DNA from: Pycnococcus provasolii | Lineage: Eukaryota > Chlorophyta > Pseudoscourfieldiophyceae > Pseudoscourfieldiales > Pycnococcaceae | DNA length: 64,000 bases | Reading direction: 5' to 3' | Assembly: GCA_938743325.2 (NCBI GenBank) | Contig: OW568867.1 | Span: 939,974 to 1,003,973, forward strand | In this document: piece by piece, positions 1 through 64,000 of the stretch | Layout: every line of letters starts with the position of its first letter | Numbering within the stretch: position 1 is the stretch's first letter | The notes under the pieces: model-generated | What the model was told of the DNA's origin: nothing | Databases searched by the model: none | The model's input: the letters and a program-made list of their open reading frames with translations, nothing else | Translations under genes and position numbers: made by a program

Positions 1-59
1 TCCCTGCACGTGACGCACTACGAGGAGGTAGGAACGGTCAACGCCACCGGTCAACGCCA

Positions 60-950
60 CCTTGGTCAGCGAGTTCGCGCGCACGCGCTGACGCGCGGGC
101 TTGCTGTGCACGGCGTTTGCACGGCGAGCCAGTTGCGCTTCCAGCGTGGGTCCAAGGCGTGCGTGCACGGTGCGACGTGCGTGCAAGGTGTATGTGCCAG
201 GCGCGTGTGCCCGACGGGTGTGCAAGGTTTCCTCACGGCACGTTCGAGGCGCGCACTGACGCGTGGTCAGCGCGTTCGCGCGCGCGCTATGACGCGCGGG
301 CTTGCTGTGCACGGCGTTTGCACGGCGCGCCAGTTGCGTTTCCAACATGGGCCCAAGGCGTGCGTGCACGGTGCGACGTGCGTGCAAGGTGTGTGTGCCA
401 GGCGCGTGTGCCCGACGGGTGTGCAAGGTTTCCTCACGGCACGTTCGAGGCGCGCACTGACGCGTGGTCAGCGCGTTCGCGCACGCGCTTTGACGCGCAG
501 GCTTGCTGCGCACGGCGTTTGCACGGCGAGCCAGTTGCGCTTCCAGCGTGGGCCCAGGCGCGTGTGCCAGACGTGTGTGCAAGGTTTACTCACGGCACGT
601 CCGAGCTGCGCACTGACGCGTGGTCAGCGCGTTCGCGCACGCGCTCTGACGCGCGGGCTTGCTGTGCACGGCGTCTGCACGGCGAGCCAGTTGCGCTTCC
701 AGCGTGGGCCCAAGCCGTACATGCACGGTGCGAAGTGCGTGCAAGGTGTGTGTGCCAGGCGCGTGTGCACGACGTGTGTGCAAGGTCTGCTCACGGCACG
801 TTCGGGGCGCGCACTGACGTGTGGTCAGCGCGTTCGCGCGCGCGCTATGACGCGCGGGCTTGCTGTGCACGGCGTTTGCACGGCGAGCCAGTTGCGTTTC
901 CAGCGTGGGCCCAAGGCGTGCGTGCACGATGCGACATGCGTGCAATGGTT
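60..950. repeat. 201-bp tandem repeat, about five copies
   Basis: A GC-rich unit recurs with its landmark CTTGCTG at about 100, 301, 502, 658 and 859. The spacing is 201, 201, 156 and 201 bp, so one copy has lost 45 bp. All spacings are multiples of three, so frames stay open on both strands. That explains the long overlapping open frames here and makes none of them convincing alone. The sequence is dense in GTGCACGG and GCGCGTTCGCGC motifs. Confidence 0.85.
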
Positions 951-2007
951 CCGCAAGGGGCGCGTCACGGACGCTTCCGACGACATCGATCGAGTGTCGG
1001 GTGAGGCGCGTAACCCGGGACCGCAGCCCCCACCGTTGCACGAAGCGCTGGCGACGTCCGCGGCTGCCTCGGTGGGCGACGCGCTCGCCCTCCCTCGAGT
1101 ACCGAATGGCTACAGCCACACGCCTTACAGCCAAGTTCCGGGCTGGGCTGCGGTTGCCCAGTTCATCGCCACCGACCCGAACGCTTTCGGATCTCAGCGG
1201 GTTCACTCCGCCATGGAGATGGGCCGCGACATCGTCATGAAACAGATCAACGTGCGCTGCAATCGACTCGCTGGCCTCCACTGCAAGTCGCAGGAAATGA
1301 GGCACAAGGTGATCAGGAGACAGGTACGTCCGCTGAAGGCCTTCTCCGTACGCGGCAATTGCACGCAATCCTTCAGCAGATCCAGCAGCACGTGCTACGG
1401 TTTCTGCCACGAGGGTAGTGCCGTTGTCAATCCCACGCAAGCGTTCGAGTAGCTGAGCCCGCTGTCCAGCTGCGAGAAGACGAGCCTCTTCCTCGGCTCC
1501 TTCCTGCTCCTCTGCAGCGACGGGACGAAGTTGCGCTTCCACAGCAGCAACAAGATTTTCAGTGAGAGCCTCCGCTGCGAGGGCCTGTGCGCGAGCAGCT
1601 GACAGGCCGAACTCGAGTACTTCGAGGTATGACAACAAGCTCAGCAAGATGCGAAACACAGTAGAGTCGTGCTTTTTACCCTTCTCCACCGAATGGAGAT
1701 AGATGTATTCGCTTGTAAGGTTGAGCAAGTGTGGCTCACCTTGAGCTCCCGCAACGTCCGTGGGAAGACGGTGCGAATTCGGCCCGCGCGTAAGCGTAGC
1801 GGGAATCAGGTACAGACGCTGTTCGTCGAGATCTGCCTCCGTGGGAGGCTCGAGAAAACGACGACGCTCTGGTTGCGGTTGAACCCTGGCCGCGGGCCTT
1901 CCTTGCTGCAGCTGCAAGTTCTGCTGCACAAGTAGATTGTTTTGCTCGCGGAGCAACTGAATTTGCTCTGCGAGCTCGGGTTGGTCGGCGCCTCCAGGTG
2001 CCGCCAT
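586..2007 (-). CDS. Hypothetical protein, possibly gag-like
   Basis: I do not recognise this 473-residue frame. It starts at a true ATG. The N-terminal part looks like protein: a coiled coil near residues 10-35 (LLREQNNLLVQQNLQLQQ), then an acidic region, a hydrophobic helix near 115-140 and alanine/glutamate-rich helices to about 260. After roughly residue 330 it runs into the 201-bp repeat and becomes arginine-rich, which looks like read-through rather than selected protein. A coiled coil followed by helices is compatible with a retroelement gag, but no zinc knuckle or pol follows, so this is inference. A + strand frame (10-1452) overlaps it. The true 3' end is probably nearer 1000-1200. 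Confidence 0.35.
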   Translation of the reverse strand: MAAPGGADQPELAEQIQLLREQNNLLVQQNLQLQQGRPAARVQPQPERRRFLEPPTEADLDEQRLYLIPATLTRGPNSHRLPTDVAGAQGEPHLLNLTSEYIYLHSVEKGKKHDSTVFRILLSLLSYLEVLEFGLSAARAQALAAEALTENLVAAVEAQLRPVAAEEQEGAEEEARLLAAGQRAQLLERLRGIDNGTTLVAETVARAAGSAEGLRAIAAYGEGLQRTYLSPDHLVPHFLRLAVEASESIAAHVDLFHDDVAAHLHGGVNPLRSESVRVGGDELGNRSPARNLAVRRVAVAIRYSREGERVAHRGSRGRRQRFVQRWGLRSRVTRLTRHSIDVVGSVRDAPLAEPLHACRIVHARLGPTLETQLARRANAVHSKPARHSARANALTTRQCAPRTCREQTLHTRRAHAPGTHTLHALRTVHVRLGPTLEAQLARRADAVHSKPARQSACANALTTRQCAARTCRE

Positions 2008-2189
2008 GAAACTGTGGACACAGTCCTACAGTGACCTCTGCGCGTAACTCCGACGCGCGAGTGCTTGATGTCGACGCAAGGTGCGGCGACAAAAGCACAG
2101 GATGCCGCGCCCAGGCCGCGGCAGGAGAAGGGAGCCCGCCCGCCCGCCCGAAGGAAGGAAGGGAAGAACCCAACCCTGCTAACGCCTGA

Positions 2190-2244
2190 TTAGGGTTAGG
2201 GTTCGGGGATTGTTAATTTTCCCGCAAGGGTTAGGGTTAGGGTT
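2190..2244 (+). repeat. Interstitial TTAGGG blocks upstream of a gene
   Basis: Two short runs of TTAGGG (2190-2203 and 2227-2244) are separated by about 23 bp. The second ends 85 bp before the ATG at 2330. They are far from the telomere and lie in the likely promoter or 5' UTR. Confidence 0.8.
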
Positions 2245-2329
2245 GACCATCTGGTTCGGATTCCCGTCCCTCGAGCGCCCCTCTGAAGTCTGCGAATCTT
2301 CGTCCATTCCATTTCCGCCAAACTAGAGT

Positions 2330-4768
2330 ATGTCGTCCAAGTCTCAGGACAAGGCGTCTTTCTTAACGGCGGGACGTGCGAAGCTGGACGCCTTCAGGTC
2401 GTCGAAGAAGTCGTCGAAGTCGTCGTCGTCGTCGAAATCGAAAAAGTCCACTTCGAAGAAGTCGTCGTCCTCTTTGTCGTCGTCGATTCCAGGAGGATTT
2501 CAGGAGGATTTCATTGCTCCAGCTATTGGTGGTGGTGGTGGTGTTCAGCCTACCCTTATTGGTGATGGGGTAGGCATAATTGGGCAAGTCGTCGCGTTGC
2601 CACCTGCTGTTTTGGAAGGTGATCATACACACTCTGCGGTTGCTTCGATATCTACAGATTCCGTCATTCCAGGCTCTCTTGAACGCAACCTTAATGAAAA
2701 TTCTGGTTCTACGCAGTTTCACGTCCTCGAGGACGAGCCGCACTCACCTGTGAGTGCGGCTCCGTCGTTCCAATTTCAACAGAGAAGAAGCGAATCCACA
2801 AACTCCTTGACCGCATACGAACAATCCTTTGACGACGCCGACGAAGAAGAAGACCCTGATACGTCGCAAATAAACGCCGCGCTTCTACCGCCGACGCCGG
2901 GGGACAACGGAGTCGAACGCAAAACAAGAAGAAGAGGGACGGAAAGCCCGCCGAGCCCGATTCACTTGAACGACGGAAAGAGTGCGCAAAGCACAGACGA
3001 AAACGGAACGAACGAAAGCGACGAGTTGGCGAATCAGAAGTCGCCGTCGGCGTCGTATGCAGCTCTCTCCGACGCATACCTGACGACCACAGCCAGCGTG
3101 CCGCCGCCACCGTCGTCGTCGTACGCAGCTCTCTCCGACGCATACCTGACGACTCAAAGCAGCGTCGTGCCAGAACCCGAACCCGAGCCTCTGCCACCGC
3201 CACTGCCGTCGGCGTCGTACGCAGCTCTCTCCGACGCATACCTGACGACCACGGCCAGCGTGCCGCCGCCACCGTCGTCGTCGTACGCAGCTCTCTCCGA
3301 CGCATACCTGACGACTCAAAGCAGCGTCGTGCCAGAACCCGAACCCGAGCCTCTGCCACCGCCACTGCCGTCGTCGTCGTACGCAGCTCTCTCCGACGCA
3401 TACCTGACGACCACAGCCAGCGTGCCGCCGCCACCGTCGTCGTCGTACGCAGCTCTCTCCGACGCATACCTGACGACTCAAAGCAGCGTCGTGCCAGAAC
3501 CCGAACCCGAGCCTCTGCCACCGCCACTGCCGTCGTCGTCGTACGCAGCTCTCTCCGACTCATACCTGACGACCACAGCCAGCGTCGTGCCAGAACCTGA
3601 ACCTGAGCCGGAAAATCAGCCACCGCAACTACCAACAACTAGACCAACATCCAACTCACAGATTGGGCAAAAGTATCTCGAATCGATTGCGCAACCACGG
3701 CCACCTCCATCACCACCACCACCACCACCATCTGCCACGACGTGGCCAAATTCTAGCGATAGTGTGCCATCACCATCTCATCCACCGCTCGCCGGCACCA
3801 CAAGCGCCGAGGACGCGCCGTCGTATGAGGAACTCATCGATCAGCTGACACGTGAGAAATTCGACCTTCAGCGCGGTCTGGAGAGTCAACTGTCGGCGAT
3901 GGACAACCTCGTCACGGAAAATGAGAATCTCACCGAGCAATACAATGCTCAGGGAGCACGTCTCTCCGCTCTGCAAGAAGAGCTCACGACGGTGCGCGAG
4001 TCCGCCATGACGCTTGCGGCAACGTCGGAGATGCTCGTGCGTGAACGCGATGGAGCCAAGGCTGCCTCGGCAGCGGCAATAGAACGCTCGCAGCAGCTTG
4101 CGGCGGAGGTGATTCAGCTGGAGGAGACGGTGCTCAAGCTCAAGAGCGAGAAGCTTCGGCGCGAACGGATGACGCAGCAACAGTTGGTGGCCGAGGCATT
4201 CCGGGAGAAGACTCAGACCACGCCTCCGCCGCCTCCGCCTCCGCTGCCTCAGCCACAGGAGACGGAACGGGTGGTTGCAAAGTCGGAACAGGAGAATGCG
4301 TCAGTGCAGCAGCAGTCGTCGTCTGTTGTCGCTGCTGCTGCTGCTGCTGCTGCTCCATCTGTTCAAGTTGAGCGGGCATTGCCGCCGTTGCTCGAGGAGA
4401 CGGTGCGCGCACAACCTCCTCCTCTTCCGGAGGAGCTGCGACAGGCGCTGGCCATGCTCCCCGATGGTGATCGTCGCCTGGCTGAGAGCATTTTGAGCGT
4501 GCTTGAAGAGATGAGCGAAAATCCAACTGCACTCGCGGAAGAGAATGCACGCCTGAAACGGCGTCTCGGCGCGGCGACGCAGGCGCTTGAGCTCGCGGAG
4601 GCACGTGCTCGTGGCGCCGCCGCGAGCACCAAGGCATCGTCGACATCGAATTCGAAGTCACCTGCCGACGACTCTGCGCGCGTTCCGCTGGTGCCCAACT
4701 TCGTCACGCGTCTTCTCGCACCGCCGCCGACGGCCGCAACGCGCGCTCACTCACGCGTACCAATGTAG
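2330..4768 (+). CDS. Low-complexity repeat and coiled-coil protein
   Basis: This is an 812-residue protein of unknown function. Residues 1-60 are Ser/Lys-rich. Residues about 240-425 form a 54-residue tandem repeat built on the motif SYAALSDAYLTT, alternating with proline-rich and PEPEPEP linkers. Residues about 505-630 form a long heptad coiled coil (LTREKFDLQ onward). A second shorter coil lies near 720-770, followed by a Ser/Ala tail. There is no signal peptide or membrane segment. Repeats plus coiled coils suggest a scaffold or cytoskeletal role, which is inference only. A perfect 13-bp DNA hairpin lies inside the coding sequence at 2735-2762. The start is the first ATG after an interstitial telomere motif. 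The next gene converges from the other strand 46 bp downstream. Confidence 0.75.
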   Translation: MSSKSQDKASFLTAGRAKLDAFRSSKKSSKSSSSSKSKKSTSKKSSSSLSSSIPGGFQEDFIAPAIGGGGGVQPTLIGDGVGIIGQVVALPPAVLEGDHTHSAVASISTDSVIPGSLERNLNENSGSTQFHVLEDEPHSPVSAAPSFQFQQRRSESTNSLTAYEQSFDDADEEEDPDTSQINAALLPPTPGDNGVERKTRRRGTESPPSPIHLNDGKSAQSTDENGTNESDELANQKSPSASYAALSDAYLTTTASVPPPPSSSYAALSDAYLTTQSSVVPEPEPEPLPPPLPSASYAALSDAYLTTTASVPPPPSSSYAALSDAYLTTQSSVVPEPEPEPLPPPLPSSSYAALSDAYLTTTASVPPPPSSSYAALSDAYLTTQSSVVPEPEPEPLPPPLPSSSYAALSDSYLTTTASVVPEPEPEPENQPPQLPTTRPTSNSQIGQKYLESIAQPRPPPSPPPPPPSATTWPNSSDSVPSPSHPPLAGTTSAEDAPSYEELIDQLTREKFDLQRGLESQLSAMDNLVTENENLTEQYNAQGARLSALQEELTTVRESAMTLAATSEMLVRERDGAKAASAAAIERSQQLAAEVIQLEETVLKLKSEKLRRERMTQQQLVAEAFREKTQTTPPPPPPPLPQPQETERVVAKSEQENASVQQQSSSVVAAAAAAAAPSVQVERALPPLLEETVRAQPPPLPEELRQALAMLPDGDRRLAESILSVLEEMSENPTALAEENARLKRRLGAATQALELAEARARGAAASTKASSTSNSKSPADDSARVPLVPNFVTRLLAPPPTAATRAHSRVPM
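3050..3600 (+). repeat. 162-bp coding tandem repeat
   Basis: The motif AGCTCTCTCCGACGCATACC recurs at 3061, 3127, 3223, 3289 and onward. The exact period is 162 bp (54 codons), with a 66-bp internal near-duplication. Three full units and a partial fourth are nearly identical, suggesting recent expansion or gene conversion. Confidence 0.9.
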
Positions 4769-4814
4769 AAAAAGAAACAAGATATGTTTTACTGTTGAAC
4801 GAAACTGACCCTGC

Positions 4815-5651
4815 TCAAACGGCAATGCCGTACTGAGCCAATAACTCGTCGACAAACACCTTGAACTGATCGTTTTTGAAGTACAGGCCCACGGCGGCGA
4901 ACACAACAGCCTGTCCGACGAATCCAGGCGCGGTTGACGGGTCTGGCAACATGCGGCTGTACATGGCAAGCCTGACCGTGCCAAGGAGAGGGTCGACGTT
5001 TCGCGCTTTTGTCAGGAGTTCGCCCCACGTTCCCTGCGAGAAGTCGAGTCCGCTTTCGATGGCCAGCGGTAGTCCCCCTTCTACGTGCCTTACGTTTGTG
5101 TATCCCAGCTCGCACAGTCTGTACGCGGCTCTCAACGAGGGGCTGTCTGTTGGGTCGATGTTCGTTTTCAGATTCGACGGTTCCAACGAGCCTCCCTTCA
5201 TGCAAACGCAGACGACGGGTGCGTTTTTGTTGGGCAGGTACGTCGCCGCCTCCTGTTCGAATTCCTCGTTTTCTTCTTTTAATCCACCCTTGATTCCGAT
5301 AAAGAATCCAATGGATCTCTTCAGCAGGTTCTTGCGTGGCTTAGCCGTCGCGATATTCACGCTTGATGGATTATGCCACTCCGCATATTCGTTCGGCGGT
5401 CTAACATCCACCAACGTCACTTTGCCAGAGGAGACCAACGCCGGCAGATCAGACGCATCAACATCAGAGACACGATATTTATTTTTTAACGCAAGTTGAA
5501 TCGACGGCCAATTCTTTAACGACGAAGATGACGAGGATGACGACGACCCAGACGACGACGACGACGCACAAGTACGAGTACGACGACGAAATGACGACGA
5601 CGACCCCTTAGAAGAAGGACGCATTATCAGCTTCAGCGACGCCATGGCCAT
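4815..5651 (-). CDS. Chloroplast rhodanese-like domain protein
   Basis: This 278-residue protein starts at the ATG at 5651 (a second ATG lies at 5645). The open frame extends upstream without a convincing start. Residues 1-50 are Ser/Arg-rich, like a plastid transit peptide. The rhodanese fold runs from about 65 to 230: VTLVDVRPPNEYAEWH, then the active-site loop CMKGGS with the likely catalytic Cys near residue 149, then LGYTNVRHVEGGL. A hydrophobic segment near the C-terminus (VGQAVVFAAVGLYF) suggests a thylakoid or envelope anchor. In plants this layout is found in the STR family of plastid rhodaneses, whose substrates are mostly unknown. Sulfurtransferase activity is plausible because the Cys is kept. 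Confidence 0.8.
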   Translation of the reverse strand: MAMASLKLIMRPSSKGSSSSFRRRTRTCASSSSSGSSSSSSSSSLKNWPSIQLALKNKYRVSDVDASDLPALVSSGKVTLVDVRPPNEYAEWHNPSSVNIATAKPRKNLLKRSIGFFIGIKGGLKEENEEFEQEAATYLPNKNAPVVCVCMKGGSLEPSNLKTNIDPTDSPSLRAAYRLCELGYTNVRHVEGGLPLAIESGLDFSQGTWGELLTKARNVDPLLGTVRLAMYSRMLPDPSTAPGFVGQAVVFAAVGLYFKNDQFKVFVDELLAQYGIAV

Positions 5652-5974
5652 GATCACGCTCGAGCGAGTGCAGTGAGGCTCAGCCTGATCGGGAGGGATC
5701 GCGAGTGTGCTGGAAGGGAACGGAGGCGCGCACCCAATGGGCCCGGACCTCGCACTTTCCCTATGTGTTTCGTGTTTGGGGATACCCCGTTGCACATTGT
5801 TCTGGTTTCCTCCCTTCTTCCCTTTTGGGGATCCCGCTCCGGCCGGCCTAACGGCCTTCCGTCTGTCGTCGACGCAGTCCGCAGTCGGATTTTACTCGGA
5901 CGGAAGGGCTTTCGCAACTCACGCCAAGTAGCGCATGAAAGAACCTTGGGACAACGAGATAGCTATCTATCTAA

Positions 5975-6193
5975 ACTACTGTCGCGCCTCGCGTCCCAAC
6001 AGGTCGTCACATATCTGCACTCCCCTCCTCACTGCTGCATCCGGCGGTCGAGTACGACGAGGCCGAAGATGTCGACAAACATGGAGGAGAACATTTCAGG
6101 AAGTTCCAAGAATCGGATCCTTACTACGGACACCTGTCGAACGCATCATATTCAAGAGCAGGTGAAGTGCTTAAGAGAGGGATCGACGTATAG
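5975..6193 (+). pseudogene. Orphan protein-like reading frame without start
   Basis: This frame is open for 72 codons after a stop at 5972 and has no ATG. Its last 50 residues read like genuine protein: VEYDEAEDVDKHGGEHF, then FRKFQESDPYYGHLSN, ending RGIDV and a TAG stop. An AG just upstream, in CAACAG near 6000, could be a splice acceptor. It could be the last exon of a spliced gene or a gene remnant. I do not recognise the family. Confidence 0.3.
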
Positions 6194-6239
6194 AAGGATG
6201 GTTCGACCTCAAGACCTGTCGTAAGAATAGCAATATAGT

Positions 6240-6780
6240 ATGCTTCGGGCGCATTCGCATGACCGTGATGTGGTCATCTCGAAGGCGGTGGTCGAGCTCA
6301 GGACTACTAGACTAGTGAGTAGTGGCAAGGTTTCACGTGCACCCGCTCATAACCAAAACGTGCACAAGGAACGATGCATGCCACGCGGCGCCAATGTACA
6401 CCCTTCGGCGTACGCTCTTCCACGCGAACTAACGACAAGTCCATCCTCATTTTCTAGAAAAATGCACGCAAGGAGTTTCTTGCCGTGGACGAACTCTCCT
6501 TCGCTCTTCACCGTAGGAGTTTCGATTGGTGAGGGGCTTGACCCTGGGGGCGTCGAGGATGAGGACACTTACGACGACGACTTCAATGTAAATATTTCTA
6601 ATACAGTCTATCTAATAGTGAGCAAATATCCATAAATCTCCCTTCTTCCTCTTCAACAAGAAGGCATGATGGTGATGTGGCTCGCAGCGAATAATGTGGT
6701 GGCAAGCCAAACAATGCACATTCGAGCATGGCTTGGTGCAAGGCCACCGCTCGACGTCGTCGTTTCATCCACAGTTGTTG
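6240..6780. other. Intergenic stretch, no convincing gene
   Basis: Only short frames occur here, for example a 131-codon frame from 6240 on the + strand that ends in AT-rich sequence. None shows a domain or clear protein-like composition. The stretch lies between the orphan frame at 5975-6193 and the 3' end of the WD40 gene. Confidence 0.5.
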
Positions 6781-6790
6781 ATCTAGAAGA

Positions 6791-8353
6791 TCAATCTAGA
6801 AGACCAATCTCCTGGAAGGATAGCTGCCACGCAAGCACCGCGCCGTCGTTCGTCGCCGCAACAAGCACGCGATCGCACCAGCACGTGCACACCACCTCCG
6901 CGCCTTCGTGCGTCTGCGCACCGCAGATGGCGCGACCTTCGTCGACGATGCTGTGAACGAGCACGCGGTCGTCCTGCGCGACAGCGAGCGAGGGCGCGTG
7001 AGGCGACCACGCAATCGTTTTGCCCGAGACGACGAGCGGCGCCACGACGGCGGCGGTTGTCCAGACGGCCACTGTGCCCGTCGCGTTCGCCGCGGCAATC
7101 AGCGGTGCATGCGCGTGCGCCGTCAGCGTTTCCACGCGACCTTGCACGTTGTTGGCTTGCGAGAACAACGTCGCAAGCCCGACGTTGTTCTCGGGCTTGC
7201 GACCTTGCAAGCCCGAGAACAACGTCGCGAGATTTTTGCGGCCAATCGACGGCGGCGTTGGTGGAATACGGCTCGACATCGCAAACTGCCTCGCCGCATG
7301 GACAGCGGAACGACGGAGGCTTGCACCCGCCCGTGGCGAACCAACGCCGCTGCTTCGACTTGTCGCCTTGAGCCGCGATGCGTCGTACCATCTCACGTCA
7401 CCAGTTGGAAGTCCAATAGCCAAGCCTTCGGCAGACGACGTCATGCACGAAGGTGCTAAACCTGGGTGCGCGAGTGCGATGGCTTGACGACGCCCACGGC
7501 GCCACACGATAGACGCGTTCCCGTGTCCCGTGACCGCCTCGACGTCGCCACCCCACGCCTCGTGGGCGGTGCACGCGCATGTCGGCGCTCCCCCAGCCGT
7601 CGGCTCAACTTCACGTGCGCTTAAGGTTTCGCATGCCGGCGTCGATTTGCTGATGTCGACGCGCGTGATGTTTGCACCAAAGGAGCACGCGGCGTACACG
7701 GCTTTGTGGTCTCCGCACGCGGCAGCGACGTGCTCGACCCACGTGCGTCTGGTTCCGATTTGCACTTCGGCCAGCATGGTGGCGTCCGGCGGTTTGGACG
7801 GTACGGTGCGTATGCGCCAGAAGCGCGCGCAGCCGTCCTCCCCTCCCGTCGCGAATACGAATCCGTCCGTTTGATTTTGTTGTTTGCCAACTTCACACGC
7901 GCAGAGCACCTCTCCTTTATGTGCGACCCCACGCGTGGCTTTTCTTTTGGTTTGTGTTTGTGTTTCGTCGAAGTCAGCGGCGGGTGGTTTCATGAGGAAT
8001 GTGTGCGCGCCCGTTGACGCGTCCACGGCAGCTAGACGTCCCTCCGTTAAAAGCGCAACGATGACGCCTCCTGAAGTTGCAGAGAATGACGCAAGAGAGC
8101 TGCTGGTTCGATTTGGTGGTGACGAAGGCACCAAAAGTGCGATTTCCAACTCCTGTAAGGAGGAGGCGTCGCCATCATCATCCCCATCACCACCCGCATC
8201 ATCCGAGAGAGAGCCCTGAGGACAGAGCGAGCATCCCCACAGAGGTTGTAATACCGTTTGAGACGAAACACGCCCGGATGTTACGCCTGGATCGACACGA
8301 GCCTCGTGACTACTACTCCTGCTATTGTTGACGGCATTAGCGTCCACGTCCAT
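6791..8353 (-). CDS. WD40-repeat beta-propeller protein
   Basis: This 520-residue protein starts at the ATG at 8353; the frame two codons upstream begins with GTG. After an acidic, disordered N-terminus (about 1-100) it has WD40-like blades, each ending in W plus a hydrophobic residue: DGCARFWRI, NASIVWRRG, GDVRWYDA, TGTVAVWTT and DGAVLAWQL. A Ser/Arg linker (about 325-400) interrupts the propeller and contains two perfect DNA hairpins (7161-7217). They encode a duplicated segment, GLATLFS and ENNVGLATLFS. WD40 proteins are scaffolds, and the partner cannot be read from sequence. The small number of blades may mean degenerate repeats or pairing with another propeller. Confidence 0.75.
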   Translation of the reverse strand: MDVDANAVNNSRSSSHEARVDPGVTSGRVSSQTVLQPLWGCSLCPQGSLSDDAGGDGDDDGDASSLQELEIALLVPSSPPNRTSSSLASFSATSGGVIVALLTEGRLAAVDASTGAHTFLMKPPAADFDETQTQTKRKATRGVAHKGEVLCACEVGKQQNQTDGFVFATGGEDGCARFWRIRTVPSKPPDATMLAEVQIGTRRTWVEHVAAACGDHKAVYAACSFGANITRVDISKSTPACETLSAREVEPTAGGAPTCACTAHEAWGGDVEAVTGHGNASIVWRRGRRQAIALAHPGLAPSCMTSSAEGLAIGLPTGDVRWYDASRLKATSRSSGVGSPRAGASLRRSAVHAARQFAMSSRIPPTPPSIGRKNLATLFSGLQGRKPENNVGLATLFSQANNVQGRVETLTAHAHAPLIAAANATGTVAVWTTAAVVAPLVVSGKTIAWSPHAPSLAVAQDDRVLVHSIVDEGRAICGAQTHEGAEVVCTCWCDRVLVAATNDGAVLAWQLSFQEIGLLD

Positions 8354-8870
8354 GATCACGCTATCGTAGTACTACTAAGACTTGTGTACCGGTACTGACA
8401 GATACACAGATACGCACGCCTTACAGTACCTTGATGTGCTGTGCTGATGACAAGACAATACCGTGTTCTTGAGAATACAAAGATGATTCTGTTAGGGACC
8501 TGTGAGAACTATAACATGCATGCACAATAATGGCGAAGACATGTATGTACGAATCCCTTATGAAGTCATACTTACCCAAATCTGGAAGAAGGACTGTACT
8601 GGGGTGATTGATGATTCGGGGTTAATTAATTAGTCTTTAATTAATGGCGTTACGATAGGTTGGTATGCGTTGGCGGGAAGCTTGTCCAAACTCTCCAAAG
8701 ATGCGTTCCGGCGGGTTCCCAGGCTGCCAGGGTTGTTTTGCTCGAGATCTGTAAGTTTGGTCAGCACTAACCTTAACTACCTTAATATATCTCACGAATG
8801 CGGTGAATCAACTCACCAACAAACAGATATCAAGAAACACTTAGTTACCACTTATATTATCGTAGACTAC
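8354..8870. other. Intergenic, AT-rich, possible NPL4 second exon
   Basis: This stretch lies between the WD40 gene start and the NPL4-like stop. It contains GGTTAATTAATTAG-type AT-rich sequence near 8620-8645. The segment 8637-8748 could be a small second exon of the NPL4-like gene on the - strand. Confidence 0.4.
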
Positions 8871-10265
8871 TTACGCGCACCCAGCGATGGCCTCGACGAT
8901 CGTCTTGTAGCCGTCCAGCACGGTGCCCTTCTGCATCACGGCGTCCACCAGCAAAGCCATGTCCGTCGCCAAATCGAAGTGCGCGCTCAAAAATAGAAGG
9001 ATGTGGAAGTCAGCGAGCGCCTCCGCGAACGGCTTGCCACGGCACAACTGCAGGTGGTCCTTCAGCTCCGCGGGACCGCACGGAGTCAGGCGGTTCTCCA
9101 CCGCGAATAAGGAAGTCAAGAGCGGGTGAACGTGGTCGAGGATCTTCACGGGAACCACGAACCAGTCGTTGTCCACCTCGCGCACGTCTTTGATTCCAAC
9201 CATCACGTCACGCGTCGTGAACACCGTTCCGGCGGCGCCAGCAGGTGCGTCTTCGGACGCGGATGCGGAAGCCGCCGCCGTCTCCGTCTCGTCAGCCGAG
9301 GTGGCTGCAGCCATCGCCTCGTCGCCGTCGCCGATGCCTGGAACCACGAGCGCCTTGCCTGGCGTCCTCGGGTCGACAATCACGCCGCGCTCGCACAGGT
9401 CGACGAACTGCGTCGAGCACTGGAACGCCTCGAAGTGAACGTCGCCACCGTCGTCTCGCTTCACGACCGCCGTCACGTACAGGTCATCAACATCCTCGCC
9501 GCTCGTGCTTTCCGCCTTCCGTCGCCGCCTCGCGGCGCTCTGCCAGACAGCCATGCGCGTGATTTCGTGGCTGCTCACTGTGAAGTCGTCATCCTCGTTT
9601 CGTGCCGTCTGCGAGAAGATGCACCCCACCTCCTCCAGTCCAAGCAGCTTAGCGACAGCCTGCACGCGCTTCCACTCCTCCGTGTTTTCGTGTTCGCACA
9701 GGATGTCGTACTCGTTGTTGTGCGGCTGTGGCGGTTCGTATATGGTGTCAACCTTCACTTCCTTCGTTTGTGCGTCGACTGTGCCGAACATGATCCCGCA
9801 CCGCATGATTCTGAACCCGAGCGCCGCTCCAATGTATCCTTGAAACTGGTTCGCCGCCGCCCTTTCGAAGGAGACGGATGCGCACACGGGTTGGTCCTGC
9901 CTTTCGATTCGTATCTGCTTCGCCACGAGGTCGTCGACGGTCATTTTCGCTCCGAATCTCTGCACGTTCGCCTTGACTTGCTGCACGGTAGCTTTTCGCT
10001 CGACGGTGTACCTCATGAATAGCATGGCGCCGTGCGTGACACCTAGCGCGCTTAAGAGCGCGTTGTCGTCCGCGAACTCCGCTCGGAACGGGGCGAGCGC
10101 GTCATCGTGCGCGGTGAGGAGGGCTTGGTTTGTGGAGAGCAGTTGGTCACGTATGGGCACGGCGAAGGCGTCGGCAATCAAAGCGCGGAGGTCGCCAGCG
10201 CGCGAGGCGTCGTCAGGCACGCTCAAACGCTCCGTGCCATCGCGCGTGCGCAGACGAACGAGCAT
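8871..10265 (-). CDS. NPL4-like ubiquitin-binding cofactor
   Basis: This 464-residue protein resembles plant NPL4-like proteins, which act with UFD1 and the CDC48/p97 ATPase to extract ubiquitinated proteins. Residues 1-85 form a ubiquitin-like domain (MLVRLRTRDGTERLSV onward). An MPN-type domain follows (about 140-350, with FRIMRCGIMFGTVD and IYEPPQPHNNE). It lacks the JAMM metal ligands, as expected for NPL4. The C-terminal helical region (FHILLFLSAHFD) also fits. No animal-type C-terminal zinc finger is present. I chose the ATG at 10265, where homology begins; the frame extends 69 codons upstream. The stop codon sits inside a perfect splice donor, GTAAGT (8874-8869). Splicing to 8748 would swap the last codon for about 37 more. 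Confidence 0.8.
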   Translation of the reverse strand: MLVRLRTRDGTERLSVPDDASRAGDLRALIADAFAVPIRDQLLSTNQALLTAHDDALAPFRAEFADDNALLSALGVTHGAMLFMRYTVERKATVQQVKANVQRFGAKMTVDDLVAKQIRIERQDQPVCASVSFERAAANQFQGYIGAALGFRIMRCGIMFGTVDAQTKEVKVDTIYEPPQPHNNEYDILCEHENTEEWKRVQAVAKLLGLEEVGCIFSQTARNEDDDFTVSSHEITRMAVWQSAARRRRKAESTSGEDVDDLYVTAVVKRDDGGDVHFEAFQCSTQFVDLCERGVIVDPRTPGKALVVPGIGDGDEAMAAATSADETETAAASASASEDAPAGAAGTVFTTRDVMVGIKDVREVDNDWFVVPVKILDHVHPLLTSLFAVENRLTPCGPAELKDHLQLCRGKPFAEALADFHILLFLSAHFDLATDMALLVDAVMQKGTVLDGYKTIVEAIAGCA

Positions 10266-11029
10266 CCTGAGCCCGTGCACGGGTTTTGGGATCCGGAAAC
10301 TCGGAAAGGGAATGGGAATGATTCGAAAGGCGCGGCGGAGAACAGGAGGGAGGGAAAGCCACAAAGCAGAGTCCGAGGAAGAAGGTTCCTGACAAAAACA
10401 ATTGGGGGTTAGAAATGGGGGTTCGTTTCGCACTTCGACTTTCTTCGTTCGGGGTTTGGGGGGGGGACCCACCCATGCTTCTCACCTATGGCTCTCCCTT
10501 GGTTTCGCCTCGAGGGAGCAGTGCCTTGTGCGAAGTTTCAATAAAAAGGGGTTGGGGGTTAGAAGTCGTAAAGATTGTTTACAGGTTAACGGTGTCGTGG
10601 TTACATGATCTTAGTGGTTGCCACGGGTAGTTTCTCATCGTCCTTGGTCCTATTGAGTACTCCACTAGTCCACTACCGCACACGTCAAAAATATGGGTGC
10701 TTCACCGTGTAATTTAAGTGAATGGAGGCATCACTCCGAAAGGCCATTTTTATTAGACCCCTCGGGGTTAGAAGTCGTAACTCGGTTTGGACCGTTCGGC
10801 TTAGTAGTAGTACCATCCGCACGTTGCGTGCGCGTATCGCAATGTCTTGTGGGGTCTATGTACTCAATTTTCCTAGGCGGACGTCCCTATCCGGCTTGTT
10901 CTAGGCGGCCGTGCAGTGTACTTCATCACATCGACTCAAGCTAACATTTCATTTGAAATCATATTTATTCACGTTTACAACGTTAAGCTAGGTGGTAGCA
11001 CCGACCGTTCGTTCCGTGGGCGTGTCGCA
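10266..11029. other. Intergenic with short repeated motif
   Basis: No supported gene. The motif TTAGAAGTCGTAA occurs near 10560 and again near 10770, each after a run ending GGGG. Several short frames overlap, none convincing. Confidence 0.4.
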
Positions 11030-11377
11030 ATGGAGAGAGAGGTTAACGATCAGTGGAAATCTAAGTACGTGGCAGAAAAGACTAAAGATTGGACATTTGA
11101 GTACGATTCAAAACACAAACAAAAAGTACAGACGATGCACATACCACCATTGAATGAAGTCGACGCTGCCGGTTTCTGTGATCCAAAAGCACATGCATAC
11201 GCACCGGCGTTGTGCAAATTCGAAGAGCGACACGTCAAATGGTACGAATTTGTGAGAACGGAGATCTTCTCTCCGCGCATTTTCCCTAATCGCGCAATCT
11301 TTGCTTCGTTTAATGACATAATCGAGCGTCCGAATGAATTACTTGAGTTCACACGTCTTTCATCAAATCTCCCATAA
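11030..11377 (+). CDS. Small hypothetical protein
   Basis: This 115-residue frame begins at an ATG after an AT-rich leader; the open frame extends 38 codons upstream. Composition is balanced and protein-like (WKSKYVAEKTKDWTFEYDS, then EERHVKWYEFVRTEIFSPR), with no membrane segment or recognised motif. It is less GC-rich than its neighbours, so a transferred or mobile origin is possible. It could also be a gene fragment. Confidence 0.45.
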   Translation: MEREVNDQWKSKYVAEKTKDWTFEYDSKHKQKVQTMHIPPLNEVDAAGFCDPKAHAYAPALCKFEERHVKWYEFVRTEIFSPRIFPNRAIFASFNDIIERPNELLEFTRLSSNLP

Positions 11378-11698
11378 GGACAACAGCTAACGGAAATTAC
11401 GGAATAAGAAAGTTACAACATTTGAGTGATATGTAACTAACTTCCAACAACTTGTTGAGAAATGATTGAGAAAAAAAAATGTTCTTCGCGCTTCAGACAC
11501 GCGCATCGCGCGAGAAGCCACGCGACACGTGGGAGCGGATTCATCTCCGCATCCACGGCGTTGTGCCACGTAGCAGCGTCCATGTTGCGCGGTGCGGCTG
11601 GGTTCGCCCAACGGCCGTCCGCCGCCGCTTCGATGGTAAACTTACTTCTATGTTACAGAAATTACAATAAGAATTACATAAAGACACATGCTTAAGCT

Positions 11699-14557
11699 TC
11701 AAGAATCACCCACCGGTGGTCTCACGACTGGCTTTGACGTCGTTAACGAAACGCGCGTCAGCAAGAAGGTTTCCACGACGACGTCGGAATCGGGAGAGCT
11801 CGCGACGTGCACAATCACATTCTCCAGCGCTTCTAGATCCATCACACGGCACCAGCTTGGCTTGGACAGAGCCTCCTGAAATCCGTAGCCTAGCTCCATC
11901 ACGCGGGCTTGGGATACGCCACGCGTCACGTTCGACCAACGTGCATCGCAAGCACGGCCCGTGTGCGCGACGTCGCGATATCCGAGTTCCCACAACTTTT
12001 CCAAGAGCATGATCGAGCGGTCGCTTCGACTACTGCCGTGCGAGGTCCACGCATCCCCCTGCAACCACGCGTCGTGACGGCCTGGTTGGAATTCCAGGAA
12101 CACCGCGGCAGGCCTCCACGTAGACGTCGCGTGGAGCACAACATCCAAAGCCCACGTCTGCCACCCCGAGGCGTGTGTCGGATCGACGGCACCGAGATGT
12201 AGCGCACTCACATTCCTTGATCCCATGCGACTTAGCGTTGTGGCGACCACGTGCTCGTTGGACGATGTCGAGGTCGCGTTGACATCCATCATCTCCACGA
12301 GAAGCTTGGCGGTGCTCACATTCGCAGCACGTACGGTATCATATGCATCCGGGGCGACGACGACGAGGTCGTCCACCGTCTGAATTGCCAGTGAGCGACG
12401 GAGGATATGCACGCTGGGATCTTCGGCGGAATCCATGATCAACATCGTGCTAACCCTTCGACTGATCGCGGCGAGAGAAGTGAACCCAAGTCCAGGAGTC
12501 ACGTCGAGAAGAATGCCGTCGTTGTGTACTGCAGCACTCACGAGCGGATCTACGACGCCGACGGAGCGTGGAAGTACGTCCGGCTCAAATTGCCATCTTC
12601 CCCAGTGCGTGAGTGCACGGCTCGTCCTCGCGCTCAACGATCCCTTGCGAGCGTACACATCGCCCGCGGGGAAGACGTGGATGTCAAATGGCGGATCCCA
12701 GTTCGCACTCACCATGGCAACGGCACGTCTCTTCTCGGTGGCAGCAAGCTCCGCATCGACGGCGATATTTTGTTGATGCGTCGTGAGTGGCAACTCGTCG
12801 TCGACGCTGCCGCCACCACCACCACCATCCGATCTGCTGCCGTGCCGTCCATCGTCGTCGTCGTCGTCGTCGTCGTTGTTGTTGTTGACGCTGACTGCGG
12901 CGGTGGTGGGCGATGCACGGCCAGCAAAACCCGCAATCCAAGCCATCCTCTTCCACCCGCCGACGAAGCGGTGCAGGACGAGAACATCCGGCGCACTCGG
13001 GCTCACGCCATCCTGCCCTTGCGGATGAGTGCCAAAAGCGACGCGAGGCAGGAAGCGCACACCCCAGATGCTTTCTGACTTCCTTGCTTGAATGGCGGCA
13101 CGCACGACGGCGTCCGTCCACAGCCCAGGCCCCGTCTTGAGCAGCGTATCCACATTCGTGTTATTGCTAAAGGTGTTCTTCGAGCGTGCACGCTCGGCGA
13201 TGCGGTCGCACGCGTCGCGCAGTGCGGGATGTCCTGGCGCGGCGGCGAACGTCCACTGCAGGACCTGCCTCTGCCTGACGAAGCGTCGCGCCTGCGCATC
13301 CGCGAGACTGTCGAACTCGCCCTCCCACCCTACGATGAGCGTATCCTTCGGCCTCGCCAGTCCTGCGAGTGGGCGCCGGCACTCGGTGTCGACATCCGCG
13401 TAGTATCCTCCTAACCTCAGCACGACCATGTACCTGAAGAAGTCGCTCCTCTCCACGGACTTGGGCAGAGCGAGGTAGGCGTCAAGGTACTCTGGAAATT
13501 CGCGCCGCACGAACGACAGACACGAGACATCGTCGTAGAATCGGAACGAAAAGTCGGGGTTCATGCGCTTCCACGAGTCCATCATCATGCGCAAGCGTCC
13601 GGGCACGCGAAACGACGTGTACGTCTGGTGCAAGACGTTCGGGATAAGCTTCGGTAGTTGCTGCTCGCTTTCGTCGTCTGCTGTCGTTGGTCCTTCTGAT
13701 GCTTCGACGCTCCTTTCGTCTGAGCGCGTTGTATTTTTGTACACGTGCACAGCCCCGTCGCCGACGACGCCTTCGCTGTTGTCTTCGCTGTTTGGCGCGA
13801 ACGGTTCCGTTTCCAAGTCGTCGCTTCTTGTGTTGGTTTCGAACACGTTCATGGTTCTGTCAGGAACAAAGTTCTTCATGACTTCCTCGCGGAAGAGCAG
13901 GTCAACTCTGACGTCCGTCGCATCGTAAGCGCCTTGTCCTAGTAGGTTGGTCGTCGGTCCTCGCACGCAGAAGAAGAGTCCACATCCTGCAGCGTGCAGT
14001 GAGAATGCGACGGCCATGATGCACGCGAGCCATCTTGCGAGAAGGAAGGGTCCCCCTTTTGTTGTGTTCGTTGTATGTGACGACGCTGTTGCCGGAGCTT
14101 TTTGTACCACTGTTTCCTCAAGTGCTTGCGAACTAGAGCTGTATTGAAGGCCGCCGTTACCGTGCCCCGAACAACAACTGTGTGCCGAGCTGTGTGCGTG
14201 AAGTGTCGCGAACGACGGCGTTCGACGGACTGGCTGAAAACTGACCTGCTGGAACGAGAACGGCCGAGGGAACGAGGAAGAAGGAACCTCCTCTGGAAGC
14301 GTGTTGGCTGCCGCTGATGAGAGCGGAGAATTCTCAAGCTCAAGCTCGAGCTCAAGCGCGTCTGTGGCCGCCGCCGAGTAAGATGCTGGTGGAGCATCAC
14401 CACCACCACCACCACCACCACCAACATCACCACCAGGCCCTGCGACGTCCCCGGATTCCCCATGACGGCCGCCGCCGGACGCCATCATCATCCTGATGAT
14501 GAGGCGCAATGGTGCGGATGCGGCCGGGGCGCGATCCCCCTGCGGCCGACAATGCAT
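11699..14557 (-). CDS. GT32 glycosyltransferase fused to FkbM-like domain
   Basis: This 952-residue type II membrane protein is probably in the Golgi. A Gly/Asp-rich cytoplasmic tail is followed by one membrane span near 175-200 (ARWLACIMAVAFSLHAAGC). A GT32 (Gly_transf_sug, OCH1-like) domain runs from about 300 to 560. It contains PNVLHQTY, WKRMNPDFSFRFYDD, SDFFRYMVVLRLGGYYADVD (DXD = DVD, sugar-nucleotide and metal binding) and a WTFAAAPGHP segment. The C-terminal part (about 650-930) resembles an FkbM methyltransferase fold: DVTPGLGFTSLAAI in place of the SAM glycine loop, then KLLVEMMDVN and AVFLEFQPG. The methyltransferase motif I is weak, so the second domain may be inactive. The ATG at 14491 is an alternative start. 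Acceptor and sugar are unknown. Confidence 0.8.
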   Translation of the reverse strand: MHCRPQGDRAPAASAPLRLIIRMMMASGGGRHGESGDVAGPGGDVGGGGGGGGDAPPASYSAAATDALELELELENSPLSSAAANTLPEEVPSSSFPRPFSFQQVSFQPVRRTPSFATLHAHSSAHSCCSGHGNGGLQYSSSSQALEETVVQKAPATASSHTTNTTKGGPFLLARWLACIMAVAFSLHAAGCGLFFCVRGPTTNLLGQGAYDATDVRVDLLFREEVMKNFVPDRTMNVFETNTRSDDLETEPFAPNSEDNSEGVVGDGAVHVYKNTTRSDERSVEASEGPTTADDESEQQLPKLIPNVLHQTYTSFRVPGRLRMMMDSWKRMNPDFSFRFYDDVSCLSFVRREFPEYLDAYLALPKSVERSDFFRYMVVLRLGGYYADVDTECRRPLAGLARPKDTLIVGWEGEFDSLADAQARRFVRQRQVLQWTFAAAPGHPALRDACDRIAERARSKNTFSNNTNVDTLLKTGPGLWTDAVVRAAIQARKSESIWGVRFLPRVAFGTHPQGQDGVSPSAPDVLVLHRFVGGWKRMAWIAGFAGRASPTTAAVSVNNNNDDDDDDDDGRHGSRSDGGGGGGSVDDELPLTTHQQNIAVDAELAATEKRRAVAMVSANWDPPFDIHVFPAGDVYARKGSLSARTSRALTHWGRWQFEPDVLPRSVGVVDPLVSAAVHNDGILLDVTPGLGFTSLAAISRRVSTMLIMDSAEDPSVHILRRSLAIQTVDDLVVVAPDAYDTVRAANVSTAKLLVEMMDVNATSTSSNEHVVATTLSRMGSRNVSALHLGAVDPTHASGWQTWALDVVLHATSTWRPAAVFLEFQPGRHDAWLQGDAWTSHGSSRSDRSIMLLEKLWELGYRDVAHTGRACDARWSNVTRGVSQARVMELGYGFQEALSKPSWCRVMDLEALENVIVHVASSPDSDVVVETFLLTRVSLTTSKPVVRPPVGDS

Positions 14558-15122
14558 GCGGCCACGAGTCCAAGCAAGAGGCCGTTTCCCATCGGCGTAA
14601 TTTTACCGTAAAGTAACTTACATACCACCTTTTAAGCGGAAACTTTACATCGATCGATCCATCAAAATGAAAATCAAAATCAAAATGAAAATCAAAATCA
14701 AAAGGGAAGGGAATCAGGCGTTTCCTTTCTGTTTGCTACGTACGTACGTCCGGGGATCCGTCCTTTCAAGGCCAAAGAAGGATGGGCTGGCCGGGCCTCT
14801 GCTGCGGGCCCCGGGTCCGGGAATTCCGGACACGCACGCGGCCACGCATGTATGTGGCGGGCTGCGCAGAAGCCCAACTCACTTCACCTTAAGACCGCCA
14901 GACTTAAGGGAAGGTAAGGTAAAGAGTAGAGAATAGTTACAGGATAGGAAAAATATAAAAACCTTATCCTGTTCCCCTCTAGGGGTTATCTGTTCCCAGG
15001 GGAGCGTAGGGACGACAGCTACGCCAACCGCGGGAGGGGCCAACGTCACAGTAGCAGACTGGAGCCTCGCCACAGCAGTACGCAACGAGAAGCGTGTGGC
15101 TGAACACAAACGAGGAAAGGAG
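14558..15122. other. Intergenic with AAAATC microrepeat
   Basis: It contains the microrepeat AAAATCAAAATC near 14663-14700 and an 8-bp inverted repeat ACAGGATA/TATCCTGT around a TATAAAA-like motif near 14937-14975. Otherwise I see no gene. Confidence 0.5.
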
Positions 15123-15674
15123 ATGATGACGATGTTAATCACGGGCCTGATGCGCAGGTTCGTGGATGACACCGACGATCAGAGGGAGAGTGCGCTGGAC
15201 AAAATAAGAATGCGCAGCGACGAGCAACCCAGATTTATCTTGCCAAAGATCGTGGCAGAGGTCCGCGGCTGCTGCCCGCTGGTATCATGCTTTCTGTTCG
15301 CGCAGAAAGTGCGAAACATGTTGGCGGCGGACAAGGAATTGACGGAGTTGGTGGATGACCTGCTCAAGAGAGAACTGAAGCTGCAGGTTGCTGAAGCTGA
15401 GTCAATGCTAATGCTGACGGCTCAGCCAAGCGCAAGGGTGCAACAAATTCAAACTGAAGACCTGCAGCGGATGCAACGGCTGCAAGCGCTACCAGTGGCT
15501 CTGAATGGTGCCCACCAACGCCCGCTAGGGCTGAGGCAAGCCGTTTACGTTCACGTGGCTGAAGTTCTCGTCGGAAAAGCGCAGGAACTCCACACTGCGC
15601 TGATGAGGTGGGTTCCGTGGTGGAAACAACCACCTACGGAGTTTATTATTGTTGTTAAGTGTTATCTCGTGTAA
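15123..15674 (+). CDS. Doubtful hypothetical protein
   Basis: This 183-residue frame starts at an ATG at 15123 (the longer frame begins with GTG). It is helical and charged in the middle (KELTELVDDLLKRELKLQVAEAE), like a coiled coil. It has no recognised domain, and a shorter frame on the other strand overlaps it. It may be a gene fragment or an exon. Confidence 0.3.
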   Translation: MMTMLITGLMRRFVDDTDDQRESALDKIRMRSDEQPRFILPKIVAEVRGCCPLVSCFLFAQKVRNMLAADKELTELVDDLLKRELKLQVAEAESMLMLTAQPSARVQQIQTEDLQRMQRLQALPVALNGAHQRPLGLRQAVYVHVAEVLVGKAQELHTALMRWVPWWKQPPTEFIIVVKCYLV

Positions 15675-16200
15675 CACTAGACGACCTTAAGTTACCTTTA
15701 AGTATATAACACTCCGTGGTCCTCTCCCCTCACGTATTGGCCGGTGGTTTCCAACAGCCAAGTGCCGCCCCTGGACGACGCACTCGACCAGGCGGAGAAG
15801 CTCGCAGACGCGCAGGACATCAACAAAAGAAAATCCGACCATGGCCGCGGCGAATCCGACGAAAGAAGACTTAAAGAATCAAGTAGACGTACTCACGGAA
15901 CAACTTGCTATGATACAAGACAAGGAGAGTGCGGGATCGACGCGACTCGAGAAGCTTGCCCTTACTCCTAACTTCACGGGATGTGTCTTTCTGCCAAGGT
16001 GCTGGCCGACTCTTTCTCACCTTTTTGTCATGCCCAAACCCTAAAAGCAGGAGAAACCCTAACCAAGTAAGTGCTAATTAAGGTTGGGACTTGGGAGGAG
16101 GCCGCGTCCTATTGTGTTGGGTTAATGTGTTCCCCCCCCCCCCCCAAACCCATTCGTTCCGTTCGTTCCCCACTTCACAAGTGTTGTGATCATAACTATC
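15675..16200. other. Intergenic with two telo-box motifs
   Basis: No clear gene. It holds two exact AAACCCTAA motifs (16036-16044 and 16054-16062) and a run of 14 C near 16131, about 60-165 bp before the TPR gene. Plant promoters use AAACCCTAA as a telo-box; a role here is inference. Confidence 0.5.
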
Positions 16201-17949
16201 ATGTCCGTCTCTCAGCAGCTCGAAGAGTGCAAGACTCTTGGCAACTCTTTGTTCTCAGGAGGCGAGTTTTTGAAGGCGGCGGCGGCATACACGCGTGGAA
16301 TCAAGTTGCAATCTTCCTCAGGCTCCTCTTCTTCTGATTCTGATTCTGAGATTTTGTCTCTTTGTCTGTCCAATCGGTGTCTGTGCTTCCTCCGTCTTTC
16401 GAAGTTGAAGCAAGCGTTTAGTGATGCGTCGTCGGTGATCTCGTTACGTCCTTCTTGGCATAAGGGATACTTTCGTCTGGGATCTGTTCTGGAAGCTCAG
16501 GGTTTATTGAAAGATGCGCTGGAACAGTACACGATCAGTCTTGAGAAGGCAGGTGAGCCTCTTCGTGAAGTCTCTTTGAAAATCAGAGAAATCAATAAGC
16601 GTCTTGGGAATAACGCTTCCGGGGGGGCTATGGCACCTGCGCCGGAAACGGGTGGTGACTCCGGAAACAACACTGCGGGTATGTCGCGACAGGCACGACG
16701 ACTCATTGAAAAACAACAGAAAAAACAAAAAGGCGGGTGGGTGAAGCAACGTGACGCGGACCTCTTCTTGGACAAAGTCAAGCTACTCCTACCAGCCAAC
16801 CTCGTGACAGAAGTCGAGAACGCCGTCAAAAAAGCTGTGACTGAAGAAAGTGGACCAACCGCGCAGGAACTTGCAAACACAGTCGCGTCCGCGTGCTTGA
16901 AAAAAGCAAACGCCACAAACGGAGGTGGCGCCGCGTCCAAGTGCTGGGAACTGCTCGCGTGGTTCGGACTCCTGTGTGGAAACTTTAAGGAAACGGGAAA
17001 CCCGGGAACGCCCGAGTACACAAGGCGCGTCGAGCTGTTTGAGAAATTCCGCGAAACACACGCACCGGGCGACGCCATGCCCATACCCGCGGAACCGAGA
17101 GGACTTCTCATGGTGGCGACGAATTTGAAGGAATCAGACGCACAAAGGCGCACCGCTCTCGAGCATCTCAACAGCGCGCTGCTTGACGCTCGAACGCGCG
17201 TCGCGAAGAAAACGCCGCCCACGTCGCTCTGGGACGAACCTGACGTGCTTGACTTGCTCAACGCGGGCGCACTGGACAAAGTCACCGCCATCGCGGTGTA
17301 CGGGGAAGGGACGCGTGCCGAGGCGGCGGCGGGATTCCTGTTCAACATCCTCGGCATTGCAGGAAGCGACATGGCAAGTAAGGCGGCGGGGGGTGTCACG
17401 GAAGTGGACGAGGCGTACACAAGACTGTGTGCACTTCTTGACAGACCGGGAAATCCACTCGATGCCAAGGTTTCCGACTACGCCGCCGCCGCCGCCGCCG
17501 CCAACGACGACGACGACGACGAGTCGACGCGGTGGGATGAGCCAGCCGCGCATGCGTACTTCCTTCCCATTCTTCAGGTACTATCTGCACAGGATGCGAA
17601 AAAGAGCCTGTTCAGCCACGAGGTGGACATCCGTCTTCGCGTCAACTGCCAGCACCTTCTTGCGAACAGCCCACAAGGCGAGCAGATGCTCGACGGATTC
17701 ATCAACATCCAGCACCTGCTGTGCAGTGCACGCGACAATGGCGTGTCGTCCACGCTGCACAAAGTTGTGACGCTCGACGGCGTGCGCTCATTCCAGCAGG
17801 CTGTGCAAACGAAGGTGACACAGCAGGTGGCACTCTTCAAGGCTCTGGGGAAGTTTGACTTCGCCTCCAAGTCTACAACAAAAACAGCCACGCCGCCGCC
17901 ACCGCCTGCAGCGAATGGTGTGAAGAAGCCACCACCTGGAGGCGCTTGA
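16201..17949 (+). CDS. TPR-repeat co-chaperone-like protein
   Basis: This 582-residue protein starts at the ATG at 16201. An in-frame ATG also opens the frame at 16186, but the TPR homology begins just after the chosen one. Three TPR motifs fill residues 1-130 (EECKTLGNSLFSGGEFLKAAAAYTRGI, LCLSNRCLCFLRL, SWHKGYFRLGSVLEAQG), in the arrangement of STIP1, UNC45 and other HSP70/HSP90 adaptors. A basic segment follows (RRLIEKQQKKQKGGWVKQRD, about 165-185). The remainder to 560 is an alpha-helical region I do not recognise, with an Asp-rich insert near 435 and a proline-rich tail. An HSP-binding role is inferred from the TPR block alone. Confidence 0.75.
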   Translation: MSVSQQLEECKTLGNSLFSGGEFLKAAAAYTRGIKLQSSSGSSSSDSDSEILSLCLSNRCLCFLRLSKLKQAFSDASSVISLRPSWHKGYFRLGSVLEAQGLLKDALEQYTISLEKAGEPLREVSLKIREINKRLGNNASGGAMAPAPETGGDSGNNTAGMSRQARRLIEKQQKKQKGGWVKQRDADLFLDKVKLLLPANLVTEVENAVKKAVTEESGPTAQELANTVASACLKKANATNGGGAASKCWELLAWFGLLCGNFKETGNPGTPEYTRRVELFEKFRETHAPGDAMPIPAEPRGLLMVATNLKESDAQRRTALEHLNSALLDARTRVAKKTPPTSLWDEPDVLDLLNAGALDKVTAIAVYGEGTRAEAAAGFLFNILGIAGSDMASKAAGGVTEVDEAYTRLCALLDRPGNPLDAKVSDYAAAAAAANDDDDDESTRWDEPAAHAYFLPILQVLSAQDAKKSLFSHEVDIRLRVNCQHLLANSPQGEQMLDGFINIQHLLCSARDNGVSSTLHKVVTLDGVRSFQQAVQTKVTQQVALFKALGKFDFASKSTTKTATPPPPPAANGVKKPPPGGA

Positions 17950-18202
17950 ACAACATGTTTACCGTTGAAGATATAGTTTCCTCGAATTTTAATTTTTTGA
18001 TATAGAAAAGAGAAAAAATTCCTTCTTTACTGTTGGCGGCACCCCCCAAGTTTTAGTTTAGGCGACGATACATTGCTGGTTTTTTTATGTTGGATTTTTT
18101 TTCGTAGTTTAGCTTTTTCTTTTCCCTTTTTTTTCTCAAAAGGCAACAACACCCGGCACGCTTTTGCACACGCGCCTTTTCCATCATGGATTCGTGGATC
18201 GA
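17950..18202. other. Short convergent 3' intergenic region
   Basis: AT- and T-rich sequence between two converging genes. It holds several T runs that could serve as 3' processing signals but no gene. Confidence 0.5.
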
Positions 18203-20119
18203 TCACAGACCACCGGCACCGGCACCGGGGGGACCACCAACAGCACCAGGTGGGATGGCGGCGACCACACCAGGCGGCATGGCGGGGACCACCACACCAG
18301 GCGGCAGAGCGGCGACCACACCAGGCATGACGGCACCAGGGGGCGGCATAGCGATACTGGGGGGAGCGGCGACGATGCCGGGGTTGGGTACGGTCACCTG
18401 CACAGGATCCAGCGTCTCCTCGACGTTGACATGGGAAAATTCACCCTTGAGTGCCTTTGCCATGTCTACGGGCTTCAGTCCGCATTCTTTTGCCATGCGC
18501 ATCGCGGCAAGAGCCCATGGTAGCTGTGTGCCCGAGTTGTTCGTGCGTCCCATGATGGGCAGATTGGCTGTAGCAACGCCTCCCGCCTCGGCGTTTGGTG
18601 CAGGCGGAATGGGCTTTGGCCTCCTTGCGGATGGTTTTTGGCCACCGCGTTCGTGCTCCTCCATCACCTGCACGTGACGAGCGGCGGACTGCAGCGTGGT
18701 GTTAATCTCGTTTGGGAAGTTGAGCTGGTTGTGCGCCTTGCCGCCAGCACTCGTCGGGTTCGCGGACTTGCGGCGGTACACGCGCTCGTCGTGCAGCCCA
18801 AACCAGCAGATGTACTCGTCACGCGTGCGTGCAGCCTTCTCCTCATCGTCGAAGTAGCCGAGAAAAACGCGCTTGCCGTGGTAGCGTACCTGAGCGCGGT
18901 ACAGCACCTTGGAATTTCCTCCCGACGGCTTGCGTGTTGTTGCGATGACGCCGACGTACCTGCTGGAGGGCTCCTTGTTTGCCTTGGGGGCGCCGCCGGC
19001 ACCCGCGGCGCCCTCCGCGCCCACGCCGACTGCTGCTGCTGCTGCGGCAGCGGCGGCGGCGGCGGCAGCCTTCTTCTTCTTTTTGCTCTCCTCGACAGTG
19101 TCTGGTGGTGGTGGAGGTGGCACGATGGCGGGAGCCATGACAGCGGCTCCAGCAGCTGCCGCCATGCTTTGAGCCGCCGCCATGCTTTGAGCTGCCGCCA
19201 TGCTTTGAGCTGCGGCCATGTTTGCCGTGGCGACGACCGCCATGGGTGGTGCGCCGTCGTCGTCCTCGTCACCGGGCGGCGCCGCGACGAGGGCACCCTG
19301 TTCGTTCAGTTTTACCCTTTTGTTCAGGTCTGTTGTCAAGCCGTTAGGTTGTATTGTTGCTCCTGGTATTGTGGTATCCGTTGCTCCAGGTATTGTTGTT
19401 GATGTTGGTGCTCCAGCGGCTCGTTTCCTCTTTTTGTCCAGAGCCGCGTCCTCTTCTTCCGCCGTCGGAGGTCCTCCCGTCGCATTGACCATCTGCATGA
19501 GCTGCTGCTGCTCGACGACGACACCGGCGGCAGCAGCTTGTTGTTGTTGTTGTTGTTGTTGTGCGAGCTGCTGTGCTTGCAGTTGTTGTGTCATTTGTGC
19601 CTGCGCCTGCGCCTGAGCCTGCGCCTGAGCCTGCGCTTGTTGTTGTTGTTGTTGTTGTTGTTGTTGCTGCTGCTGTGTACCTGGCATGCCCATGGATAGG
19701 TTCATTTGCTGTTGGTACGTCGCCATGCCCATAGCCGCTTGCTGCTGCGCGACGAGCTGTTGTTGTGTTTGCATCGCCATGGCTTGCGACCCCATGGTTG
19801 CAAGGTGCGCCGGGTCCGCGACCTGCTGCGTGTACGCTGACTGCATGTACTGCCACGGCGCGCCCTGTTGCGCCTGCGCTGCGTTGAGCGCGGATAGTTG
19901 CTGCGCCTGCGCGGCTGCGGTAGCGTCGTGGTACTGCATGGTTTGCTGCTGTGCCGAGAGCGCCTGCTGCTGTGCTTGCAGCTGGTGCATGTTGTGTGTC
20001 AACAATGAGTTGGAGTCCCATGATGGTACGACCGAGACAGAGGGAGGAAACACCACCCCGGGAGACATACTACTGTGTGGGTACTGAGACTGCTGTGGAG
20101 TTTGGTGCTGCTGCGCCAT
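18203..20119 (-). CDS. AP2/ERF-domain transcription factor, polyglutamine
   Basis: This 638-residue protein starts at the ATG at 20119; upstream codons open only with GTG. The first 300 residues are Gln-rich (QQQQQQ runs and a QAQAQAQ tract), typical of an activation domain. A MAAAQS unit is repeated three times near 301-323. One AP2 domain lies near 385-460 (SSRYVGVIATTRKPSGG, then RAQVRYHGKRVFLGYFDDEE, then ARTRDEY), with the YRG-like and RAYD-like elements partly kept. The C-terminus is proline-rich. AP2 proteins bind DNA in plants and algae. The single domain and long low-complexity arms fit an algal AP2 regulator. Targets cannot be inferred. Confidence 0.85.
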   Translation of the reverse strand: MAQQHQTPQQSQYPHSSMSPGVVFPPSVSVVPSWDSNSLLTHNMHQLQAQQQALSAQQQTMQYHDATAAAQAQQLSALNAAQAQQGAPWQYMQSAYTQQVADPAHLATMGSQAMAMQTQQQLVAQQQAAMGMATYQQQMNLSMGMPGTQQQQQQQQQQQQQAQAQAQAQAQAQAQMTQQLQAQQLAQQQQQQQQAAAAGVVVEQQQLMQMVNATGGPPTAEEEDAALDKKRKRAAGAPTSTTIPGATDTTIPGATIQPNGLTTDLNKRVKLNEQGALVAAPPGDEDDDGAPPMAVVATANMAAAQSMAAAQSMAAAQSMAAAAGAAVMAPAIVPPPPPPDTVEESKKKKKAAAAAAAAAAAAAVGVGAEGAAGAGGAPKANKEPSSRYVGVIATTRKPSGGNSKVLYRAQVRYHGKRVFLGYFDDEEKAARTRDEYICWFGLHDERVYRRKSANPTSAGGKAHNQLNFPNEINTTLQSAARHVQVMEEHERGGQKPSARRPKPIPPAPNAEAGGVATANLPIMGRTNNSGTQLPWALAAMRMAKECGLKPVDMAKALKGEFSHVNVEETLDPVQVTVPNPGIVAAPPSIAMPPPGAVMPGVVAALPPGVVVPAMPPGVVAAIPPGAVGGPPGAGAGGL

Positions 20120-21694
20120 GACTGATGAATGCGCAGGCTGAATGAAAGTGGCTCGGCGGAATGGAGCGAGAACTGGTCGACAAACGGTCACCTTAGAGTT
20201 TCAGGTCTGAAAAAGCGACGGGACCCCGAATAAATAAAACCTCGTCGTCGCACCCCCTCCCCTCTTGAGAAGGTTATTTCTGCAATTCCGGTGTCCCCAT
20301 GAACAGGTATCCAAATCACCTTAGTGAATTTGGTTTGGTTCGGCGAGGGATCCCGTGTTTAGAGTGTGCGCTCTCTCCCGCAGGATTTCTCCGCAGGGGG
20401 GGTGTTTTGGATTCCTAGACTACCCTAGCTAGACTAAGGTTTTAGGAACGCCTCACAGTGCACCTGGCTGTTTAGGCTGGTTTAGGAAGGCCACCTGGCT
20501 GCGCTTCTTGGCGACGACGCTTGTGGATGCCTGTCATTGGCTGGTTGCGTTGACTGTTGACCAATGCGTTGACGGATGTTGTTGGGTTGACCAGTGCTGA
20601 TCCTTTATCGGCCTATCACCATTCAGCGACGGCTCGCAAGTCGCAAGTCGCAAGCTCTCCGCGAATAGGTATGAGTGAAGGATACCCGAGTCCCGACACC
20701 CGAGTCTCGCTCGGCTCGGACCATGCGCCTGTTTCTTCTCAAGTGGTCAATGCATTGTCAATGGTCAAGGGTCCCTTCTTGAAGGCGCGAGAATGAGAGA
20801 AGAAAACGCCGGGCTCACCTTAAACTTACTTACCGCGTCATGTATACCCTCGAGCATCCTCGAGTCTTGACCGTCTTGAGCAACCAATTGTCTTGAGCGA
20901 GACAAGGTACAGAACAGTACTCATAGCCAGTCAGACCGCCAGACGTGACCACTGAACCAGTTCTCTTGTCGTTTTCTTGACGTTCTGAGTTCCGACAGTC
21001 TGAGCAGTTCTCCTCTGGCAGTCTGGGCTCTGGCCAACGCCAACACACTAAACCTTTACGGGTAATAACACACACAGCCGTGGTAAAATAACACTGGCAA
21101 CTTAACTTGCAAGCGTCCTCAACGAACGAGTGGAAGTCGCCGTTTGGGGAGCACCTCTCAACTTCTCAAGCTCTTTGAGAGGTGCGTTTGTTTGTCTCGA
21201 GACGTTTGTTTGTTTGCGCCGTGTGTTGGTTTGGACACCTTGTTGACGAGCTCCGACGACCTTGTTGAGTGAGTACTCGGTGCGCTACCTTTAGCAGGTG
21301 GTGGGTGACTTTAAGCCTTAAGGTGGTGACTCTCGTCGTCGAAGTGTGCTTGTGTGCGTGTTTGTGTGCGTGTGCGTGTATACATATTACAGGTGTGCGC
21401 CGTGTCTATTAAGGAAGTGTTATCAGCACAGTACAGCACACGATACACGAGGCTTCTGTGAGCTTTGCCTATTGAGTGTTTCTTGCTGTGTCTCGTGGTA
21501 AGTGGTCGCCGTAAGCTTCGTACGCGACACAGCACGCGAAAGCTACCTGAAGTAAGCTTGCTTGCTTGCTGTGTCTCTGCATTAGGCGCTGTCTCTGCGG
21601 CGAAGACATACAAGCTCAGCAAGCAAGCAGCAAGAAGAGAGAAGAGAGCTCTTCGAAGTCCACATTTCTTCCCATTTTTTGTTTTTAAATCGTC
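20120..21694. other. 1.5-kb region without a supported gene
   Basis: The region lies between two divergent genes (AP2 and ARM). It contains an 11-bp hairpin (GCACCTCTCAA at 21151 paired with 21175-21185), repeated CAAGTCGCAAG motifs near 20640 and a GTGTGCGTGT microsatellite near 21350-21380. Small frames on both strands are not protein-like. It presumably holds both promoters. Confidence 0.55.
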
Positions 21695-24600
21695 ATGGGA
21701 ATCGAGGAGCTGTTAGAGGCGTTCGACAAGGATGTCTTCGAGCACCTGGTTGCCGAGGAGCAGGCGCTCAAGGAGGGGAAGCACGTCGACACATCGTGGC
21801 AGAAAGTGCCTCGCACGTTTCAAGTACAGTGCATGTACGACCACGACCACGACGGCGACGTCGAGGAGAATATGACCACTCCATACGAGTGCACGGTGCC
21901 TCGCACGACGCTCGACATCATGAAGCAGGAAATCGCCGAAATGTTCAACGTCGAACTCGACGTGTGGAAAATCAACCAGCGCGAGTTCCGCGACGGAGAG
22001 CAGACTGCGCAGCGCAAGGAGACGATAGTCACGACCGAGTACAAGATGACCAAGAACAAGCTCTTCTACCACCCGCCTTACTACGACGACCGCATCAAGC
22101 ACTTCTGCCCCAAGCGGTACCTCATTGACGAGCAGGTGGAGTGGCGCATCATCACCGCTGACCAGCCTTGGACCGAGGAAAGGCAGCGTGAGAAGTGTGG
22201 CGAGAAGCTAAGGCACCTCCTCACAGGCACGGAGCCGAGCGGAATCTTAGACGCTGCTCACGGCTTCTGGGAACTTTCCGTGCGCAAAGAGCACCACCAC
22301 GAAATGTGCTTCGAGGATCGCGTCTTGCACAGCATCGTGTACGGATGTCGGTGCGGACACCCGGAGGTGATGGCGAGGTGCATCGCTTGCGTGTGGAACC
22401 TCATCACGACCAAAGATTTAAGAAGGCGGCTCATCTCCGCCGGTATCGTCGAGGCGCTGTACGACGCGGCGAACCTCGCTCTCGTCGAGTGCGTGCCACT
22501 GGAGGACGCCATCAAGGGAATTGCCAAGTACAGGTGGTGTTCTCCCGACGCGTCCAAGACGATGCTCGCGACGGAGGGGCAGGAGGAGAAGGACGAAGCG
22601 ACGCTCGAGGCGGAGGCGGATGAGCTCGACGACGAAGTCATGACGATGAAGAAGGAGGAGGAGGTGGAGGAGGAGGAGGAGGAGGACGAAGACGAAGACG
22701 AGGAGGGTGGCGGCGACGAGGGCGGCGGCGGCGACGACGAGGGCGGCGCCGGTGGCGAGGAGGGCGCTGGCGACGGAGAAGACGGCGGCGAAGGCGAGAC
22801 GAAGCGCAGGAAGAAGAAGAAGAAGAAGAAGTCGGCGGCGGAGGAAATCCCGCAGGACGTGCCAGGGCCGGAGACCCGCCTGCGCGCGAATGGCAAGAAG
22901 AACCTCATGAAGAGCAAGGATGGGTCGCACTACATCGGATTTGTGAAAGATCCAAGCTTGATGGACGACGCCATCGCTCTCTCGCACATGACACAGCCAC
23001 TGCGCGACAGGCTGCAGCTGTTAATTCAAGGAACGCTGGGCGTGCTCCTGGTGGACAAGGTGGCACGTCACCACGTCTTGCATATCGACCCAGCGCAAGA
23101 GGCGCTGCTCAAGTACCTCGACTTCAGGTACTTTCCGAACGACACGCACCAGGAGCTCGTGATCCGAGCGCGCAGGGCGAGCGAAAACCTGCTCGCGTAT
23201 CTGAAGCGTGACAAGATAGCACGCAGGGAATTTGCGCTTAGCTCGGGCATTGATAAGATCGCCATGGGCCTGAAAGGCTGCGTGTCCATGATGAAGCATC
23301 CTGACACGCACTGCCGATTCATCGCCTCGCAAATTCTCGCCCTGTACGCGAAAGATCCGAAAGGTGCGCAGTATCTTATGGCCAGCGGCGTCGCGAAGGA
23401 GCTGTTCGAGGAGGCGGTCAGGCAGCTTGAAATGTGCATTATTCTGGTGGATCAACAGCAGAAGAAACTGCCCAAGATTCTGATGAACATGGAGCTTGCG
23501 GAGCAGATGGAGAGAGACGGGGAAACGCTCGACTACGCCCTCGTGCCACAAATGACGGAATCGCTTTCCATCTCAATTTGGGGTGCCACGGACGGGTACA
23601 TCCTGTCTCTCGAGGGCATTGGTCTGCCCGACGAGTTCGCGGTGAAGATACCGCGCCTCGCCGCGTGCCTCATGCGACTCAAGAACGTCGGCAAGTCGGC
23701 GTACGCTTTGTCAGGTGCGATGACAGTCTGTGCTCGCGACATGAGCACCGCATCCACGCTGCTGAAGAGGTCCAACTACACAAATTTCCTCAAGGGCATT
23801 GGAACGCGTGGCTGCATCAAGGCTATGCTCACAACGTCAACCACCTTGAAGGATCGTACGAAATTTCTCACGCATCCCGATGACCAGTGGTACCTCGAAG
23901 CGGACCCCACTGACGAGGTGACCGCGTCTGGCCAGGGCCGATCGTCAGGGCGAGTGCGTGCGCAGGCTGCGGGCATTCTCGGCAACTTCCTCGCACACAA
24001 TCGAGAATGCGGGATCAACCTCGAAGATGGACCGTTTCGCGAGCTGATGAGCGAGATTCGCCTGCGCCTCCTGCCCGCGTTGCATCTGTCGACCTTGTCA
24101 CCCGCGACACTCGAGAAAGCATTCAAGCAGCTGCACAGAGCCTCGGCGTGCTGCTACATGTACGTCGCAACACTGTTCCCGCGCGTGTGGCCGAGCTCGG
24201 AGATCACATGCCTGCTGGAATTCTCGGAGTACAGCTCCGCACCCGGCCTCTTTGACCAACCGCTCGTCACGCAGTTCCTCTGGGCAGCCTTTTGGCTGAT
24301 CATGCGCAATGAAGAAAATCGCACGTATTTGGTCAACCTCCTCTTGGACGAAATTGAAAAGAATGGTGGCGGTGGTGAAGATGGCGAGAAGAAGGATGGG
24401 CAGAACGACTCCGGTGACGCGGAGGAGTCGAATGCTGAGGAGCTGCAGCCCGACCCGTCGCAAGAAAACGAAGCCATCCCCGAAGGTGCCGCGGCTGCGA
24501 TCGAGGACATGGAAGGAAACCATCAGAGATTCATGGATGTGACGCTCAGGGTGATGGAGAATTTTTTCCCCTGCCTTGCCGAATTGGTGCCTCCCGCGTG

Positions 24601-27600
24601 GACGGATGACAAAAAGCAGAGCCCGTCGCTGTACCTCTACTCGTTCTGCTTCGGCGCAATCTGGCTCTTTTCGTACAACGACGACGATCAGCGTCAGCTA
24701 CACGAGGATGTGTACCGCCAAAACGAGCTTGGCTGGTGGTCCGTTCCGAAGGTCTCGTTCAAGCCGTTCCAGGATGAGGAATTTCTCAACCGCCTTCTCA
24801 AGATCGCCATGCAAACACTCTGTCTTCCGTACGACGTCCATCGCGAGGGGATACAGAGCATTGTAATCGGCTGCATTTGGAATCTCACGGAGTTTGACGT
24901 GGGAATTCGCGACTATCTGCTTGACTTCGATGCAGACCAAGCTGACGGTGTAGATGAGCACGGCATCGTCGACGCTCTCTGCAATATCGTGACCAACTTC
25001 GACATTCAGCTCGTAGAGCTTCGCAGGCGTGCGATGGCGTTCTTGCAGTACATCGTCCACAAGACGGAGGACACTGCCTCGGAGGTGACCAAAGCCGATC
25101 TTGATAAACTGCACAGTGCGCTACAGACGATGTACGAAGACAACGGAGCGGCGGCATACGAATTTGTGTACAAGGCGGTTAAGGGGCTCGTGCGCTTCAC
25201 AAACATTTCAAAGGAGACTAACGTCGCTTGCATGGTTGACGTTGACCGCACGCTCAAGCTCATCAACGACGCGGATAAGCGCTTCAGAAGGCGTGCAAGC
25301 CCCGTCGAAATTCTCGAGTTGCGCCACATGTGCCTGCTGCTGTTGCTCAACCTTTCCACCGTGCCCGATAATCAGGTGATGCTAGCGAAGAAAGGTCTCT
25401 ACCTACTATTGGCGGTGAACCGCTCGCGGCGAAGCCCTCGCGAGCTGCGTCAGGTGTCGAGCTGCATTCTTCACAATATTAGCAAGCATGCTGGAAATAG
25501 GACGCGCTTCTACAAGGTGGAGCTCAGTTACAAGAAAAAGGCTATCGAGCAATCTTCGGACAAGCTGGATCCTCGCCGGGCGATGATGAGCATGTCGTTC
25601 ATGGGAGCGGGCGGTTGGGACGGAAAGAAACCAGGAATGCGTGCCGAAACGCGAATGTGGGGCGTTTACAAAGGAGCCGTGGAGTACCTCGCACCTGGTG
25701 CATCTCTAGAGTTTCCGCCGCATCACCACCTTCAGGACCGCGGGTCCATTGAATTCCTCGAGTCACGTGGCGGCGCAGTGTCGCCCTTCGGCGTGTACCC
25801 GGGAGGCACCGAGTCATCCGAGTCGATGGCGGCGGCCGTGGCAGCGGCGAATGCGGAGTTGGGCATCATGGATGAGGCGGCTGAAGGTGAGGACGATGCC
25901 GAGTTCGCGAACGAGCTGGCGAACGGACAGTTTGCCGACATGGATCCCTTCCAGCCCACCGATAAATTCATGGAATGGGCAGACTCAACCTTTGGCGTCG
26001 ACGAAGCTGTTGAATCAGGGAAGACCACCAGTCGTCCGTCCACCACATCGCGTCGTCGAGGTGCTGCGCTCGACACCGCGCGCTCGTCGCTAAAGTCGTC
26101 GCGAGATCAGCGTGCGCTCGCCAGCAGCCGGCTCGGCACCGCAAGAGGCTCCGCGCGATCAGCGCTGGGGTCGCCGCTGAAGGGTGCCGCTCGAGCTCGG
26201 ACTCCAGCACGATCTGTCATCGGCGAGATGCCAAGCACTCGCGGCGGGCGCCTCTCAAGCCGCATGGGCGACGTGAGTCAGCGTGCCAGCAGCCGCATGT
26301 CAATGGCGAGTCATCGCGGCTCGCTGTCGACAGCACGATCGTTCCTGGATCAGTTGCGGGACGTCGAGGACGAGGAGGAAGCGGACGAGGATACTCACAA
26401 GGAATTTCACGTATATTCAGAGTTGATGCGAGCGCCGCTGAGGAAGTGCTGGGTGCCGCTTCCTCGCTTGCCTGGCACAGGCCCATTGGAAGGCAAAGAA
26501 CGCTGGAACCCGCGCGTGAGGCGGTATGTGCAGCAGGAAGATACGGCGAAGTATCCTGGCATGGGTGAGAAGCTGATGATGGCAAAGCGACCGGGGGAAG
26601 TTGCGAAAAAGCTGCACGAGGAATCAATTCTCGTCGCGAAGGAGGTTGCACACGACCGCCTTCCGTCGGTGGGTGGCGGCTGCCCTCGTCCATCCACGGC
26701 CATGGTCAACCCACCGTTGCAATACTGCCAAGAAATGCCGCTAACGCTCATCATGGGTGCTGACAAGGATGACCCGGAGACACCGGAACCGCAGCAGGCG
26801 TCGCAAAGTGCCGCGGCACGGGAGATTGCCGATTTCGAGCGAAGTCGGCGACACCAGCTGAGCGTGCATCTTGAAACGGACAACCCTAAGAACGTTGTCG
26901 ATTTCAGGGGTCGCGTGTTCGACGCGAACCATCCAGCGCGCTTGACGGTATTCGAGGCGGTTCCAGGTGCCCGTGTCTACGAAGGCCTATTTCCCAAGTA
27001 CCAACTTCCTAATGGACACACGGCACACTACTACGACCGTGGGAACAAGTACGTCGATGGTGTAAATTTTGGCGACGAAAGGCCCCCACCGCGACCAGTT
27101 AGCTTGGAAGATCTTCACCTCGACATGCTCCCATACGCCGATGTGCTCGAGGAGCTGTGCAAGATGGACAATGACTTCTTCGGTGACACGTACACGCCAA
27201 AGCCAAGTCTTGGGCCGCTCCCGCGGCGTCACACGCTCGACGTGAAGGATGACCCACAGTTCTTTGGCGACCTTCGCATCACCACGATGAAGTTGGAGAT
27301 GGAGACGACTGAGCACTTCAAGTACGAGGAGGAGACGAAGGTGGAAACATTTGGCCCGCGACCGGACTGGGACATCCGCAAGTCTATCTTTGCACCACGC
27401 GAGCGCGAGTGCGACAGTCGAGACTTCTGGGATACACCCAAGACGGAGGCGCGCATGTTGGATCTGGACATGCGACGTATGTTGGATTCCAGCCGTACCA
27501 AGGGTTTCCTGAAGCGCGAGGGCGAGAAGGTGGGCAAGGACGTCGAAACGGTGGTGGCGGAGCTAAACGATATTTTCAAGCAGGTGTGGGACGACCTGTA

Positions 27601-28585
27601 TGGCGCGTTCATGTGGTACTCGCTTCAGGGATCCGGCGACCCATACTGCATGCAGCTGAACGCGTTCTCGCAGTTCACGGACGACTGCAAGATCCCTGAT
27701 TCCGAGAGCGAAAAGTGCAAGCGTTCGGACCTCGACACCCTCTTCATTGTCGCAAACTTCGAAGAGGACAAGAATTCGGCGCTTTCGAAGTTTAACGATG
27801 ACAACTCGCTGATGCGCTTCGAGTTCATGGACATCCTCATTCGCATGGGCATCGCCAAATACGGCAACGGCACTCTGACGGAGGATCCCGTGGAGGCGTT
27901 CCGCGAGCTGCTCGATCGCAACGTGTTCCTGCACCTTGGATCCGAGGCGATCGTCAAGGCGAACGACTTCAGGAGTAATCGGCTGTACAACGAGGAGACG
28001 GACCACTACCTTCGTACGAGGAAGCAGTTGCTTCAGGCTATGTACAGCCGCTATCGCCTCAAGCCTGCAGCTGGCGGTCTTCGACCTAAGGTGCTTCGCA
28101 TCGAAGGCTGGCTGCAGATGATTGAGCACACAAACCTGCTGTCTATCAACACCGCCTTTACGATTAATCAGGCGAAGTACTGCTTCATGTTCGCTCGCAT
28201 GATTGTCATTGACGAGCTGAAGGACGAGAAGCGCTGGCGCTCGCTGACGTTCGTCGACTTTCTCGACGCGCTCGGCCGCGTCGCAGACAATTTCAGCTTC
28301 CCATTTAAGGATGATCTCAGGCGACTTGGTTGGAACAACATCTACGAGTATATGGAATATGCGGCGTACACGGCGGAAGAGGACGTAGCTGGAAAGATCT
28401 TCCCGAGTCGGACAAGTGCTGGTTTTTCCGCGCCCAAGACGAGACCTCTTAAGGGTAAGGTGGAGGCGCTGTTGGATTTGATGTTCATGAGGTTAGCCTT
28501 TAACGCGGACGATCCGAACTACGAGTACTCTGACGCGTATTTGTTGAAGTTGCTGCGCAAACAAGACAAGGATCTGGGACCATAG
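21695..28585 (+). CDS. Giant armadillo-repeat protein
   Basis: This 2,296-residue single-exon protein starts at the ATG at 21695. The N-terminal 165 residues are a distinct domain (VPRTFQVQCMYDHDHDGD onward). ARM-like helices follow: about 165-290 (MARCIACVWNLITTKDLRRR), then an Asp/Glu-rich stretch (about 318-365) and a KRRKKKKKKK block (about 369-378), then a long ARM superhelix from about 430 to 1290 (GIQSIVIGCIWNLTEFDVG, CLLLLNLSTVPDNQ). A Ser/Arg/Ala-rich segment follows (about 1442-1550). The C-terminal 400 residues are helical with EF-hand-like spacing (MRFEFMDILIRMGIAKYG). Size, ARM folds and EF-like tail resemble large scaffold proteins, possibly ciliary or cytoskeletal, but I do not recognise the family. 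Confidence 0.8.
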   Translation: MGIEELLEAFDKDVFEHLVAEEQALKEGKHVDTSWQKVPRTFQVQCMYDHDHDGDVEENMTTPYECTVPRTTLDIMKQEIAEMFNVELDVWKINQREFRDGEQTAQRKETIVTTEYKMTKNKLFYHPPYYDDRIKHFCPKRYLIDEQVEWRIITADQPWTEERQREKCGEKLRHLLTGTEPSGILDAAHGFWELSVRKEHHHEMCFEDRVLHSIVYGCRCGHPEVMARCIACVWNLITTKDLRRRLISAGIVEALYDAANLALVECVPLEDAIKGIAKYRWCSPDASKTMLATEGQEEKDEATLEAEADELDDEVMTMKKEEEVEEEEEEDEDEDEEGGGDEGGGGDDEGGAGGEEGAGDGEDGGEGETKRRKKKKKKKSAAEEIPQDVPGPETRLRANGKKNLMKSKDGSHYIGFVKDPSLMDDAIALSHMTQPLRDRLQLLIQGTLGVLLVDKVARHHVLHIDPAQEALLKYLDFRYFPNDTHQELVIRARRASENLLAYLKRDKIARREFALSSGIDKIAMGLKGCVSMMKHPDTHCRFIASQILALYAKDPKGAQYLMASGVAKELFEEAVRQLEMCIILVDQQQKKLPKILMNMELAEQMERDGETLDYALVPQMTESLSISIWGATDGYILSLEGIGLPDEFAVKIPRLAACLMRLKNVGKSAYALSGAMTVCARDMSTASTLLKRSNYTNFLKGIGTRGCIKAMLTTSTTLKDRTKFLTHPDDQWYLEADPTDEVTASGQGRSSGRVRAQAAGILGNFLAHNRECGINLEDGPFRELMSEIRLRLLPALHLSTLSPATLEKAFKQLHRASACCYMYVATLFPRVWPSSEITCLLEFSEYSSAPGLFDQPLVTQFLWAAFWLIMRNEENRTYLVNLLLDEIEKNGGGGEDGEKKDGQNDSGDAEESNAEELQPDPSQENEAIPEGAAAAIEDMEGNHQRFMDVTLRVMENFFPCLAELVPPAWTDDKKQSPSLYLYSFCFGAIWLFSYNDDDQRQLHEDVYRQNELGWWSVPKVSFKPFQDEEFLNRLLKIAMQTLCLPYDVHREGIQSIVIGCIWNLTEFDVGIRDYLLDFDADQADGVDEHGIVDALCNIVTNFDIQLVELRRRAMAFLQYIVHKTEDTASEVTKADLDKLHSALQTMYEDNGAAAYEFVYKAVKGLVRFTNISKETNVACMVDVDRTLKLINDADKRFRRRASPVEILELRHMCLLLLLNLSTVPDNQVMLAKKGLYLLLAVNRSRRSPRELRQVSSCILHNISKHAGNRTRFYKVELSYKKKAIEQSSDKLDPRRAMMSMSFMGAGGWDGKKPGMRAETRMWGVYKGAVEYLAPGASLEFPPHHHLQDRGSIEFLESRGGAVSPFGVYPGGTESSESMAAAVAAANAELGIMDEAAEGEDDAEFANELANGQFADMDPFQPTDKFMEWADSTFGVDEAVESGKTTSRPSTTSRRRGAALDTARSSLKSSRDQRALASSRLGTARGSARSALGSPLKGAARARTPARSVIGEMPSTRGGRLSSRMGDVSQRASSRMSMASHRGSLSTARSFLDQLRDVEDEEEADEDTHKEFHVYSELMRAPLRKCWVPLPRLPGTGPLEGKERWNPRVRRYVQQEDTAKYPGMGEKLMMAKRPGEVAKKLHEESILVAKEVAHDRLPSVGGGCPRPSTAMVNPPLQYCQEMPLTLIMGADKDDPETPEPQQASQSAAAREIADFERSRRHQLSVHLETDNPKNVVDFRGRVFDANHPARLTVFEAVPGARVYEGLFPKYQLPNGHTAHYYDRGNKYVDGVNFGDERPPPRPVSLEDLHLDMLPYADVLEELCKMDNDFFGDTYTPKPSLGPLPRRHTLDVKDDPQFFGDLRITTMKLEMETTEHFKYEEETKVETFGPRPDWDIRKSIFAPRERECDSRDFWDTPKTEARMLDLDMRRMLDSSRTKGFLKREGEKVGKDVETVVAELNDIFKQVWDDLYGAFMWYSLQGSGDPYCMQLNAFSQFTDDCKIPDSESEKCKRSDLDTLFIVANFEEDKNSALSKFNDDNSLMRFEFMDILIRMGIAKYGNGTLTEDPVEAFRELLDRNVFLHLGSEAIVKANDFRSNRLYNEETDHYLRTRKQLLQAMYSRYRLKPAAGGLRPKVLRIEGWLQMIEHTNLLSINTAFTINQAKYCFMFARMIVIDELKDEKRWRSLTFVDFLDALGRVADNFSFPFKDDLRRLGWNNIYEYMEYAAYTAEEDVAGKIFPSRTSAGFSAPKTRPLKGKVEALLDLMFMRLAFNADDPNYEYSDAYLLKLLRKQDKDLGP

Positions 28586-28838
28586 AAGAAAAGAATCTGT
28601 GCCTTCCCACGTGTTCTTCCGACGTGAAAGCCACGCGATTTCATTCTGTCTTGTATTCAAACAATTTGTGATATGTTATATTATTACTAGCGGTAATAAT
28701 AATACTTCGTTCCAAAAAAAATTAAATGTGACATTTCCAGCCATGCCTGTTCGCAATCTTTTTTTTTTCCAGATTGCAACTTGGCCATGCTTCAACGGAA
28801 AAGATTGAATTTACTGTTTTTCTTTTACAATTTACACC

Positions 28839-29817
28839 CTATGTAACCGTTGGCTGGCTTACAACAAGTTCGCCAACGAGTTGTTGGAATGTCGGGCGAT
28901 CCTTAGACGTTTCGAGCCAGCACCGAAGGGCAATATCTTTGACTTGCGGAACGCCGGCGATAGCCGCTTCGTTCCACTCGAGCGTACTCCTGATGAAGCG
29001 GGAACCTTCCCGCTGAACGCTCGCAATGAACGGATAGATGTCAACTCCGTAGAATGGTCGTTGACGATGCATGAGTTCCCAAAGGATGACGCCGAACGAA
29101 AACACATCACACGGGTAGTCGTAGGGATCGTTGCGAAGAGCCTCCGGCGCGCAGTAGTAGGCTGCGCCGTGTTTTTTGGCAGACGAGGTTTGAGACAGCC
29201 GGCTGGTTTTCACCTTGCTGAGTCCAAAGTCGGTAATCTTTGCCTGCCCCTTCTTGTTCATCAGCACGTTGTTTGACGTCAGGTCGCGGTGAATGATGTG
29301 CTTGCTATGCAAGTACGCCATACCCTCGGCAATGTGCGAGCTCCAGGTCATTTTCATCCCCGTTGTCAGACGATCGGCAAACGCCTTTCCATCTGGAGTC
29401 ATCTTGTGCACGACACTGGAAAGGCTGCCTCGATCCATGTACTCCAACACGATGGAGAGCTGCTGTGGTGCAATGATGACGCCCATCCAAAGCACAACAT
29501 GCGGATGTCGCAGCTTACGAAGAACAGACACCTCGCGTGCAAACTCCCTTAGCACGTCGGTGCCCGATTGGTCGATGAGACGCTTCACCGCGACCGTCGT
29601 GCCTACGTACTTGCCCTTGAATACTTCTCCAAACCCACCGATTCCGAGACGATTGTGTGGTCCCATGTAATTTTGGCCTCTGAAGACGATGTCTTCCAAG
29701 GGGATGCGGTTCTCCTCAATTCCAGGATCTACATCCAACAGCAGGCGCTCAACATCTAAGCCATTGCGAGCGGACACGTCGTCGTCGTCGTCGGAATTGT
29801 CAGAATCGTCGTCTTCG

Positions 29818-29849
<32 letters not shown>

Positions 29850-31181
29850 GTGGTCGTCGTCATTGTTAGAATCGTTCCCTCGTGCATCGCCACCGCTGTC
29901 GAACGTAAGCCTGGCCATCGCATCTTCCACGGCTTTCACCGAAGGATTGGTAAAAGGGGAAATGGCGTCGTCTTTCACCTCCGCAGCCTGTTGTCCCGCA
30001 GGCACATCCGGGCTTGAACCTACCTCACTTGTTGCAGTCGCGTTGCCACTTAGGCTTCCAGCACGAGCCAAGATGATCGACTCCTCAACGTCGTGCGCGA
30101 TGCTTGTTGCCAGCTCCTGCAAGTCACTCGCAAGTTGTTTCACATTTGGAGGACTCTCGTCAAAGTCGAATGACGGCTGAACATCGTCGACGACCCAGCC
30201 TTGCTTTGTAGCAGACTGTAGAACGCGATCTTTAAATTCGCCCGCATCTCGAATCAACAGCAACATCATCGCGTTCACCTCCTCTTGTACGCAGCTCATG
30301 TCATCATTGCCGCAAAAGTTTTTCAAGTGGAGCAGATCATGTGCTGACTTTTGTAACGTTGCTTGGATCCGCTCCAGCTCTCTTCGCTTGAACGTCTGCG
30401 AACTCTCGTATCCTCTCAGATTTTGCCGTGACGATGGGGTGGCGTTGGAGGCGATGCTGCCTGATGATTGCAAGTCATCGTTTCCGTACTCCTCCGGTGG
30501 CGATGGAGGGCGGCGACTACTCGCCGCCGCGGAGGACGCGGTAGACGAAGTGCGTACGAGAACGTCAGACTGGCCGAACCAATCAGTGGACACGCGCTCT
30601 CCTCTTCGCGGCATCCTTCCCGACGACGGCGACGGCTCCTCGTGCTCAAGCAGCTCGGCATGTTCCGCGCGCTCCGTCCACTCTCTCGGCGTCGACGACG
30701 CAATGGGCGGTGGTGGCGGCGCCTGCTGCTGCTGCTGCTGCTGCTGCTGCGTTGACGGCGCGATGCTGTCATTCAGAATGATACCCTCCGCTGCTAGTTC
30801 GTGCCTCTCATCGCTGAGAAACCGCTGCTCGTGAGCTCGTCGCTTCGTGACAAGCGCACTGAGCCTCTCCGCATCCATCTGCACGTACTGCGGCTGCGAG
30901 CGCGTCCACTGCACCCCGTTTGGGTCTGTGTAGTCGACGTGCGCAGCCGTATTCCCCCTAACGTTGGTTGCTGGTGTGTTGACAACCGCCTGCAGTGTCA
31001 CGGGCCTCTGCTTGAGGCTCTGCACAAAGTGCACGGTTACCTGCACGTCGAATCCCACGCGTGGCGAGTGCGTTCCTTCCCACTCGAACGGCGCCTCTGT
31101 AATGTTCGCTCGTCTTTGGTGGCTTTGTGGCAGCTTGATTTCGACGCGGTTGATGACGTCCCCGAGCGTCCAGTTGGTGCT

Positions 31182-31213
<32 letters not shown>

Positions 31214-31580
31214 CGTCGCCGCCGCCGCCTCTGTCGCCTCTGTCGCCCGCGCGAGCCACGCTCACACGCCACGCGAGCTCTGACGGTCTTCCAGGCACGG
31301 GCATGCCGGACGTGCGCACCTCAAGCGCGACGTTCCCTCTAATTTTGTGCGGCGGCGTAGCGGTGGTTGCGTTATGTGCGAGCGGTGCGAGGTCTAGCGA
31401 CGTAGCGGTTTGTAGGAATCGTTCCGTTTCCTTGATGGATGAAACTGCGTTGTCCGAGTCGTCTCTCATGATGCCCGAGTCAGATCGCGTCATTGCTGTC
31501 GCGTTGGACACAGACCTGTGAAAGTCCGCGAGCGACAAGCCTTTTGACCTTTTGCCAAAACCACCGGAACTACTCGGCAT
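28839..31580 (-). CDS. YEATS-like domain plus TKL protein kinase
   Basis: This 913-residue protein starts at the ATG at 31580. Residues about 80-218 resemble a YEATS domain, the acyl-lysine reader of AF9 and GAS41: IRGNVALEVRT, then LAWRVSVARAG, then VINRVEIKLPQSHQRR, then APFEWEG and GFDVQVTVHF. A Gly/Asp repeat interrupts it near 116-133. The middle is disordered with a helical segment near 395-520 and a polyaspartate run near 575-600. The kinase (about 640-905) is complete: glycine loop GIGGFG, Lys in TVAVK near 666, HRDLTSNN with Asp near 766, DFG near 784, and APE. Sequence style (VVLWMGVI, CDVFSFGVILWE) is TKL, near plant Raf-like kinases. The fusion is unusual. Confidence 0.8.
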
Positions 31581-31692
31581 GGCTACTAAAGCACTTCACC
31601 ACGGACTTTCTTTCCTGCTTCGGCAACGCAACAAAATGGAAGAAATTAGAAAGGGCTTCTGGAGACGGAGAAGAAAACAAAAAATGAAAAAA

Positions 31693-31747
31693 GCGCCACG
31701 GGTCCCCCAAGGCCCTTTTGGGCCGGGGGTGGGGGGACCCGTGGCGC
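31693..31747. repeat. Foldback with 16-bp stem and inner hairpin
   Basis: GCGCCACGGGTCCCCC (31693-31708) is the exact reverse complement of 31732-31747. Inside is a second hairpin, GGCCC-TTTT-GGGCC (31711-31724). It lies 113 bp upstream of the kinase ATG and could form a cruciform or an RNA hairpin. Confidence 0.85.
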
Positions 31748-31801
31748 CCTGGTCCATGGTGGGGATAGGGTTACTTTATTAACCTTAGGAGCAACGTGGT
31801 G

Positions 31802-31993
31802 CAATGGGGGTTTGGTTTGGTTTGGTTTGGGGGTTTGGTTTGGTTTGGTTTGGGGGTTTGGTTTGGTTTGGTTTGGGGGTTTGGTTTGGTTTGGTTTGGG
31901 GGTTTGGTTTGGTTTGGGGGTTTGGTTTGGTTTTGTTTGGTTTGGTTTGGGCCTTGGGGGTTTGGGTTGATATGCCCTTGGTTTGGTTTGGTT
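31802..31993 (+). repeat. TTTGG-rich minisatellite
   Basis: TTTGG units are grouped into blocks of about 23 bp separated by GGGGG. The strand is strongly G/T-biased with no A or C over most of it. Long frames on both strands here are artefacts of the repeat. Confidence 0.9.
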
Positions 31994-32142
31994 TCGGGGT
32001 TTTCTTTCTTACAGTTCCTCCGCCTTGTCATCCTTGTCATTCTTTTGTACGATAGACTAGTTTGTTTTTGTGTCCCTTCTGTACTTTACTTTACTTTACT
32101 TTGTTTTCATTCATGTTGCGTGTTGTTAACAGTAGGGTAGTC

Positions 32143-32757
32143 CTACTGCACGCAGTACCCCGCCTGCGTGCGGTAAGCAGCCGCACACACAACCTTCGCA
32201 ACGGCAGTCATCAGTGCGTACGCGCCGTTACAACTCAGCTGCGTCAACCAGAGAAATAACGCCGCCTGCGGGGTAAACTGCTGTCTGAGAAAGTTGTCGG
32301 GGTAGTTGCCCTCGTTGAAACGACCGCACGCGCCGTTGAACTCCGTGCCGAACACCAGGCCGTTGTACACGTCAGCTATCGTGTACGGGTGGTAGAACGA
32401 CTTGTAGATGTTCGCAGGGTACTGGTAGTAGAACAGGTCGTCGAGGCGTAGCGGTATGCGCTTCGGGTCGTCGTTGAAGAAGATGCCGTAGTTCGCGGCG
32501 GTGGTAACTTTCTGAAGCGGCGTCTTGTATGTCGGCGCCGTCAGGCTGACTTGCTGCAGCGGCGCCGCTTCGAGAGAAACCAAAATAGGACTACCTGCAC
32601 GGTTGACGTCAATTTGCGGCGTTCCTGAGAAGGCTTTCTGCGCCGCCACCGCATTTACCGCGACCGAATGTTTGTTGTTTATGATAACGAGCAGCGCAAG
32701 TGCAAGTGCAAGTGCATTTGTTGCGTTGATGATTCTCCTTTTCATTTTCAGGCTCAT
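32143..32757 (-). CDS. Small secreted protein, unknown
   Basis: This 204-residue protein starts at the ATG at 32757 (an alternative lies at 32745). Basic residues KMKRR are followed by a hydrophobic core ALALALALLVIINN, which reads as a signal peptide with cleavage near the AVNAVAAQ segment. The mature part is rich in aromatic residues (DDLFYYQYPANIYKSFYHP) and has three Cys near the C-terminus plus one in NGACGRF. I do not recognise it. Lumenal or cell-surface location is inferred from the signal. Confidence 0.6.
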   Translation of the reverse strand: MSLKMKRRIINATNALALALALLVIINNKHSVAVNAVAAQKAFSGTPQIDVNRAGSPILVSLEAAPLQQVSLTAPTYKTPLQKVTTAANYGIFFNDDPKRIPLRLDDLFYYQYPANIYKSFYHPYTIADVYNGLVFGTEFNGACGRFNEGNYPDNFLRQQFTPQAALFLWLTQLSCNGAYALMTAVAKVVCAAAYRTQAGYCVQ

Positions 32758-33176
32758 GAACCACAATCACAAAGCTTATTATAGCTTCTAATCAGAAAGA
32801 TAATGATATGAACAATAACTTCTTACATACATAAGATAGACTAGGAACAGGAACAAAGATTAGAGAGAGGTGACAAGATCGCGAGAGGCAGCATCACCAC
32901 CATCATCATCAACCTGTACCTGTCAAGCCCCTTCTTACGGACCCGGACGGAACCAGAACCAGAAAAAAACAAGAACAAAAACAGGGAGGCTTCGGTTCTG
33001 TCGTCACAGTAGAGGGTACTACAGAGGGCCCATGAACTTTCCAAAAACAATTAGGGGTTAGCATTCAAAGAGGGATATTCGGGGATAGGAAAAGTCAACC
33101 CCCTCAAAGTTTGGTTTTCGTAAGACGATTTTCCACCACAAAGTCCCGGCTTCATTATCAGAAGCCAATAATAAGA

Positions 33177-34772
33177 ATGCCCGCAGCGTTCAAGGTGCGT
33201 TCTTCCTTATCTCCGGCTCCTCGCAAGCCTGACATCGCACGGCCGCCGTACGACACGACGCCTGCATACAAGGAAGCGCAGAAGCTCTCCGCAAAACTCA
33301 AAGGAGCTGGAGCACTTCAACGCGCGAAGAAAAAACTTAACGTCGCCGTCATCGGAGGAGGACTCGCAGGCCTGTCGACGGCGAAATATCTCGCTGATGC
33401 AGGACACACGCCGCACGTCCTCGAGGCGGAATCCGTGCTTGGAGGAAAGGTCGCGGCTTGGCGCGACGACGACGGCGACGCGTACGAAACGGGACTGCAC
33501 GTCTTCTTTGGCGCATACCCGAACACGCTCAACCTGTTTCGTGAACTCGGCATCGAAGATCGTCTGCAGTGGAAAAGTCACGAGATGATTTTCAGCCTTC
33601 CGAATGAACCTGGCGCATTCACGCGCTTCGAGTTTCCACCACTGCCCGCTCCTCTCAACGCCGCGGTTGCCATCCTATCCAACGAAAAACTGCTCACGTG
33701 GCCGGAAAAAATCAGATTCGGACTAGCACTCGTGCCCGCTATACTGGGAGGAGACTCGTACATAGAAGAGCAAGACGACGTTACAGTCAGCCAGTGGATG
33801 AGCAAGTACGGAGTGCCCAAGCGCGTGCAAGACGAGGTGATTAACGCCATTGCCAAAGCTCTGAATTTCATCGATGCCGACGATCTTAGCATGCAAGTTG
33901 TTCTTGTGGCAATCAACCGGTTCCTGAGAGAAACGCATGGCAGTAAGGTGGCATTCCTCGACGGCCTTCCTCCCGAGCGATTATGCCAGCCGATGGCTGA
34001 TCACGCGACGTCGACGTCGGGTGGAGGTACCGTCAGAATGGACGCTCGTCTCAAATCGATCGTTCCGACGGACGACTTGACGCGCATCGACCACGTCATC
34101 TTGACATCAGGCGAGCGTGTCGACGCAGATGCGTTTGTGATCGCCGTTCCGGTGGATAAGCTGAAGCTACTGCTTCCACCAAAGTGGCGTGAGCAGCACT
34201 TCAAAACTCTCGATAGCTTAGAGGGTGTGCCCGTCATTAATCTCCACCTCTTCTTCGACAGGAAGCTTAACGTGGAAAACAATCTGCTGTTCGCTCGTTC
34301 GTCGCTGCTTTCGGTGTACGCCGACATGACGGAGACGTGCCGCGAATACGCGGAGAACACCAGCACCGGCGGAAGCATGCTGGAGCTTGTATTCGCACCG
34401 GCCGCGGACTACATGACGGCATCCGACGATGCCGTCGTCGATGCGGCGATGCGCGAACTCGAGCGCGTCACGGGTGGGGTCGTCACGCCATCTCCTACGT
34501 CGCCAGACGCCCCACGCCTCGTGAAGAGCATTGTCGTGCGGACGAACCGTAGCGTATACCAAGCGAATGCAGGAACAGGGAAAGCGCGAGCGACCCAGGC
34601 TACTCCCATACCGAACTTGTTTCTCGCGGGATGCCACACCAGGCAGAAGTACCTTGCGAGCATGGAGGGTGCGATTCTCAGCGGCAAGCTCGCCGCCGAG
34701 GCGGTCAGCGAAGCGGAGATGCAACTCGCCGCCGAGGCGGTCAGCAACGCGGAGATGCGACTCTCCGCGTAA
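33177..34772 (+). CDS. PDS: Phytoene desaturase-type carotenoid enzyme
   Basis: This 531-residue protein starts at the ATG at 33177; upstream codons open only with TTG. Residues 1-50 look like a plastid transit peptide. The body is plant/cyanobacterial (CrtP-type) phytoene desaturase throughout: dinucleotide motif VIGGGLAGLSTAKYLADAGH (about 59-78), GGKVAAW, ETGLHVFFGAYPN, LNFIDADDLSMQ, HGSKVAFLDGLPPERLC and QKYLASMEGAILSGKL. This enzyme converts phytoene toward zeta-carotene using FAD and plastoquinone. One oddity: the C-terminal FAD motif, normally AGDYTKQKYL, reads AGCHTRQKYL, so the ribityl-binding Asp is Cys. The last 25 residues hold a 12-residue tandem duplication. It may be a divergent paralogue. 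Confidence 0.85.
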   Translation: MPAAFKVRSSLSPAPRKPDIARPPYDTTPAYKEAQKLSAKLKGAGALQRAKKKLNVAVIGGGLAGLSTAKYLADAGHTPHVLEAESVLGGKVAAWRDDDGDAYETGLHVFFGAYPNTLNLFRELGIEDRLQWKSHEMIFSLPNEPGAFTRFEFPPLPAPLNAAVAILSNEKLLTWPEKIRFGLALVPAILGGDSYIEEQDDVTVSQWMSKYGVPKRVQDEVINAIAKALNFIDADDLSMQVVLVAINRFLRETHGSKVAFLDGLPPERLCQPMADHATSTSGGGTVRMDARLKSIVPTDDLTRIDHVILTSGERVDADAFVIAVPVDKLKLLLPPKWREQHFKTLDSLEGVPVINLHLFFDRKLNVENNLLFARSSLLSVYADMTETCREYAENTSTGGSMLELVFAPAADYMTASDDAVVDAAMRELERVTGGVVTPSPTSPDAPRLVKSIVVRTNRSVYQANAGTGKARATQATPIPNLFLAGCHTRQKYLASMEGAILSGKLAAEAVSEAEMQLAAEAVSNAEMRLSA

Positions 34773-34905
34773 ATAAAAAATGAAATTTGTAATAATTTTG
34801 TCTCTTTGTTTGTTGTGCACTTCTTTTGTTTGTTTGTTTATTTGTTCAGAATAAATTCAATCATATCATAATACATTTTGTAACAGAAAAGCGCAAGGTG
34901 GCTTT

Positions 34906-36663
34906 TTAAATTTTGGCTTTCTTTTGCGTTCGCGTCGCTGCATTCTCCGATGCCCGCTTCGATCGAAGCTTCCTCAATTTGGCGAGTCTGCGTCGCCACT
35001 CCTCACCACCGTCCGCTGATGCCAAGATAGCATCAACAGCTCGCATCGATGCCGCATTTGAGATAGCGGCATCACACCATGCGCTAATTAACGACTCGCG
35101 AAGATCTTCCGACGCAAGCAAGTTGTCTACATCGGCATGATCACCCTCTGGTACTCCGCATGCGACGTACGCCGCCGCAAGCAGTCGTCGCGCCGTCGAA
35201 CGCACATCGTCCGCAGACTCACTTGGCGGAGACGGGAGAAAGTGCCGTCCCGTGAGGGCGCAAGCACGCATCGCTGCAGAGCTTGCTACAAATCCGTCCA
35301 CAACGACAAAGTCTTCTTCTTCTTCGTCGTCGTCGTCGTCGTCGCCGCCAGCGCCCATCCCAGATGTTTTCAACATGCGCACATGCCGCCTGAGAAGTTC
35401 CATTTGTGTCGATACGTACGTCCTAATGCCATGACGCGCGTCGTCCGAAAGTGAAGCAGCTTCTGGACTCATCGTGCGTGCATGCACCTTCGCAAGACGT
35501 GCAATCATTCCTTGTAGAGAAGCGTGCAAGGCGCGCTGTCCACGACGAATTGGCGACGCTGCCGTGTCCGCATTCACGAGCAGCGTGCGGTACCAATCGC
35601 TCTCGTCTGATGCACGCAGAGACATTTCTCTGAGGAGGTCATCTTCGTGAGAGGCATCATTCCATCTGAGTGTCCAGCCACTGCTCGTGTTCTTGCAAGA
35701 TGAAACGTGCTGTCGTGCCGCCCTGAGCAATCCATAAGCCTCCAATTTTTCCTCCTCGTCGTCGTCGTCTACGCGCCCGCCATTCACCCAGGCACGGTAC
35801 AGCGCGTCGATTTCATCATCGTCGAAGCGAAGGACGAAGGCGTCGTCTTCATTCTTATCAAGGCAAAAGCCATATCCGCACAGAAGTTCTCCATTTCCCT
35901 TTGGGCCGTAGTTGGCAAAGCAGGTGTTGGTATTGCTATCGTGGTTTGTTTGCGGTGGTTGTTCGGCGTGCAGCACGAATTCGTCAGCGCCTTGGTCGTA
36001 CCGCCACGTCGACCTGGCCGCTCTATCGTGATCAAGGAGATCCCAGACGGGTCCCATGCACATGACTGCTTTGTCGTTTGAACATGGTATGCGCCAAGCT
36101 CTTGAGAGCACCATGACGAGCGTCCACAAAGCTGTTTCTTCTGAAGAGAAGTCTGCAAGTCTTCCTCTGAGTTTGTCGAGGTCGCGGTACTGTTTGACGA
36201 CGGCGTCGTGTGCCTGCGTTCCTTCCAGTACAGCCAGCGCTGTTGTTTTTCCCCACGTGATTGGCATGGCTGACATGTCTTCCAATGTCGGCAGCGCGTT
36301 GATATACGGCGTGTACGCTGACGTTGGGTCAGCCTTTAGTCGTGCAAGTTTTACCGCGAGGCGTATGCGCTCGTCGGAGTCCGAGAAATGCGTCTGTATC
36401 GAGTTGTTGTGCTCGTCACGGTCTTCGTCTTGAACGTGTATCATGAGTTGGCGAGGCACGCGAACGACGAGGGCTCGTGATGCCTGGTGTGGTGACGTAC
36501 ATGTTTGTGACGACGGTACGAGTTGTATGCACGTTTCTTCAATCGTCGGCTCGTACAGGTGCGCAGGACCTGCACAAGTCACGCGGAGTCTGTGCGTTGT
36601 CGCCCACTCGTAGCACGCCTCGATGGCCTGCGCACGACCGTTGAGCTGCTGCGTCGCCGCCAT
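34906..36663 (-). CDS. SET-domain lysine methyltransferase (RLSMT/SETD3-like)
   Basis: This 585-residue protein starts at the ATG at 36663. The frame runs 38 codons further, through a telomere-like repeat encoding LGLGLGLGL, which I treat as 5' UTR. The split SET core is visible: CMGPVWDLLDHDRAARS, in which the usual NH of the NHS motif reads DH, then CFANYGPKGNGELLCGYGF, the conserved YG...N..LL..YGF signature. C-terminal helices form a substrate-binding domain with an Asp/Glu-rich insert. Relatives methylate Rubisco large subunit, fructose-bisphosphate aldolase, actin or other proteins. The substrate cannot be told here. Confidence 0.75.
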   Translation of the reverse strand: MAATQQLNGRAQAIEACYEWATTHRLRVTCAGPAHLYEPTIEETCIQLVPSSQTCTSPHQASRALVVRVPRQLMIHVQDEDRDEHNNSIQTHFSDSDERIRLAVKLARLKADPTSAYTPYINALPTLEDMSAMPITWGKTTALAVLEGTQAHDAVVKQYRDLDKLRGRLADFSSEETALWTLVMVLSRAWRIPCSNDKAVMCMGPVWDLLDHDRAARSTWRYDQGADEFVLHAEQPPQTNHDSNTNTCFANYGPKGNGELLCGYGFCLDKNEDDAFVLRFDDDEIDALYRAWVNGGRVDDDDEEEKLEAYGLLRAARQHVSSCKNTSSGWTLRWNDASHEDDLLREMSLRASDESDWYRTLLVNADTAASPIRRGQRALHASLQGMIARLAKVHARTMSPEAASLSDDARHGIRTYVSTQMELLRRHVRMLKTSGMGAGGDDDDDDEEEEDFVVVDGFVASSAAMRACALTGRHFLPSPPSESADDVRSTARRLLAAAYVACGVPEGDHADVDNLLASEDLRESLISAWCDAAISNAASMRAVDAILASADGGEEWRRRLAKLRKLRSKRASENAATRTQKKAKI

Positions 36664-36716
36664 GCTGCTTATCTTAGCGGTACACGTGGAAAATGAAAAA
36701 CAAAAAACAGACAGCT

Positions 36717-36745
36717 CTAACCCTAACCCTAACCCTAACCCTAAA
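36717..36745 (-). repeat. Interstitial telomere repeat, about 4.5 units
   Basis: CTAACCC units on the + strand (TTAGGG on the - strand) lie 54 bp upstream of the SET-protein ATG. If an upstream ATG (36777) were used they would be translated as an LG repeat. Confidence 0.9.
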
Positions 36746-36779
36746 GGTTTTTCGTCGATTTCTGCCCCCTCCATCATGG

Positions 36780-37489
36780 GCTGTGGGCTTTATTTATCAT
36801 AGCACGTTTCGGTTTCCGCTCCTTCCTGGAGCGAGTTTGCGTGATCACCGCTCGTCAGGCTCACCCTTTCTTTCGTCGCAGAGACGCAGACCCCTATGTA
36901 AACTTAAAAAAGTTTACCCATACAATACAAGTGGTCGCCCTCCACTCGTCTTTGACCATCCTCTGCATCCAGAGAAAATGTCGCTCAACCTCACGGGAAG
37001 GATGAGAATGGCGAGAGTAGGAGTCCTGATGACGCCCATGAGTCATGATGGCAAACGACCGGCCAACAGAACCAGCCCTAACCCAAACAACCAGTCAAAC
37101 AACCTCAGGGATTCTTCTCAGGTGCACGAAACTAACTTAAGGTTAGCCTCGTTCGACCACTGACTGATCTGTGAGCACTTTGAAGTGAGAAACCTGACCT
37201 GGCACCTGACAGCCTGAGAAGCTGTGAGCCTGTGAGGCGTGAGCCCTGTGCAGGAGGACTGGAGGAGTGCTTGTGAGGAATCCGTTGAGGAGGCTGACCC
37301 CCCAGGGTGGGGAGGAAGCCAGACAACTAAGGTTAGTCTAAGGTAGACAAGCAAGGTAGTTGTTGTTGGGAGGAAAGGGAGGGAACTGAAGTCGATGGAG
37401 GGAGGGAAGGAAGGATGGAAACGCTGCCTTTTGTGTGTGTTGGCGGCCGAGACCTCGACCTTGTACCTTGTCCCTTTCCCGGGGGGGGG

Positions 37490-37520
<31 letters not shown>

Positions 37521-37636
37521 CGAATTCCTCGAGCTCAAACCAGATGCTCAACCCCCCCCCCCCCCGGCCGGCCGGCCCCCAGGCAGCCAGGGGGTCGGTC
37601 TCCCTCGGAGGCTCCTCGCGCTATCGACCTAGTTTC
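36780..37636. other. Intergenic with GA microsatellite
   Basis: No supported gene. It contains an AG/GA microsatellite (about 37490-37516), a C run near 37552-37565 and GGCC-rich sequence just before the channel ATG. Confidence 0.5.
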
Positions 37637-40216
37637 ATGGCGGTGACGTTTCTTGACGGCTCCGAAGAACGCGCGCGTGTTCCTCGGGGGGGAGGGCCTG
37701 ATGCTGGTGGTGATGCGGATTTGGATGGTGTTGTTGGACCCTCGTCAACAACCCGGGGGCCATCCTCCGCCCCCCCGGAGACGTTCACGTCTTCAGACGG
37801 AAGCATGCACACAGGCTACGATATTAGGCACAAACTACAAATGTACCAGGAGTTTAAGAGACAGCACCAGGAGAAAATCAGGGCGAGTGAGGCGACGAAC
37901 GACTCGACAAGTGAGCAGGCGGAGGCGGCCAACGCGACGGAAGTGGACCCTGCAACGTCGCCTTGGCACTTCGTCGCGCACCACGCGTTCGAGATCATGG
38001 ACGGAAAGTACGGGCTGTACAGCCAGTCTATCGTCATCGTCGCAATCCTAGGAGCGGCCGTCCTCGCGGGCGTCAAGCAGAGCAGCGATAAGGAAGATCC
38101 CGCGGTTGACGCGCTGGAGATGGTCATATCCGTCATCTTCTTGCTCGAGGCGTTCTTGAAAATACTTGGAGGAGGGGACACGGACCCGCCGGCGCACCTT
38201 GTCGAGAGCGAGATGGAGAAGTACAACGACCTCGACGCCGACGACCCGAAGAAGCAGAAGCCGTTCCGCGTTAGGCTTGTGCGCAGCGCGCCGCACAAGT
38301 ACTTCTACTCGGCGTGGAACTGCTTCGACTTCGTCGTCACCATCGTGTGCTTCCTTCCCATATCGTCCGCCGGCCTCGTGCTTCGACTGCTTCGACTGCT
38401 GCGACTGCTGCGACTGCTCAACGTCGTGCCGCAGCTGCAGCTCATCCTGCGCGGCCTGTCCGTGGGCATGACGAGCATCGTCGTCATCCTCTTCCTCCTC
38501 TTCCTAGTCTTCTACATGTACGCCATCGTCGGAATCGTGCTGTTCCAGCCCAACGACCCGACGCACTTCCGAAGCCTTGATATCGCGCTGCTGTCCATGT
38601 TCCGCATCGTCACGCTGGAAGATTGGACGGATGTCATGTACATCAACTGGTACGGGTGCAGCAAGTACGGCTACACCGAGGGGACGGTGGACAAAAACTT
38701 TGACTGCACGAGAAGCGACTCGCACGGCATCATCTCCATCGTCTACCACGTCAGCCTCGTGCTTGGCGGAAGCCTCGTCATGCTCAGCCTTTTCGTGGGC
38801 GTGATCACCACCTCGATGCAGGATGAGAGCGACGCGTACACGGCAAAGAAGAACGAGATTATGCTGCGCAACAAGGTGAAGCACACGAAAAGTGCGCAGC
38901 AAAGCGACGAGCGCGTGCGCGATGTGGTGCAGTGCGCTCTCGGCGGAAAGTCGGAACGGCTGGAGGAGCTTATTCTTGAGGTTCGCAACGAACGCAAGAC
39001 CAAGTCCGTGATTGAGTCGATGAATCTGCCACCCTTTCTCGTTTCGTACCAGAACTTTGCCAACAAGGTCGACAACATATTGGAGGGCGAAAGGTTCAAC
39101 AGCTTCACGGGCATCATCATCTTGATTGCCTCGGTGCTCATCGGCATCCGGATGGACCCGACGCTCGACAAGGACGAAGGTGTGAAGGCTCTCGACTTCA
39201 TCTGCCTCCTCTACTTCACCGTCGAGGTGGTGGTCAAGCTCGTCGCCTGCGGCGTCGAGCCGTGGAAGTACGTGATGAGCGGGTGGAATAACTTCGACTT
39301 CGTCGTGGTCGTGCTGAGCTGGTACTACTCGACGATGAAGGTGGTGCGCATCGTTCGATTGCTGCGCGTGCCCAAGCTCGTGAGCGCGTTCCCTCAGATG
39401 CAGGTGATCATCGAGGGTCTCATCCAGGGACTCTACTCGGTCGTTTACATCCTGCTCCTCATGCTGCTGCAGTTTTACATGTTTGCAATCATTGGCATGA
39501 TGCTGTTCAAGGAAAACGACCCGTGGCACTTTGGAACGATATCTCGGACCTTCGTCTCGCTGTTTCGCTGCGCGACGCTCGAGGACTGGACGGATGTGAT
39601 GTACATCAACATCTACGGATGCCACCGGTATCCAGAGAACCCGTTGAACGATGCATCGGCGTACACGAGCCTCACGGGCATGTCATGCAAGCCTGAGGCG
39701 CGAGGATGGGTCGCCGCGTTTTACTTCGTCGCGTTCATCGTCATCGGTAGCCTCGTGACGCTGAGCCTCTTCGTGGGCGTAGTGACGACGGGCATGCAGG
39801 ATGCCGCGGACAGCCTTTTGAAGCAGACGACGGAGCGCAAGGAGCTTGCGGTGCTGCGGAAGCGGTTCAACGCTACCGAGTCGGAAATTGGGATGCTCAA
39901 TCGCGTGTTTGACTTCTTCGACTTGGATGGCGAGGGAACGATGACGATCGACGAGCTGGAGCACGTCTTAAATTTCATCGACCGCGGCGTGACGACGGCA
40001 GATCTGAACTCGATTCTGAAGACGCTCGACGCGAACGACGACGGCATCGTCAACAGATCAGAGTTCTTGACGATGTGCTTAGTATTGCAAGGTCGCAAGG
40101 CGGAGCAGGTGGAGGAAGATGTGAAAACAAGCGGCGGGCTCGTTGGCCGCTTATTAGGTAAAATTGGCTCGCGATTATTTTCTTCGAAGAAAGATGAAGA
40201 AAGTGATGGTGCATGA
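37637..40216 (+). CDS. Two-domain voltage-gated cation channel, EF hands
   Basis: This 859-residue protein starts at the ATG at 37637, after a GA microsatellite in the open frame. Each half has six membrane helices and a pore. Domain I has an S4 with Arg at every third position (about 248-265, LRLLRLLRLLRLL) and the selectivity filter TLEDWTDVMY near 325. Domain II has S4 near 566-585 (KVVRIVRLLRVPK) and an identical filter near 646. Pairing two subunits would give an EEEE-type ring, suggesting Ca2+ or mixed cation conductance. Two EF hands follow S6 (DLDGEGTMTIDE near 761 and DANDDGIVNRSE near 795), implying Ca2+ feedback. Plant TPC1 is also two-domain but carries its EF hands between the domains, so this is a different architecture. 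Confidence 0.85.
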   Translation: MAVTFLDGSEERARVPRGGGPDAGGDADLDGVVGPSSTTRGPSSAPPETFTSSDGSMHTGYDIRHKLQMYQEFKRQHQEKIRASEATNDSTSEQAEAANATEVDPATSPWHFVAHHAFEIMDGKYGLYSQSIVIVAILGAAVLAGVKQSSDKEDPAVDALEMVISVIFLLEAFLKILGGGDTDPPAHLVESEMEKYNDLDADDPKKQKPFRVRLVRSAPHKYFYSAWNCFDFVVTIVCFLPISSAGLVLRLLRLLRLLRLLNVVPQLQLILRGLSVGMTSIVVILFLLFLVFYMYAIVGIVLFQPNDPTHFRSLDIALLSMFRIVTLEDWTDVMYINWYGCSKYGYTEGTVDKNFDCTRSDSHGIISIVYHVSLVLGGSLVMLSLFVGVITTSMQDESDAYTAKKNEIMLRNKVKHTKSAQQSDERVRDVVQCALGGKSERLEELILEVRNERKTKSVIESMNLPPFLVSYQNFANKVDNILEGERFNSFTGIIILIASVLIGIRMDPTLDKDEGVKALDFICLLYFTVEVVVKLVACGVEPWKYVMSGWNNFDFVVVVLSWYYSTMKVVRIVRLLRVPKLVSAFPQMQVIIEGLIQGLYSVVYILLLMLLQFYMFAIIGMMLFKENDPWHFGTISRTFVSLFRCATLEDWTDVMYINIYGCHRYPENPLNDASAYTSLTGMSCKPEARGWVAAFYFVAFIVIGSLVTLSLFVGVVTTGMQDAADSLLKQTTERKELAVLRKRFNATESEIGMLNRVFDFFDLDGEGTMTIDELEHVLNFIDRGVTTADLNSILKTLDANDDGIVNRSEFLTMCLVLQGRKAEQVEEDVKTSGGLVGRLLGKIGSRLFSSKKDEESDGA

Positions 40217-40260
40217 GTAACATGATCTGATAAAACTTTTCTAAATTCATAGTACTATGG

Positions 40261-41862
40261 TCAGCTACTCTCAGACACTACAGGTGCAACACACTCCGCG
40301 CTATCATACATCTCCTCTCCAGGAACGCACAGGCGAAAGCTTCCTCCCGCGGCAATCATGCGCAGGAAAACAGCCTGGAACGTGAACGAGTGCGCCGCCT
40401 CCACGCCGTGTACCTTGTCGTGATAGTGGTACGGAATGTCCGGATTTGGATTCACCTGAAAGCCGTACACGTTCACCTCGTCGCAGACGGAGATGGCTAG
40501 GAACACGCCCTCGATACCCGTCGGCGGCGAGTTGCGCCCGCGCACGCTCAGCATATTCGCCTCCTCCATCAGCAGGTACGACTTCTTGTACATGCCACGC
40601 GCATTTCCCGCAAACTCAGGCGCCACGAAAAGCACAGGCGTCGTGGGATACCGCGCGTGAAGTCCCTCGATGAAGCGCGCGGCACCCATTCCGAAGAGAA
40701 CAACGTGATCTTCGTGCGCACCACGGGCGCGGTGCTTCAGCCACGAACGCGACCAGTTGTTGTTGAGGAAGCGGTGCGTCGTGCGGCTGCCTGCGTACTT
40801 CTCGAATCCATCCGTCGGACCGTCGTTGAAGCGAAAGATTGCGTCGTGCGCGTCGATCGCCGCGCCGTCCTCGCGCTGCAGAAGAACGCCACTGTTGCCC
40901 ACCACCGCGCATCGCTTGTACATACCCTCCGCGAGGTCTTTCAGCGGCAGAGCATCCATCACACCCTGACGAGGGTGCGGCAGATACTTGTTGCTTGGAT
41001 CGTTCTTGTTGACGAGGATGCGCTTGATGTGAGCCGACGCGTACGTTGGAGTGCGTGGAACGTGCAGCTGCTGCAGGATGGACAACAGCTCGTCCTTCGT
41101 CAGCTCGTGGTCAATTTGCTGTTTCGGTGGCTTTGTTCTTCTTTGCGGCTGCAAAGCTGCTGCCGAGGTGGTGGCTGCTGCGTCGGTGACAGACTCCGAG
41201 GACGAAGAATCCTCCGAGGACGAAGTATCCTCTGAGGACTCCTCGTCCTCGTCCTCGTCTTCCCGGACACCCTCCTCCTGCTGCGTCGCCTTCTCCTCCT
41301 CCTCCTCCTCCTCCTCTTCGGCATGCGCGGGCACTGACGTCGTCGTTGCCAAGGCAGCAGCAGCAGGAGCAGCAGGAGCAGCAGAAGCGTGGTGCCTTGC
41401 ACGCACACCGGCCCGTCTTCTTGCGAATCGATCTCTTTCCCGTTCCCCCGCACTTTCGACGCTCCTCGTTTCCGCCGCGGCCGCTGCCGCCGACTCTGCC
41501 GCTGCACGCACAGCCTTGGCCCTTCTCGCGAGTCCCTGCTTGAGTGCGGATGAAGCAGCATTTGAGTTTTGTTGGGAGTGATCCGCCGACGTTACCGAGG
41601 ACTTGGTATTGACTGTGTAAACGATCGTCAGAAGTGCAAGTGCCGCGAGCACGTATCTTAGAATATTTCTCGCCGACAGCGCTTGTTGTTGTCGATGATA
41701 TGCTGTGGTGACGTACGTTCCTTCCGTGTCCGTCTCAAAGTCTTCGTGCGGATCGATGGTAGTGTCGTCTGCAGATGCGATCGCGACAGCAGAACCACCA
41801 CCATTGGCACCGGCACCGGCTCCTCCTGCTGTTGACGAGTGTCGAGCACGAGCAACGGGCAT
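40261..41862 (-). CDS. GT29 sialyltransferase-like Golgi enzyme
   Basis: This 533-residue type II membrane protein starts at the ATG at 41862. A membrane span lies near 65-85 (LRYVLAALALLTIVYTV), then a long Ala/Glu-rich stem. The catalytic part (about 310-520) shows the GT29 sialylmotifs: L (CAVVGNSGVLLQ, then IDAHDAIFRFNDGPT), S (PPTGIEGVFLAISVCDEVNVYGF) and a YHYHDK motif III/VS region with the conserved His. GT29 members in animals transfer sialic acid. Algal and plant members exist, but their donor may be a sialic-acid-like sugar such as KDO. Donor and acceptor are unknown. Confidence 0.8.
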   Translation of the reverse strand: MPVARARHSSTAGGAGAGANGGGSAVAIASADDTTIDPHEDFETDTEGTYVTTAYHRQQQALSARNILRYVLAALALLTIVYTVNTKSSVTSADHSQQNSNAASSALKQGLARRAKAVRAAAESAAAAAAETRSVESAGERERDRFARRRAGVRARHHASAAPAAPAAAALATTTSVPAHAEEEEEEEEEKATQQEEGVREDEDEDEESSEDTSSSEDSSSSESVTDAAATTSAAALQPQRRTKPPKQQIDHELTKDELLSILQQLHVPRTPTYASAHIKRILVNKNDPSNKYLPHPRQGVMDALPLKDLAEGMYKRCAVVGNSGVLLQREDGAAIDAHDAIFRFNDGPTDGFEKYAGSRTTHRFLNNNWSRSWLKHRARGAHEDHVVLFGMGAARFIEGLHARYPTTPVLFVAPEFAGNARGMYKKSYLLMEEANMLSVRGRNSPPTGIEGVFLAISVCDEVNVYGFQVNPNPDIPYHYHDKVHGVEAAHSFTFQAVFLRMIAAGGSFRLCVPGEEMYDSAECVAPVVSESS

Positions 41863-42124
41863 CGTGATGTAAACAACACGATAGCTATTGCTATATAGCT
41901 GTTGCAAGAGACAGCAACTTGCCCGGATAAAAGTTAAGGTAAGCGGCCGGATGCCGGGATGGGAAGGGGAAGGGAAGGGAGGGGGACCTGGACCAAACAG
42001 TTGAACTCTTTCTTCTGCTGTTGTTGCACAGACGGACTGACGGAGGGGACAGACAACGACAACGACGGGAGTTTTTACTTGAAGTGGGGACCTTTTTGGA
42101 CAAAGTTTACGGGAAGTGGACCTT

Positions 42125-42175
42125 TAACCCTAACCCTAACCCTAACCCTAAACCCTAACTTGCGCTAAACCCTAA
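42125..42175 (-). repeat. Interstitial telomere and telo-box cluster
   Basis: About five CCCTAA units are followed by two AAACCCTAA motifs (42150-42158 and 42167-42175). The cluster sits between divergent genes, about 210 bp before the helicase ATG. Confidence 0.9.
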
Positions 42176-42384
42176 CGGTCATCTCGACAAAGACCGGGAT
42201 CCCCGGCGTCCCGGTCCCGTGCCCCCTCTGAGTACTTGTTCTACGACGGATCCCCGAAGACTAGTGGTAGCCGGTCGGGACCTCGTCCCCTGGCAAAACC
42301 TTGGGCTTCGGTCGGCTTCGGTCTCTTGACTTCTTCTCGGCGGCGGCAATCACATTTTATACATTCTAACAAAGGTGTCTAACA

Positions 42385-44001
42385 ATGTCCTCCAATAATG
42401 GTGGTATCGTTCTCTTCGCGCCTTCGTCAGGCGAGAAGAGAACAATACCTCCATCCTCGTCGTCGTTGCCGTCGAAGAAGAAGAAGAAGCACACGCTCCA
42501 GGGTGGCAACATTGCTCTCGGACAGGCATCCGCTTTCGAAGAGGCAGCACCACCAACATTCACCATCCTCGCGACGTGGCTGCAGACTGCGCTTGCCCAG
42601 CTTAATATACACAAGCCAACTGACGTGCAGCAGGCAACTATACCACACGCGCTCAAGGGGGAATCAGTGCACGCGGCTGCGCCAACCGGCTCGGGCAAGA
42701 CTGCCGCGTACGCACTTCCTCTCCTGCACAGGTGGTCTCAGGAGAGATACGGCGTGTTCGCGCTCATACTCCTGCCGTCACGAGAACTCGTCCTGCAGGT
42801 GGCGGAGACGTTCGAGAGCCTCGGCGCACCCGCGAGAGTCGCCGTGTGCCGCGTATCGGGAGGTCTGGACATGGACACGGAGCGACGCGCGCTCGCGATG
42901 AGACCACACTTCGTGACGGCAACACCGGGGCGACTTGCCGACCACATCCGCTCGGACGCCGACGCGGCGGCGGCGCTGGCGAGATGTCGAGCCGTAGTGT
43001 ACGACGAGGCGGACAGGCTACTCGAGCCTTCGTTCGAAGCGGATATGGCGACCATCCTTGACGCGCTGCCGCGAGGAAAACGACAGTCGTTCCTATTCAG
43101 CGCCACCATCACCACGGACGTCGCACGAGCGGCACGCGCCATGTCAGGTGCACACGTCTACGTGGACGCAAAGGTGCGCTCGCACAAGGAGGATGACGGC
43201 GCGCGCGTGCCGTCGCACATTCAACAAACGTACCTCTGGCTGCCGTCGCGAGTGCGCGATGCGTACGTGTTCTCGACGCTGCACGCGTGCCTCGGCGACA
43301 GGCTTTGGCGAGAGGGCATGGGACTCGATCGAATACAGGGTGGCGCCAAGGCGTCGGCGGCAGCCCTCGAAGCGAAGGGCGGCAAGAAGAGACGGAGAGA
43401 GAGCAACGAGCCTGAAGGCGGCGAGGCGGCTTCAGCACCGGCTGTGCCAGCGTCTCCGCCGTCGGGTATGCGAAGTGCCATCGTGTTCTGCTCGACGCGC
43501 GAACAGTGCCAGCTGCTGCACGCAACCGCGCTCGCGCTGGGGGCCAAGGCTGGCGCGCTGCATGCGGGCATGAAGCAGCGCGACCGCGAGGAGGCTTTGC
43601 TGCGCTTCCGCGGCGCCAATCTCGCCGTTCTGTTCGCCACGGACGTTGCGAGCCGTGGTTTGGACATTCCGACGGTGGACCTCGTCGTCAACGCGTCACT
43701 GCCTCGCGACCCGGCTGTTTACGTGCATCGCGTCGGACGTGCGGCACGCGAGCGTGGCATGCGCGGATGGGCGGTGAGCTGCGTCTGCGAGCGCGACGTG
43801 TCTCTCGTGCAAGCAATCGAGACGTTCGTGTACGGCCCTACGGCAAAGAGGAGGTGGGAGCTGTGCCCGTGGGTCAACGACGACATCGTCCTGAGGCAAA
43901 TGGCCAAGGTTTGCACCGCACGTAAGGTGGCAGCCCTGCGTCTGGCGGAGGAGGAGGAACTCGAGGCTGACCGGAAGGGTAAGCAAGCTGCTGCTGTGTA
44001 A
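42385..44001 (+). CDS. DDX49: DEAD-box RNA helicase, DDX49/Dbp8-like
   Basis: This 538-residue protein starts at the ATG at 42385. Helicase motifs are in order: Q motif (TDVQQATIPHAL), I APTGSGKT (about 98-105), Ia PSREL (Thr replaced by Ser), Ib TPGRLADH, II DEAD (in VVYDEADRLL), III SAT, IV IVFCSTREQC, V ATDVASRGLDIPTVDLVVN and VI HRVGRAARE. Order and local sequence are closest to Dbp8/DDX49, a nucleolar helicase needed for 40S ribosome biogenesis. An insert of about 40 residues (Lys/Arg and Glu-rich, near 315-365) separates the two RecA domains. Assignment to Dbp8 rather than another ribosomal DEAD protein is inference from memory of the family. Confidence 0.8.
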   Translation: MSSNNGGIVLFAPSSGEKRTIPPSSSSLPSKKKKKHTLQGGNIALGQASAFEEAAPPTFTILATWLQTALAQLNIHKPTDVQQATIPHALKGESVHAAAPTGSGKTAAYALPLLHRWSQERYGVFALILLPSRELVLQVAETFESLGAPARVAVCRVSGGLDMDTERRALAMRPHFVTATPGRLADHIRSDADAAAALARCRAVVYDEADRLLEPSFEADMATILDALPRGKRQSFLFSATITTDVARAARAMSGAHVYVDAKVRSHKEDDGARVPSHIQQTYLWLPSRVRDAYVFSTLHACLGDRLWREGMGLDRIQGGAKASAAALEAKGGKKRRRESNEPEGGEAASAPAVPASPPSGMRSAIVFCSTREQCQLLHATALALGAKAGALHAGMKQRDREEALLRFRGANLAVLFATDVASRGLDIPTVDLVVNASLPRDPAVYVHRVGRAARERGMRGWAVSCVCERDVSLVQAIETFVYGPTAKRRWELCPWVNDDIVLRQMAKVCTARKVAALRLAEEEELEADRKGKQAAAV

Positions 44002-44239
44002 CTTTACTTTTGTTTTTTTTCCGCTTGCGCAAAAAAAAAGGGTTCGGAATCGCGCGCCTTGATCCACTTGGCCACAAGACCTTGATCATGTTTGAAAAAA
44101 ATGACGGCCATTGCTGGTCGTCGTCATCTTCATCTTCATCATCGACATCATCATCATCCTCATGAGGATTAGGGGTTAGGGGACTATCGTAGGGTTAACC
44201 CTGGCCCTAAAACCCTACTCATCATGATCATGACACTGA

Positions 44240-44290
44240 TTTGATCTTGGCGAGAGTCGAACTCGCGATCTCGCGAGCGTTTCTCCGACA
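44240..44290 (-). other. Possible tRNA 3'-half fragment
   Basis: Read on the - strand, GCGAG-TTCGACT-CTCGC forms a perfect T-arm with a B-box-like core, followed by CAAGATCA, the shape of an acceptor 3' strand plus discriminator base. I could not find a matching 5' acceptor strand or A box within about 150 bp on either side. It may be a pseudo-tRNA, a fragment or coincidence. Confidence 0.3.
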
Positions 44291-44375
44291 CAGAAACAAA
44301 CTTCGGTTCATTGGTTTTTGGGGGTCTTCGTGGCTGATCGTTGCCGACGATTTATTTTACCATCATAATTTGACA

Positions 44376-45728
44376 ATGTCGTCTTCGACGTCGTCGCACA
44401 CTCGTCGCAGCGTCACACAGCGCCTGCGGCGTAACAAGTCTCGGGCGGTGGTGGCGGCAGCAGCAGCAGCAGCACGCAACGAAAATAATGTACGCACACC
44501 GCACTCGGGCTACCACTACGACAACACACCTCGGAGGTTCTTCGAGGGATGGTACTGGCGCGTCACCATGCCATCCCATGAAACGTCGTTCGCTCTCATC
44601 TACAGCCGAGAAGACCCGTTCGACGACGGCGATAACAAGGATACATTCAACAGCGTGGGTGTTCAGATCATGGGACCCAACGACGGGTATATTGCACGCG
44701 AGGCACGCGGTGCAGACAACACGCAGTCGTTCTGGGCGAGAAGGAACGAGCTTGCGCTCGGATTCGTGTTCGGCGCGCAAAACAGGCCGCCTCTCGGGCA
44801 GCTGCCGCGCGGTGCGCTCTTGTCAGCACTTGACGCAAGACGCACGAGCGGGTTTTCGGCAACGGCAACGAGGCACGAGGGTGTGCTCGACGCTATGGAG
44901 TGGCCGAACGAGCCGACGTGCACGGTGTCCAGCGCGCGGTGGAGCTTCGACACGACACCCGTGCTCGGGTGGGGTGGAGGTGCGCACGATCGGCAGAAGG
45001 CGACAGCTGGATGGCTAGCGGCGCTTCCCGTGTTCGAGCCGCACTGGCAGGTGCTGATGGCGCACGGAACGTCAACGGGAACATTCACGTGGGGAGACAC
45101 GACGTACGAGTTTGAGGATGCGCCGACGTACGCGGAGAAGAACTGGGGTGGAAGCTTCCCACGCAAGTGGTTTTGGGCACAGTGCAACGACTGGACGAGC
45201 GGCGCGAGCGACGACGCCGCGCCGGCATCGGTGACACTCGCGGGAGCGACGCGAGCGTCGCCGCTAAGCGCGAGTGGCTTGGAGGATGTTGCCATCCTCG
45301 CGGTTCACGTCGGCGGCGCGTACTACGAAGTGTCGCCGATGGTGGGCACCGTCTCGTGGGACGTGTCTCCGTGGGGACGTTGGCACGCGTCAGGTTCCAC
45401 GAGCGACGGGCGTGTGCAAATCACGCTGGATGCCGAGTGCGCCCAAGAGGCGGGAGTGCCTCTTCGTGCACCCACCGCGGACGGCGGCCTTGCGACATTC
45501 TGCCGCGACACGTTCCACGGCGACGTGCGCGTGGTGGTGAAAGAAGACGGCGTTGTGGTGGCGGAGCTGCAGAGCGACTCGTGCGCGCTGGAAGTTGGCG
45601 GCGGTCCTTGGTGGTCGACGTGGCGTTGCGAAACCGCGATGAGCGAGGTGACGCGAACCTTGCTGCGTTTGGACGGCGTGGATGCTGTGGCGGAGGATTT
45701 GCTGAAGACTGTTTTCCCTGGATACTAA
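44376..45728 (+). CDS. VTE1: Tocopherol cyclase
   Basis: This 450-residue protein starts at the ATG at 44376; the frame opens 45 codons earlier in tRNA-like sequence. Tocopherol cyclase closes the chromanol ring in vitamin E synthesis, in the plastid envelope and plastoglobules. Diagnostic matches are PHSGYHYDNTPRRFFEGWYWRV near the start, GVQIMGPNDGYI, TYEFEDAPTYAEKNWGGSFPRKWFWAQCN and SPMVGTVSWDVSPWGRW. A Ser/Arg-rich N-terminus (about 1-40) fits a transit peptide. Length agrees with plant VTE1. It lies four genes from the desaturase; both belong to plastid isoprenoid metabolism, but clustering is probably chance. Confidence 0.92.
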   Translation: MSSSTSSHTRRSVTQRLRRNKSRAVVAAAAAAARNENNVRTPHSGYHYDNTPRRFFEGWYWRVTMPSHETSFALIYSREDPFDDGDNKDTFNSVGVQIMGPNDGYIAREARGADNTQSFWARRNELALGFVFGAQNRPPLGQLPRGALLSALDARRTSGFSATATRHEGVLDAMEWPNEPTCTVSSARWSFDTTPVLGWGGGAHDRQKATAGWLAALPVFEPHWQVLMAHGTSTGTFTWGDTTYEFEDAPTYAEKNWGGSFPRKWFWAQCNDWTSGASDDAAPASVTLAGATRASPLSASGLEDVAILAVHVGGAYYEVSPMVGTVSWDVSPWGRWHASGSTSDGRVQITLDAECAQEAGVPLRAPTADGGLATFCRDTFHGDVRVVVKEDGVVVAELQSDSCALEVGGGPWWSTWRCETAMSEVTRTLLRLDGVDAVAEDLLKTVFPGY

Positions 45729-45831
45729 AGGGTTGTATAATAAGTTTTTTTTTTACAGAGATTTAGTATTGTATTGTACATAAGACTATATTGTGCTTTG
45801 CCATTTATCCATTTATCCATTTATCCATCCA

Positions 45832-46617
45832 TCATCCAAAGCCGGTCGTTTTCTTACCCGCGCCACCCTTCTTCTGACGCTTGTACGCGACGCCGACGGC
45901 GGCGGGAAAGATGGCACTTGATCCCCACTTGTCGTCAAGCTCTATGCGTTCGAACCCTGCGAAAGCGAGCTCGGCGGCGGTAGTTCTTACCGCCTCAGGC
46001 TGCGCCATGAGCCCTTCCATGTCATCTGGGTTCACGGGAGGAGGCACGCCCGTCAGCGGGTCTGTGACAAGTATGATGGGAGCACCCACCTTGAGCACGC
46101 GGTTCGCCTCCGCGAGCGCATTTCTGACACTTGGCACGTCTCCCAAGTTTGTCAGGCACGTGACCGCCTCGCACGACTCGTCTGCAAGTTCCGCAGCGTC
46201 AGATACGGCGACGACGTCCACTCCACTCTTCATCGCAAACTGCTTGAGCAGCTCCTCATCCTTGCTTCCTTTGGGTGTGCCGTACGCGAGCACGCGAGAG
46301 CGCGTTGGATAGTAGTACAGGTTTCTCCCCTTGGGAGCTAGCTCGAGCACGTTTGTGTTGTCGTTTGCGTCAACGAACTTGGACACCATGGCGGCGGCGA
46401 TGTACTGCTTTCTGAAGTACGTTACCGCTTTTGCGCCTCCGACGACGAGCGCCGCGACAGCCCCTGTTCCGACGACGGCGACTCCGACGGACATGTCGCA
46501 AGAGACGTGTCTCATACGCTGGATTCTCCCCAAGTGTCGTTTGTTGAGTGGCGTCGAAGCGTGGCACCCAAGCCGCTGTTGTTGGGAGAGCGAGGGAGAG
46601 CGAGGGAGCATCGTCAT
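45832..46617 (-). CDS. Membrane-anchored methyltransferase-like protein
   Basis: This 261-residue protein starts at the ATG at 46617. A hydrophobic segment (SVGVAVVGTGAVAALVVGG, about 43-61) is followed by a class I methyltransferase-like fold: TNVLELAPKGRNLYYYP (motif I region, with the GxGxG loop replaced), then EAVTCLTNLGDVPSVRNALAEANRVLKVGAPIILVTDP, the motif that precedes the last strands in UbiE-type enzymes. The SAM glycine loop is poor, so it may bind SAM weakly or not at all. It converges with VTE1. Organelle targeting is possible from the basic N-terminus. Confidence 0.6.
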   Translation of the reverse strand: MTMLPRSPSLSQQQRLGCHASTPLNKRHLGRIQRMRHVSCDMSVGVAVVGTGAVAALVVGGAKAVTYFRKQYIAAAMVSKFVDANDNTNVLELAPKGRNLYYYPTRSRVLAYGTPKGSKDEELLKQFAMKSGVDVVAVSDAAELADESCEAVTCLTNLGDVPSVRNALAEANRVLKVGAPIILVTDPLTGVPPPVNPDDMEGLMAQPEAVRTTAAELAFAGFERIELDDKWGSSAIFPAAVGVAYKRQKKGGAGKKTTGFG

Positions 46618-48378
<1,761 letters not shown>

Positions 48379-48568
48379 GATAGTTAGGCGAGTGAGTGAG
48401 TGAGTGAGTGGCTGAGACTTGTTGTTGTTATGGATATGGTGGATATGGTGGTGGAGGTGGTCGGGTGCTGGTGGTTTTTTTACTCTTTGTTTTTCTTTTT
48501 TTTTCTAAATATTGTCAATTGGAATATTCTCTCCCACCGCAGCATCGTGCGCAATGCCGTCCCGGTTT

Positions 48569-48729
48569 TGGACACTTTCCCCTTCCATCGTCAGATCGAG
48601 CCCGGCTTAGAGTATGAACGCCCCGATATAAGCAATGCTCTGATTGCTCAGCAGAGCATACGCTTCACAACCTTGGCAGAGCGTACGCTTCACAACCTTA
48701 CCTTGCAAAATACTTGCGAGTTTTTTTTT
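48569..48729 (+). pseudogene. Decayed permuted tRNA-Val(CAC) copy
   Basis: This segment matches the intact gene at 49264-49395 but is broken. The 3' half has lost the anticodon-stem strand, variable loop and 5' T-stem, leaving ATCGAGCCCGG and TTAGAGTA. The 5' half has a shortened D-loop and then repeats GCAGAGC-GTACGCTTCACA a second time. A nine-T tract (48721-48729) remains. The homology begins at GGACACTTTCCCCTTCC, also found before the intact copy, so it arose by local duplication. Confidence 0.75.
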
Positions 48730-48850
48730 GTTCACGCATATGAGTCAAAGCCACGTGAGACAGACGGTGTTGTGTCCCAACGTGTTCCCCACGCACGTTG
48801 TGTCTGGGGATCGATCTGGGATTAACCCCGGACAGAATGGGATTCGGGGT

Positions 48851-49078
48851 TTATGGAGTTTTGGCTGTTGATGATGGTCCGGAAGAAGATGGTGGTGGTT
48901 TGCCTTGACCTTCTTTCGTTGGCGGCGGTGTCTTTGAAGCCGTTTCGGCTGAGGCAGAAACACGCGACTTGGCGGCTGGTGGCAAAGGATTTGTTTTTGT
49001 TTTTGTCGTCTTGGCCGAAAACTGCCGTATCACCGCCCGAGCAAAAGGAAACAACAACGTGCGGCTGCTGCGCGTCAT
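48851..49078 (-). pseudogene. Truncated 5' copy of MIC60
   Basis: This encodes the first 74 residues of the MIC60 homologue at 55139, then leaves the repeat and stops after one new residue. It keeps the mitochondrial presequence (RTLLFPFARAVIRQFSAKT) but loses the membrane span and all later domains. If expressed it would be a presequence-only peptide. Confidence 0.8.
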
Positions 49079-49263
49079 TAAATTTGTTGTTCTATCTTTG
49101 CTCGTCTTGGCGACGGACGACGCAAGTGAGAATGGCGTGCTCAAGAGGAGCGGCGACAGGTTTTGGGAGCGCGCGGAAGGAGGCGCAAACAGAACCGCGA
49201 TTAACACCACGCCATCCTTGCTTATTTGTGTCACGGACACTTTCCCCTTCCATCGTTAGATCT

Positions 49264-49359
49264 CGCGTAAGGTCGTCGGATCGAGCCCGGCTTAGAGTAT
49301 GAACGCCCTGATATAAGGCAATGCTCTGATAGCTCAGTTGGCAGAGCGTACGCTTCACA
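49264..49359 (+). tRNA. Circularly permuted tRNA-Val(CAC), left copy
   Basis: The 3' half (49264-49299, positions 38-73) precedes the 5' half (49323-49359, positions 1-37), with a 23-nt spacer between. Joined, they give a 73-nt cloverleaf. The acceptor GCTCTGA pairs with TTAGAGT (two G-U), and the D stem is GCTC/GAGC. The anticodon stem TACGC/GCGTA has anticodon CAC at 49356-49358 with T33, and the T stem is GTCGG/CCGGC. Discriminator is A73, with no encoded CCA. The A box TAGCTCAGTTGG (49330-49341) is perfect, but the B-box-like GGATCGAGCCC lies upstream of it. A T10 tract follows. The break is between 37 and 38. Permuted tRNAs are known from a few algae and are processed through a circular intermediate. 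Confidence 0.88.
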
Positions 49360-49385
49360 ACCTTACCTTGCAAAATACTTGCGAG

Positions 49386-49395
49386 TTTTTTTTTT
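49386..49395 (+). terminator. Pol III T10 terminator
   Basis: Ten T residues lie 26 nt after the 5' half of tRNA-Val(CAC). They are where a Pol III transcript of the permuted gene would end. Confidence 0.8.
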
Positions 49396-49779
49396 GGTTG
49401 AACGTACGATGATATGCGGGGGGACGGGGGCGTGTCCAACGTGTACATTGACGCAAACCGCTCGCTGGTCCACAGGTACTCCGACAGTACGCCGGTACGC
49501 CGGTCAGATTAAGGAACGATTTCCAGATGTGGGGACCCGCGAAGAGGTAACTGTTACGGTTAACCCTACACGGTGTGCGTGTAGGGTTCCGTCAGCTGTG
49601 GCTAGGCGCGAGAGACCCGCGGCGTCCAGCACCCGGACGAAACGCCGCACCTCAGCGCCCCGTGTGGTCATCGTCGAAGCTTCTCGGGCGCGGGCCATAC
49701 ACGCAGCGCGACGCAGGAGGAATGTCGCCGTCTCCGTCCTCGCGGAGAGCGCGCGCGAGGCATTCCGGGCACGTCCATA

Positions 49780-50275
49780 CCGAATCTATCCCATCAACAT
49801 TATCGATAATTTATTCTGCTTGGAGATCACGAAGGATATACCCGACGAGGAAGTCGACATCGCGTATCACCCACAGCACAACAAGAACAACACCTACGCC
49901 ATGAACTTAGAAGCGGCCGCGGAAATACTACGCGGAATGCAGCTTCTTCACTTACGCTTGGGGCATTCTCGGAGAGAAAAATCTACGATTCTATTCTCGC
50001 TGGAGCAAAATTCGGCCCTGAAGCACTCACGGCAAAACCAACCAAGCCGAAAGTACCGTGCGCCGGATGTCTCAAAGGCAAATGCAAAAAACCGCGGAGA
50101 ACGCGCGGAGCTGGAGCCTGGTGAACTCATCCATATCGACCTCAAGGAGAAGGTCGAGAAATCCTATAACGGCTGCGAATACTGGGTGCACTTCACAGAC
50201 GATAAAACGAGGTTCTCTATGCCATTCGCACTGAAAACAAAAGACGCGAGGCGCAATATCCCCCGACAGACCACC
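49780..50275 (+). mobile_element. Ty1/copia integrase-region fragment
   Basis: Translation shows a decayed gag-pre-integrase and integrase start: LLHLRLGH (the HxxxH half of the zinc finger), then in another frame CAGCLKGKCKKP (the Cys half), then GELIHIDL and WVHFTDDKTRFSMPF, the region around the first catalytic Asp. The pieces are in different frames, so it is a broken remnant. No LTRs, reverse transcriptase or RNase H are present. It sits between the two permuted tRNA genes, consistent with the preference of copia elements for tRNA-gene neighbourhoods. Confidence 0.7.
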
Positions 50276-50285
50276 CGGCCCATGC

Positions 50286-50294
50286 AAAAAAAAA
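50286..50294 (-). terminator. Pol III T9 terminator (- strand)
   Basis: Nine A on the + strand give nine T, 13 nt past the 5' half of tRNA-Val(AAC). Confidence 0.8.
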
Positions 50295-50307
50295 TTGAAC
50301 ATTGCTA

Positions 50308-50428
50308 TGTTAAGCGGATGCTCTACCAACTGAGCTATGCTGACTACATGAATGCATATATCAACGATACGTTGACTGAAAGTCGAAAATCGTATCAACA
50401 ACCGGGCTCGATCCGATGACCTTCCGCG
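50308..50428 (-). tRNA. Circularly permuted tRNA-Val(AAC), left copy
   Basis: On the - strand the 3' half (50428-50393) precedes the 5' half (50344-50308), with a 48-nt spacer. Its sequence matches the right-arm copy at 53789-53909; see that entry for the fold. It differs from tRNA-Val(CAC) in the acceptor and anticodon stems, so it is a separate isoacceptor, not a repeat of the same gene. Its T9 tract is at 50286-50294. Confidence 0.87.
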
Positions 50429-50574
50429 CATTATAGGTTGCAATTGAGCGGTGTGACACAGTACTAATATGAGACTACAGTCTTGGGCTCTTGGCATCTT
50501 TTCACGTCGCCCGTGTTATCCGCAAGCGGCCGGCCCTTGTGCGTTTTCCGCCACACCACCAAAACAAAGCAATA

Positions 50575-50750
50575 ATGATGTCCTCCTCCTCCTCCTCCTC
50601 CTGTCTTTCAGACTTTCACGCCGCCGCCACGTTCTTCTCCTCAGGAAGACAACAAGAAGAACTCCTCTTCTTCCACCAACGTTCGCAAAGAAGAAGAAGA
50701 AGGGGGGTGCCTCGGAATCCGCAGATTCAGGCGCCATGTCATCAGACGGA
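50575..50750 (+). pseudogene. Truncated, frameshifted 5' copy of gatB
   Basis: This matches the first 55 or so codons of gatB (presequence only). An 8-bp insertion relative to the right arm, after CCTGTCTTTCA near 50610, shifts the frame. The homology ends at 50750 before the catalytic domain, so no GatB can be made. Confidence 0.85.
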
Positions 50751-51233
50751 TCACGGAATATTGTATATACGGCGATTGAGTACGATAGATGGTGGTATAC
50801 GCCATACAGTACAATGAATCTACAAAGCGTGTACACGATTTCACCCTCACTTTCTGTGCCGCGCAGGGCTGCGTGTGGCGACTAGCAACCTCAAAGCAGA
50901 CGTCCTTGCCGAGGTTCGCGAAGGTGAAGCGCGTTCCTTCCAGCGGCGCGGCGACCTCAAAATCGGGTTGCAGGTGGACGCCTTGCAACGTAGGCGAAAA
51001 AAACGCCGGTCCGAAAAAAAACGGACCCAAATCCGTTTTTTTTGATCCGCGTGCCTTTTCTCGTCAGGAAAAGGCACGCGTGGGAAATGATATGAGCGAC
51101 GTGATATATGTTTTGGATAGATTTGGATATGGGCAGGGCGGGTTCAGAATTTGCTCCGAAAAATCAGAAAAATAACCCCTGGTATTGAGTTTTCGTTCGT
51201 CACATTTGATCCCTTCACTTTTGTTTCCTATCG
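50751..51233. other. Spacer of the inverted repeat, no clear gene
   Basis: It starts at the left-arm boundary. It contains short open frames on both strands, none recognised, and the hairpin cluster at 51008-51080. Confidence 0.5.
51008..51080. repeat. Cluster of three perfect hairpins
   Basis: Hairpin 1 is GGTCCG-A8-CGGACC (51008-51027). Hairpin 2 overlaps it: A8-CGGA pairs with TCCG-T8 (51014-51025 with 51032-51043, 6-nt loop). Hairpin 3 is GCGTGCCTTTTC (51049-51060) with its exact complement at 51068-51079, extended by one C-G pair. Hairpins 1 and 2 exclude each other. Confidence 0.85.
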
Positions 51234-51884
51234 ATGACGATGTCGTCGAAGCTGCTCTTGTTTCTCGTCGTGGCGATCTTTAGCATGAGTCTCTTTGCTC
51301 TGACAAGCGTGCACGCTGATGACTCGAACACGAACTCGACGGATTCGGACTCGAAGAAGGAGATGAGGATGATGATGAAGGAGATGATGAAGGACATGAT
51401 GATGCCCGAAAAGTGCCAGGGGAAACCTCTCAACTACGCCGGAGCGTACAGCTTGAAGTCTGCGCACATGTCGTATGATACGACCACCTCGACGCTCAGT
51501 GGTGCCGAGGACCAAACGTTGGAATTCGTAATTTCGCCTGGAAGCGCTGGTAAGACGTCTTGGATCATGAACAAGTACACCGGCGATCCAGCGACGAGGA
51601 ACATCATGACGACGAGGCTTGCTTCAGTTGAAGCTGGAGCCGGTGTCAAGGTGGATGCTCTGTGCTTTGCGCCACCACCCAAGTGGGGAGGCAAGGGCAT
51701 GATGAGCTGCGTCGACACGCTGGATTCCGGTCACACGACCGTCATCCCTGACGAGGTGAACGACGATTGCGAAGTCGTCACGGCCTCGTATAAGTACACG
51801 GAGGCAGCGACGGTGGGCTGCACGGAGACACTGTGCATGCCCAATACTAGTGAAGGGAAGCTGACGCGCGTCACAGAGGAGTAA
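51234..51884 (+). CDS. Secreted protein with Met-rich segment, unknown
   Basis: This 216-residue protein begins with a clear signal peptide (KLLLFLVVAIFSMSLFALTSVHA), cleaved likely after HA near residue 28. A Ser/Asp/Thr stretch follows, then the unusual MRMMMKEMMKDMMM (about 45-58). The mature domain has about six Cys (EKCQGK, ALCFAPP, MSCVD, DDCEV, GCTETLC), which could form disulfides. I do not recognise it. A Met-rich motif can bind copper, but that is speculative. It lies in the loop between the inverted-repeat arms, so it is single-copy. Confidence 0.65.
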   Translation: MTMSSKLLLFLVVAIFSMSLFALTSVHADDSNTNSTDSDSKKEMRMMMKEMMKDMMMPEKCQGKPLNYAGAYSLKSAHMSYDTTTSTLSGAEDQTLEFVISPGSAGKTSWIMNKYTGDPATRNIMTTRLASVEAGAGVKVDALCFAPPPKWGGKGMMSCVDTLDSGHTTVIPDEVNDDCEVVTASYKYTEAATVGCTETLCMPNTSEGKLTRVTEE

Positions 51885-51950
51885 GTAAGTAGCGCATGAA
51901 AAGAAGGCACTACTACGGCGAATAATAAACTTTTTACTGTAAACCTTACA

Positions 51951-53642
51951 TCATCCATCCAACATGGGAACAATGATCGAGTCAATCATCTTGGGATTTG
52001 CGTTGCCCTTCTTGAGCACGCCACCGACGAAAAATCCCTTGAGCTTTGTTTTGCCACCCCTGTACTGCTCGAGCTGATTTGGATTGGCGTCGACAACCTC
52101 GCGGCACCACGCGGTGATTTGATCAGGGTCGCTCACCTGAGCGAGATTGTTGTCCTCGACGTACTGTCTCAACTCCTTCTCGTCGTTTCCAACGTCACCT
52201 CCAGTGAGTGCCGCTTTCAAAAGCTCCTTCGCCGTCTTGCCTGAAATGAGCTCCTCCGATTCGCTCAAGGTTAGAATAGCCGCGAAGATTTCCACGGTGA
52301 GACCTGACTCGCCCGTCTTGGACGAGTTGAAGTGCCCCATGATGTCGCCAAGCACGTAGTTGCACGCGGCACGGATGACGCCTTCGTTGCCGTTCAGATG
52401 CGCGACTGTGCTATCCAGGAACGTGAGCAACCCGAACGGATTCTCGCACAGCGTCAGCGCCGTGTCCGCGGTGAGGTTCAGCGGGGGCGACTGGATGCGC
52501 CTTCTCGTCTCGCTTGGAAGCTCGACGAACGGGAGGCGGCGATCGTGCGAGGACGTGTGATCCTCTTCGAAGCGACGTGCGAGGTCTGCGCGCACCGCGT
52601 CGATGTCGATGCGCGTCGGTGGAAGGTCCGGCTCGGGGAAGTAGCGGTAGTCCGCCGCACCTTCCTTGGAACGCGCTGAGCGCGTCACGCCATTCGCTTC
52701 GTCCCACAGCCTCGTCTCCTGCTGGATGGCATCTCCGTCGCCAGCTTCCAGCAGAGCGAGCTGCCGCTCAGCCTCGTGGTGCACCGCCCTTGCGATGGAG
52801 CTGAAGCTGTTTAGATTTTTCACCTCCACCTTGGTGCCAAAAGCCTCCGTGCTCTGCTTGCGCAGGCTCACGTTGACGTCGCAGCGCATCGACCCTTCGT
52901 TCAGGTTGCCGTCCGAGACACCCAGGGCGCGCACGAGCCGACGCAGCTCCTGGGCGTACTGCGAAGCCTCCGCGGGTGTGCGTATGTCTGGCTTGCTGAC
53001 GATTTCGAGCAGCGGCACACCTGCACGGTTAAAGTCGACAAGCGCGTCCGCGTCGCCGTCGTACGTCAGCTTGCCAGCATCCTCCTCGAGGTGAGCTCGC
53101 TCGATGCCGACGTGCTTGACCGATCCGCCGTTCGCCTCTGGCATCTGCACCTCCAGCGTCCCACCCTCGACGATGGGCTCGTAGAACTGTGTAATTTGGT
53201 ACCCCTTGGGCAGGTCCGCGTAGAAGTACTGCTTGCGGTCCCAGTGCGCGACGCTGCGTATGCTTCCGTCGAACGCCATGCCAGCGAGCGCCGCGAGTCT
53301 CACAGCCTCCGCGTTAGGCACGGGAAGCGTTCCCGGGTGTCCGAGGCACACGGGGCACACGAGCGTGTTTGGTGCAGCGCCGTACTCGTTCGGGCACGGG
53401 CAGAAAGCCTTGGTTTTCGTTTTGAGCTGGACGTGCGCCTCGATGCCGCACACGACTTCGTACTCGCCGTATGTTCCGTCTGATGACATGGCGCCTGAAT
53501 CTGCGGATTCCGAGGCACCCCCCTTCTTCTTCTTCTTTGCGAACGTTGGTGGAAGAAGAGGAGTTCTTCTTGTTGTCTTCCTGAGGAGAAGAACGTGGCG
53601 GCGGCGTGAAAGACAGGAGGAGGAGGAGGAGGAGGACATCAT
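51951..53642 (-). CDS. gatB: Organellar Glu-tRNA(Gln) amidotransferase subunit B
   Basis: This 563-residue protein starts at the ATG at 53642 (a second is at 53639); longer frames open only at TTG. GatB, with GatA and GatC, converts Glu-tRNA(Gln) to Gln-tRNA(Gln) in plastids and mitochondria. Residues 1-60 are Ser/Arg/Lys-rich (transit peptide). The body is typical: EYEVVCGIEAHVQLKTKTKAFC, NTLVCPVCLGHPGTLPVPN, YFYADLPKGYQITQ, DFNRAGVPLLEIVSKPD, SMRCDVNVSLR, then the YqeY-like tail near 440-560. The first 60 codons lie in the right arm of the inverted repeat, and a cut copy exists at 50575. Confidence 0.93.
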   Translation of the reverse strand: MMSSSSSSSCLSRRRHVLLLRKTTRRTPLLPPTFAKKKKKGGASESADSGAMSSDGTYGEYEVVCGIEAHVQLKTKTKAFCPCPNEYGAAPNTLVCPVCLGHPGTLPVPNAEAVRLAALAGMAFDGSIRSVAHWDRKQYFYADLPKGYQITQFYEPIVEGGTLEVQMPEANGGSVKHVGIERAHLEEDAGKLTYDGDADALVDFNRAGVPLLEIVSKPDIRTPAEASQYAQELRRLVRALGVSDGNLNEGSMRCDVNVSLRKQSTEAFGTKVEVKNLNSFSSIARAVHHEAERQLALLEAGDGDAIQQETRLWDEANGVTRSARSKEGAADYRYFPEPDLPPTRIDIDAVRADLARRFEEDHTSSHDRRLPFVELPSETRRRIQSPPLNLTADTALTLCENPFGLLTFLDSTVAHLNGNEGVIRAACNYVLGDIMGHFNSSKTGESGLTVEIFAAILTLSESEELISGKTAKELLKAALTGGDVGNDEKELRQYVEDNNLAQVSDPDQITAWCREVVDANPNQLEQYRGGKTKLKGFFVGGVLKKGNANPKMIDSIIVPMLDG

Positions 53643-53788
53643 TATTGCTTTGTTTTGGTGGTGTGGCGGAAAACGCACAAGGGCCGGCCGCTTGCGGATA
53701 ACACGGGCGACGTGAAAAGATGCCAAGAGCCCAAGACTGTAGTCTCATATTAGTACTGTGTCACACCGCTCAATTGCAACCTATAATG

Positions 53789-53909
53789 CGCGGAAGGTCA
53801 TCGGATCGAGCCCGGTTGTTGATACGATTTTCGACTTTCAGTCAACGTATCGTTGATATATGCATTCATGTAGTCAGCATAGCTCAGTTGGTAGAGCATC
53901 CGCTTAACA
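53789..53909 (+). tRNA. Circularly permuted tRNA-Val(AAC), right copy
   Basis: The 3' half (53789-53824) precedes the 5' half (53873-53909), with a 48-nt spacer. Joined, they fold fully. The acceptor GTCAGCA pairs with TGTTGAT (two G-U), and the D stem is GCTC/GAGC. The anticodon stem TCCGC/GCGGA has anticodon AAC at 53906-53908, preceded by T33. The T stem is ATCGG/CCGGT around loop ATCGAGC, with A73. Position 38 is C from the 3' half, giving the AACAC loop end seen in eukaryotic tRNA-Val. The A box TAGCTCAGTTGG is perfect. The nucleotide at 54 is A, not the usual T. It lies 147 bp upstream of the gatB ATG, on the opposite strand. Confidence 0.88.
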
Positions 53910-53922
53910 TAGCAATGTTCAA

Positions 53923-53931
53923 TTTTTTTTT
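53923..53931 (+). terminator. Pol III T9 terminator
   Basis: Nine T residues 13 nt after the 5' half of the right tRNA-Val(AAC). Confidence 0.8.
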
Positions 53932-53949
53932 GCATGGGCCGGGTGGTCT

Positions 53950-54430
53950 GTCGGGGGATATTGCGCCGCGTCTTTTGTTTTCAGTGCGAATGGCATAGAG
54001 AACCTCGTTTTATCGTCTGTGAAGTGCACCCAGTATTCGCAGCCGTTATAGGATTTCTCGACCTTCTCCTTGAGGTCGATATGGATGAGTTCACCAGGCT
54101 CCAGCTCCGCGCGTTCTCCGCGGTTTTTTGCATTTGCCTTTGAGACATCCGGCGCACGGTACTTTCGGCTTGGTTGGTTTTGCCGTGAGTGCTTCAGGGC
54201 CGAATTTTGCTCCAGCGAGAATAGAATCGTAGATTTTTCTCAATGCCCCAAGCGTAAGTGAAGAAGCTGCATTCCGCGTAGTATTTCCGCGGCCGCTTCT
54301 AAGTTCATGGCGTAGGTGTTGTTCTTGTTGTGCTGTGGGTGATACGCGATGTCGACTTCCTCGTCGGGTATATCCTTCGTGATCTCCAAGCAGAATAAAT
54401 TATCGATAATGTTGATGGGATAGATTCGGT
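53950..54430 (-). mobile_element. Ty1/copia integrase-region fragment, right copy
   Basis: Reverse-complement copy of the left-arm fragment, with its own indels (for example about 8 bp extra near 54482 and about 6 bp fewer near 54240). It predates the arm duplication because both arms carry it between the tRNA genes. Confidence 0.7.
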
Positions 54431-54821
54431 ATGGACGTGCCCGGAATGCCTCGCGCGCGCTCTCCGCGAGGACGGAGACGGGCAGACGGCGACATTCCTC
54501 CTGCGTCGCGCTGCGTGTATGGCCCGCGCCCGAGAAGCTTCGACGATGACCACACGGGGCGCTGAGGTGCGGCGTTTCGTCCGGGTGCTGGACGCCGCGG
54601 GTCTCTCGCGCCTAGCCACAGCTGACGGAACCCTACACGCACACCGTGTAGGGTTAACCGTAACAGTTACCTCTTCGCGGGTCCCCACATCTGGAAATCG
54701 TTCCTTAATCTGACCGGCGTACCGGCGTACTGTCGGAGTACCTGTGGACCAGCGAGCGGTTTGCGTCAATGTACACGTTGGACACGCCCCCGTCCCCCCG
54801 CATATCATCGTACGTTCAACC

Positions 54822-54831
54822 AAAAAAAAAA
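54822..54831 (-). terminator. Pol III T10 terminator (- strand)
   Basis: Ten A on the + strand, 26 nt beyond the 5' half of the right tRNA-Val(CAC). Confidence 0.8.
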
Positions 54832-54857
54832 CTCGCAAGTATTTTGCAAGGTAAGGT

Positions 54858-54953
54858 TGTGAAGCGTACGCTCTGCCAACTGAGCTATCAGAGCATTGCC
54901 TTATATCAGGGCGTTCATACTCTAAGCCGGGCTCGATCCGACGACCTTACGCG
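54858..54953 (-). tRNA. Circularly permuted tRNA-Val(CAC), right copy
   Basis: On the - strand the 3' half (54953-54918) precedes the 5' half (54894-54858). Both halves are identical to the left-arm copy at 49264-49359. It ends 185 bp upstream of the MIC60 ATG and points away from it. Two identical copies in an inverted repeat suggest recent duplication or gene conversion. Confidence 0.88.
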
Positions 54954-55138
54954 AGATCTAACGATGGAAGGGGAAAGTGTCCGTGACACAAATAAGCAAG
55001 GATGGCGTGGTGTTAATCGCGGTTCTGTTTGCGCCTCCTTCCGCGCGCTCCCAAAACCTGTCGCCGCTCCTCTTGAGCACGCCATTCTCACTTGCGTCGT
55101 CCGTCGCCAAGACGAGCAAAGATAGAACAACAAATTTA

Positions 55139-57113
55139 ATGACGCGCAGCAGCCGCACGTTGTTGTTTCCTTTTGCTCGGGCGGTGATACGGCAGTTTTC
55201 GGCCAAGACGACAAAAACAAAAACAAATCCTTTGCCACCAGCCGCCAAGTCGCGTGTTTCTGCCTCAGCCGAAACGGCTTCAAAGACACCGCCGCCAACG
55301 AAAGAAGGTCAAGGCAAACCACCACCATCTTCTTCCGGACCATCATCAACAGCCAAAACTCAAGCCCCTGTTCTACTTGCGGCTGCAGGCGTGTCGGCGG
55401 GTGCGGCGTTGGCGTACTACCAGTACGGAGTAGGGGCAAAAAAGAAGGGCATTCCTGACGTCGTGCAGTCGTCGGAGCACGTCATCCCTGACGACGCGCC
55501 TCCAGCGTTACGTACCGACGACGCCGATGACAGCGTCAGCCATAAAGAGGAGGAGAAGTTGGAACTTGACGAAACGCAGCAGCAGGTGCTCGCTGACTTT
55601 CTCTCGGATGCGTTCAAGGACGACACGGCGACATCCGAGGAGACGCAACCACCTGAACCACCACCACCACCACCACCACCGCCGCCGCCACCACCACCAC
55701 CACCTGCTGCTGCTTCTTCCTCCCCAGAAGAAGAGATCTCTTCTTCTGCTCCACCAGAGACACCACAAGAAGTACCCACCGCACAACATTCACAGCCTCA
55801 AGAATCTATCATCCAACAGACGACTCCAGAAGAGTCTTCACCTGAGCAGCAACAGCAACAACAACAGCAAATGCTCTCAGCGGCACGGCTCGTGCAGTAC
55901 GCCATTGAGACGAATCGTGGGCCATCGTCCAACACGGATGGAACTGTGAACTACGCCGAGTACGGCGCGATGCATCGCCAAGCTTTGGCTGATGCTGAGG
56001 TTCTGGAGAGTGCTCTCAAGCACCAGCAGGAGGAGCTCGAGGTACGCCGTAAGCATTCTGCCCCCTCCCCCTCCTCTCAGCAAAATCACGCCCTTTAGAC
56101 TTGTACTCACCGCGCGCGTCTCTCTTTGATGATGCGAATTTGTCGGCCTTAACCGAGGGCAGAGCCACCTTTGTGTCTGTTGGAAAATCTCTAGAATGTT
56201 CGCTTTCGCTTCCGTACTAACATCCTACCATTCAACACACAAAAAAAAACACCTTCAGAAAAACTTTGAAGTTCTCACGAACCAAAAAGAGCAGGAGCTT
56301 TCGCACATAGCGTCGGAGAAGGCTCTCGCGCTGCGTCGCAAGCTCGAGCTGCTTGAGGCTGAGCGCACGCAGCTGCAAGAGAAGCAGATTGCCCTCGATC
56401 AACAGCGCCAGGCGAGCGAGGAGGCGACTGTCGCGGATCTCCGCGAGCGCGCCGCTGCTCTGGCTTCCCTTCGCACCGAGGTGGCGGCTCTCGCGGGAGC
56501 CTTCTCGAGGAGGTCGGAGGAGCAGCGTGCAAGTCACCTTGCGCACCAGCTGCAGAGCGTGGCGGCACAGCTGAATCCGCATTTGCCATGCCGCTCTTCG
56601 GACCTGAGACTCGCGGCGGACAGTCTGGTGGGTTTGGCTCAGGCCAGCGGCGGCGCCGACGACGGCCTGCTGACGCTCGCGGCTGGCGTGCTTGCGGACG
56701 TCGCCGCGGAGGATGGTGTCGTACCCACGCACGCGCATCTCGCGTCCACTCTCCCCGAGCTTCGTGCATCGGCGGGAGCCGTCTGGCTGCTCGACGAGGC
56801 GGCGGAGGGCGGCGTGATTTCGCGCGCCGCGGCTCGGATGTTTGCCGCGCTGCGCATGCGCGAGCGTGCTGGTGTGACATCGTCGAGAGGGAACGGGTGC
56901 GAGGCGACGTTCGCGCGCGTTGAGGCGGCGGTGGCTGAGGGAAATCTGCTTGGGGCTGTGATCGCGCTCGAGGCGTCGACAAGCCATGCGGGGATTGCCG
57001 CGCGTGAGACGGTGGCGCCGTGGTGTTTACAGGCGAGACAGCGCGCCTCCGTAGACGAGGGTGCGCGTCTCCTCTCCGCATACGCGGCAACGGTGGCGGC
57101 AAGTTTCGTGTAA
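55139..57113 (+). CDS. MIC60: MIC60/mitofilin, two exons
   Basis: MIC60 anchors the MICOS complex at mitochondrial crista junctions. Exon 1 (55139-56041) encodes a presequence (RTLLFPFARAVIRQFS), a membrane span near 77-98 (PVLLAAAGVSAGAALAYYQYG), a proline/acidic region and the start of a coiled coil. The 217-nt intron (56042-56258) begins GTACGC and ends TTCAG, with the branch site TACTAAC at 56215-56221. It joins in phase 0 so that HQQEELE continues into KNFEVLTNQKEQ. Exon 2 (56259-57113) completes the coiled coil and the C-terminal mitofilin domain (ARVEAAVAEGNLLGAVIALEA, then WCLQARQRASVDEGARLLSAYAA). Total about 585 residues, normal for MIC60. A nearby GTAAGC (56049) would not keep frame. 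The 5' part lies in the right arm. Confidence 0.85.
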
Positions 57114-57333
57114 GAAGAAGAAGATAGATGGGCTCATATAAAGCTCTGTTTCTTGTTTAGATTTTGTTTTTTTTTTTCAAAATGGGGGCACCACAACTTC
57201 TATGGATAGCAAGCACACGGCTGAATAATTATAAATACTGTATCGCATCCTCCTCACCCAAGCACGGAAAACTCACGACGACTCAGGCGAGCGTCACCTC
57301 CTACCTCGACTCGACAAAAAAATAATAAGATGT

Positions 57334-57522
57334 GTGTACTACTTGTTAAAACCAAACGTTGTTTTGTTTGGCTTGGTTGTGTCTGGCGGCTACGACGGTT
57401 GGACAACCGTCTTCAACCCGAGCACGGGTAAGCGTCGTCAAGTTGGCCACTTCGTGAGTCCGGGTACGGACGGGCGTCTGCAGGGCGACAACCCCACCGC
57501 GTACCAGATGTGGAGTAAGTGA
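57334..57522 (+). other. Short protein-like frame, no ATG
   Basis: This frame reads GGYDGWTTVFNPSTGKRRQ and DGRLQGDNPTAYQMWSK before a stop, which looks like real protein. It opens with GTG and no in-frame ATG is present. It may be a last exon or a remnant. Family unknown. Confidence 0.25.
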
Positions 57523-57610
57523 GGTAGTTTGTACACGACCACTGTAAAGTTCACATATGTATAGTATGCACTGTAGAGGAGCTGGAGTTTGATTCATCAG
57601 GTTTTCAACG

Positions 57611-58543
57611 TTAGTTTGTTACAGTCAATCGGTTGTGGGCAAAAAATGGCCCGACGACGCCTTCAGGGGGTGCCTGGCCGTTTTCTCCCCAGCACGCGAT
57701 ACTACCGTCGCGTCGCAACGCTAGCGAGTGGTGACCACCTGCGGCGACCGCGACGAAGTCGCCGTCCAAGCCGTCGGGAGGCGCCTGGTCATAGGTGTTG
57801 TCTCCCCAGCACGCGACGCTCCCGTCGCGTCGAAGCGCCAGCGAGTGAATGCCACCTGCGGCGATCGCGATGAAGTCGCCGTCGATGCCGTCGGGAGGTG
57901 CCTGGCCGTGATCGTTATTCCCCCAGCACGCTACGCTCCCGTCGCGTCCCAACGCAAGCGAGTGAACAGCACCTGCGGCGATCTCGACGAAGTTGCCGTC
58001 GACGCCGTCGGGAGGCGCTTGGCCGTTGATGTTTCTTCCCCAGCACGCGACGCTCCCGTCGCGTCGCAACGCCAGCGAGTGAACATGACCTCCGGCGATG
58101 GCGACGAAGTTGCCGTCGTCGCTAGTGGGAGGCGCTTTGCCGTAGAGATTGCTTCCCCACCACGCGACGCTCCCGTCGCGTCGTATCGCCAGCGAGTGGT
58201 GACCACCTGCGGCGATCGCGATGAAGTCGCCGTCGACGCCAGCGGGAGGCGCCTTGCCGTTGAGATTGCTTCCCCAGCACGCGACGTTCCCGTCGCGTCG
58301 AAGCGCCAGCGCGTGATTATCACCTGCGGCGATTGCGACAAAGTCGCCGTCGATGCCGTCGGGAGGCGCTCGGCCGTAGCGGTTGTATCCCCAACAAGCG
58401 ACGCTCCCGTCGCGTCGTATCGCCAACGAGTGACTATCACCAGCGGCAATCACACAGCCAAATCGCTCACGCTCTTTGGTCATTCTGCGTTCGTGCTGCC
58501 ACTTGAAGAAGACACGGACAGCAGCTTCTGCGCGTTCGTCCAT
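57611..58543 (-). CDS. RCC1-like repeat protein
   Basis: This 310-residue protein starts at the ATG at 58543; upstream codons open only with TTG. After a short basic helix (AVRVFFKWQHERR) come seven tandem 37-residue repeats of the form HSLALRRDGSVACWG then APPDGIDGDFVAIAAG. This is the regular RCC1 blade, so a seven-bladed propeller is expected. The 111-bp DNA repeats are very similar, pointing to recent homogenisation. RCC1 itself is a Ran exchange factor, but this simple repeat type is widespread with no fixed function, so no role is assigned. One blade has AWWG instead of ACWG. Confidence 0.75.
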   Translation of the reverse strand: MDERAEAAVRVFFKWQHERRMTKERERFGCVIAAGDSHSLAIRRDGSVACWGYNRYGRAPPDGIDGDFVAIAAGDNHALALRRDGNVACWGSNLNGKAPPAGVDGDFIAIAAGGHHSLAIRRDGSVAWWGSNLYGKAPPTSDDGNFVAIAGGHVHSLALRRDGSVACWGRNINGQAPPDGVDGNFVEIAAGAVHSLALGRDGSVACWGNNDHGQAPPDGIDGDFIAIAAGGIHSLALRRDGSVACWGDNTYDQAPPDGLDGDFVAVAAGGHHSLALRRDGSIACWGENGQAPPEGVVGPFFAHNRLTVTN

Positions 58544-58661
58544 CTTTATGTTATGCGTGACTTGACGGAATGGACGGGATTTACCTCGCAGATAGGCGTC
58601 GAGAAGAGGATGAGTGAAGATGAGCAGGTTCCGAAAAGGTTCGACGGAAAAAACAAAACCC

Positions 58662-58700
58662 AAACCCCTAAAACGCAACTGGGGTTGCGTTTAGGGGTTT
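58662..58700. repeat. Telomere-like inverted repeat
   Basis: AAACCCCTAAAACGCAAC (58662-58679) pairs with 58684-58700, with one bulged A and a short loop. It lies upstream of the RCC1-like ATG and is built from telomere-like CCCCTAAA sequence. Confidence 0.8.
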
Positions 58701-59785
58701 CGCTATCGAGGAAACCCCTAAACTACTTTCGCCCATCGCAAGCACTCACCCACATCAGTACATCACGGGCCTCCCCATCCAGCACCATGCGGGCGTGAAT
58801 TGCCTACCATCAGTGCAACCGAAAGGGAAGGGATGGGCGTGGAAAGCAGGATGCCTAGTTTTAATGGCATGGCTGAGTTGCTGGGGCAGTGGGGCGCAAA
58901 CGACGAAGGGAGAATGTTGGGAGAAGATGGAAGAGTGCAGCGGCGGAACATGGGAGAAAGGATGGCAGCGCTGCCATTGGTCATTGCCCCGCGTACGCGT
59001 ACGTAGGTCGTTACGCGAGGAGAGGCAATGGCGCGCACGAAAGCAAGCCGAGGAGTGTACCACAACAACGAAGCGCAGATGGAGAATGGGAATGCAGCTG
59101 GCGATCGTGGCGGCATGGCTGATACTCGCAGCCACCATCACTACAGGCGTGGGTTGCGTGAGCTGGCTGGCATATATGGGCATGCAAACGGTGGGGATGC
59201 GCATGGGACCGGCGGTGGCGGCCACGGCGATGAGCAGGCGGCCGGCACGGCTAGTAGACGCGCTCACGCCTATAGTTGCCACATTACCTAGTCATACGAT
59301 TTTCGGGGTGGTCATGACGCGTCATGTGACGGTCATGACCCCGACGTCATGACGTTACCTCGTCATGACCCCCTCCTCAGAAAAAAAAGGGTTAGGACTA
59401 ACCCCGAATTAGCAAATACTTTCCGCTAAGAGTATTAACAATTTGACCAACCTCGTGCCGCGAGTGAGTGCTTCGAATCAAACCTAACTGCCAAAAAAAA
59501 TGGCTGTTGTTATTGGCTTCGTTCTGCACGACACTGGCCGACGGTCGGCCGCATACCGGAGGCAAAATTTTTTTTCAACCTGTGCGTCAAACTGCCAGCC
59601 TGGCAATTAGTAGTGTAGTACCGCGGAATCACGGCGGCCGCCGCGCGAGCATGCGTCTGCCTCAGGGACTTCAGCAGTCGTGTTGCCGCTCGCAGCGCCA
59701 GCAGCGTCCGCAATAGCAACAAATGAGAGATGATCCTGAAAATGAGTAAATGACCATTCACCTTTCACCATTCATTGCCAGCCTG
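58701..59785. other. Subtelomeric stretch, no supported gene
   Basis: Overlapping frames of 170-185 codons exist on both strands (58755-59352), but neither is clearly protein-like. TTGCCAGCCTGGCAA, a 15-bp palindrome followed by TTAG, occurs near 59776-59790, with a near copy near 59595. Confidence 0.4.
59311..59369. repeat. Cluster of four GTCATGAC palindromes
   Basis: Exact copies at 59311-59318, 59332-59339, 59346-59353 and 59362-59369, with related GTCATGTGAC between the first two. Nothing like this density occurs elsewhere in the window. Confidence 0.85.
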
Positions 59786-59789
59786 GCAA

Positions 59790-59946
59790 TTAGGGTTAGG
59801 GTTAGGGTTAGGGTTACCATTAGGGTTAGGGTTAGGGTTACGATTGGTAGGGTTAGGGTTAGGGTTAGGGTTACCATTAGGGTTACCATTAGGGTTAGGG
59901 TTAGGGTTACCATTAGGGTTACCATTAGGGTTACCATTTGGGTTAG
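59790..59946 (+). repeat. Interstitial TTAGGG block with variants
   Basis: About 25 TTAGGG-type units broken by TTACCATTAGGG and TTACGATTGG variants, in the same orientation as the telomere. Confidence 0.95.
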
Positions 59947-60071
59947 ATAGGCCGAAAGTGACAATAAGAAAAAGTGACAATAAGGAATTCCCGACTTTAT
60001 TCGTTGTTCAAGAGTGGCCCCCCCCCCCGCAATTGCTTTTCCTTAGCCCTCCGTGGCCCCCTCCTTGGTAA

Positions 60072-60104
60072 TAGGGTTAGGGTTAGGGTTAGGGTTAGGG
60101 TTAG
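60072..60104 (+). repeat. Second interstitial TTAGGG block
   Basis: Five or so clean TTAGGG units, ending TTAGATAGGCC, the same TTAGATAGGCC that follows the previous block. Confidence 0.95.
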
Positions 60105-60516
60105 ATAGGCCCAAATTGCCACTTGTTCCAGATTGCCACTTAGGATACCACCCTCTAGTCGGGGAAAATGAACGGGGAGAGACAGATTTCTGATACCACC
60201 CCTAGTCGGAGAAAGTGGTCGGGGAGGGATCAAGTTCCCTAGTCGGGGAAAATGGTTTGGGAGGTCCCCTCTGGCCCTCAGGCCCTCTGTCTCCTCGCCA
60301 TGCCGGCGCTCAGGCTCACCCCCTTTGTCTCTCTCCCCTCTCTCGTTTGACCGTCATTCTCCACTTCACTCCCCGCCCGCGGCCATGGCCAACGCCACCA
60401 CCGCACCACCGCACCACTATTGCCACCTCACCTCCAACACCTCACCACCACTGACATCCCACCACCACCACTACCACACTGGCGGCCGCACCACTGTTGA
60501 GGGGCACGCGCAGGCT

Positions 60517-60690
60517 GCTGTGGAGACGCGGCAGGGGCATGCGCAGACAGGGTGCTGTGGAGACGCGGCAGGGGCATGCGCAGACAGGGTGCTGTGGAGA
60601 CGCGGCAGGGGCATGCGCAGACAGGGTGCTGTGGAGACGCGGCAAGGGCATGCGCAGACAGGGTGCTGTGGAGACGCGGCACTGACCACT
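60517..60690 (+). repeat. 37-bp minisatellite, about 4.7 copies
   Basis: GCTGTGGAGACGCGGCA recurs exactly at 60517, 60554, 60591, 60628 and 60665. The unit is 37 bp, so no single frame persists. It is followed to about 60925 by CAC/CCA trinucleotide-rich sequence. Confidence 0.9.
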
Positions 60691-61194
60691 GACGACACCA
60701 CCACCACCACCACCACCAGACCACCACCACCACCAGATCACCACCACCACCACCACCACCGACACCAGCGCCATGCCACCACCACTGGCCACCACTGACA
60801 CCACCACCACCACCACCAGACCACCACCACCACCGACACCAGCGCCATCCCACCACCACCACTGACACCACCACCACCAGACCACCACTGACACCACCAC
60901 CACCACCACCACCACCAGACCACCACCTTAGGTTATAACCTAATTTAGGTTGCGGAAGAGGCGGCGGCGGCGGCGCGGGCCCTGTAAAACAACTTGTAAA
61001 TTAAGTTCAAATATATATGATATGTCGCTGACGTCCTAGGACGTCCTTAAACCCCTCTCGGGACGTCCCGTCAGGTCCCATGTCCGGGTCGGGGGCGTTC
61101 CATCCGACGGTTTAGGTCGTCCCATGGGAGGAGAGAAAAGCTTCCCCGGGGAAGGAATGTTTCCGGTAGGTCCCATGTCCCTACCGGGTAGTGC

Positions 61195-61572
61195 CTTCCG
61201 TCCAACGGGAGTTTTGGTCGGGGGCATTCCGTCCGACGGGAGTTTTGGTCGAGGCATTCCGTCCGACGGGAGTTTTGGTCGGGGGCATTCCGTCCGACGG
61301 GAGTTTTGGTTGGGGTCGTTCCGTCCGACGGGAGTTTTGGTCGAGGCATTCCGTCCAACGGGAGTTTTGGTTGAGGCGTTCCGTCCGACGGGAGTTTTGG
61401 TCGGGGGCATTCCGTCCAACGGGAGTTTTGGTCGGGGGCATTCCGTCCGACGGGAGTTTTGGTCGGGGCCTCGGGGGCATTCCGTCCGACGGGAGTTTTG
61501 GTCGGGGGCATTCCGTCCGACGGGAGTTTTGGTCGGGGGCGTTCCGTCCGACGGGTGTTTTGGTCGGGGGGC
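61195..61572 (+). repeat. 28-31-bp minisatellite, 12 copies
   Basis: The unit is CCGTCCGACGGGAGTTTTGG plus a short G-rich linker that varies (GTCGGGGGCATT or GTCGAGGCATT). It yields long proline/arginine frames on the - strand that I reject as coding. Confidence 0.9.
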
Positions 61573-61738
61573 GTTAATAAAACGTCTCTTGTAAAAGAGC
61601 AAGCTCGTTATCGTCAGTCGTGACTTCGATTTGGTAACCACGGCGGTGGCGGAGGCGGAGGCGGTGGCCATGTCCATCTACCGGGTACCCGGGAGGGAGA
61701 GAGAAAAGCTTCCCCGGGGAAGGAAAAGTTAGCGGTAC

Positions 61739-61835
61739 CCGGTAGGTCCGAGCCGACAGGAGTAGAGTGGTTCCCCGTTGTTGTTTTGGGAGAGAAAAGC
61801 TTCCCCGGGGAAGGAATGTTACCGGAATAGGACAT
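61739..61835 (+). repeat. 97-bp direct repeat, copy A
   Basis: Identical to 62439-62535. It contains one CTTCCCCGGGGAAG palindrome. The two copies flank the telomere-like array. Confidence 0.95.
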
Positions 61836-62438
61836 ACTTAGGGTTAAAGATTGGGGGTTTGTGATTGGGGGTTTGTGATTTGGGGGTTCCAAGGTTAGGG
61901 TTTTTTGATGGGGGTTTACGATTGGGGGTTTGGGATTGGGGGTTCCAAGGTTAGGGTTTTTTGATTAGGGTTAGGGTTATACTTAGGGTTAAAGATTGGG
62001 GGTTTGTGATTGGGGGTTTGGGATTGGGGGGGTTCCAAGGTTAGGGTTTTTTGATTAGGGTTAGGGTTATACTTAGGGTTAAAGATTGGGGGTTTGTGAT
62101 TGGGGGTTTGTGATTGGGGGTTCCAAGGTTAGGGTTTTTTGATTAGGGTTAGGGTTATACTTAGGGTTAAAGATTGGGGGTTTGTGATTGGGGGTTTGTG
62201 ATTGGGGGTTCCAAGGTTAGGGTTTTTTGATTAGGGTTAGGGTTATACTTAGGGTTAAAGATTGGGGGTTTGTGATTGGGGGTTTGTGATTGGGGGTTCC
62301 AAGGTTAGGGTTTTTTGATTAGGGTTAGGGTTATACTTAGGGTTAAAGATTGGGGGTTTGTGATTGGGGGTTTGGGATTGGGGGTTCCAAGGTTAGGGTT
62401 ATTTCCCCTTGGTACAATCACCCTAACCTTAACCTTAA
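61836..62438 (+). repeat. 88-90-bp array of degenerate telomere units
   Basis: The start ACTTAGGGTTAAAGATTGGG recurs at 61836, 61981, 62071, 62159, 62247 and 62335. Each unit mixes TTAGGG with GATTGGGGGTTTG. The strand is almost free of C. Confidence 0.95.
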
Positions 62439-62535
62439 CCGGTAGGTCCGAGCCGACAGGAGTAGAGTGGTTCCCCGTTGTTGTTTTGGGAGAGAAAAGC
62501 TTCCCCGGGGAAGGAATGTTACCGGAATAGGACAT
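62439..62535 (+). repeat. 97-bp direct repeat, copy B
   Basis: Exact copy of 61739-61835, forming the right boundary of the telomere-like array. Confidence 0.95.
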
Positions 62536-62755
62536 GCCCAAGGCGATGAACACGACACGAGAACACACACTTTACGGTCGGTACAGTTCTGCTGCGACGG
62601 CGTTCCGAGAGGCAGTGCTACTGATTGTTAAAGCAATAAAATATTTACTTGACATATGCACACACACACACACACGCACGCACACAAAGAGAAAGAGAAG
62701 ACATCACACATTGTTGTCGCAACCAAAAAGAACCAAAATTATACTCCGTTGCACG

Positions 62756-63559
62756 TCACCGACGCTGACGAGCTTGCGCATGTCCACTGTGACCACGGCC
62801 GCCGCCAACGCTCCGCCCACCGCCAGCGTAGCTTGGCGTCGCACCCCACACGGGAGGTGCCTGATATGGCTGAGCTGAGCTTGCAATAATCGTGTCGACA
62901 TCATTCGCGTAAATCTCAAATGGATTTTTTGGAACGACTGGCTCCACCATGCTGCCCAACCATGCACCTGTCGACGGATGCGTGATCGCACCGGTGATGT
63001 CGTCCACCTTTAGCTGCGTTTTGACTCTCGTATCCACCGGCGGGGGGCGAAGCGGCCATCGGCTGGCATCGGCCGCTGAAGGTGGATCAAGGCCAATGAC
63101 TGTTGCCACGGCAGCTGTTGCGACATTTGCAGGAGGGAGTGGCAAAGCACCTGTATCGTCTACGTCGTCCTCGTCGTCCTCATCGACCTCCTCCTTCTCG
63201 TTGTCGAGATTGTTGTTGTCCTCAGCCTGCTGCTGCTCCTCCTCCTCAGCGGGGAGCGAAAAATAAGCCTCACGGGCTTCCTTCTTGAGGCGAAGCCGGC
63301 GCGCTACGTCGTCCTCGTCGTCCTCGTCGACCTCCTCCTCCTCGTTGTCGAGATTGTTGTTGTCCTCAGGCGGTGGTGGTGGCGGTGGCGGGCGGGCGGC
63401 GGCATCTTCGGCGGCGGCGGTGGCGGCGGCGGGGGAGGCGGAGGCAGCGGTGGCATGTGGCCGCGGTGGTGGTGGCGGTGGCGGGCGGGCGGCGGCATCT
63501 TCGACGGCGGCGGTGGCGGCGGCGGGGGAGGCGGAGGCAGCGGTGGCATTGCCGGAAGC
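62756..63559 (-). pseudogene. Start-less gene remnant or 3' exon
   Basis: On the - strand a frame of 266 codons is open from just after a TAG (63560) to a TGA at 62756, with no ATG at its start. It reads as protein: two copies of EDAAARPPPPPPP, two copies of EDNNNLDNE followed by VDEDDEDDV, the basic link RRLRLKKEAREAYFSLP, then VKTQLKVDDITGAITHP and MVEPVVPKNPFEIYAND, and a Gly/Arg-rich tail GGGRSVGGGRGHSGHAQ. Its 5' side is subtelomeric palindrome sequence. Either the 5' end was lost by subtelomeric rearrangement or an upstream exon joins at the AG near 63558. Confidence 0.5.
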
Positions 63560-63699
63560 CTACCGGGTACCTTTCTTCCCCGGGGAAGCTTTACTGTTCT
63601 CTCCTATGGATAGGGGATACCGCTAACTTTTCCTTCCCCGGGGAAGCTTTACTCCCCTTCCCTCCCTTCGCAATGGCGAAAGAAGGAGGGAGGAGGAGA

Positions 63700-64000
63700 C
63701 CCGTAACCCTATTTATAACCCTAGTCGAAACCCTAAATATAACCCTAGTGATAACCCTAGTTATAACCCTAGATCTAGGGTTAGGGTTAGGGTTAGGGTT
63801 AGGGTTAGGGTTAGGGTTAGGGTTAGGGTTAGGGTTAGGGTTAGGGTTAGGGTTAGGGTTAGGGTTAGGGTTAGGGTTAGGGTTAGGGTTAGGGTTAGGG
63901 TTAGGGTTAGGGTTAGGGTTAGGGTTAGGGTTAGGGTTAGGGTTAGGGTTAGGGTTAGGGTTAGGGTTAGGGTTAATGGTTATGGTTAGGGTTAGGGTTA
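63700..64000 (+). repeat. Telomere, TTAGGG array, chromosome end
   Basis: From about 63775 TTAGGG repeats run to the window edge (about 37 units), with variants TTAATGG and TTATGG near 63974-63987. Just inside, 63700-63772 carries degenerate units in the opposite orientation, meeting head to head at ACCCTAGATCTAGGGT, a perfect palindrome. Confidence 0.97.

Follow-up and report, generated by a model that had tools for sequence, protein, structure and literature searches.

A permuted tRNA-Val(CAC) gene and putative spliceosomal introns among the nuclear tRNA genes of Pycnococcus provasolii

A tRNA-Val(CAC) gene with its halves in permuted order was found in the terminal 64 kb of contig C7 (1,003,973 bases) of the green marine picoalga Pycnococcus provasolii. 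This whole stretch, which ends in telomeric TTAGGG repeats, is referred to below as the window. The reading of the locus as a permuted gene of type II, with the junction at about 37/38, is supported, and it is very probably (roughly 0.9) a functional nuclear gene belonging to a tRNA set in which every recovered gene is disrupted. Comparison of the genes recovered across the assembly (32,333,900 bases, 46 contigs) makes it likely, to a slightly lesser degree, that the tRNA genes of this alga hold spliceosomal introns, some of them supplied by introners, that most are also permuted, and that their precursors would depend on the spliceosome as well as on the tRNA-splicing endonuclease. The claim of a permuted Val(CAC) gene, made earlier in a sequence-only reading of this DNA, stands and is broadened by the duplication of the gene, the mostly permuted set and the GT-AG introns.

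Structure of the tRNA-Val(CAC) locus

Both halves are on one strand, and the 3′ half lies upstream of the 5′ half (49264-49299 versus 49323-49359), as had been proposed. Position 38 of the tRNA is at 49264, and the whole permuted unit occupies 49264-49359. The features of the locus are:

49223..49234, + strand: element TATTTGTGTCAC upstream of the gene
49264..49299, + strand: 3′ half of Val(CAC), positions 38-73, 36 nt (ARAGORN on the joined halves)
49300..49322, + strand: spacer from position 73 to position 1, 23 nt, with no T run
49323..49359, + strand: 5′ half of Val(CAC), positions 1-37, 37 nt, anticodon CAC
49386..49395, + strand: T10 tract, predicted Pol III terminator, 26 bases 3′ of the 5′ half

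Joining in the reverse order gives the complete 73-nt cloverleaf with anticodon CAC that the sequence-only reading had described. ARAGORN calls the joined sequence tRNA-Val(cac) with a score of 112.85, and all stems are paired (7/7, 4/4, 5/5 and 5/5). A permuted-tRNA covariance model scores it at 70.3 bits, the gene itself being in the training set of the model, and scores Val(AAC), which is outside that set, at 68.1 bits. In the window as it stands, with the halves unjoined, neither ARAGORN nor Rfam (at gathering scores) detects a tRNA. A permuted-cloverleaf scan of the window returned four assemblies, two of Val(CAC) and two of Val(AAC). Chance pairing of unrelated half-tRNAs was rejected, with permuted assemblies in 0 of 20 dinucleotide-shuffled windows.

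The junction can be placed at 37/38 or 38/39, an ambiguity of one base that arises because C38 of the 3′ half and A38 of the 5′ half both fit. The T loop begins with A54 rather than U54. A54 is mainly a feature of initiator tRNA, and it is seen here in Val(CAC) (window 49264-49299), Val(AAC) (50393-50428), Val(UAC) (L066) and Ala(CGC) (L068).

The A box and T10 tract reported previously are both present, and both are kept in two identical copies of the gene. The T10 tract at 49386-49395 is the probable Pol III terminator of Val(CAC), and together with the spacer free of T runs and the upstream TGTGTCAC element it points to transcription as one Pol III unit. The lowest-energy fold of the predicted precursor differs from the permuted cloverleaf and pairs the start of the trailer with positions 41-47. 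Its stability is matched by 28 of 200 shuffles (z -0.97).

An intact linear Val(CAC) gene, named beforehand as the observation that would overturn the claim, was sought genome-wide and none was found. The joined 73-nt query matches only two pairs of halves, which are the two intact genes, and a genome-wide scan with the tRNA family, in which 63 of 587 candidates were scored, includes no contiguous nuclear tRNA; both searches need contiguous pieces, and a heavily split second Val(CAC) gene would escape them.

The inverted repeat and neighbouring genes

The second Val(CAC) gene is in the other arm of an inverted repeat. Features of this part of the window are:

48579..48729, + strand: decayed permuted Val(CAC), a pseudogene (29 bits)
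48856..50753, + strand: left arm of the inverted repeat, with both Val genes
50308..50428, - strand: permuted Val(AAC), 3′ half 50428-50393, 48-nt spacer, 5′ half 50344-50308 (ARAGORN 113.2)
51951..53744: open frame with GatB domains, between the arms and extending into the right arm
53472..55361, - strand: right arm of the inverted repeat
53789..53909, + strand: second copy of the permuted Val(AAC)
54858..54953, - strand: identical second permuted Val(CAC), in the inverted repeat

Each arm carries Val(CAC) plus a permuted Val(AAC) on the opposite strand. There are zero substitutions between the arms within the repeat and four indels of 2-8 nt, and this near identity suggests recent copying or gene conversion. 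The decayed Val(CAC) copy is outside the repeat and has its halves in the same permuted order, with the start of the 3′ half deleted and the 5′ half partly duplicated.

A further fragment resembling a T arm and acceptor strand is present at 44206-44277 (- strand; 15.5 bits), with no visible 5′ half or T run, and is perhaps a relic or a split piece. Many tRNA loci in the genome, and the U6 gene, are likewise arranged as inverted pairs separated by a few kb (window 48856-55361, C3, C9, C18, C25, C26, C34 and C7:454940/457029).

Nuclear tRNA genes recovered from the genome

Nuclear tRNAs were assembled from genomic exons for 28 anticodons. Twenty-four are permuted at about 37/38, the remaining four (Tyr, Trp, Leu-CAG and Gly-GCC) keep the linear order and carry an intron of 32-64 nt at 37/38, and none of the 28 is contiguous. 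The permuted order was found on many chromosomes. A run of at least seven T within 260 nt downstream is present at all other 27 recovered genes as well as at Val(CAC). Of the 28 assembled tRNAs ARAGORN recognises 27, with scores of 105.7-124.5, Leu(CAA) only ambiguously as 'SeC|Leu', and it gives no call for Ile(UAU), which has a long D loop; these calls are no blind test, since several genes had their exon boundaries placed by hand. The genome-wide tRNA family scan gave 29 rows, 24 of them in two contigs of organelle size and five nuclear, and all five nuclear rows are interrupted or permuted.

Genes were recovered using short D-arm and T-arm patterns built on the general tRNA consensus, inspection of fetched stretches, an introner search and the permuted-tRNA covariance model. 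The 28 anticodons are a lower bound and a non-random sample, because true genes were picked by their letters and neighbours. The pattern and model searches recovered no genes for Asp, Gln, His, Phe, Pro, initiator Met and several other anticodons. Only the Ser/Leu D-arm pattern was enriched (57 matches versus 20 in the reversed control). The D-arm pattern GCTC..GAGC was not (93 versus 96), and 30 of its matches were examined as loci plus 17 as stretches picked by eye. For the B-box pattern (117 versus 144) genes were sought among the 100 matches listed, and for a Glu/Asp-like D-arm pattern (36 versus 62) five candidates were inspected, none of them a tRNA. Twins were counted once (L029, L032, L071, L074, L076 and L093), and the twin candidate L092 was also left out. 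Candidates dropped before the count of 28 were L065, L077, L078 and L079 (non-tRNA by eye), L116-L121 (non-tRNA by program and eye) and L122 (non-tRNA by program alone); L091 was dropped after it was recognised by eye as 18S rRNA.

Several loci have unusual features. L089 (C26:16852; region C26:16400-17300), which is outside the count of 28, resembles a split tRNA close to Lys(CUU), with a T arm, a matching acceptor strand, possible GT-AG introns and a twin of the T arm at C26:24964. Unusually long D loops occur in Lys(UUU) (L090), Ile(UAU) (L125) and Arg(UCU) (L126), for example AGTATTTGGTCA. In Thr(AGU) (L064), G58 replaces A58 in the T loop (TTCGGTC).

A reading of this locus as a silent relic, with the tRNA supplied by another Val(CAC) gene that escaped detection, perhaps because introns divide its D or T arm, is unlikely. 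A clearly decayed copy does lie nearby at 48579-48729, a heavily split gene would be missed by searches with contiguous pieces, Val(UAC) could read GUG codons by wobble, and the precursor fold is unremarkable. However, the two identical copies keep all stems, T33, the A box, the T10 tract and the upstream element, which the decayed copy does not. The joined query finds no other copy, and 24 of the 28 recovered anticodons are permuted likewise. A functional permuted Val(CAC) gene is the preferred reading.

GT-AG introns within tRNA genes

Thirteen of the 28 recovered tRNA genes are split by GT-AG introns outside 37/38; Val(CAC) has none. The 23 introns are 69-80 nt long, number one to four per affected gene, and have to be removed to give a tRNA. 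Fifteen of them start with GTAAGT or GTACGT, 18 end with CAG and five with TAG, GT-AG ends having been actively sought when the introns were placed. A branch-point-like motif, YTRAY, is present within 60 nt of the intron end in 15 of the 23 by raw count. The introns lie at 6/7, 8/9, 11/12, 26/27, 28/29, 29/30, 30/31, 31/32, 33/34, in the variable loop, and at 61/62, 62/63, 63/64, 64/65 and 67/68. No GT-AG intron is at 37/38.

Complete cloverleaves result when the exons are joined at the GT-AG boundaries. In Cys, where the boundaries are GCGGCGGT/GTAAGT...TTTTTAG/AGCTC, splicing restores T8 and A9; T8 is restored in Lys(CUU) also, and full stems re-form in the spliced tRNAs. Identity elements appear after splicing in Ala (G3:U70), Cys (U73), and Ser(GCU) and Ser(AGA) (both G73), and charging of the spliced products is predicted. 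Ala(CGC) contains three GT-AG introns, Lys(CUU) three, one of which splits the acceptor strand, and Arg(ACG) four. The 3-nt exon proposed in the variable loop of Arg(ACG) is the least certain part of these examples.

No permuted assembly was obtained from seven intron loci under 300 dinucleotide shuffles each (0 of 2,100) or from tiles of 16 other loci on both strands (0 of 446). The same program assembles five of the seven real intron loci; Ile(UAU) and Arg(UCU) were missed and were assembled by hand. For Arg(ACG), Ala(CGC) and Lys(CUU) its best assembly reads other anticodons because the last intron is missed, and the final exons of these three were added by hand. ARAGORN places the Tyr and Trp introns at 37/38 slightly off from the positions given here.

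The GT-AG stretches look like spliceosomal introns, and their removal by the spliceosome is suggested by the identical intron of a dynein gene described below.

An intron family shared with protein genes

The second Ala(CGC) intron, of 73 nt, has 40 matches in the genome including itself (E ≤1), 32 of which extend from end to end. Members of this GT-AG family are 76-100% identical and are located in both protein and tRNA genes. Eight of the 40 places were inspected, namely L123-L128, Ala (L068) and Ser(AGA) (L085). The six that were fetched comprise four in reading frames and two in further permuted tRNA genes, Ile(UAU) (L125) and Arg(UCU) (L126); Ser(AGA) is also split by a copy of the intron. 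At all four protein-coding places (L123, L124, L127 and L128) the frame is open with the intron removed and closed by stops with the intron kept. The L123 intron is 100% identical to the Ala intron and splits the dynein heavy-chain motif RWPLM/IDPQ, and the spliced product aligns without gaps across the junction to a solved dynein chain. In L127 the intron splits a FAD-binding domain. For L124 and L128 the evidence is the reading frame, which is open across the spliced junction, and L128 meets stops further on. Introner-like introns of spliceosome type thus appear to lie within tRNA genes.

Only four of the 23 tRNA GT-AG introns were found to belong to this family when all 23 were compared, so an introner origin is shown for those four. 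Ala intron 1 was considered as a second repeat family, and the genome search finds a single copy. The tRNA introns therefore include both family members and sequences of other kinds. UQ_con domains checked for comparison lie mostly within one open frame, a hint that the P. provasolii genome is not densely filled with introns.

The U6 snRNA gene is also interrupted. A 161-nt GT-AG intron lies between ACAGAGAA and GATTAGCATGG in the gene at about 1310-1590 of L130 (C34:522277 region), which has an inverted twin, L129. With the intron in the gene, the best match in the Rfam U6 search is 32.4 bits compared with a gathering score of 44. The split in U6 would make it a further typical Pol III transcript that depends on splicing of the mRNA type.

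These observations bear on whether the GT-AG stretches are instead atypical introns removed by the tRNA-splicing endonuclease, as in Cyanidioschyzon, with ends that match GT-AG by coincidence. Matches to the catalytic domain of this endonuclease were found in two open frames of the genome, 19 of the 23 introns are outside the repeated family, and ectopic tRNA introns of C. merolae are attributed to the endonuclease in PMC3978253. Nevertheless, all 23 have the form GT...YAG and fall within a single narrow range of length, and 15 have GTAAGT or GTACGT, even if GT-AG ends were sought. The same 73-nt sequence with identical ends is an intron of the dynein gene, and U6 holds a GT-AG intron too. Endonuclease removal of these stretches is decidedly unlikely, and spliceosomal introns are preferred.

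It is also very unlikely that the interrupted loci are pseudogenes hit by mobile introns, with the working copies unassembled or unrecognised. For 13 different tRNAs, joining the exons restores the full cloverleaf together with identity elements, and no second gene was seen for those 13 anticodons except near-identical twins. The assembly has 444-fold HiFi coverage, a QV of 58.2 and both telomeres on 36 of 44 chromosomes, according to PMC11130579. The intron family is nonetheless widespread, a few loci such as L089 defied assembly, and the recovered set is incomplete. Swapping or duplication of halves by the assembler, or another assembly or haplotype artefact, is extremely unlikely, since the permuted order recurs on many chromosomes and in the decayed copy outside the repeat, even though a near-perfect inverted repeat is hard to assemble.

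Upstream elements and pairing of the leader

TGTCAC or TGTGTC is present within 90 nt upstream of 17 of the 28 genes, where 1,482 tiles taken from other loci predict 1.0. TGTC alone was tried as a promoter motif and is weak (22 of 28 versus 7.4 expected). The leaders of ten of the 28 genes contain GGGGATACC or GGTATCC, compared with 0.1 expected. These elements, including TATTTGTGTCAC at Val(CAC), suggest a putative external promoter. The upstream TGTCAC/TGTGTC is less common where a gene holds GT-AG introns (4 of 13) than where it does not (13 of 15), a skew that is unexplained by the idea of a single promoter. A second element, GGGGATACCGGTTC or its reverse, which includes a B-box-like GGTTC, is often located 3′ of TGTGTCAC and is found in 10 of 28 leaders compared with 0.1 expected, for example at about 1-40 of L126.

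Pairing between the leader and the anticodon loop was counted in the 24 permuted genes at the offset expected for the bulge-helix motif of the eukaryotic tRNA-splicing endonuclease. In this register 60 of 96 pairs form, compared with 47.5 ± 3.3 when leaders are permuted among genes, and none of 2,000 permutations reaches 60. Position 32 is paired with the leader in 20 of the 24. A neighbouring register is also raised (48 versus 37.2 pairs). Val(CAC) is among the weaker cases, with two of the four expected pairs and position 32 unpaired.

Proposed maturation pathway

In the pathway proposed, Pol III would start downstream of the TGTGTCAC element and stop in the T run, giving a primary transcript with the order leader, 3′ half, spacer, 5′ half and trailer. 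The tRNA-splicing endonuclease would cut the leader and trailer away at the anticodon loop, and a ligase would join position 37 to 38 and so close a circle, out of whose acceptor stem RNase P and a 3′ end nuclease would then excise the spacer, followed by CCA addition. For the 13 of 28 genes with GT-AG introns, which do not include Val(CAC), the precursor would in addition lose one to four introns of 69-80 nt. Because these introns look spliceosomal, and in part introner-derived, each such tRNA precursor would be handled by two splicing machines.

This pathway raises the questions of how Pol III transcripts reach the spliceosome and which of the two splicing systems acts first. It may also be asked whether the A and B boxes have given way to an external promoter, and whether permutation and mobile introns promote one another. 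In a genome of this kind, most nuclear tRNA genes go unseen by standard tRNA finders.

Comparison with known systems

Val(CAC) alone is an added member of a rare, known class. Permuted tRNA genes are known from C. merolae, Ostreococcus, Micromonas, a nucleomorph and Thermofilum (PMC3978253) and also from Auxenochlorella (PMC12636532). A table in PMC3978253 gives 19 permuted genes in the nuclei of four green algal species, none of them for Val, with 18 of the 19 junctions at 37/38 and spacers of 11-64 bp, and a circular intermediate is reported for green algae. The P. provasolii genes are like this listed set in being nuclear, with 37/38 junctions and short spacers, and unlike it in that 24 of 28 are permuted in one genome and 13 of 28 have GT-AG introns. 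The sole intron listed for those 19 genes, a 56-bp intron at 27/28 of O. lucimarinus Ser-TGA annotated 'no H' (PMC3978253), is worth a second look. A literature search on permuted tRNA in Pycnococcus found no report.

The resemblance to C. merolae as described in PMC3978253 is in the disruption of most nuclear tRNA genes, a suspected upstream promoter and downstream T runs. However, in C. merolae the junctions fall at several positions, the introns measure 11-69 bp and are tied to endonuclease motifs, and 34 of 43 genes are disrupted, whereas the P. provasolii introns are GT-AG, 69-80 nt, with one family common to protein genes, and 28 of 28 recovered genes are disrupted. Auxenochlorella is likewise a green alga, and permuted genes account for its incomplete tRNAscan set; the main-text passages of that account make no mention of GT-AG introns in tRNA genes (PMC12636532).

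The disruption of every recovered gene, and what appear to be spliceosome-type introns in tRNA genes, seem new. The P. provasolii set would be the most extreme disruption of tRNA genes that we know of. Textbooks assign splicing of tRNA precursors to a separate enzyme and not to the spliceosome. If correct, the present reading would place the spliceosome on tRNA precursors, which would be categorically new. No report of spliceosomal introns in tRNA, or of spliceosome action on it, was found in the literature searched, a weak indication of novelty given that preprints and most subscription papers fall outside that search.

The closest parallels for the introns come from two other systems. Fungal U6 snRNA genes have mRNA-type introns in a Pol III transcript. 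The P. provasolii U6 gene is like them in having a GT-AG intron, and the difference is that tRNA precursors would also be affected. Introners give rise to many near-identical short GT-AG introns across unrelated genes, and all of the cases known to us are in protein genes. Like introners, which are intron-generating transposons (PMC12730881, PMC11782384), the P. provasolii family consists of near-identical introns with precise ends in unrelated genes, and its members are in tRNA genes as well.
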